In this document: one piece after another, positions 1 through 29,194 of the stretch
Layout of the letters: the number at the start of each line of letters is the position of its first letter
How positions within the stretch are numbered: the first letter of the stretch is position 1
Source of the DNA: a virus
DNA: 29,194 bases
Virus record (IMG/VR): IMGVR_UViG_3300042502_001849
Location: 1 to 29,194 of that record
Direction: 5' to 3' (one strand)
Position numbers and translations under genes: made by a program
The notes under the pieces: model-generated
The model's database searches: none
Told to the model about the DNA's origin: nothing
What the model saw: the letters and a program-made list of their open reading frames with translations, nothing else

Positions 1-74
1 GGTGCGAAACGACCGCGAAATTCCGCTAGTGGCTGGTGGTGGGTTTTCGTAATTCCGCAAGGGGGCAATAGGTT
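1..74. other. Non-coding leader upstream of terminase; possible packaging-site flank
   Basis: No convincing gene is seen here. The octamer AATTCCGC occurs twice in direct orientation, at 19-26 and 51-58 (32 bp apart), in a stretch that is less GC-rich than the rest of the window. In lambda-like phages the cos site and the terminase small-subunit binding sites lie just upstream of the small terminase gene. The repeats could therefore be TerS recognition sites, but that is inference from position alone. A G-run at 61-65 is a plausible ribosome binding site for the gene that starts at 75. Confidence 0.3.
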
Positions 75-569
75 ATGTCGATGATGCTGAAGGATCTGGC
101 CACCGCGCTCGGCGTCTCTGCGGCGACCGTGACGCGGGACGCCGCCGTCGGCATGCCCACGCACAGCGTCGACGCCGCCGCCGCCTGGCGCCGCGAACAC
201 CGCCGGCCGCGCCACCGCGCGCAGCAGCCGCCCGAAGGCGCCACCGCTGCCGGCCCGCCGCAGCTGCCCAGCGCCGCGCCCGACAAGCCCGACGACAGCG
301 GCGGCGACTACTGGGCCAGCCGCGCCCGCCGCGAGCGCGCCGAGGCCGAGCTGGCCGAGCTCAAGCTGGCCGAGCAGCAGGGCGTGCTCATCCGCGCCGA
401 CGCCGTGCGCGCCGCCCACGCCAAGCGCCTGGCCGGCTTGCGCGAGGCGCTGCTGCAGGTGCCCGCGCGCCTGGCGCCGGTTCTGGCCGCCGAGACCGAC
501 CAGGCCCGCTGCCACGACACCCTGCAGCGCGAGATCCACGCCGTCCTGGCCAGCGTGGTGGCCGCCTGA
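75..569 (+). CDS. terS: Terminase small subunit, Nu1-like
   Basis: This 164-residue protein is probably the small terminase subunit, which binds the packaging site and recruits the large subunit. Residues 1-45 look like the Nu1-type winged-helix domain: a short helical start, the helix-turn-helix-like segment LGVSAATVTRDAAVGMP, then THSVDAAAAWRREH. An Ala/Pro/Arg-rich linker of about 40 residues follows, then a long charged helix (about 90-150, rich in Ala, Glu, Arg and Leu) suited to oligomerisation or to contact with the large subunit. The start at 75 follows a G-run at 61-65; ATGs at 81 and 84 are alternatives. The stop is 2 bp before the large terminase gene. The family call rests on the N-terminal motif plus the neighbour, so it is good but not certain. 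Confidence 0.8.
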   Translation: MSMMLKDLATALGVSAATVTRDAAVGMPTHSVDAAAAWRREHRRPRHRAQQPPEGATAAGPPQLPSAAPDKPDDSGGDYWASRARRERAEAELAELKLAEQQGVLIRADAVRAAHAKRLAGLREALLQVPARLAPVLAAETDQARCHDTLQREIHAVLASVVAA

Positions 570-571
570 CC

Positions 572-2611
572 ATGGGCGCCCGCGACCCCGTGCTCGACGC
601 CGCGGCCGACGCCCTCGAGGCGCAGCTGTGGGCCGAGTACATGGCGCCGCCGCCGCACCTCACCGTCACCGAATGGGCCGAGCGCCACCGCATCCTCAGC
701 GGCAAAGACAGCGCCGAGCCCGGCCCCTACCGCGTCACCCGCACGCCCTACGCGCGCGAGCCCATGGACTGCCTCAGCGCCCACAGCCCGGTGGAAGAGG
801 TGGTGCTCATGTGGGGCGCGCAGACCAGCAAAACCACCATCGGCTCCAACTGGATCGGCTACCTGGCCGACGTCAACCCCGGCCCGGTGATGATCGTGCA
901 GCCCACCATCGACATGGCCAAGCGCTACAGCCGGCAGCGCCTCTCGCCCATGATCGAAGAGAGCCCCCAGCTGCGCCAGCGCGTGCGCGAGAACCGCAGC
1001 CGCGACGAGGCCAACACCACGCTGCTCAAAGAATTTCCGGGCGGCTTCCTGGCCATCGCCGGTGCCAACAGCGCCGCCGGCCTGCGCAGCATGCCCGTGC
1101 GCGACCTCTTCACTGACGAAGAGGACGGCTACCCGATGGACGTCGACGGCGAGGGCGACCCCGTGCAGCTGGCCCGCGCCCGCCAGACCACCTTCGCCCG
1201 CCGCAAGCACCTGCGCACCAGCACCCCCACCACGCGCGACTTCAGCCGCATCGAGGCCGCCTACCTGGCCAGCGACCGCTGCCGTTACCACGTGCCCTGC
1301 CCACACTGCCACGAGCTGCAGCCGCTCGAGTGGGGCGCCGCCACCGAGCACGGCGTGAAGTGGAGCAAAGACGCCGACGGCCGCGCCCTGCCGCACACCG
1401 CCCACTACGTGTGCCGCCACTGCGGCGCGCAGATCGCCGAGCACCACAAGTCAACCATGCTGCGCGATGCCGCCGCCGGTGGCCAGGCCCTGTGGGTGGC
1501 CGACGCCGCCGGCGCGCAGGGCGGCCGCGTGCGCGGCTTCCTGCTCAGCAGCCTGTACAGCCCGCTGGGCTGGCTGAGCTGGGCCGAGCTCGTGGCCGAG
1601 TGGCAGCGCGCCATCGACGCCAAGCGCTCGGGCGACACCAGCCTGCTGCGCGTGTTCGTCAACACCCGCTTGGCCGAGACCTTCGAAGAGCAGGGCGACA
1701 AGGCCGACGAGCACGCTCTGCGCCGCCGGGCCGACGATCAACCCCTCGGCCTGGTGCGCTGGGGCCTCTTCGTCTGCACCATGGGTGTGGACGTGCAGGG
1801 CGACCGCCTCGAGGCCTACACCTGGGCCTGGGGCCGTGGCATGGAGCGGCAGATGGTCGACCGCCGCGTCTTCTACGGCGACCCGGCCCTGCCCGAAACC
1901 GAAGCCGGCAGCCCCTGGGCCGCGCTCACCGAGCACCGCCGCACGCCCATCCAGCACGCCGGCGGCCGCCAGGTGCCGCTGCTGGCCTGCGGCATCGACA
2001 CCGGCGGCCACCACACCCAGGCCGTCTATGCCTACGTGCGCCACCACCAGCACGGCAACGTGCTGGCGCTCAAGGGCAGCAGCCAGCAGGGCCGCAGCAT
2101 CCTGGGCAAGCCCACCGAGCAGGATGTGAACTGGCGCGGCCAGAAGCTGAAGCGCGGCGTGAAGCTGTGGCCGGTGGGCACCGACACCGCCAAGGCCGAG
2201 ATCTACGGCCGCCTGCGCCTCGAGCAGCCCGGCCCGGGCTACGTGCACCTCAGCAAGCAGATGCCCGGCGACGTGTTCGAGCAGCTCACGGCCGAGCGGC
2301 TCGTCACGCGCTACGTCAAGGGCCACCCCAAGATGGAGTGGGTGAAGCCCGCCGGCAAGCGCAACGAGGCACTGGACTGCGCCGTGTACGCCCTGGCCTG
2401 CACCGTGTGGCTGCACATGGACCGCTGGCGAGATAGCGAGTGGGCCAAGTGGCAAGAGCGCGTCGAGGCGCGCGACCTCTTCGACGCCACCCAGCCGGCC
2501 GAGGCCCCGCCGCCAAAGCCCCAGGCCGAAGCCCCGCAGCCCGACCCCCTGCTGCGCCCCAGTTCACGCCGCCGCGCGCCATCGCGTGGTGGGTTCGTCA
2601 CAAGTTGGTAA
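572..2611 (+). CDS. terL: Terminase large subunit, GpA family
   Basis: This 679-residue protein is the packaging motor ATPase and nuclease of the lambda GpA type. An early segment TEWAERHRILSGKDSAEPGP (about 33-52) is characteristic of the family. The Walker A-like loop is WGAQTSKTT (81-89) and the Walker B-like segment is LFTDEED (179-185). A zinc-ribbon-like insertion follows with cysteine pairs C243/C246 and C281/C284. A nuclease-like domain begins near GVDVQGDRLEAY (about residue 407). The C-terminus is a proline/alanine-rich tail of about 40 residues. Length fits GpA proteins (about 640-700). The GpA type implies cos-type packaging of unit genomes, though no cos site could be confirmed. 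The stop at 2609-2611 is followed after 11 bp by the next gene. Confidence 0.96.
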   Translation: MGARDPVLDAAADALEAQLWAEYMAPPPHLTVTEWAERHRILSGKDSAEPGPYRVTRTPYAREPMDCLSAHSPVEEVVLMWGAQTSKTTIGSNWIGYLADVNPGPVMIVQPTIDMAKRYSRQRLSPMIEESPQLRQRVRENRSRDEANTTLLKEFPGGFLAIAGANSAAGLRSMPVRDLFTDEEDGYPMDVDGEGDPVQLARARQTTFARRKHLRTSTPTTRDFSRIEAAYLASDRCRYHVPCPHCHELQPLEWGAATEHGVKWSKDADGRALPHTAHYVCRHCGAQIAEHHKSTMLRDAAAGGQALWVADAAGAQGGRVRGFLLSSLYSPLGWLSWAELVAEWQRAIDAKRSGDTSLLRVFVNTRLAETFEEQGDKADEHALRRRADDQPLGLVRWGLFVCTMGVDVQGDRLEAYTWAWGRGMERQMVDRRVFYGDPALPETEAGSPWAALTEHRRTPIQHAGGRQVPLLACGIDTGGHHTQAVYAYVRHHQHGNVLALKGSSQQGRSILGKPTEQDVNWRGQKLKRGVKLWPVGTDTAKAEIYGRLRLEQPGPGYVHLSKQMPGDVFEQLTAERLVTRYVKGHPKMEWVKPAGKRNEALDCAVYALACTVWLHMDRWRDSEWAKWQERVEARDLFDATQPAEAPPPKPQAEAPQPDPLLRPSSRRRAPSRGGFVTSW

Positions 2612-2622
2612 GCCCCAGCCGC

Positions 2623-3027
2623 ATGCAAAACGACATCATCATCGACACCCTCGACACGCTCGTGGCGCTGCTGCAGCGCAACGGTGGCGTGTACTTGCCG
2701 GCGCACCGGTCTGAGGCCGAGCGCATCGCCAGGGCGGCCTGGGGCGGCGATCGGCCCTACGTGGCCAAGGTCGGCGAAAGCCAGCAGCAGGCCATCAGCG
2801 AGCGCGACCGCGCCATCGTGCGCGAGTACCGCCGGGGCGCGCACGTGCCGCTGCTGGCCAGGCGGCACGGCCTCAGCGAGCGCCGGGTGAGGGCGATCCT
2901 GCAGATGGACCGGCAAGAGCCGCCCGCGGCCGCGCCTTGCCTTACCGGCGGCCGCCCATCCGGCGAGGCTACGCGGAGTCCCAAACCTGCCCGCGCGCGG
3001 CAGCAAGGGGAGCCCACAGCCGCCTAG
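2623..3027 (+). CDS. Mor-like helix-turn-helix protein
   Basis: This 134-residue protein resembles the Mor/C family of middle and late transcription activators of Mu-like phages. It has an N-terminal helical segment (DTLDTLVALLQRNGGVYLPA) and a C-terminal DNA-binding part (RAIVREYRRGAHVPLLARRH then GLSERRVRAIL, about residues 64-94) whose ending is typical of Mor proteins. A basic, disordered tail of about 35 residues follows. The reading frame stays open upstream to 2440, but that part only overlaps the terminase C-terminus, so ATG 2623 is preferred; its ribosome binding site is weak. Placement inside the late block, straight after terL, is unusual for an activator. It might control the accessory virion genes downstream or late transcription generally. 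Function is inferred from the motif only. Confidence 0.65.
   Translation: MQNDIIIDTLDTLVALLQRNGGVYLPAHRSEAERIARAAWGGDRPYVAKVGESQQQAISERDRAIVREYRRGAHVPLLARRHGLSERRVRAILQMDRQEPPAAAPCLTGGRPSGEATRSPKPARARQQGEPTAA
2926..2955. repeat. GCGGCCGC inverted repeat, copy A
   Basis: Two GCGGCCGC octamers (2926-2933 and 2948-2955) flank a 14-nt loop containing TTGCCTTAC. Close to the same arrangement, including the loop bases TTGCCTTA and a following TCCGGCGAG/TCTGGCGAG, recurs at 13054-13083. Copy A lies inside the 3' part of the Mor-like gene. There is no T-run, so it is not a standard terminator. The role is unknown. Confidence 0.55.
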
Positions 3028-3031
3028 ACGC

Positions 3032-6000
3032 ATGCCGACCACACCCGCCGCCGTTGCCACGCCCCTGGAAATCAGCGCGACGAGCGGTGCCAGCGTTTCG
3101 TTTGGGGTTGGTGCGCCCCCGCCCCCGCCACCCCCGGCCCCCACCATCACCCTGTCCTCAGACGGCGCCGCAGTAGCGGGCACGGCCGAGGCCATCACCG
3201 TGACGGCAGCCAACCTGACCGGCCCGCTCACCGTGACGATGGAGAGCGTGAGCGGCCCCGGCGTGAGCTGGAGCCCGACGACGGTGGCGCCTGCGCCTGG
3301 CGAGCTGGTCAAGCTGTCGATGGCCACCTGGGCAGCGGCCGGCACCGCGCAGGTACGCGGCACGGCTCCGGGCGGGATCGTGAGCAACACGCTCACGGTG
3401 GCGGTGAGTGCTGCGCCGGCTCCAGGCCCCACGCCGCCCCCGCCGCCGCCCCCGCCATCCAGCGGCGCGATGGCGCTCACCCTCAGCAGCCCCACCAGCG
3501 GCGCGCTGCCCTTCGCGGCTGGCTTTGCCTTCAGGCAGGGCGACATCCCCGCGGGTCAGGGCGTGGTCGTGTCAGGCGCCACAGCGCAGGCCACGATCCG
3601 CAACGCCTGGCCCGATGGCTCGGCCAAGTTCGCCCTGATCGCCGGCACCTACACCAGCGCGGGCAGCCCGGTCACGCTCACGCTGAGCGCGGGCACGGCC
3701 AGCACGGGCACGGCCCTCACCACGTCCGACCTCGACGCAGCCATGGCCGGCAACAACGTGGTCATCGAGGCTCAAGGCCTCGGCCTGGCCTCGTGGAGTG
3801 CCGGCGCTGACTGGGCCACCCCGTTCGCCACGCTGGTGAGCGGGCACCGCATGTCGTCGTGGACGTACCGCAAGCAGATGGGCAGCGACGCCCACCTCGT
3901 TGCGTGGCTCGAAGTGCGGCTCTACGCGGGCGGCGTGGTCGAGGTGCTGCCGTGGATCGAGAACGGCTATCTCACCGTTGCCAGCGCCGGCACCAAGACG
4001 GCGCGCCTCACGTTCGCGATGGGCGGCACGACACGCTATGACTCGATCAGCGACCCCGATTACACGTCCACCTACTCGACGGTAGTCGCGGCCAGCGGCG
4101 CCGTCAGCATCGCCGCGCAGTGCCGCGCAGTGCTGGTGTCGGGTGGCGCCACGTCGCACTGGCTCGGCACCAATCCGCAAGTCACGCCCGCGCCTGATCG
4201 CGCGTACCTCGCCGAAACCAAGCTGGTGCCGACCTACCGGCCGACCACCATCGACGAGGCCTCGCTGGCGGCCCTCACCGCGCAGTACCGCCCGATGCGG
4301 CTGGCCCACTTGCCCGAGGGCATGGGCGGCGGTGGCTACGAGGCCGGCATCGGCCTGCTGCCCAATCAGTCGGCGCTCTACCTCGTCAGTGGTGACGCGC
4401 GGGCCTACCGTGCCGTGCTGGCCGCGGGCCTTTCGCTCGCGTCCTACAGCATCCACTACCGCGACCAGGCCACGAACCGGCCGATCCTGTTTGCCTCGCA
4501 CCCGGACAAGAGCACGAACACCGGCAGCGACGTGATCCCCACGCCGAGCGGATCGAGCCCCTACGCCTACGCGCAGTCTCACCACCCGGCCGCGGCCTAC
4601 CTGCCGTACCTGCTGACCGGCTGGAATTGGTTTCTGGAGGAGATGCAGTTCCAGACCACGCTGCACTACCTCGCCAGCATCCCCGCGGCGCGGCAGTCGG
4701 CCAGCTACTTCTTGCACCCCTCTGCCAACCACTTCGGCAGCAACAACCAGGGCGGCCCGCGCGCGATTGCGTGGCAGTGGCGCACCCTGGCGATGACCGC
4801 CGCTGTCACGCCCGACGCTGACACCACGATGCGCGGGCAGTTCGTCTCTGCGCTGAACTACAACGCGCAGGCCTACCGGCAGATTCACGAAACTGGTACA
4901 TGGGCCGGCGGCCTCTCGTGGGCGCCGAACGCCCTCGGTTTGTCGTGGGAGCCCGGCTTTCCTGCCACGGAGAGCGGCTTCGTCATCGGCGCCCCGTGGC
5001 AGGACGACTTCATCACCATGTCCGTGGGCTTCTGCTGGGATCTGGATGTCGTCACCGACACCGCCCGCAAGGCCGACTTGCGCTGGTTCCGTGACTTCAA
5101 GTACCGCGCCGCTGTCGGCCGACTCGGAAGCCAGAACGACGCCGACGAGTGGAACTACCGCGATGCGGCGCCCTACCATATGTACCTCGGCACGCCTGGG
5201 GGTGGTGGCACCACGATGGCGTGGTTCGCGAGCTGGGGCGCGGCCTACACCGCGAACGGCCCGATGCGGTCAGGTCCTGCGGGTGCCAACACCGGGCAGA
5301 CCGGCAACGACCTACGCGGCGGCAACATCAGCAGCGACGGGATGGTCAATTCGTACTGGGCCAACATCCAGCCGGCCATTGCCTACGCGGTTGACCACGG
5401 CGCACTGGGTTCCGTTGACGCTTACAACCGCATGACGGGTGCGAGCAACTACACCACGGCGGCGGCGGCCTTCAGCACGACGCCCGGATGGGGTGTGCGG
5501 CCTCGTCTGACGCTGCCGTATTCGCTGCCGAGCGCGGGGCAGTCTGTCGCCATCGGGGTCAACAACGCCATGAGCGTCAACCCGGCCGCCGCTGGTTGGA
5601 CGACCTCGGCTTGGGACTACAGCAACTTCGGCAGCTACGGCGGTGGCGTGCTGTCCACGACGTACTCATCGCTCGGTGCTTACGTGCTCGCCGGCATGGG
5701 CGGCCATAACCACCCCGACAACCTCGGGGCCCTGGTGTTCGACTTCACCACTGCGCTGTGGTCGCGCTTGGACAACGCCAACGGGGTCGCGCTTAAAAGC
5801 TCAACGCCTTGGAGCTGGAACGAATCCACAGAGTCGAACGGTTCGCCCTACTTCGAGGTTACGGGCACACAAGTTCCGCTGCCTCCGCACCCCTACGGCA
5901 ACGCGGTCCATTTGCCAACAGGCGCTCTCGGCGGCTATGCCTACGTCACGCGCGCTGCTGTCGGTGTGGGTGCGTCGGTTTCGGCCGGCTCGCATGTGTT

Positions 6001-6622
6001 CGACCTCGCGACTCGTACATGGTCGAGGCTAACCAGCAACCTGCCGGCCCGTGCAGACACGGAGAGCGACAGCCTGTACGACGCTGCCAGAAGCAGGGTT
6101 TGGGTTGTCTCGGCCACGCAGCAGAACTACCGGAACGTCGAGTATCTAGACCTTGCCGACATGACGTTCAAGCTGACTGCCAACAGTCCGGGATTCCACC
6201 CCGCTGCATTGGCCGGCTTCAAGCGCTCGATGCTGCATGACGGGTTCATCATCAAGAACGCCGGCGCCCAGGGTTTGTGGCTGTTCGACCCCGACGACTC
6301 GGCGGCCGGTTGGCTTTCGCTCACCGTAACCGGCACGCTGCCACCCGTCACCAACAACCGCTGGGCGCGGCACAGCGATGGCCGCTGGTATGACTTCACT
6401 GGCGACTCGGCCAGCAACACGATCACGCGCATCACGCCCCCGGCGAACCCAAAATCTGGCACGTGGGTGGTGGACACCATCACCGTTAGCGGGCCAGCGC
6501 TTTCGGCGCGCACACAGGGCACGCCGCACTACACGCGCCTGTTCTACGTGCCGTCGCTGGACTGCCTCGCGTGGATAGCGGGCGGCACCAACTCGGTCAC
6601 TCTATTCAAGCCAGGAGCCTGA
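3032..6622 (+). CDS. Large virion protein with polyproline linkers, enzyme-like core and kelch-like C-terminus
   Basis: This is a 1196-residue protein, probably a host-recognition or surface-polymer-degrading virion component. The first 130 residues are Thr/Ser/Val-rich and Ig-like, set off by two polyproline linkers (about 29-36 and 134-143). The middle part (about 145-860) is rich in aromatic residues and has Trp-rich segments such as LLTGWNWFLEEMQFQTTLHY and WAGGLSWAPNALG. These recall alpha/alpha-toroid polysaccharide lyases or hydrolases, but I cannot name a family or catalytic residues. From about 880 there are repeated blocks of the kind GAYVLAGMGGHNHPDN, LVFDFTTALWSRLDN and HVFDLATRTWSRLTS, typical of kelch-like beta-propellers. 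No signal peptide is seen. It lies between packaging genes and the portal, an unusual site for such a protein. Start codon choice at 3032 is only moderately supported. Confidence 0.75.
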   Translation: MPTTPAAVATPLEISATSGASVSFGVGAPPPPPPPAPTITLSSDGAAVAGTAEAITVTAANLTGPLTVTMESVSGPGVSWSPTTVAPAPGELVKLSMATWAAAGTAQVRGTAPGGIVSNTLTVAVSAAPAPGPTPPPPPPPPSSGAMALTLSSPTSGALPFAAGFAFRQGDIPAGQGVVVSGATAQATIRNAWPDGSAKFALIAGTYTSAGSPVTLTLSAGTASTGTALTTSDLDAAMAGNNVVIEAQGLGLASWSAGADWATPFATLVSGHRMSSWTYRKQMGSDAHLVAWLEVRLYAGGVVEVLPWIENGYLTVASAGTKTARLTFAMGGTTRYDSISDPDYTSTYSTVVAASGAVSIAAQCRAVLVSGGATSHWLGTNPQVTPAPDRAYLAETKLVPTYRPTTIDEASLAALTAQYRPMRLAHLPEGMGGGGYEAGIGLLPNQSALYLVSGDARAYRAVLAAGLSLASYSIHYRDQATNRPILFASHPDKSTNTGSDVIPTPSGSSPYAYAQSHHPAAAYLPYLLTGWNWFLEEMQFQTTLHYLASIPAARQSASYFLHPSANHFGSNNQGGPRAIAWQWRTLAMTAAVTPDADTTMRGQFVSALNYNAQAYRQIHETGTWAGGLSWAPNALGLSWEPGFPATESGFVIGAPWQDDFITMSVGFCWDLDVVTDTARKADLRWFRDFKYRAAVGRLGSQNDADEWNYRDAAPYHMYLGTPGGGGTTMAWFASWGAAYTANGPMRSGPAGANTGQTGNDLRGGNISSDGMVNSYWANIQPAIAYAVDHGALGSVDAYNRMTGASNYTTAAAAFSTTPGWGVRPRLTLPYSLPSAGQSVAIGVNNAMSVNPAAAGWTTSAWDYSNFGSYGGGVLSTTYSSLGAYVLAGMGGHNHPDNLGALVFDFTTALWSRLDNANGVALKSSTPWSWNESTESNGSPYFEVTGTQVPLPPHPYGNAVHLPTGALGGYAYVTRAAVGVGASVSAGSHVFDLATRTWSRLTSNLPARADTESDSLYDAARSRVWVVSATQQNYRNVEYLDLADMTFKLTANSPGFHPAALAGFKRSMLHDGFIIKNAGAQGLWLFDPDDSAAGWLSLTVTGTLPPVTNNRWARHSDGRWYDFTGDSASNTITRITPPANPKSGTWVVDTITVSGPALSARTQGTPHYTRLFYVPSLDCLAWIAGGTNSVTLFKPGA

Positions 6623-6626
6623 CAAC

Positions 6627-8327
6627 ATGGCTACAGAGGATTTCAGCGGCACTCTAGCCAACTGGACGCAGTGGAATCCCGCCTGGGGTAACGCGGCCAT
6701 CTCTGGCGGCGCTCTCACGTTTGGCGGCGGCCAAGATGTGGGCATTCGGTACACGGCCACCTTGGCGACTGGCCCGGCCCAATTCAGCGAGGCCGACATC
6801 AGCGGCGCGACTTGGATCAACCAATTTGCGGGCCAGGGCGTTCGCATGAGTGGGTCAAACGCGACCCGCAGCGGTTACTTCGCGCGGCTCAACGATGACG
6901 AAGCAACGAACAAGCTCTTGGAGCTGGTCAAGTACGTCAACGGCACGGCTACTGTGCTGGCTTCAACGAGGTTTGCCACCGGCTCTGCGTTCCGACTGCG
7001 CGTTCAAGACGTGCCCAGCAGTGGCAATGCGGTGCTGGCGGTGTTCATCAATGCCACGCAGGTCACGGCGCTCAACTTCACCGACAGCTCTAGCCCTCTG
7101 ACCAGCGGCGAGCCGGGCAGTATCGGCAACGGCGGCACGATTCTTCAAGACAACTGGGAGGGCGACAACTACACGCCGCCGGCATCCAATCCGGTGCTGA
7201 CCAGCCCCACCGTCGTCTCCACCGGCAACACCGTCGCCGCCGTGCGCGTCACCACCGACACGGCGCCCTCGGGTAGCTCGACGCTGGCGGTTCGCACCCG
7301 CGCAGCAGCGGCCCCGGCGTGGACTGCTGCTGAAGTGCTGGCATCGCCCACGGCAACGCTCACCAGCGGCGCCACGGGTGCGCGTGACTTCAACCTGACC
7401 AGCCTCGTCAACGGCACGGCGCTGGTGGCCGACTTCGCGCAGACCGGCCCGTCCAACGTCGTCAGCACGGCCAGCTTCACGCCAAGCACTGTCCCCGGCG
7501 CCCCGACCATCGGCACCGCTGTGGCTGGCAACGCGCAGGCCACGGTCAACGGCACCGCGCCCGGCAGCACGGGCGGCTCGGCCATCACGGGCTACCGGAG
7601 CACGGCCACGCCAGGCGGCAGCCAGGTCACCGGCGCATCGCTGCCCATCACGCACACCGGCCTGGCCAACGGCACGGCCTACACCTTCACGCTGGCGGCG
7701 CAGAACGCGAACGGCTACGGGTCCGAGAGCGCGGCGTCCAACAGCGTCACGCCCAGCGCGCCAGGCACCGCCCCCACGATCACCGTGCAGCCGTCGAACC
7801 AGACGGTCACGGCCGGCGCCACGGCCACGTTCAGCGTCACCGCCACCGGCTCGGGCCTCACCTACCAGTGGCGCCGCAACGGCACCAACATCGGCGGCGC
7901 CACGTCGAGCAGCTACACCACCCCGGCCACCACGGTGTCGGGCGGCAGCGCCAACAACGGCGACGTGTACAGCGTCGTCGTCACGGGCGACACGGCGCCG
8001 GCTGCGACCTCGAGCAATGCCACGCTGACGGTCAACGCAGGCAGCCCGCCGCCGCCGCCCCCTCCCGGCACCTTCACCGCCCTCACCGACATCATCGCCG
8101 AGTCAGGCATCCCAAAGGCCAACACCCTGGTGTACTTCACCTGGTGCCCGGCCGGCCGCCCCGGCGCCATCGCCGGCCCGGTCAACAGCAGCGTCACCAC
8201 CGACGCCGCCGGCCGTGCCCTCATCAGCCACAGCGTGGCCGGTGCCGGCCTGGTGATCATCGGCACGCGCCCGGGCCCGGTGGTCAGCAACGACCGCATC
8301 TTCGCGCAGTTCCTGACGTTGGCTTGA
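6627..8327 (+). CDS. Multidomain virion protein with LamG-like, FN3-like and Ig-like domains
   Basis: This 566-residue protein has the look of an adhesive structural protein. Residues 1-185 form a beta-rich LamG/jelly-roll-like domain (VRMSGSNATRSGYFARLNDD). A spacer follows, then an FN3-like domain at about 287-378 (TVPGAPTIGTAV ... GLANGTAYTFTLAAQNANG). An Ig-like domain spans about 381-468 (APTITVQPSNQTVTAG, LTYQWRRNGTNIGG). A polyproline linker near 475-481 leads to a C-terminal domain of about 85 residues that may anchor it to the virion. A good ribosome binding site (AGGAG, 6612-6616) precedes ATG 6627. FN3 and Ig-like domains are common in tailed-phage structural proteins and are thought to bind cell surfaces weakly. 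The gene is mosaic in style with its upstream neighbour. Confidence 0.8.
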   Translation: MATEDFSGTLANWTQWNPAWGNAAISGGALTFGGGQDVGIRYTATLATGPAQFSEADISGATWINQFAGQGVRMSGSNATRSGYFARLNDDEATNKLLELVKYVNGTATVLASTRFATGSAFRLRVQDVPSSGNAVLAVFINATQVTALNFTDSSSPLTSGEPGSIGNGGTILQDNWEGDNYTPPASNPVLTSPTVVSTGNTVAAVRVTTDTAPSGSSTLAVRTRAAAAPAWTAAEVLASPTATLTSGATGARDFNLTSLVNGTALVADFAQTGPSNVVSTASFTPSTVPGAPTIGTAVAGNAQATVNGTAPGSTGGSAITGYRSTATPGGSQVTGASLPITHTGLANGTAYTFTLAAQNANGYGSESAASNSVTPSAPGTAPTITVQPSNQTVTAGATATFSVTATGSGLTYQWRRNGTNIGGATSSSYTTPATTVSGGSANNGDVYSVVVTGDTAPAATSSNATLTVNAGSPPPPPPPGTFTALTDIIAESGIPKANTLVYFTWCPAGRPGAIAGPVNSSVTTDAAGRALISHSVAGAGLVIIGTRPGPVVSNDRIFAQFLTLA

Positions 8328-8329
8328 GC

Positions 8330-8764
8330 ATGCTGCGCAACCTAAACCAGCAGTACCCCGGCGGCGAGCGGCGGCTGGGCCTGTGCACCACCGGCGTGCT
8401 GGGCTCCACCATCCCCGGCGCTGGCTCCGGCGGGCCTGCCTGGATGTACCCAAGCCTGCGCTTCCCGGCCAGCAACTCGCGCGAGTACGCCTACTGGATC
8501 GAGGCGCACACCTTCCCCAGCGGCCTGCCGCTCGACGACACCAGCAGCGGCTCGTTTGTCGGCCTGGCCGATGGGGTCTACGCCGCCGCGGTGGCGCTCG
8601 AGGAAGACGGCGTGTATGTCGGCGCCTTCCCCGTCATCGTCACCGTGGGCGGCGGCTTGCCCTTCAGCGCGCCCGGCGCCGTGATGGTGCTGCTGCAGGG
8701 GCCCGAACAGCAGGTGCAGCAGCTGCGCGCCAACCCGCCCATCTTGGGCGACACCAGTCTCTGA
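8330..8764 (+). CDS. Small virion-associated protein, unknown
   Basis: This 144-residue protein starts 2 bp after the previous stop. It is beta-rich and Gly/Pro-rich with no transmembrane segment. Segments such as YPSLRFPASNSREYAYWIEA and VGLADGVYAAAVALEEDG suggest a small beta-sandwich. It ends in a Gln-rich helix (GPEQQVQQLRANPP). I do not recognise a named family. Tight coupling to the LamG/FN3/Ig gene upstream and the connector-like gene downstream suggests a virion accessory or assembly partner. Confidence 0.7.
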   Translation: MLRNLNQQYPGGERRLGLCTTGVLGSTIPGAGSGGPAWMYPSLRFPASNSREYAYWIEAHTFPSGLPLDDTSSGSFVGLADGVYAAAVALEEDGVYVGAFPVIVTVGGGLPFSAPGAVMVLLQGPEQQVQQLRANPPILGDTSL

Positions 8765-8774
8765 GAGCCCAGCC

Positions 8775-9317
8775 ATGCAAGACACCCTGATCGCGGGCGA
8801 CACGCTCAACTACTCGGCCACGGCGCCCGACTACCCGCCCAGCGCGGGCTGGGTGCTGCGCGCGCGCTTCACGCCCCGCGCCACCGGCGTGGGCAGCGGC
8901 GTGCCGCACACCGCCACCGCCACCGCCGAGGGCGACGTCTACAAAGTGCAGGTGGCCGCCACCGTCACCGCCACCTGGGCTGCCGGCCGCTACGGCTGGG
9001 CCAGCTGGGTCGAAAGGGCCGGCGAGCGCTACACCCTGGCATCCGGCCAGCTGCTCGTGCAGGCCGACCCCGCCACCTCTGCCGTCGGCGCTGACAGCCG
9101 CACCCACGCCGAGCGCGTGCTCGATGCGGTCGAGGCCGTCATCGAAGGCCGCGCCACCGCCGCGCAGTCCGAGCTGCAGATCGGGCAGCGCGCTCTGAAG
9201 TTCATCCCCATGGCCGAGCTGCTGGCCGTGCGTGACCGCTACCGCTGGGAAGTGCGCAACCAGCAGGCGGCAGCCCGCGGCCTGCCCAGCGCTGGCTCGC
9301 TTGTCGTGAGGCTCTGA
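8775..9317 (+). CDS. gpW-like head-tail connector with extra N-terminal domain
   Basis: This 180-residue protein sits directly before the portal gene, where lambda has gpW. Residues 1-100 form a beta-rich domain (APDYPPSAGWVLRARFTPRA, YGWASWVERAGERYTLASGQ). Residues about 110-165 read as a gpW-like helical hairpin with a short beta-turn between helices: VLDAVEAVIEGRAT, then ELQIGQRALKFIPM, then AELLAVRDRYRWEV. gpW is needed to make packaged heads able to accept tails. The lambda protein is only 68 residues, so here the gpW-like part appears fused to an extra domain. The call comes from position and the C-terminal pattern. The stop is 2 bp before the portal start. Confidence 0.65.
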   Translation: MQDTLIAGDTLNYSATAPDYPPSAGWVLRARFTPRATGVGSGVPHTATATAEGDVYKVQVAATVTATWAAGRYGWASWVERAGERYTLASGQLLVQADPATSAVGADSRTHAERVLDAVEAVIEGRATAAQSELQIGQRALKFIPMAELLAVRDRYRWEVRNQQAAARGLPSAGSLVVRL

Positions 9318-9319
9318 CC

Positions 9320-11245
9320 ATGGCCAACTTCTTCGGCACCCTTCGCGGCATCTTCAAGGCCAAGCCCGCCGCGGCCGCGCCCGGCTACCGGCGCAAGTTC
9401 GAGGCCGCCGCCGTCAACCGCCTGACGGAGAGCTGGCTCGCCACCCAGGCCAGCATCGACCACGAGCTCAAGAGCGATCTGGACCGCCTGCGCCGCCGCA
9501 GCCGCGACCTGGCCAAAAACAACGAGTACATGGCGAAGTTCTTGCGCATGGTGCGCAACAACGTCATCGGCCAGCACATGGTGCTGCAGAGCCGCCCGAT
9601 GGACGGCCAGCAGCTCGACCGCCTGGCCGCCGCCGCCGTGGAGCTGCACTTCGGTCGCTGGTGCAAGCCGAGCAACTGCGACGTGGCCGGCCGCCAGGGC
9701 TTCTGGAGCCTGATGCGCGCCGTGGCCACCGATCTGCCGCGCGACGGGGAAGCGCTCATCCGCCTGCGCCCGGGCCGCGGCACCTACGGCCTGCAGATCC
9801 AGGTGCTCGACGTCGAGCGCATCGACACCCGGTACAACGTCGACGTGGGCGCCGGCCGCAACGCCATCATCATGGGCATCGAGGTCGACGCCGACCACCG
9901 CCCGCTGGCCTACCACCTGCTGCGCAAACTGCCCGGCACCACCGGCGTGCAGGCCGGCCCGCTCGACCGCGAGCGCGTGCCCGCCGACCAGATCGTGCAC
10001 GTCTTCCTGCCGCTCGAGCCCGAGCAGACCCGCGGCGTGCCCTGGGCCCACGCCGCCATGCGCCGCCTCAATGACCTGGGCGGCTACCGCGAGGCCGCCG
10101 TCATCGCCGCCCGCATCGGTGCCAGCAAGATGGGGTTCTTCACCACCCCCGAGCCCGACCAGATCCCGCAAGACGGCAAAACCAGCGACGGCGTGCCCTA
10201 CACCAACGCCGAGCCGGGCCAGTTCGGCGTGCTGCCGCCGGGTGTGGGCTTCGAGACCTTCGACCCCGCCTACCCGCACGACCAGTTCGACGCCTTCAGC
10301 AAGGCCACGCTGCGCGGCATCTCCAGCGGCCTGGGCGTCAGCTACAACAGCCTGGCCAGCGATCTGGAGGGCGTGAACTTCTCCAGCATCCGCAGCGGCG
10401 TGCTCGAAGAGCGCGACGAGTGGATGGTGCTGCAGGACTGGTTCATCGAGCAGATCGTCGACCCCATCTTCGATCAGTGGCTGCGCTACGCCCTGGCGGC
10501 GGGCGCCATCACCCAGATCAGCCGCAACGGCGAGAGCGCGCTGCCGCTGGCCAAGCGCTCCAAGTTCGAGCAGCACCTGTGGATGCCGCGCCGCTGGGGC
10601 TGGGTCGACCCGCTCAAAGACGTGCAGGCCGCCATCATGGCCATCGACAACGGCCTGGGCACCGTCACCGACTACAACGCCCGCAACGGCGTCGACATCG
10701 AAGACGTGCTCGCCACCAAGCAGCGCGAGCAGCAGCTGGCGGCCGAGTTCGGCGTCAGCCTGCGGCCCGCCGCGGCGTCCACCCCGCGGCCGTCGCGGCC
10801 ATCGCCAGGCGACGGCGCCGAGCAGGGCGATGACGACGACGCCGACGACCCCGAAGACGACCAGCCCGCCGCCCGCCGGCGCGCTGCCCAGCCGGCCGTG
10901 GCCGGCAACCCCGACGTGGAGAACGCCATGCGCATGACGCGCGGCTACGTGGCCGAAGGCAAGACAGTCGAGCTCGCGCTGCGCGTGGAAGCGCCGGCCC
11001 CTGCGCCGGTGATCAACGTGGCCGCGCCCGTGGTCAACGTGGCCCCGGCCTCGGTAACGGTGGTGAACGAAGTGCAGCCCGCCGCCGTGCAGGTGGACGT
11101 GGCCGCGCCGCACGTCAGCCTCGAGGCGCAGATGCCGGCGCCGGCCATCAACGTGGCGCTGGAGATGCCGGCCCGCACCAGCACCACGCGCATCGAGCGC
11201 GACAGCGCTGGCCGCATCAGCAGCAGCACCACCACCGAGGTCTAA
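9320..11245 (+). CDS. Portal protein, lambda family
   Basis: This 641-residue protein is the dodecameric portal at the head vertex, through which DNA enters and leaves. Family features include the basic N-terminus and the early segment RRRSRDLAKNNEYMAKFLRM followed by VRNNVIGQHMVLQSRP. Also present are VATDLPRDGEALIRLRPGRG, YGLQIQVLDVERIDTRYN and the late motif SGLGVSYNSLASDLEGVNFS with a downstream RSGVLEERDEWMVLQDWFIE. The core (about 1-490) has lambda gpB-like length. Beyond it lies a low-complexity tail of about 150 residues: an acidic stretch (GDDDDADDPEDD) and then alternating Val/Ala/Pro segments (VINVAAPVVNVAPASVTVVN). That tail is longer than usual and may reach into the head. Confidence 0.95.
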   Translation: MANFFGTLRGIFKAKPAAAAPGYRRKFEAAAVNRLTESWLATQASIDHELKSDLDRLRRRSRDLAKNNEYMAKFLRMVRNNVIGQHMVLQSRPMDGQQLDRLAAAAVELHFGRWCKPSNCDVAGRQGFWSLMRAVATDLPRDGEALIRLRPGRGTYGLQIQVLDVERIDTRYNVDVGAGRNAIIMGIEVDADHRPLAYHLLRKLPGTTGVQAGPLDRERVPADQIVHVFLPLEPEQTRGVPWAHAAMRRLNDLGGYREAAVIAARIGASKMGFFTTPEPDQIPQDGKTSDGVPYTNAEPGQFGVLPPGVGFETFDPAYPHDQFDAFSKATLRGISSGLGVSYNSLASDLEGVNFSSIRSGVLEERDEWMVLQDWFIEQIVDPIFDQWLRYALAAGAITQISRNGESALPLAKRSKFEQHLWMPRRWGWVDPLKDVQAAIMAIDNGLGTVTDYNARNGVDIEDVLATKQREQQLAAEFGVSLRPAAASTPRPSRPSPGDGAEQGDDDDADDPEDDQPAARRRAAQPAVAGNPDVENAMRMTRGYVAEGKTVELALRVEAPAPAPVINVAAPVVNVAPASVTVVNEVQPAAVQVDVAAPHVSLEAQMPAPAINVALEMPARTSTTRIERDSAGRISSSTTTEV

Positions 11246-11248
11246 GCC

Positions 11249-12850
11249 ATGTCAAACATTCCGGCCAAAGACGCCAACGATGCGCTGGTGCCGCTGGCCA
11301 CGCATCTGATCGGCGGCGAGCATCACGGGGCCTATCTGCCGTCCGACCCGGGCACGGGTGCGCCGTTCAAGGCGGCCGACGATGCCACGCTGGCGGCGGC
11401 CAACCTGCTGCTTACCGCTGTGCGCGATGCCGTGCAGTCGATGAACAGCAAGCAGCCGGCGCAGAGCAATGGCGCGGTGCCCGTGACCCAGGTGAGCCCC
11501 TTCTTCTGGCGCGTGGGCTTCGCTGAAGTCGGCTCGGGCTTACAGGGCTCTGCTGCTGCCGAGCTGTCGCTGCTGAAGACCGGCGCCGGCATGGCCGTGA
11601 GCCGATCGGGCGGAAACCTCGTCGTCACGACCGGCACCACTGCAAACGCGGAGACCGTCTTCCGCTCGGTGGACACCTTCCGCGGCGCGATGCTGGCCCG
11701 CTATCAGCTCATCCTCTCGCAGCGGATCGCAAACCAGACCTTCCGCGTCGAGCTGGCGGACCTCGTTGGTGAGGGTCTGAGCTACACGATCAACAGCGCA
11801 ACGAGCGTCACGGTCACCTTCCCGGCGACCAACCCATTCACGGCTGCCAACGTCGGCCAGTCCCTGCGCCTGGCGGTGCTGTCGAGCGTGGGCATTCCGG
11901 GCCGCTACGCCATTGCCAGCGTGTCGGGCCTGACCGTCACTTTCACGGTGGCTTCGTGGCCTGCCAGCGGCAGCGGCACGCTCACGCTGTACGGCTTCAA
12001 CTGGATGGCCGCCGAGTATTCCGGCACCACGGCCACCAACGCGCTGATCGACGCGCAGCGCCGCGGCTGGGCCAGCGGCAACACCACGGCGACGATCAAC
12101 ACCACCGCATCGCCGGGCCACATCGGGCAGATCGGCACCGATGTCATGTCCATGGGCTACGCCGACGCGCTGGCGGCCAGCAACACAGGCTTCCAGTGGA
12201 CGCCGCGCGCCAGCCGAATCACGAACATCCCCGACGAGGATGTCAGCCTGTACCTGTTCCTGGTGATCCAGAACGGCAGCACGGCGCCGGCCAGCACGAC
12301 CACGGCCACCATCGGCTTCCTGTCGGTGGAAGACCAGCCGCGCAACAAGGTGCGAATCAGCGGCGCCGACCCGGCCGCAACGAACGCCACGCCCGTGCAG
12401 CTCATGGGCGGCACGACAACGGTAACCGGCACGGTTACGGCCAACATCGGCACGGGCTCACTGGCGGCCGGCACCAACTTGGTCGGCGACGTGGGCATGC
12501 AGGTTCGTGCCAACGCAACCGGCGCGATGACCGGCCACCACATCGTCGCGGCGGGTTCTACCAACGTGGCGCAGATCAAGGCAACCGCGGGCCGGGTGTA
12601 CGGCTGGTGCCTGAGCAACACGACGGCATCGTGGCGCTATGTCAAGCTGCACAACGTGGCGTCAGCTACAGCCGGCGCGGCGGTGGCGCAGACCATCGGC
12701 ATTCCGCCGAATGACAAGGCCGTGTGTTCGTTCCCGCTGGGCATCGCGTTCACGACCGCCATTAGCCGCTCCATCGTGACCGGCTCGGCCGACGCTGACG
12801 CTACCGCAGTGACGGCGGGTGATGTGGTCGGGGATATCTTCTTCGCCTGA
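11249..12850 (+). CDS. Putative head-decoration or fibre-type structural protein
   Basis: This 533-residue protein begins MSNIPAKDANDALVPLATHL and starts 3 bp after the portal gene. The N-terminal 75 residues contain a helical stretch (LAAANLLLTAVRDAVQSMNS). The rest is Thr/Ser/Gly/Ala-rich beta structure, including a repetitive segment near 386-410 (TTTVTGTVTANIGTGSLAAG). The C-terminal 120 residues look like a globular beta-sandwich (KATAGRVYGWCLSNTTASWR). I recognise no catalytic motif. Its place between portal and protease/capsid is where head-associated proteins may sit, and its composition fits a decoration or fibre protein. Base composition is slightly less GC-biased than the portal, which hints at separate acquisition. 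Function is inferred. Confidence 0.65.
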   Translation: MSNIPAKDANDALVPLATHLIGGEHHGAYLPSDPGTGAPFKAADDATLAAANLLLTAVRDAVQSMNSKQPAQSNGAVPVTQVSPFFWRVGFAEVGSGLQGSAAAELSLLKTGAGMAVSRSGGNLVVTTGTTANAETVFRSVDTFRGAMLARYQLILSQRIANQTFRVELADLVGEGLSYTINSATSVTVTFPATNPFTAANVGQSLRLAVLSSVGIPGRYAIASVSGLTVTFTVASWPASGSGTLTLYGFNWMAAEYSGTTATNALIDAQRRGWASGNTTATINTTASPGHIGQIGTDVMSMGYADALAASNTGFQWTPRASRITNIPDEDVSLYLFLVIQNGSTAPASTTTATIGFLSVEDQPRNKVRISGADPAATNATPVQLMGGTTTVTGTVTANIGTGSLAAGTNLVGDVGMQVRANATGAMTGHHIVAAGSTNVAQIKATAGRVYGWCLSNTTASWRYVKLHNVASATAGAAVAQTIGIPPNDKAVCSFPLGIAFTTAISRSIVTGSADADATAVTAGDVVGDIFFA

Positions 12851-12859
12851 TCGGCGGCC

Positions 12860-13051
12860 ATGCTGCACACCAGCTACCTGCTGCTGCTGCAGCCCCGCGC
12901 AGTGCCGCCGCCGCCGCCGCCGCCCATGGCCGGCGGCACCAACCTGCCGCGCCGCCGGCGGCCGCTGCTGAGCACGCCTGCGCCTGACTTCAGCGAGTTC
13001 ATCAACCGCGAAGAGGAAGAGGCGTTGATCCTCTGCCGCGCGCTGGGCTGA
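12860..13051 (+). CDS. Small hypothetical protein with polyproline stretch
   Basis: This is a possible 63-residue gene between the structural protein and the protease/capsid gene. It starts with a short hydrophobic segment (MLHTSYLLLLQP), then seven prolines, a basic patch (NLPRRRRPLL) and an acidic C-terminal helix (FSEFINREEEEALILCRALG). No family is recognised. It fits the gap between neighbours and is codirectional, and its C-terminus has a plausible amphipathic helix. The ribosome binding site is weak. It may be a small scaffold-like or accessory head protein. Confidence 0.5.
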   Translation: MLHTSYLLLLQPRAVPPPPPPPMAGGTNLPRRRRPLLSTPAPDFSEFINREEEEALILCRALG

Positions 13052-13053
13052 CA

Positions 13054-13083
13054 GCGGCCGCCGTTTGCCTTATCGGCGGCCGC
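13054..13083. repeat. GCGGCCGCCG inverted repeat, copy B
   Basis: A perfect 10-bp stem, GCGGCCGCCG (13054-13063) against CGGCGGCCGC (13074-13083), encloses the loop TTTGCCTTAT. It occupies the gap between the 63-residue gene and the protease/capsid gene. It matches copy A at 2926-2955 in arms, loop (TTGCCTTA) and right flank. It lacks a T-run, so it is not a typical terminator. It could be an RNA hairpin or a protein-binding palindrome. Confidence 0.6.
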
Positions 13084-13096
13084 GTGTCTGGCGAGC

Positions 13097-14992
13097 ATGC
13101 CAGGCATGGATGGTCAAGCCCTCGAAACCCGCTACGCACCCGGTACACGCGCAACCCGCGCGCTAAGCCTCGGCGGCGACCGCGCTGCGGTCGACGAAGA
13201 GGCGCGCACCGTCACGCTGGCCTTCAGCAGTGAAGAGCCATATGAGCGTGGCTGGGGCATCGAGGTGCTCGACCACCAGGCCAGCAGCATCAAGATGGAC
13301 CGCCTCACCAAGGGCGGCCCGTTGCTGATGGATCACGACAGCCGCGACCAGGTCGGGGTGATCGAACAGGTGCAGATCGGCAAGGACCGGGTGGCCCGCG
13401 CCGTGGTGCGTTTCGGGAGAAGCGCGCGCGCCAATGAGGTCTTCCAGGACGTGATCGACGGCATCCGCCGCAACGTGTCGGTGGGCTACGTGATCCACGA
13501 CGCCGTGCTCGAGGAAGAGCGCGACGGTGTCGGCACCTACCGCGTGAAGTCGTGGGAGCCCTACGAGGTCTCTCTCGTCAGCGTGCCGGCCGATCCCACC
13601 GTCGGTGTCGGCCGCAGTGCCGACGCCGCAGCTGCTGGTGCTGCCAGCCCCGCTACCCAACCCAAGGCCGGCGCACCGCTGGCCGCCACCCGTGGAGTTA
13701 CCACCATGTCCGATCCAGTCATCGACGCCGCCGCCGAGCGGCAGCAGGGCGCCACCGCCGAGCGCGGCCGCGTCGACACCATCATCGCCATCGGCGAAGA
13801 GTTCCGCGCCCAGGGCGTGGACAAGCTGGCCCAGGCCGCCGTGCGTGCGGGCACCCCGCTCGACGAGTTCCGCGCCCAGGCCATGGCCCACCTGGCCAAG
13901 GCCACCAAGCCCAACACCGACATCGGCCTCACGCAGAAGGAAGTGCAGCGCTTCAGCTTCGTGCGCGCGCTCAACGCCCTGGCCAACCCCGGCCACCGCA
14001 GCGCGCAAGAGGCGGCGGCCTTCGAGATCGAAGTCGGCCGCACCGCTGCCGAGAAGTCGGGCAAGGCCTCGCGCGGCATCATGGTGCCCACCGACGTGCT
14101 GCGCCGCGACCTGCTGGTCGGCACCTCCACGGCGGGCGGCCACACCGTGGCCACCGATCTGCGTGCCGGCGACTTCATCGAGCTGCTGCGCAACCGCATG
14201 GTGCTCATGGGCATGGGCACGCAGATGCTCACGGGCCTGTCGGGCAACATCGCCATCCCGCGCGCCACCGGCGCCGGCGGTGCTTTCTGGGTGGCAGAAA
14301 ACGCCGCCCCGACCGAAAGCCAGCAGGCCTTCGATCAGGTGACGATGTCGCCCAAGACGATGGGCGCGTTCACCGACATCAGCCGCAAGCTGCTGCTGCA
14401 GTCGAGCCTGGACGTCGAGGCCTTCGTGCGTGGCGACCTGGCCACGGTGCTGGCGCTCGAGCTGCAGCGTGCCGGCATCAACGGCTCGGGCTCGGGCGCT
14501 GAGCCGCGCGGCATCCTCAACGTCGTGGGCATCGGCTCCGTGGCAGGTGGCACGAACGGCGCGGTTCCGTCGTTCGCCAACAGCGTGGCGCTGGAGACCG
14601 AGGTCGCGCAAGACAACGCCGACATCGGCACGCTGGGCTACCTCACCAACGCCCGCGTGCGTGGCCGCCTCAAGACGGTGGAGAAGGCTTCGTCCACGGC
14701 GCAGTTCCTGTGGGAAGCCGGCAACACGCCGCTGAACGGCTACCGCGCCGAAGTCACCAACGCGGTGCCCAGCAACCTGGTGAAGGGCAGCTCGGGCGCT
14801 GTGTGCTCGGCCATCATCTTCGGCAACTTCGCCGACCTGATCATCGGCATGTGGGGCGGCCTCGACCTGATGGTCGACCCCTACACCGGCAGCACCGCCG
14901 GCACCGTGCGTGTGGTCACGCTGCAAGACGTGGACATCGCCGTGCGCCGTGCCGAGAGCTTCTCGGCCATGGTCGACGCGCTCACCACCTGA
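13097..14992 (+). CDS. Prohead protease fused to HK97-type major capsid protein
   Basis: This 631-residue polyprotein joins maturation protease and major capsid protein in one frame. Residues about 30-175 match the HK97 prohead protease pattern (S78 type). The likely catalytic histidine is H80 in GGPLLMDHDSRDQVGVIE, the likely serine is S128 in DGIRRNVSVGYVIHDA, and WEPYEVSLVSVPADPTVGVG is the family's closing motif. A low-complexity Ala-rich linker (174-203) leads to the capsid part. The capsid shows a helical delta-domain-like stretch (210-290), then the HK97 fold with MVPTDVLRRDLL, LLRNRMVLMGMGTQMLTGLS, AFTDISRKLLLQSSLDVEAF and the closing VRRAESFSAMVDALTT. An internal ATG at 13706 with its own ribosome binding site could give free capsid protein. 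ATG 13106 is an alternative start. Confidence 0.93.
   Translation: MPGMDGQALETRYAPGTRATRALSLGGDRAAVDEEARTVTLAFSSEEPYERGWGIEVLDHQASSIKMDRLTKGGPLLMDHDSRDQVGVIEQVQIGKDRVARAVVRFGRSARANEVFQDVIDGIRRNVSVGYVIHDAVLEEERDGVGTYRVKSWEPYEVSLVSVPADPTVGVGRSADAAAAGAASPATQPKAGAPLAATRGVTTMSDPVIDAAAERQQGATAERGRVDTIIAIGEEFRAQGVDKLAQAAVRAGTPLDEFRAQAMAHLAKATKPNTDIGLTQKEVQRFSFVRALNALANPGHRSAQEAAAFEIEVGRTAAEKSGKASRGIMVPTDVLRRDLLVGTSTAGGHTVATDLRAGDFIELLRNRMVLMGMGTQMLTGLSGNIAIPRATGAGGAFWVAENAAPTESQQAFDQVTMSPKTMGAFTDISRKLLLQSSLDVEAFVRGDLATVLALELQRAGINGSGSGAEPRGILNVVGIGSVAGGTNGAVPSFANSVALETEVAQDNADIGTLGYLTNARVRGRLKTVEKASSTAQFLWEAGNTPLNGYRAEVTNAVPSNLVKGSSGAVCSAIIFGNFADLIIGMWGGLDLMVDPYTGSTAGTVRVVTLQDVDIAVRRAESFSAMVDALTT
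13694..13708 (+). promoter_or_regulatory. Internal ribosome binding site and capsid start inside the protease-capsid gene
   Basis: GGAG at 13694-13697 lies 8 bp before an in-frame ATG at 13706 (residue 204 of the fusion). This is just after the Ala-rich linker and exactly where the capsid part begins (MSDPVIDAAAERQQG). Translation from here would give a 428-residue capsid protein without protease. A low dose of fusion/protease and a high dose of capsid would make sense for assembly. Use of this start is inference. Confidence 0.6.
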
Positions 14993-15020
14993 TCGACAGC
15001 AGGCGCAGCAGGCAGCGGCC

Positions 15021-15296
15021 ATGCAGGGCGAGAACCTCAGCGCCTACTTCGACGCATTCGCCAGCACTGCGGTGCTGGCGGGCGTTGCGGTGCGGGGCAT
15101 TCTCGATCTGGAGAGCGTCGACGAGTTCGACACCCTCACGCAGCGGCCCACCTTCCTGCTCGAGCCCACCACCGCGGTGGGCCCGGCCCCGGGCCAGCAG
15201 CTGCTGGTCGCGGGCTCCGAAACCTACACCGTGCGCCAAGTGGTGCAAGAGCCGCCGGACGGCGTCTTGCTGCGCCTGGTGCTGGCCCGGGCCTGA
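15021..15296 (+). CDS. Head-tail joining protein, gpFII-like
   Basis: This 91-residue protein lies directly after the capsid gene, where lambda has the head-completion protein gpFII. It has a helical start (GENLSAYFDAFASTAVLAGV), a beta core (VRGILDLESVDEF, TFLLEP) and a typical ending for small connector proteins (QQLLVAGSETYTVRQVVQEP then DGVLLRLVLARA). Such proteins form the last ring of the head neck and bind the tail terminator. The identification rests on size, position and the beta pattern. Confidence 0.7.
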   Translation: MQGENLSAYFDAFASTAVLAGVAVRGILDLESVDEFDTLTQRPTFLLEPTTAVGPAPGQQLLVAGSETYTVRQVVQEPPDGVLLRLVLARA

Positions 15297-15299
15297 GCC

Positions 15300-15731
15300 A
15301 TGGCGCTGGCAGCTGCTCAAGTGGTCGACGCTCTGGCCGCGCGCCTGGCGCCGCAGGCCCTGGGCGCCGGCGGCGTGCGCACCAGCCGCCTGTGGCCCTG
15401 GGCTGAGGCTGAGCTGCCCGCGGTGCGCCTGTTCGCGGCCGACGAGCAGGTCGAGATCAGCACCATCGGCGAGCAGATCAACCGCCACACGCTGGCGGTC
15501 GATGCCCAGTACACCCTGCGCGCCGTGGCCGACGCCGACGACGCCATGCACACGCTGGCCGAGGCCGGCCTGGCGCTGCTCTTTGCCGAGCCGCTGCCGC
15601 ACGGCCTGCAGCTCGCCGGCATCAACCGCGAAGCCGCCACCGAGGGCGAAGCCGCGGTCACCCGAATCACGCTGCAGCTGCAGTGCGTCTACTTCGTCGC
15701 CCCGGCTGCGCCGGGCGTCATCTTGAGCTGA
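15300..15731 (+). CDS. Tail terminator, gpU-like
   Basis: This 143-residue protein lies between the head-joining and tail-tube genes, the usual place for the tail terminator that caps the tube and docks to the head. It starts with a helix (AAAQVVDALAARLAPQ), continues with beta segments (LPAVRLFAADEQVEISTIGE), a helix (DAMHTLAEAGLALLFAE) and ends in a long beta strand (AAVTRITLQLQCVYFVAP) typical of gpU-like proteins. The start ATG at 15300 is 3 bp after the previous stop. A separate gpZ-like gene is not seen. Family is inferred from order and pattern. Confidence 0.65.
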   Translation: MALAAAQVVDALAARLAPQALGAGGVRTSRLWPWAEAELPAVRLFAADEQVEISTIGEQINRHTLAVDAQYTLRAVADADDAMHTLAEAGLALLFAEPLPHGLQLAGINREAATEGEAAVTRITLQLQCVYFVAPAAPGVILS

Positions 15732-15747
15732 AAAGGAGCGCCACACC

Positions 15748-16398
15748 ATGGCCATCACTCTTGCAACCGGCACCCAGGTGGCCATTGCGTCCACCTACGG
15801 CGTGGCCGTCAACATGACGGCCGTCACCAACGCCGCCAGCGCGGTCGCCACCCTGGCCTCTGGCCACGGCGTCATCGTGGGCGACTTCCTCGAGGTCAAC
15901 TCCGGCTGGGACCGACTCAACGGCCGCATCGTGCGCGCCAGCGTGGTCACGGGTGACAACATCACCTTCGAGGGCATCAACAGCACGAGCACGTCGCGCT
16001 ACCCCACCGGCACGGGCACGGGCACCATCCGCCGCATCACCGCGTGGACGACGATCTCGCAGATCACCAGCGGCCTCAGTGTCAGCGGCGGCGATCCGCA
16101 GTTCGCCGACATCACCACGCTCACCGACACGGTGCAGAAGCAGATCCCCACCACCCGCACCCCGGTGCAGGTGACGCTGCCGGTGTTCTACGACCCGGCC
16201 CTGTCGTGGTGGGCCACTGTGCTGGCCGCCAGCGATGCCGCCACGCCCGTGGCCCTGCGCATGATCTTCCCGAACAACTCGCGCCTGGTCTCCAACGCCT
16301 ACTGGAGCCTGCGCGCGGTGCCCACGGTGGAAGACAGCACGCTGCGCGGCGAGATCAGCGTGAGCTTCTTCTCCGACCCCACGGTCTACGGCACCTGA
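15748..16398 (+). CDS. Major tail tube protein
   Basis: This 216-residue protein is probably the tail tube subunit. A strong ribosome binding site (AAAAGGAG) precedes ATG 15748, consistent with high expression. The sequence is Thr/Val/Ser-rich beta structure without catalytic motifs. Family-like segments are WTTISQITSGLSVSGGDPQF, VQKQIPTTRTPVQVTLPVFY and the C-terminal DSTLRGEISVSFFSDPTVYG. The length fits siphovirus tube proteins. It is followed by the chaperone pair with a frameshift signal and then the tape measure, the standard order tube, G, G-T, tape measure. Confidence 0.85.
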   Translation: MAITLATGTQVAIASTYGVAVNMTAVTNAASAVATLASGHGVIVGDFLEVNSGWDRLNGRIVRASVVTGDNITFEGINSTSTSRYPTGTGTGTIRRITAWTTISQITSGLSVSGGDPQFADITTLTDTVQKQIPTTRTPVQVTLPVFYDPALSWWATVLAASDAATPVALRMIFPNNSRLVSNAYWSLRAVPTVEDSTLRGEISVSFFSDPTVYGT

Positions 16399-16411
16399 CG
16401 GGCGGCCGCGC

Positions 16412-16774
16412 ATGCTCATCAGCCGCGAGGCCATCGCGCCCGTAAAGCTGCCCGAAGAGCCCGTCGACGTGCCCGAGATCGGCGGCACGGTGCTGGTGCG
16501 TGGCATGGACATGCCACGCGCCATGCGCTTCGAGGCCGCCCGCCGGCGCTTCGTGCAGCCGCAAGACGGCGAGAGCGAGGCCGACGCCGCCGAGCGCGCG
16601 GCGGCCGAGCTGCTGCCCGTGGCGTTGCACCTGTGCGTGCTGGCCGTTGACCTCGAGCCGGTCTACAGCCCTGCCGAGTGGGCCGCCTTTGCGGTGCGCC
16701 ACGGCCAGCGCGTGGGCGAGCTGTGGCAGGTGGTGGAGCGGCTCAACGGCCTGGGCGACCCAAAAAACGGCTGA
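16412..16774 (+). CDS. Tail assembly chaperone G-like
   Basis: This 120-residue protein corresponds to lambda gpG, the chaperone that coats the tape measure protein while the tube forms. It contains GTVLVRGMDMPRAMRFEAAR, a helical core and a C-terminal helix (RHGQRVGELWQVVERLNGLG). It ends DPKNG at a TGA (16772-16774). A slippery heptamer lies 10 nt before the stop, so a fraction of ribosomes should continue into the G-T product. No TM segment or enzymatic motif is seen. Confidence 0.8.
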   Translation: MLISREAIAPVKLPEEPVDVPEIGGTVLVRGMDMPRAMRFEAARRRFVQPQDGESEADAAERAAAELLPVALHLCVLAVDLEPVYSPAEWAAFAVRHGQRVGELWQVVERLNGLGDPKNG

Positions 16775-17106
16775 AGGCCAGCCCGCAGCGCCGCGCGCTC
16801 TACGAGCTGGCCAGTCACCTCAAATGCACCGTCTCATGGCTCGAATGCAACATCAGCCTGCAAGAGTTCCACGAGTGGCAAGCCTGGCTCGATGCGCAGC
16901 GCATTGGGCCGCGCTGGGACGCGCTGCGCCACGCCGAGCTGCAGGCGGCAGCCGCCAACGGTGCGCTGCGGCGGCAAGACTCGCGCCCCTGGTCGGTGGC
17001 CGACTTCATGCCGCCCGATCCGTGGTGCGATGCGCCGCCGGTGCAGGCCGTCGACTCTGCGGGCGCCTTCGTGGCCTTGCTGCCCGGCATGGGGGCTGAC
17101 ACATGA
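16412..17106 (+). CDS. Tail assembly chaperone G-T, made by -1 programmed frameshift (join 16412..16768, 16768..17106)
   Basis: Slipping by -1 at A AAA AAC (16762-16768) joins the G frame to a second frame that has no good start of its own. The product is about 231 residues. The T part reads KRLKASPQRRALYELASHL, then CNISLQEFHEWQAWLDAQRI, RWDALRHAELQAAAANGALR and ends PWSVADFMPPDPW...GMGADT. The EF/EW motif region and the late ADFMP segment are typical of phage tail assembly protein T. The TGA at 17104-17106 overlaps the tape measure start (ATGA). In lambda the G to GT ratio is critical for tail assembly. Frameshifting here is inferred from the signal and gene order. Confidence 0.85.
16762..16768 (+). 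promoter_or_regulatory. -1 ribosomal frameshift slippery site A AAA AAC
   Basis: The heptamer is in the correct phase for -1 slippage (zero-frame codons CCA AAA AAC GGC TGA) and directly precedes the G stop codon. Downstream sequence (GGCTGAAGGCCAGCCC) can form a short GC-rich hairpin, GGCTG against CAGCC. Shifting at this point is exactly what joins G to the T frame. Confidence 0.88.
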
Positions 17107-19088
17107 GCCGCGCCCGCATCGCCATCGCCGCCACCGACGAAACCGGCGGCGCCTTCCAGAGCGTGCGCGCCAAGCTCGACACGCTCGGCACCCAGGCCAG
17201 CAGCGTGTCGGCGCGCTTCGCCGGCATCAGCGCCGGCGTGCTGGGCCTGCTGGGCAGTGCGGCGGCCTTCGGTGCCTTCATCCAGGGCGCCACCGAATCC
17301 GTCACCCGGCTGAAAGACCTGCAAGACGCCACCGGCAGCACCATCGAGCGCCTGAGCGGCATCACCAACCTGGCCGGCCGTGCGGGCCTGAGCTTCGAGA
17401 CGGTGAGCGGCGCGCTCGTGCGCTTCAATGCCGCGCTCAACTCGGCCAAGCCCAACAGCCCGGTGTCGCAGGCGCTCGAGCGGCTGGGCCTCAGCGTGCA
17501 GCAGCTGCGCGATCAAGACCCCGTCGACGCGCTGCAGTCGGTGGCCAAGGCGCTGGCCAACTTCGCCGACGACGGCAACAAGGCCCGCCTGGCTCAGGAG
17601 CTCTTCGGCCGCAGCATCGCGCAGGTGGCGCCGCTGCTCAAAGAGCTGGTCGAAGACGGGCAGCTGGTGGCCAGCGTCACCGATCGGCAGGCCGAGGCCT
17701 TCGACCAGCTCAGCAAGGCCGTGTCGCGCCTGTCGAGCAACTGGACGGTGCTGCAGCAGCGCCTGGGTGGCCCGGTGGTGGAAAGCCTGGCCAACGACGT
17801 GCAGCGCCTCAAGCTGGCGGGCGACGTGTTCGGCAGCACCGCGGCCGGCATCGGCGCGCTGGTGTCCGAGGGCCGGCGCTTCGCCAATGCAGGCGACGGC
17901 GTGGCCTTCTACACCGCCAAGCTGGCCGAGCTCAACCGCCAGCGCGCCGTGGTGGCCACCGAGCGCAACCCGCTGGCCCGGCGCAACCTGCTGGCCGGGC
18001 TCGATGCCGAAATCTCCAAGATCGGCAAGCTCGACGAGGTGTACCGCCGCTTGGCCCGGGCCACGCTGCCCGACCTGGGCCAAAGCGACCCGCGCGAGCT
18101 GGCGCGCCGCGGCCGTGGCAGCAGCGCGCTGCCGAGCGTCGGCGAGGCCAACGAACCGGGCGCCGACAACATCCGCAAGCAGACCAGCGCGCTCGACCAG
18201 TACACGCAAGGCCTGCGCGAGCAGCTGCTGGCCACGCAGCAGGTGAGCGCCGAAGAGCAGACCCGCATTGCCATCAACCGCGGCCTGCTCGGCGTGCTCG
18301 ACGCCAGCACCAAGGCCCAGGTGCTGGGCCTAGCCTCGGCGCTGGACAGCATCCGCGCGCAGCAATCATCGGCGCGCGCCTTCGAGGCGCTGCAGCAGGA
18401 GGGCCTGGCCGTCACGCGCAGCCTGCAGACCGAGCAGGAGCGCCTGGCTGAACAGGTGGCCCGGGCCGACGTGCTGGTTGCGGCCGGTGCCATCACCTGG
18501 GGCACCTACGGCCGCGCGGCCGTCGAGGGGCTGCAGCGGCTCACGAAGGAGGTCAACTCCATCCAGCTGCCGCGCCTGGAGGCGCTGGCCGAGCCGCTGC
18601 GTCAGGTGAGCGAGTTCGCCAGCCAGGCCGCCCGCAACATTCAGGACGCGCTCGGCGACAGCGTGCTGCAGGTCATCAAGGGCAACGCCGACGACATCGG
18701 CCAGATCTGGCAAGACCTGCTGCAGCGCATGGTGGCCCAGGCGCTGGCCGCCAAGCTGGGCGAGGCGCTCTTCGGCAACTACGGCAAAACGGGCGAGTTC
18801 GGCGGGTTGGCCGGCCTCATCGGCTCCAGCGTGTTCGGGGGCGCCCGTGCCAACGGTGGGCCAGTGATGGCCGGCCGCGCCTACCTGGTGGGCGAGCGCG
18901 GCCCCGAGATCGTGATGCCGGCGTCAGCCGGCACCGTGGTGCCCAACCACGCGCTGGGCGGCATGGCCGTCACCGTCAACGTGGCGGCCGGCGTCACCCG
19001 CGGCGAAGTCACCAACGCCGTGCAGCTGGGCATGCAGCACGTCGAATCCACCATCATGCAGCGGCTGCGCGCCGCCCGGGTGCTGTAG
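17103..19088 (+). CDS. Tail tape measure protein
   Basis: This 661-residue protein sets tail length and is carried in the tube until DNA ejection. The family start is ARIAIAATDETGGAFQSVRA. A Gly/Ala-rich hydrophobic segment lies near 40-62 (FAGISAGVLGLLGSAAAFGA). Long helical, Gln/Arg/Ala-rich stretches follow, with the tape-measure motif LAQELFGRSIAQVAPLLKEL (about 165-184). The C-terminal part has ARANGGPVMAGRAYLVGERG then PEIVMPASAGTVVPNHA, a very common ending in lambda-like tape measures. With about 0.15 nm per residue it predicts a tail near 100 nm, a family rule and not a measurement. The start overlaps the G-T stop (ATGA). Confidence 0.93.
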   Translation: MSRARIAIAATDETGGAFQSVRAKLDTLGTQASSVSARFAGISAGVLGLLGSAAAFGAFIQGATESVTRLKDLQDATGSTIERLSGITNLAGRAGLSFETVSGALVRFNAALNSAKPNSPVSQALERLGLSVQQLRDQDPVDALQSVAKALANFADDGNKARLAQELFGRSIAQVAPLLKELVEDGQLVASVTDRQAEAFDQLSKAVSRLSSNWTVLQQRLGGPVVESLANDVQRLKLAGDVFGSTAAGIGALVSEGRRFANAGDGVAFYTAKLAELNRQRAVVATERNPLARRNLLAGLDAEISKIGKLDEVYRRLARATLPDLGQSDPRELARRGRGSSALPSVGEANEPGADNIRKQTSALDQYTQGLREQLLATQQVSAEEQTRIAINRGLLGVLDASTKAQVLGLASALDSIRAQQSSARAFEALQQEGLAVTRSLQTEQERLAEQVARADVLVAAGAITWGTYGRAAVEGLQRLTKEVNSIQLPRLEALAEPLRQVSEFASQAARNIQDALGDSVLQVIKGNADDIGQIWQDLLQRMVAQALAAKLGEALFGNYGKTGEFGGLAGLIGSSVFGGARANGGPVMAGRAYLVGERGPEIVMPASAGTVVPNHALGGMAVTVNVAAGVTRGEVTNAVQLGMQHVESTIMQRLRAARVL

Positions 19089-19090
19089 CC

Positions 19091-20197
19091 ATGGCCACCA
19101 TCGACTGGCCGGCAGGCCTCATCCCCCAGGCGGCCGAGCTGTCGCTGCGCAAGTCGGGCGCGCAGTTCGCCAGCCCGTTCAACGGCACGCTGCAGGCTGT
19201 GGACTTCATCGGCGAGCGCTGGGTGCTCAGCTGCAGCCTGGCGCCGCAGTTTCAGCACGACCCGCGGGGTGTCGGCGTCTTCGCCAACACCCTGGCCGGC
19301 GGCGTCGAGCGCGTGCGCGTGTGGCCGTTCCACACCGGCGGCGTGCCGCGCGGCAGCCTGCGCGGCAACGTCACCGTGCGCACTGCCGGCGCTCGCGGCG
19401 ACACGTTGCTCAGAGTGCAGGGCGCCGTCTCCGCGCCCAACCTCATCAACGGCGGCGGCATGGAAATCGACATTGTTGACCTGGCGGTAGGTTGGACGGT
19501 GTTCTCGGCAGGTGCCACCGGCGTGGTGGCAGTGTCCGACTTTTCTGGCGTGCTCAGCCCGCGCTCGCAGAGCGTTTTTTGCACCGCGCTCGGAGCTTCC
19601 GACTCTGACCGCATCGGCATCTACAAGCTCGACATCCCCGTGCAAGCCGGCGCGCCTTACACGCTGGCGGCCAGCATGATCGGGCCATTCGTCACGCTTA
19701 GTGCGCAGGTCTTGTGGTACGACGCTGGCGGCGCGCAGATAACCGGCAACACCACTAGCGTGGCTGGTGAGGGCGGGAGTTTTCAGCGGCTCGTTGTGTC
19801 AGCCGTTGCGCCGCCGCTGGCTGTCAAGGCTGGCATCTTTCTGTTTTGCAGCGCGCGCTCAAGTGGGCCCGCTGCATCCTCGTTTGGCGCGGACAATGTG
19901 CAGTTTGAGCAGGCGCCGGCTGCCACGGCGTTCGCCGGTTCGCCTACCCTGCGCGCGGGCGACTTCATCGGCTGCGGCGGCCAGCTCTTCCAAGTAGCCA
20001 GCGACTACACGCTGCTCGACGACGGCACCGGCGACATTCCGCTCATCAACCGCGTGCGCGGCACCATCGCCATCAACAGCCCCGTCACCTGGTATCGCCC
20101 CAGCTGCGAGATGGTGCTGCCCGCCATGCAGGCCGGCCCCGTGCGCCGCCCGGGCGTCATCGAGAGCACCGCGCTCGACCTCGTGGAGGTCTGGTAA
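19091..20197 (+). CDS. Distal tail/minor tail protein with an inserted carbohydrate-binding-like domain
   Basis: This 368-residue protein follows the tape measure, where lambda has minor tail proteins gpM/gpL. The ends look like one conserved tail protein: residues 1-112 (TIDWPAGLIPQAAELSLRKS, FNGTLQAVDFIGERWVLSCS) and 282-368 (LRAGDFIGCGGQLFQVASDY, LINRVRGTIAINSPVTWYRP, LPAMQAGPVRRPGVIESTAL). Residues about 113-281 read as a separate beta-sandwich like carbohydrate-binding modules: APNLINGGGMEI, VFSAGATGVVAVSDF, APYTLAASMIGPF, AQVLWYDAGGAQI, FGADNVQFEQAPA. The matching DNA (about 19427-19933) is visibly less GC-rich. The insertion probably adds a glycan contact at the tail tip. The stop TAA overlaps the next ATG (TAATG). 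Confidence 0.78.
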   Translation: MATIDWPAGLIPQAAELSLRKSGAQFASPFNGTLQAVDFIGERWVLSCSLAPQFQHDPRGVGVFANTLAGGVERVRVWPFHTGGVPRGSLRGNVTVRTAGARGDTLLRVQGAVSAPNLINGGGMEIDIVDLAVGWTVFSAGATGVVAVSDFSGVLSPRSQSVFCTALGASDSDRIGIYKLDIPVQAGAPYTLAASMIGPFVTLSAQVLWYDAGGAQITGNTTSVAGEGGSFQRLVVSAVAPPLAVKAGIFLFCSARSSGPAASSFGADNVQFEQAPAATAFAGSPTLRAGDFIGCGGQLFQVASDYTLLDDGTGDIPLINRVRGTIAINSPVTWYRPSCEMVLPAMQAGPVRRPGVIESTALDLVEVW

Positions 20198-20763
20198 TGC
20201 GCAGCGTGGCCGCGCCCGCGCAGGCGGTGCTGGCCGGGCCGGTGGTGCCCATGGCGCTGCTGCTCGATCTGGCCTTCGACCCGCCGGTGCGCCTGTGCAC
20301 CGGCAGCGTGGCCATCTCGTGGGCGGGCAATCTCTACTTCGGCACCGGCACGCTCGGCGCGGTGGAGGCCGTCACCGACGAAGTGCAGAGCACCCAGGGC
20401 CTGCGCTTCACCCTCAGCGGCGTGCCGCTCGACAGCATCGCCCTGGCGCTGAGCGAGCAGGTGCGCGGCACCGGCTGCGTGCTGCGCCTGGTGGTGCTCG
20501 ACCCCACCACCCACGCCGTGCTCGACGCGCCGACCATCTTCACCGGCACGCTCGACAGCATGCCCATCAGCCACGGCGCTGAAGACTGCACTATCGGCGT
20601 GGTGGCCGTGCACCGCGGCGACACCTTCCGCCGCCCCAAGCCGCTGCGCTACACCGACGGCGACCAGCAGCGCCTGCACCCCGGCGACACCAGCCTGCGC
20701 TACGTGCTCAGCCAGGCCCAGGTGCAGGACCGCTGGCCCGCCGCGGCCTACTTCCGCCAATGA
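20197..20763 (+). CDS. Minor tail (hub) protein
   Basis: This 188-residue protein lies between the distal tail protein and the peptidase-like tail protein. It begins with AQAVLAGPVVPMALLLDLAF then DPPVRLCTGSVAISWAGNLY, continues FGTGTLGAVEAVTDEVQSTQ and ends TDGDQQRLHPGDTSLRYVLS. These segments resemble baseplate hub proteins of lambda-like tails (gpL position; DUF2163-like pattern). No enzyme motif is seen. It shares bases with the upstream stop (TAATG) and overlaps the next gene by 4 bp (ATGA). Confidence 0.7.
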   Translation: MRSVAAPAQAVLAGPVVPMALLLDLAFDPPVRLCTGSVAISWAGNLYFGTGTLGAVEAVTDEVQSTQGLRFTLSGVPLDSIALALSEQVRGTGCVLRLVVLDPTTHAVLDAPTIFTGTLDSMPISHGAEDCTIGVVAVHRGDTFRRPKPLRYTDGDQQRLHPGDTSLRYVLSQAQVQDRWPAAAYFRQ

Positions 20764-21212
20764 GCCCGCACCTGCCCACCCAGCGCCTGCGCGACTGGCC
20801 CGAGCGGCTGGCCGCCCTGTTCGCCGCGCGCGAGGCGCAGCCCTTCGAGTGGGGCGTGCACGACTGCTGCCTCTTTGCCGCCGACGCCGTGCTGGCCGTG
20901 ACGGGCCACGACCCCGCTGCCGACCTGCGCGGCACGTACAGCACCGCCGCCGAGGCCGCGCGCGTGCTGGCCCGCTTCGGTGGCGTGGCGGGCGTGGCCA
21001 TCCGCCGCGCCGGCCGCGTGGTGCCCGTGGCGCTGGCCCAGCCGGGTGACGTGGGCTTGAGCCAGCACGACCCCGAGCGCCCCGCGCTGGCCGTGTGGGG
21101 TGGTGCCGCCTGGCACGCGGCGGCGCCGCTGGGCGTGGTGGCCGTGCCGGCCGATGCCGTGGTGCGCGCCTGGCGCTGCACGGCGCAGCCGATGGAGATG
21201 CCCAGTGCCTGA
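20760..21212 (+). CDS. Tail tip assembly protein with NlpC/P60-like cysteine peptidase fold, gpK-like
   Basis: This 150-residue protein has the segment PFEWGVHDCCLFAADAVLAV (about 28-47), typical of the gpK/DUF6950 group of small NlpC/P60-related tail proteins. One of the paired cysteines in HDCC is the likely nucleophile. A possible partner histidine lies in VWGGAAWHAAAPLGVVAVP. Such proteins sit at the tail tip and may cut peptidoglycan during DNA entry or aid tip assembly. The gene order hub, gpK-like, J-like is the normal lambda-like one. It overlaps the preceding gene by 4 bp and the next by 8 bp. Confidence 0.78.
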   Translation: MSPHLPTQRLRDWPERLAALFAAREAQPFEWGVHDCCLFAADAVLAVTGHDPAADLRGTYSTAAEAARVLARFGGVAGVAIRRAGRVVPVALAQPGDVGLSQHDPERPALAVWGGAAWHAAAPLGVVAVPADAVVRAWRCTAQPMEMPSA

Positions 21213-24200
21213 AACCGTCGCAGCCTGGATCGCTACCAACACGCTGACGGCTACCAGCGTGCTGACGGCGGCGCAGATCACCACGCTCACTTACACGGCG
21301 TTTGCGGTGGCCAGCATCGGCTACGGCAACCACCAGCGCCGCAAGCAGCAGCGCGCCGCGCGCGATGCGTTCAATGCCAGCGTGTCCGACCGCCTGGTGA
21401 TGACCGCCACCGCCCAGGCCGCGCGCAGCCGCGTCTATGGCCGCGTGCGCAACGTCGACGGCGTGCTCTTCAAGCAGACCCACGGCACCAACAGCGAGTT
21501 CTACACGCTGGTGGTGGCGGTGGCCGGCCACCAGGTCGACGCCATCGAGGAAATCTGGTTCGACGACAAGCCCGTCACGCTCGACGGCTCGGGCAACGTC
21601 ACCAGCGCTCCGTACTCCATCACCACGCGCGAATCGCTCACCGTGACGATGCCGGTGTCGGGCGGCTCGGGCAGCGTGGTGCTGCCCGGCGTGCCAGTGG
21701 CGGGCACCACGCCGGTGGCAGTGTTCACCACCAACCCGGGCACCGACTCGGCCACCGACATCACCCTGGCCGGCTCGCTGGCCGGCACCACCTTCAGCGT
21801 GAGCGGCGCGCCGATCGACGGCGACTGGCGCGTGTCGTTCGAGCTCGAGACGACCAGCAGCAAGGCCCGCGTGCGCGCCTTCACCGGCGCCCCGGGCCAA
21901 AACCTCTACCCGGACTTGCAGCCCCTGGTGGGCGCGGCCGTGCAGACGTCTGACCGCTTCGAGGGCATCGCCTGCCTGCTGGTAACCCTGCAGTTCGATC
22001 AAGACGCCTTCCCGGGCGGCGTGCCCAGCATCACCGCCGTCATGCGCGGCGCGCGCGTGTTCGACCCGCGCACCAGCACCACCGCCTGGACGGAGAACCC
22101 CGCGCTCATCGCCCGCGACTGGGCGCTCTACGCCTACGGCGGCGGCTGCGTCACGGCCGAGATCAACGAGCCCGCCTTCGCGGCAGCGGCCAATGCGTGC
22201 GACGTGTCGACCACCTTTGCGCTGCCCAGCGGCGGCCCGGTGGTGCTGCCGCTGTACCAGGCCGGCATCGTCATCCCGCTCGACAGCAACCCCGACGAAG
22301 CGCTGAGCGAAATCTGCGAGGCCATGGCCGGCCAATGGGGCTGGGCCGGCGGCCGGCTGAGCGTGCGCGCGGGCGTGTACCGCGCGCCGGTGGCCAGCAT
22401 CACCGAAGACTGGGTCACCAGCGCCGAGGCCATCCAGGTGACGCCCGGCGCCACCACGGCCGACGCCGTGAACATCATGCGCCCCACCTACGCCGACGCG
22501 GCCCAGGGCTGGGTGCAGACCCCCGGCCCCGAGGTGCGCGCCGACAGCTACGTGGCCGCCGACGGCCGCGATCTGCCCACCGAGCTGCAGCTGGGCGGCG
22601 TCACCCGCGCGGTGCATGCGCAGCACGTGTGCGGCGTGCTGCTGCGCGAGGCGCGCGAGGGCCTCACGCTGACGCTGCCGTGCAACCTGCGGGCGTACAG
22701 CCTCGAGCTCTTCGACGTGGTCAGCGTCACCCTGCCGCGCTTCGGCTGGGCCGGGAAGCTCTTCGAGGTGATGGGCTGGCGCTTCAGCCTCACCGGCGGC
22801 GTGCTGCTCACCCTGCGCGAAACCGCCGCGGCCATCTACACGCCCGACGCCGTCTTCGACCTGCTCAACACGTCGCCCAACACCGGCCTGCCGCGGCCCA
22901 CGGCGCCGCCGGCCATCACCGGCCTGGCCGCCACCAGCGGCGGCGTGGCGCAGGTCGACGGCAGCAGCATGGCCCGCATCCGCGTCACGTGGGACGCCGT
23001 GGCCAGCGAGGCCGTGCGCCAGAGCGGCGGCATCGAGGTGCAGGTGGCCGAGGTGTACGGCGGCCTGCCCACCGGCGACTGGCCCACCATCGCCCCGCTG
23101 GCCGGCCGGGCGGTGGCGGCGGATGTCTTCGGCCAACGCATCGGCCGCCTGGTCGCCATCCGCGCGCGCGCCGTCAACACGCTGGGCATGCGCAGCCCGT
23201 GGCGGCAGATCACGCACCTGGTGAGCGGGCGGCGTGCGCCCATCATCTGGCGCCAGGCCAGCGCGCCCAGCGGCAGCAGCGTGCAGAACGGCGACGAGTG
23301 GGTCGACACCGACGACGGCAACCGCCGGTATGTGCGCGAGGGTGGGGCGTGGGTGGACGTGCGCGATGCCGGCATCGCCGCCGCCCTGGCCAGCGCCGCG
23401 GCCGCGCAGGCCACCGCCGACGGCAAGATCGACAGCTTCTGGCAGACCACCGCGCCCGGCTCGGCCAGCGAGGGGGATATCTGGTTCGACACCGACGACG
23501 GGCTGCGCCAGTACCGCTACACCAGCGGCAGCTGGGTGGTGGCCGCCGACACGCGCATCGGCACGGCCATCAGCAGCGCCGCCACCGCGCAGGCCACGGC
23601 CGACGGCAAGGTGCGCACCTTCGTGGGCACCAGCGCGCCCACGGCTGAGGCGGTGGGGGATCTGTGGATCGACACGGCCAACGGCAACCGCATCAACCGC
23701 TGGAGCGGCTCGGCGTGGGTGCAGGTGCCGGTGGGGACGGGTGGGCTTGCTGCTGCGGCGGCGACAGAAATTCTCACTGTGCCGACCAGCGCCAGCTCCT
23801 ACCCCAAAGGAGACCGCGGCGGCCCAGTGCTGATGGATGGGGTTGAGTTCACGCCGTCGGTGAACTCGGTGGCTGAAGTCACCATGAAGTTGGACGGCTC
23901 TTTGACAAGTGCGAGTGCCGGCGACTGGGGCATCGGGACAGTCGGCATTGCCTGCCAGCCGACCTCGGCGCTGACAAGTCTAGGTGACGGCGAATACCTC
24001 TTCCCGGCGGCCGACCTTACGGACCTGAACAAGGTGCAAGCCACCTCGTCAATGACCCGCACGCGGGCGGCATACACGCTCGCGGCTCGCTTCAATGTTG
24101 TCGCTGGCACCACATACCGCATCGGCGGCTACTGGAAAGGCGACGAGCCTAGCGTCTTTGTCTTCTACGAGCCGGTCATCCATAAGGCGCCCGACCTGTA

Positions 24201-24222
24201 CGTCACCCTGATCAAACGCTAA
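21205..24222 (+). CDS. Tail tip/host specificity protein, J-like
   Basis: This 1005-residue protein is the central tail-tip protein. The chosen start is GTG 21205, with GGAG at 21194-21197 seven bases before it. The frame is open further upstream but there overlaps the gpK-like gene. Early residues are hydrophobic (TAYTLTAFAVASIGYGNHQR-like, about 30-50). Family-like core segments are RVRNVDGVLFKQTHGTNSEF, EIWFDDKPVTLDGSG, FDPRTSTTAWTENPALIARD and the FN3-like VRVTWDA region near 590-680. Residues about 682-845 hold 61-residue tandem repeats. The last 150 residues form a separate domain in less GC-rich DNA, probably the receptor-contacting end. The length is similar to lambda J (1132). Confidence 0.88.
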   Translation: MPETVAAWIATNTLTATSVLTAAQITTLTYTAFAVASIGYGNHQRRKQQRAARDAFNASVSDRLVMTATAQAARSRVYGRVRNVDGVLFKQTHGTNSEFYTLVVAVAGHQVDAIEEIWFDDKPVTLDGSGNVTSAPYSITTRESLTVTMPVSGGSGSVVLPGVPVAGTTPVAVFTTNPGTDSATDITLAGSLAGTTFSVSGAPIDGDWRVSFELETTSSKARVRAFTGAPGQNLYPDLQPLVGAAVQTSDRFEGIACLLVTLQFDQDAFPGGVPSITAVMRGARVFDPRTSTTAWTENPALIARDWALYAYGGGCVTAEINEPAFAAAANACDVSTTFALPSGGPVVLPLYQAGIVIPLDSNPDEALSEICEAMAGQWGWAGGRLSVRAGVYRAPVASITEDWVTSAEAIQVTPGATTADAVNIMRPTYADAAQGWVQTPGPEVRADSYVAADGRDLPTELQLGGVTRAVHAQHVCGVLLREAREGLTLTLPCNLRAYSLELFDVVSVTLPRFGWAGKLFEVMGWRFSLTGGVLLTLRETAAAIYTPDAVFDLLNTSPNTGLPRPTAPPAITGLAATSGGVAQVDGSSMARIRVTWDAVASEAVRQSGGIEVQVAEVYGGLPTGDWPTIAPLAGRAVAADVFGQRIGRLVAIRARAVNTLGMRSPWRQITHLVSGRRAPIIWRQASAPSGSSVQNGDEWVDTDDGNRRYVREGGAWVDVRDAGIAAALASAAAAQATADGKIDSFWQTTAPGSASEGDIWFDTDDGLRQYRYTSGSWVVAADTRIGTAISSAATAQATADGKVRTFVGTSAPTAEAVGDLWIDTANGNRINRWSGSAWVQVPVGTGGLAAAAATEILTVPTSASSYPKGDRGGPVLMDGVEFTPSVNSVAEVTMKLDGSLTSASAGDWGIGTVGIACQPTSALTSLGDGEYLFPAADLTDLNKVQATSSMTRTRAAYTLAARFNVVAGTTYRIGGYWKGDEPSVFVFYEPVIHKAPDLYVTLIKR
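23248..23733 (+). repeat. Tandem 183-bp repeats inside the J-like gene
   Basis: Units start near 23248, 23431 and 23614 with an exact 183-bp (61-residue) period; the third is partial. Aligned landmarks are GDEWVDTDDGNRRY (23290), GDIWFDTDDGLRQY (23473) and GDLWIDTANGNRIN (23656). Each is followed by GxWV/AWV and, in the first two, a helix ending AQATADGK. The units keep the reading frame and probably build a repetitive stalk before the C-terminal domain. Confidence 0.85.
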
Positions 24223-24237
24223 CCCTGGAGCCCTCCC

Positions 24238-24384
24238 ATGATCGAAACCCTGCTTTTCCTGTCCGGCGCTGTGGCCGGCATCCTGTTCGCCGCCTTGCGC
24301 ATGCGCGTGCCCGGTGAGCCCTGGCTCGACACGCTGCTGCGCCCGCTCAGCGGCGGCGGCCCGCGCCCGGGTACGCCGCGATGA
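24238..24384 (+). CDS. Small membrane protein, 48 residues
   Basis: This short gene opens the lysis block. It begins MIETLLFLSGAVAGILFAAL, one clear N-terminal transmembrane segment (about 4-20), then a short polar tail rich in Gly, Pro and Arg. GGAG (about 24227-24230) precedes ATG 24238. The stop overlaps the next start (ATGA, 24381-24384), which supports translation. It could be a holin accessory or an antiholin-like peptide. No family was recognised. Confidence 0.6.
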   Translation: MIETLLFLSGAVAGILFAALRMRVPGEPWLDTLLRPLSGGGPRPGTPR

Positions 24385-24785
24385 CGCCGGCACGCCGCTA
24401 CCTGCCAGAGGCTGCCGGCCTGCTGTTGGTGGGTGGCGTGGCCCAGTACGCCTGGAAACAGGCCGCCATCGACGCGCAGGTCGACGTCTGGAACATCAGC
24501 CAGGCCATGGTGGTGCTGGTGCTGCTGGGCATGGTCTGCAACGCCTACCGCAGCGGCTGGGTGTGGGCCTGCGCCGCGCTGGTGGCAGTGTGGCAGGCGC
24601 TCACCGTCGGCTGCTCGATGCTGTGGCTGGCCGCGCCATGGCCGGTGCTGCCGGGGCAGGAGCAGTGCAGCGCCCGCTTCGACGTGCCGCTGGGCGCCAT
24701 CGGCCTGTGGCTGCTGCTGCTGCTGGCCGCGGCGATGTCGCAGCGGCTCAAACAACCAAATGGAGGTGGCCATGGCGCCCGATGA
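24381..24785 (+). CDS. Multi-span membrane protein of the lysis block
   Basis: This 134-residue protein has about four transmembrane segments: near 11-26 (AAGLLLVGGVAQYAW), 42-56 (AMVVLVLLGMVCNAY), 61-82 (VWACAALVAVWQALTVG) and 104-122 (LGAIGLWLLLLLAAAM). It ends in a basic tail. It overlaps the previous gene (ATGA) and the next by 14 bp. Membrane proteins before a phage endolysin are often holins or antiholins, but I cannot place this one in a named class. Residues CSMLWLAAPWPVLPGQEQC might form a periplasmic disulfide-linked loop. Confidence 0.7.
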   Translation: MTPARRYLPEAAGLLLVGGVAQYAWKQAAIDAQVDVWNISQAMVVLVLLGMVCNAYRSGWVWACAALVAVWQALTVGCSMLWLAAPWPVLPGQEQCSARFDVPLGAIGLWLLLLLAAAMSQRLKQPNGGGHGAR

Positions 24786-25191
24786 ACAAGTGCCCGGCAT
24801 CGTGTCGTTGGCCGTGCTGCTGGCCACGGCCGCCCTGGGGCCCGACTTCGCGCTGGCCGTCGGTGCCTACGGCGCCATCATGCTGGGCTGGTTCGGCGGC
24901 GTGATGGTGGGTGTGTGGCGCATGCCGCCGGTGTCGCGCGGGCACCTCGTCACCTTCGTGGTGGCCTCGCTGGTGGCCACCCTGGGCATCACCGTGCCCA
25001 CGGCGCAGGTGCTGACCGGCGTGCTGAGTTCCATGGTCCCGGCGGCTGCAGTCGTGCAGCCCACGGGGCTGCTGCTGCCGGTGGCGTTTTTGCTGCCGGC
25101 GATCGGGCATAGCTGGGTAGACGTGGCGCGATGGGTGTGGAGCCTGCGACGCCGCGCGGAACCCCGGCGCAATGAGGGCGATTCACCATGA
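24772..25191 (+). CDS. Putative holin
   Basis: This 139-residue protein has three or four transmembrane segments: about 8-24, 26-44 (AVGAYGAIMLGWFGGVMVG), 58-82 (HLVTFVVASLVATLGITV) and 95-113 (GLLLPVAFLLPAIGH). A basic C-terminal tail follows (SLRRRAEPRRNEG), a common holin feature. A strong ribosome binding site (GGAGG 24762-24766) supports ATG 24772, although an in-frame ATG at 24760 exists. Of the four membrane proteins before the endolysin this is the best holin candidate by topology and translation signal. It overlaps the next gene by 4 bp. Confidence 0.65.
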   Translation: MAPDEQVPGIVSLAVLLATAALGPDFALAVGAYGAIMLGWFGGVMVGVWRMPPVSRGHLVTFVVASLVATLGITVPTAQVLTGVLSSMVPAAAVVQPTGLLLPVAFLLPAIGHSWVDVARWVWSLRRRAEPRRNEGDSP

Positions 25192-25484
25192 CCATCACCG
25201 TGTGCACGGCCATGCTGCTGATGGCGGGCCTGTGGAGCGTGCTGTGCCGCGTCAATCAGATGCAGCGCGGCGTCACAGACCCGGCCGTCTTCGGCTCACA
25301 CCTCGTCATAGGCCTGGGGCTGGCCGGCGGCCTGTTCCTACCGGGTGAGGCGGGCAAGTTCGCCCTGGCGCTTGGCGTTGCCGTGTACCTGCTGGCCGGC
25401 GCCTGGCGGTGGCGCTACGCCGCGCCGGCGGGTACGCGCGTGGACTCGGCGCACGGCGATCTGCAGGAGGCAGAGAAATCATGA
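25188..25484 (+). CDS. Small membrane protein of the lysis block
   Basis: This 98-residue protein has about three transmembrane segments (5-20, 37-53, 58-73) and a short charged tail (DSAHGDLQEAEKS). The 3' end carries the ribosome binding site of the endolysin gene (CAGGAGG). Start and stop overlap both neighbours (ATGA). The topology N-out with three spans would fit a class I holin or a holin partner. No named family was recognised. Confidence 0.65.
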   Translation: MTITVCTAMLLMAGLWSVLCRVNQMQRGVTDPAVFGSHLVIGLGLAGGLFLPGEAGKFALALGVAVYLLAGAWRWRYAAPAGTRVDSAHGDLQEAEKS

Positions 25485-25903
25485 TCACCTTGGCCGACTA
25501 CTACATGGGCCGCGACAGAGCGCACGGCCACCTGCTGGGCAGCGATCTGCGGGCCAACGCGGCGCGCACCGTCGAAACGGCCAACGCCCTGCTGGTGCTG
25601 GCCAAGACGGCCGGCGTGAGCCTGGAGAGCAACCCGCGAACGGGCAGCATCGTCAGCAGCGGCTGGCGGCCGCCTGAGATCAACGGCGCCACGCCCGGCG
25701 CCGCGCCGCGCAGCCTGCACATGCAGTGCCTGGCCATCGACCTGTACGACGCCGATGGCGACCTCGACGAGTGGCTGCTGGCCAACGCCGACACCGTGCT
25801 GCGGGATCTGGCCTTGTGGCTGGAGCACCCGGCGTCCACAAAGGGCTGGGCGCACGTGCAGCTGCGGCCGCCGCGCAGTGGGCGGCGCGTGTTCTACCCA
25901 TGA
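25481..25903 (+). CDS. Endolysin, peptidase M15-like
   Basis: This 140-residue protein is a likely peptidoglycan-cleaving endolysin of the M15 (D-Ala-D-Ala carboxypeptidase/endopeptidase, M15A-like) group. The family pattern is visible: SSGWRPPEINGA (59-70), then SLHMQCLAIDLYD (78-90) with zinc ligands H80 and D87, and WAHVQL (123-128) supplying the third ligand H125. It has no signal peptide, so it depends on a holin. The ribosome binding site AGGAGG lies about 10 bp upstream of ATG 25481. It is followed directly by the spanin pair. Length is at the short end for the family, a single catalytic domain without a wall-binding domain. Confidence 0.87.
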   Translation: MITLADYYMGRDRAHGHLLGSDLRANAARTVETANALLVLAKTAGVSLESNPRTGSIVSSGWRPPEINGATPGAAPRSLHMQCLAIDLYDADGDLDEWLLANADTVLRDLALWLEHPASTKGWAHVQLRPPRSGRRVFYP

Positions 25904-26235
25904 CGCTGCCCTGGTCGCTGCTGCTGGCCGCTGTGGTGGCGGGCGGCGCCTACTGGCAAGGCCGGCAAGACGGCCGGGCCGGCTGCGAAGCCGAAGAGGC
26001 CCGCGCCGAGCGCCTGGTGCAGCAGGCCGGGCAGGCCAGCGCGACGGCGGCCGCCGAGGCCATCGCCCGCATGCAGGTGCGGCACACCACCATCCGCCAG
26101 GAGGTCGAGCGTGAGATCGAAGTGCGCACTGTGTACCGTGACTGCCGCCATTCTGCTGAGCAGCTGCAGCGCATCAATGCCGCGCTCGGCCCAGCCGGCG
26201 CAGGCAGCGCCGCTGGTGGTAGCGGCGTGCCCTGA
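25900..26235 (+). CDS. Rz: Inner-membrane spanin, Rz-like
   Basis: This 111-residue protein starts at ATG 25900, overlapping the endolysin stop. It has a single N-terminal transmembrane segment (4-20, PWSLLLAAVVAGGAYWQ) and a periplasmic coiled-coil rich in Ala, Glu, Gln and Arg (AEEARAERLVQQAGQASATA to VRHTTIRQEVEREIEVRTVY). A conserved-looking CRHSAEQLQRINAALGP near the C-terminus is common in Rz proteins of beta- and gammaproteobacterial phages. Together with Rz1 it would fuse the inner and outer membranes in the last lysis step. Confidence 0.85.
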   Translation: MTLPWSLLLAAVVAGGAYWQGRQDGRAGCEAEEARAERLVQQAGQASATAAAEAIARMQVRHTTIRQEVEREIEVRTVYRDCRHSAEQLQRINAALGPAGAGSAAGGSGVP

Positions 26236-26344
26236 ACTCACCCCGCTGGCGGGCGACAGCTTCGGCGACACCACGCGCAAGCTGCTCGAGGTGGTGGCGC
26301 TGTACTGGCAGTGCAGGGCGGCGGCGCTGGCGGCTGTGCCGTAG
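26111..26344 (+). CDS. Rz1: Outer-membrane spanin lipoprotein, Rz1-like
   Basis: This 77-residue lipoprotein starts at GTG 26111 inside the Rz gene in another frame and runs about 110 bp past its end. AGGAGG (26099-26104) lies six bases upstream. The signal peptide ends in the lipobox LLSSC with C19 as the lipidated residue. The mature part has a Pro/Ala-rich segment and two cysteines (ACPEL, YWQCRA). The overlapped two-frame arrangement is the classic Rz/Rz1 one. It is the last gene of the rightward late block. Confidence 0.85.
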   Translation: MRSKCALCTVTAAILLSSCSASMPRSAQPAQAAPLVVAACPELTPLAGDSFGDTTRKLLEVVALYWQCRAAALAAVP

Positions 26345-26365
26345 CTGCGCCCGGGTGTCCCGGCC

Positions 26366-26382
26366 TGTGCCAAAGTTGTGCC
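26366..26382. repeat. Putative integrase arm-type site, P side
   Basis: TGTGCCAAAGTTGTGCC matches the repeat at 26565-26581 in 16 of 17 positions and in the same orientation. Each copy is itself two TGTGCC units 11 bp apart. The two copies lie on either side of the tRNA-His core, as expected for arm-type binding sites of a tyrosine integrase at attP. Assignment is inferred from layout. Confidence 0.65.
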
Positions 26383-26386
26383 GAGG

Positions 26387-27679
26387 TCAGGCCGCTTTCG
26401 GCTTGCGGCGGCGCTGCAAGTCCTTGATCTGCAACACGTCGGCAGCCCGGGAACGTCTTGTGATTCTGGTCGTCGTGGGTTCGAGTCCCATCAGCCACCC
26501 CATCGGTTCCCCCTCGTAAGCGGCCTCTTCGGAGGCCGTTTTCGTTGGTGCCGGCGGCGCAGGTTGTGCCAGAGTTGTGCCACCGCCGGCCAGGTTGCCT
26601 GCCCATTGGGCCACGTGGCTGCGGCCCAGGTGGGCGTAGCGCTGCACCATGGCCAGGCTGGCCCAGCCGCCCAGCTCCTGCAGCACCGCCAGCGGGGTGC
26701 CTGACTGCACGTGCCAGCTGGCCCAGGTGTGGCGCAGGTCGTGGAATCGCAGCCACGGCAGGCCGGCGCGGGTGCAGGCCTTGCGCCAGGCGGCGCTGCT
26801 GATCTTGCCGGTGGGCGTGTCGGCCACCTGGCGCGGCTTGTCTTCGGGCTTCTCGGCCGGTTCCCAGCGCGGCACCGGGAAGACCCAGCGCTTGTGCTGG
26901 CCGTGCTGCAGGGCCAGCACCTGCAGGGCCTCGGCATTGAGCGGCACGCTGTGCGCCTTGCCGGCCTTCATCTCGTCGCCCTCAAACCAAGCCACCGCGC
27001 GCGGCAGGTCGACCTGCTGCCACGTGAGCAGGCGGATGTTGGTTTCGCGCAGCCCGGTGGCCAGCGCGAATGCCGCCATGGCGCGCAGGTGCGGCGGCAG
27101 CTCGGCCAGCAGCTCGGCCGCCTGGTCGTGGGTGATCCAGGCCACGCGCTTGGCCGGCTCGGCGGCCTTGGTGATGGGCGGCACGGCGTCGAGCCAGCCA
27201 CGCTTGTGGGCGTAGTGCAGCACGGCGCTGAGCTGGGCCATGTGCCGGTTGACGGTGGCGCCGCTGGTGGGCTTGGGCTGCGGCGGGGTGCGGCCGGCGG
27301 CGACGGCGCGCGCGATCTCGCGGCGGTTGACGGCCTCGGCCTTGCGGGCCTTGCTGAGCTGGCGGATGACGGGATCGGTGATCTCGGCCAGCATGCGGCC
27401 GCGCAGGTGGGCGCTAAGCCAGCGCAGGACGCGCTTGATCTCTTCGATGCTGCGGCGGTGCTGGTGTTCCTCGAGCCAGGCCACGACGGCCTGGTCCCAG
27501 GTTACCGCGGGGGCTTCGCCGAGCCGCCGGGCCCGCCAGAGATCGCGCGCAAGGGTGGCGGCGTATTCCGCCGCCGCGGTGCGGTCGCTGGTGCCAGTGC
27601 TGCGTCGAGCGCGCTGGCCTGCGATCTCGCCGAGGTCAACCCACCACGTGCCTCGTTGGCCGCGCTGATAGAGCCGCAT
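26387..27679 (-). CDS. int: Phage tyrosine integrase
   Basis: This 430-residue protein catalyses site-specific recombination between attP and a host tRNA-His. The N-terminal part (1-60) is an arm-binding-like domain (MRLYQRGQRGTWWVDLGEIA). Residues about 60-165 form the core-binding domain. The catalytic domain shows R211 (ATGLRETNIRLL), a probable K241, H313-D-L-R316-H317, W339 in GGWASLAMVQRYAHL and the nucleophile Y348. The C-terminus is unusual: residues about 393-407 (MGWLMGLEPTTTRIT) are the reverse complement of the tRNA-His core, and 23 more residues read into sequence on the far side. It lacks the features of integron IntI integrases. The start is ATG 27679, which overlaps the xis-like gene by 178 bp. 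Confidence 0.92.
   Translation of the reverse strand: MRLYQRGQRGTWWVDLGEIAGQRARRSTGTSDRTAAAEYAATLARDLWRARRLGEAPAVTWDQAVVAWLEEHQHRRSIEEIKRVLRWLSAHLRGRMLAEITDPVIRQLSKARKAEAVNRREIARAVAAGRTPPQPKPTSGATVNRHMAQLSAVLHYAHKRGWLDAVPPITKAAEPAKRVAWITHDQAAELLAELPPHLRAMAAFALATGLRETNIRLLTWQQVDLPRAVAWFEGDEMKAGKAHSVPLNAEALQVLALQHGQHKRWVFPVPRWEPAEKPEDKPRQVADTPTGKISSAAWRKACTRAGLPWLRFHDLRHTWASWHVQSGTPLAVLQELGGWASLAMVQRYAHLGRSHVAQWAGNLAGGGTTLAQPAPPAPTKTASEEAAYEGEPMGWLMGLEPTTTRITRRSRAADVLQIKDLQRRRKPKAA
26458..26502 (+). other. attP core: 3' part of a tRNA-His(GUG) gene
   Basis: These 45 bases correspond to the 3' portion of tRNA-His. The anticodon loop is TTGTGAT with GTG at 26460-26462. Then come the 3' half of the anticodon stem (TCTGG), a variable loop, the T arm GTGGG-TTCGAGT-CCCAT (26475-26491) and the acceptor strand CAGCCAC (26492-26498). 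C73 is the hallmark of tRNA-His, and an encoded CCA (26500-26502) closes it. The 5' half is absent; sequence to the left is int coding sequence. It is therefore an attachment core that can restore a host tRNA-His gene on integration, with crossover likely in or near the anticodon loop. Lysis genes lie on one side and int on the other, so it reads as attP rather than attL or attR. Confidence 0.85.
26518..26542 (+). terminator. Rho-independent terminator-like hairpin for the late transcript
   Basis: A perfect 7-bp stem CGGCCTC/GAGGCCG (26521-26527 and 26532-26538) with a TTCG tetraloop is followed by TTTT (26539-26542), and the preceding AA can extend the stem. On the plus strand it is a good terminator 15 bp after the tRNA core. 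It may end the rightward late transcript before it runs further antisense through int. It may also be the tRNA-His terminator carried over from a host. It lies inside the int coding region. Confidence 0.7.
26565..26581. repeat. Putative integrase arm-type site, P' side
   Basis: TGTGCCAGAGTTGTGCC is the partner of the 17-bp repeat at 26366-26382, with one mismatch. It lies on the int side of the core, within the int coding sequence. Both arms on one molecule with one core indicate an intact attP. Confidence 0.65.
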
Positions 27680-27861
27680 GCGTCCCCCTGAAACCTGCCG
27701 TACTGGGTGCGAACCCAGGCAATTACGTCTTCGTCCACCAGCACGTAGGCCCGCCCGATGCGCGCCGCTGGCAGGCCGCGATTGTGAATGCAGTCAGAAA
27801 GCGTCTCGGCGCTGGTCTTCAGCGCCGCGGCGGCTTCGTCGAGCGACCAGGTGCTGGGCAT
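27502..27861 (-). CDS. Excisionase-like helix-turn-helix protein
   Basis: This 119-residue protein starts with a MerR/excisionase-type DNA-binding domain (residues 1-60): STWSLDEAAAALKTSAETLS, then IHNRGLPAARIGRAYVLVDEDVIAWVR. This is the common HTH_17-like pattern in phage Xis proteins and directional factors. The C-terminal half is Ala/Pro/Arg-rich and overlaps the start of int in another frame by 178 bp. It may be low-complexity read-through and not folded. Its ATG shares a base with the upstream stop (TGATG). Gene order xis then int, leftward, is standard. Confidence 0.78.
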   Translation of the reverse strand: MPSTWSLDEAAAALKTSAETLSDCIHNRGLPAARIGRAYVLVDEDVIAWVRTQYGRFQGDACGSISAANEARGGLTSARSQASALDAALAPATAPRRRNTPPPLRAISGGPGGSAKPPR

Positions 27862-28172
27862 CAGATCCAGTGCGATGGGCTCAGCGTGCGCGGCAGCGTG
27901 TCGGCCAGCCGGTGCAGCAGTGTCTTGATGGCGGCGCAGTCTTGCACCTGGCCGGCTTCGTCGCGCTGGCGCCAGGCGATGTACCCGAGGCGCGGCTCCA
28001 GCGTCAGCAGCGGGCCGCCAGCGCCGCGCAGATCGATGGTGCAGGGCTGCCGCATGTCGGTGTCGACGCGGTCAGGGATGCCCTGCGCGCGCTCGTCTTC
28101 GGCGCGCTGCTGGGCGGCACGCCAGCGAGCGTGGGCAGCTCGCTGGTGGCGTAGGCTTTTGCGGCGTTGCAT
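27861..28172 (-). CDS. Hypothetical protein of the int/xis operon
   Basis: This 103-residue protein is basic at its N-terminus (MQRRKSLRHQRAAHARWRAA) with a helical Arg/Ala/Glu stretch. A beta-like middle follows (QPCTIDLRGAGGPLLTLEPR, LGYIAWRQRDEAG), then a helical end (CAAIKTLLHRLADTLPRTL). GGAG lies about 10 bp upstream of ATG 28172. It overlaps the xis-like start (TGATG), so the three genes form one leftward operon. No family was recognised. Confidence 0.65.
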   Translation of the reverse strand: MQRRKSLRHQRAAHARWRAAQQRAEDERAQGIPDRVDTDMRQPCTIDLRGAGGPLLTLEPRLGYIAWRQRDEAGQVQDCAAIKTLLHRLADTLPRTLSPSHWI

Positions 28173-28191
28173 GCGTTGAAATCTCCAGATG

Positions 28192-28211
28192 CAGCCTAGA
28201 ACACGTTAGGC
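28192..28211. other. attI-like or half-attC site, leftmost cassette boundary
   Basis: GCCTAGAACAC followed by GTTAGGC (28205-28211) fits the recombination box GTTRRRY preceded by an imperfect inverted box. Sequence to the left, GCAGCCTAGAACAC, resembles the L' side of the attC at 28898-29026 (GCAGCTTAGCTCGAAC). No matching R''-L'' half was found within about 150 bp to the left. It may be an attI-type insertion point or a truncated attC. It separates the int/xis operon from the cassettes. Confidence 0.5.
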
Positions 28212-28454
28212 CCGCAAATGGCGGCCGTGCGCCAGTTCGTCGCCCTTGGTCGCCAGCACATGCGCGGTGTGGCGGTCGATCTGGTTTATGCGCCTGCCGT
28301 CTGGTGCCAATCGCTCGGCGGCACCGCGCAGGTATTGCGCGCACCGCTCGCGCTCGGCGGCCTGTATCTCGCCAAGCATCTGCACCAAATCGCTGTTGCT
28401 GGCGCCGCCTTCAACGGCTTCGCGTAGCGCCTGCGCTTTTGCTTCCATGTCCAT
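28206..28454 (-). CDS. Cassette 1 hypothetical protein
   Basis: This 82-residue protein starts at ATG 28454, preceded by GGAG within GGAGAGCGAAGAC. A GTG at 28478 would add eight residues. It is helical and charged: EAKAQALREAVEGGASNSDL, QMLGEIQAAERERCAQYLRG, INQIDRHTAHVLATKGDELA. The style is that of small accessory phage proteins; no family is named. It fills the cassette between the boundary at 28205 and attC1. Its TAA stop is read from the TTA of GTTAGGC (28206-28208), so the gene ends exactly at the recombination core. It runs leftward, opposite to the usual gene orientation relative to attC. Confidence 0.65.
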   Translation of the reverse strand: MDMEAKAQALREAVEGGASNSDLVQMLGEIQAAERERCAQYLRGAAERLAPDGRRINQIDRHTAHVLATKGDELAHGRHLRA

Positions 28455-28491
28455 GTCTTCGCTCTCCAAGTTGTTCACGCTTCGGAACCAG

Positions 28492-28577
28492 GCCTAACCC
28501 TTCGCACAAGCTGACCGCGGGTGGCAGTCAGCGCTCCGTCGCCACCGCAGCGCGGCAGCTTTCCTCAACCGTTAGAC
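28492..28577 (+). other. Integron attC-like site 1 (86 bp)
   Basis: The outer boxes are GCCTAAC (28492-28498, RYYYAAC) and GTTAGAC (28571-28577, GTTRRRY), imperfectly complementary. Inside, TTCGCACAAGCTGACCGCG pairs with CGCGGCAGCTTTCCTCAA, leaving one unpaired A (AAGCTGACCGCG against AAGCTGCCGCG). A second arm GGTGGC/GCCACC closes the fold. Box order, length and a bulged base on one arm are the structural signs of attC. The orientation is left to right by comparison with aadA-type attC sites (recall, not alignment). Confidence 0.8.
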
Positions 28578-28871
28578 CCCATTCACCAGGGCCGCCGTCT
28601 GGTCGTGCGCGTAGCTGTGCAGCAGGCCCACAATCAGCCCCTGCGGCACGCCGGCATTCTTTGCCGCGTTGATCGCAGCCACGATGGCATCGTCCATGGC
28701 GCGCACAGCCACATCAGTGCGGCGGCTCACGTTTCCAGAAGAAAGCGCCAGCACTTCGGCAACATGCGCCGGGGTTTGTTGGCCCGGCTGCTGATGCAGG
28801 CACTTGCCGGTGGTCTTGCACCAGCTCGGGTTGCAACACACGCTAGCGCCTGGGCATTGGTCTGTGTTCAT
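28572..28871 (-). CDS. Cassette 2 Cys-rich hypothetical protein
   Basis: This 99-residue protein starts at ATG 28871, with AAGGA six bases upstream; the frame upstream crosses attC2 and is not used. The N-terminus is cysteine-rich (DQCPGASVCCNPSWCKTTGK then CLHQQ), suggesting a small metal-binding knuckle. The rest is helical (TPAHVAEVLALSSGNVSRRT, DVAVRAMDDAIVAAINAAKN, GVPQGLIVGLLHSYAHDQTA), the last part looking like a compact helical domain. No family is named. The TAA stop comes from the TTA of GTTAGAC (28572-28574). As in cassette 1, the gene runs leftward and ends at the recombination core. Confidence 0.75.
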   Translation of the reverse strand: MNTDQCPGASVCCNPSWCKTTGKCLHQQPGQQTPAHVAEVLALSSGNVSRRTDVAVRAMDDAIVAAINAAKNAGVPQGLIVGLLHSYAHDQTAALVNGV

Positions 28872-28897
28872 AGTTCCTTTCGCTTCGGGTTGGTGGG

Positions 28898-29026
28898 GCC
28901 TAACCCCTCGCTCAAGCTGACCCGCTACGGCATGCGCCGCCTGGCCGCTACAGTCCTTGTCCATCATTGTCCTTTCGCGGCCAGTCGCCGCATACCTCCG
29001 CGGGCAGCTTAGCTCGAACGTTCGGC
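28898..29026 (+). other. Integron attC-like site 2 (129 bp)
   Basis: The outer boxes are GCCTAAC (28898-28904) and GTTCGGC (29020-29026; one departure from GTTRRRY). CTCGCTCAAGCTGACCCGC pairs with GCGGGCAGCTTAGCTCGAA, again leaving an unpaired A at the same place (AAGCTGACCC against AAGCTGCCC). A second long arm GGCATGCGCCGCCTGGCCGC pairs with GCGGCCAGTCGCCGCATACC, with a loop of about 28 nt. The size and nested palindrome are typical of long attC sites. Confidence 0.82.
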
Positions 29027-29027
29027 T

Positions 29028-29129
29028 TCAAGCTGCGTACTCCTGCTCTGCCATCTCGCAGAAGAAGGAGCACGACGGCAGCGCCTCGTTTCTGCGGCTC
29101 AACGGATTACTGTGTGGAAGCTGAGTCAT
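29028..29129 (-). CDS. Cassette 3 small protein, 33 residues
   Basis: This possible short gene starts at ATG 29129, inside the 3' end of the HNH gene in another frame. It ends TGA at 29028-29030, two bases beyond attC2. The sequence begins MTQLPHSNPLSRRNEALPSC and closes SFFCEMAEQEYAA. Two cysteines four residues apart and an acidic end are seen. No family is known. The position of the stop next to the cassette boundary repeats the pattern of cassettes 1 and 2. It might also be a frameshifted tail of the HNH protein. Confidence 0.4.
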   Translation of the reverse strand: MTQLPHSNPLSRRNEALPSCSFFCEMAEQEYAA

Positions 29130-29194
29130 GACCACTGACCTGCTCCGTGTGGAATCGCCTGTGGCAGTTGACGCAGACCAGCAGGGCTTTGCGG
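29107..29194 (-). CDS. HNH endonuclease, C-terminal fragment cut by the window edge
   Basis: Only the last 28 residues are inside the window, beginning RKALLVCVNCHRRFHTEQVS and ending at TAA 29107-29109. The pattern CVNCHRRFH is the typical C-terminal zinc/HNH segment (CxxC-H followed by a late His) of small HNH nucleases. It runs leftward with the cassette genes. HNH nucleases are common near phage packaging genes and also occur as mobile genes. The rest lies beyond 29194. Confidence 0.75.
   Translation of the reverse strand, partial: RKALLVCVNCHRRFHTEQVSGHDSASTQ

Follow-up and report, generated by a model that had tools for sequence, protein, structure and literature searches.

Does an array of integron-type gene cassettes beside the integration genes of a temperate phage represent a borrowed piece of a bacterial element, or a system that the phage itself owns? 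Integrons are platforms known from bacteria and acquired on occasion by phages, and the question is raised by one end of the IMG/VR virus record IMGVR_UViG_3300042502_001849, of which positions 1 to 29,194 (29,194 nucleotides; hereafter, the window) were analyzed. The window is a linear, incomplete IMG/VR fragment that ends at 29194, and all of the phage records with which it was compared are likewise fragments. The array very probably represents the end, nearest to int, of an integron cassette array carried by a phage, and probably belongs to a phage-owned lineage with reversed cassettes.

The array and its phage context

Terminase, portal, capsid, and tail genes are encoded in the window (Pfam search), and the structural genes are followed by int with an attP core, an excisionase-like gene, a 103-aa ORF (ORF103), and the array (Table 1). 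The phage is temperate and tailed, with hosts of the Burkholderiales type. A free or joined phage genome has this arrangement of structural genes, attP/int, xis, and small genes, indicating that the array is located inside the phage rather than in flanking host DNA. RecE/RecT-like genes and a repressor are found past the array in related phages, and the array is located within the leftward early operon, between the RecE/RecT-like genes and xis-int. An identical attP core adjoins int in many relatives, and in one contig (G038; L217) it is joined to a longer part of the tRNA, resembling a bacterial junction; its tRNA-His identity was taken from the anticodon loop, as ARAGORN made no call. The C-terminal codons of int double as the tRNA-His target.

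Table 1. Features of the int-proximal array end and the adjoining phage genes (window coordinates; a slash within letters marks the recombination point)
Feature	Positions	Strand	Basis
Phage tyrosine integrase (int; phage site-specific integration, not IntI)	26387..27679	-	Pfam Phage_integrase 2e-28
attP core, 45 bp, identical to 3′ end of tRNA-His gene	26458..26502	within 3′ end of int	sequence identity
Excisionase-like HTH protein, overlapping int 5′ end	27502..27861	-	Pfam HTH_17 1.2e-6; PHROG 1840 excisionase 6e-7
ORF103, 103 aa, at position of intI in sister phages	27861..28172	-	comparison with relatives
Proximal array boundary, GCAGCCTAGAACACG/TTAGGC	28191..28211	+	recombination point 28205/28206
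Cassette 1, 366 bp	28206..28571	+ (attC polarity)	G/TT at 28205/28206 and 28571/28572
Cassette 1 gene, 82 aa (P0002), reversed relative to attC	28206..28454	-	codon-usage call
attC 1, 86 bp, GCCTAAC...GTTAGAC	28492..28577	+	CM 44.8 bits, E 8.5e-9 on +
Cassette 2, 449 bp	28572..29020	+	G/TT points
Cassette 2 gene, 99 aa (P0001), reversed	28572..28871	-	PHROG 15190 2e-19
attC 2, 129 bp, GCCTAAC...GTTCGGC	28898..29026	+	CM 84.6 bits, E 4.5e-18 on +
Cassette 3 start, cut by contig end	29021..29194	+	G/TT point

Two repeats in the array had been described as attC sites in an initial annotation. A scan of the window at the Rfam gathering threshold returned 0 matches; therefore, the sites were tested with a purpose-built covariance model (CM) of 41 aligned attC, taken exclusively from chromosomal bacterial loci and run on the window with filters off. 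Both sites matched, significantly on the + strand only, the - strand giving 16.7 bits (E 0.03) at attC 2 and 11.3 bits (E 0.55) at attC 1. Because this independent model favors the + over the - strand by 33–68 bits, attC identity and polarity are firm, and the + strand is the attC top strand. On shuffled sequence, a rule-based attC finder gave no sites, whether over 1.2 Mb or, at looser settings, over 0.84 Mb. Folding of both strands showed the bottom strand to be more stable than the top strand at both sites (-40.6 vs -28.5 and -19.9 vs -17.9 kcal/mol). The unpaired A noted in the initial annotation is real, and is located in the 5′ arm of the + strand in attC 1 and attC 2 alike; an unpaired A in this arm is the canonical polarity mark of the attC top strand. 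RYYYAAC and GTTRRRY boxes, imperfect arms, an extrahelical base, and a foldable bottom strand are present at both sites, the R″ side of attC 2 (GTTCGGC) departing from GTTRRRY by one letter, and a consensus comparison assigned attC 2 to the type of the Rubrivivax chromosomal integron attC.

The coordinates, boxes, and lengths first given for the two sites were upheld, the GTTAGGC boundary placed near 28205 is present at 28205–28211, and the two complete cassettes follow from the G/TT points as originally delimited. It had also been correctly observed that the window encodes no integron integrase (IntI): only the phage int answers the profile TIGR02249, at 19.8 bits against a cut-off of 265 bits. 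With two attC 320 bp apart and no IntI in 29 kb, the array has the form of a CALIN, one side of which ends at the contig end; neither intI nor the phage-type attI motif of a complete integron was found in the window.

The proximal boundary could be attI-like or attG-like. It is similar in the phages G029 and G021 up to G/TT, the form common to all three being GCCTA ... CG/TTAGGC or similar, and the cassettes diverge directly beyond this point. Insertion at attG (Loot et al. 2024, cited in PMC11389934) is reported to be IntI-dependent and directed to non-attI genomic sites, for which the window boundary could qualify. Unlike attG as reported, the boundary is conserved in three phages before ORF103, which makes it more attI-like, and no empty site for an attG-type insertion was seen at this position.

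Integron integrases and attI in related phages

Approximately 30 IMG/VR contigs carry modules of this kind, as do two prophages within assembled bacterial genomes. Searching with the window int identified phages that are 95–99% identical over parts of the tail-int region, an IntI query of IMG/VR returned 25 contigs, and a scan of IMG/VR for the attC-start pattern yielded 14 stretches, several with long arrays; in 913 kb of related phage sequence, the CM identified 134 attC at E < 0.01. The window and G043 share 95–97% identity from tail to int, and this similarity ends at 27861, where G043 carries intI. Full-length IntI (425–437 bits, above the curated cut-off) is encoded in six contigs whose int is 66–99% identical to that of the window, and intI in the relatives is placed between xis and the array, at the position of ORF103. 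The sister phages G033, G043, G037, and others carry intI, attI, and a cassette array, that is, complete integrons. Of the bacterial assemblies, a contig of a Burkholderiales genome (G435) shows the full int-xis-intI-array order with an IntI that is 72% identical, and the second (G543; C13; L303 488-5967) contains a prophage-like intI-xis-int arrangement with a phage-type IntI (63%) and a reversed array. The presence of the module in these two assemblies rules out a one-off assembly error.

The best solved relative of the phage IntI is IntI4 (2a3v; E 1.8e-79, full length), and dN/dS values of 0.16–0.49 indicate purifying selection. In a tree of 58 IntI, 18 phage and prophage IntI are set apart from chromosomal IntI with support of 99/99 and in 98% of bootstrap trees, the value 99/99 applying to the group after L270/G543 was relabelled as prophage from its surroundings, later than the first tree; the final tree leaves out L245, which is frameshifted and has a very long branch. 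The IntI from the phages that Qi et al. described are placed on the chromosomal side, and chromosomal Burkholderiales IntI, prophages excepted, share at most approximately 63% identity with the phage IntI. An IntI-like gene of the virus Rctr41k (KX853513.1 4680-5678, L269; annotated as xerD; 47.6%) was considered and set aside, the attC model giving no match there.

Upstream of intI, a conserved motif, GCGGTCGAATTNNNG/TTRRRC, was identified, and the phage sequences diverge immediately past its G/TT; this conservation beside intI, followed directly by divergence, identifies the motif as attI. The attI motif GCGGTCGAATTNNNGTTRRRC adjoins intI in nearly all of the intI-bearing phages, and the phage attI motif is absent from the window, G029, and G021. 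In G035 (L191 14488-14759), and at the same place in G044, the last 47–84 IntI residues remain and the attI motif is intact, possibly representing an intermediate in the loss of IntI.

These comparisons bear on whether the window phage could itself carry a complete integron whose IntI is encoded past the end of this contig or at another place in the genome, as a linear and incomplete contig would allow. This is very unlikely, since the xis-array interval, the site of intI in the relatives, is fully sequenced here and occupied by ORF103, relatives of which were found in G029 and G021 only; both of these phages carry arrays, and no IntI was found in their available sequence (44 kb for G029).

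Direction, content, and exchange of the cassettes

In the phage arrays, 104 cassettes were delimited by CM-defined attC and 85 of these bear genes; all 92 of the 92 genes oppose attC polarity, a total in which the independent cases are fewer than 92 because contigs share cassettes. The genes, called with a purpose-built codon-usage caller, read toward intI/int, and 27 of them stop exactly at the cassette boundary; the usual form, in which the gene runs along attC with its stop near R″, was not found among them. The direction of the longest ORF was rejected as a test in the phage cassettes, which are GC-rich, because it was uninformative (31 vs 27), and codon usage and substitution pattern were therefore used to assign direction. 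Shared phage cassette genes differ by 62/45/197 substitutions at the three codon positions, the third-position excess of coding sequence.

Both cassette genes of the window have a TAA stop created at the cassette boundary and a start beside or inside attC, an alternative in-frame start of P0001 at 28967, inside the attC loop, extending it to 131 aa. Relatives of P0001 are located in the arrays of G020 and G021, and substitutions of 5/2/17 by codon position in its frame indicate that the reversed direction is the coding direction. No Pfam family matched P0002, and a search of 300 Rubrivivax-family genomes, run with no positive control, gave no match to P0001. In phage attC of at least 85 bp, an RBS-like motif and a start codon are present in the loop on the reversed strand in 25/45 and on the top strand in 2/45; the same count gave 17/101 and 7/101 in chromosomal attC. 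The attC arm can encode an N-terminal stretch, for example AGQLERGVRP, which in the window (28898-28967, -) is in frame with the cassette gene.

Among 91 phage cassette proteins, 23 are related to proteins of other phage arrays, and 0 matched the chromosomal integron loci that were sampled. The most frequent known class is that of DNA methyltransferases (5/88 cassette proteins); the others include single matches to an RNA ligase, a helicase, and a nucleotidase, and are mostly unknowns. In chromosomal arrays, 6/6 called genes run in the usual direction, as does the longest ORF in 72/80 cassettes.

Capture of a host chromosomal integron piece by a phage, with no phage-specific system involved, would explain why attC 2 is of the 129-bp Rubrivivax type found in chromosomal arrays, and has published precedents, for example in Vibrio anguillarum phages (PMC9892861). 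This origin is nevertheless quite improbable, given the uniform reversal of the phage cassette genes against the usual direction of the chromosomal ones, the separate IntI group, and the relationship of the cassette proteins to other phage arrays rather than to the sampled chromosomal loci. The presence of intI and attI in near-identical phages, together with the reversed genes, likewise speaks against recent capture of a bacterial array. Of the two possibilities raised in the initial annotation, a phage-carried CALIN-like array near int/xis is retained, and a fusion of host array and phage DNA is not, as the module order recurs elsewhere.

The cassette content differs among near-identical phages (the window, G033, and G043), and cassettes are shared between phages from different samples: G020 and G021 have a single cassette of 466 bp in common (100% identity), and G021 and G043 one of 360 bp (96.7%), with ends no more than 3 nt from G/TT in each case. 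The latter pair connects a contig in which no IntI was found with a phage that encodes IntI. Relative to G029/G028, G031 lacks exactly one cassette, which could have been lost via homologous recombination between near-identical attC. As far as sequence comparison can indicate, these sites would be recombined by IntI. Alternatively, the repeats could be hairpins of an operon, serving as terminators or processing sites, or a MITE-like repeat resembling attC; they do lie between co-directional small genes, and attC are capable of weak termination (PMC9892861). However, the exchanged segments are bounded by G/TT rather than by hairpin ends, the arrays adjoin IntI and attI in sister phages, and the strands are clearly distinguished by a CM of IntI-linked chromosomal attC, which leaves this explanation very little probability. 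A chimeric assembly of phage and bacterial integron, conceivable for a metagenomic contig and singled out for checking in the initial annotation, is hardly credible in view of the recurrence of the junction in other samples (the int-xis-ORF103-array order in G029 and its ORF103-array part in G021), the many contigs and the two prophages that contain the module, and the phage-like family content of the cassette genes.

Proposed operation and relation to known systems

A temperate phage lineage probably owns a long-established integron, with its own IntI, attI, and reversed cassettes whose start signals are often part of the attC loop, that shuffles early accessory genes among phages as a pool separated from bacterial integrons by gene direction, its IntI-less members, the window phage among them, using IntI in trans. 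The attC polarity is canonical, pointing away from the intI/int end, and the cassette genes are reversed; in the proposed mechanism, a phage early promoter at the far end would transcribe the cassettes, then intI if present, and then xis and int as one operon. Owing to their reversal, the genes can be read by a phage early promoter, which an outward promoter at attI could not achieve; the promoter Pc at intI/attI, from which integron cassettes are usually expressed, thus could not serve the phage cassettes if it points outward. In the sister phages, a presumably active phage-specific IntI would insert and excise cassettes at the conserved attI beside its own gene, via the folded-bottom-strand route of integrons. 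The window phage would be a CALIN form lacking IntI, with a conserved boundary in place of attI, and would depend on a related phage or its host to supply IntI in trans, and the cassettes would presumably contribute to fitness. Since bacterial cassettes would be antisense in these arrays, and phage cassettes likewise in bacterial arrays, the two pools should stay apart; the relatives of the cassette proteins, found in other phage arrays and in none of the chromosomal loci sampled, agree with such a separation.

The lambda pL operon contains an accessory region between the recombination genes and xis-int, without recombination sites between its genes, and the phage arrays resemble this region in their placement and in the probable expression of small accessory genes. 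They resemble the sedentary chromosomal integrons of Rubrivivax and other Burkholderiales in attC type, IntI family, and attI-intI-array geometry, but differ from them in the direction of the cassette genes. In the integron form cited in PMC11014356, intI and the cassette genes share a strand, as they do here; intI is reportedly turned relative to attI there, whereas here the cassette genes are turned, and the geometry of intI and attC is canonical.

Phage integrons and CALINs as such are already known: 3 complete integrons, one cassette-less intI, and 17 CALINs were reported in 10,705 phage genomes, the complete integrons deriving from Vibrio, Shewanella, or class 1 integrons, and 5 of 6 tested lytic-phage attC recombined with IntI1 in an assay (Qi et al. 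2023; PMC9892861). Divergent attC directions are mentioned there for one phage (PMC9892861). The present arrays, with or without IntI, resemble those of the temperate and lytic phages of that study, and differ from its scattered cases in that many phages share a separate IntI group, a conserved attI, and reversed genes. A literature search, with preprints and most subscription papers outside it, returned no phage-specific IntI group with a conserved attI and uniformly reversed cassettes.

The platform appears to be phage-owned and rebuilt for phage gene expression. If so, phages would trade early genes, including DNA methyltransferases and many small unknown proteins, in a site-specific manner without homology, which would explain part of the modular variation of early regions, and the reversed cassette pool would not be directly usable by bacterial integrons. 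The system offers a test of whether gene direction separates two cassette pools with common attC types.

In G026 (L227, 12.4 kb), both attC polarities are present, with five attC on the + strand near one end and four on the - strand near the other, and several of them have an unusual GCATAAC box. Arrays of the Rubrivivax-type 129-bp attC are also found in L021 and L022, MAGs titled Rickettsiales and Chloroflexi, and these are probably mis-binned contigs.
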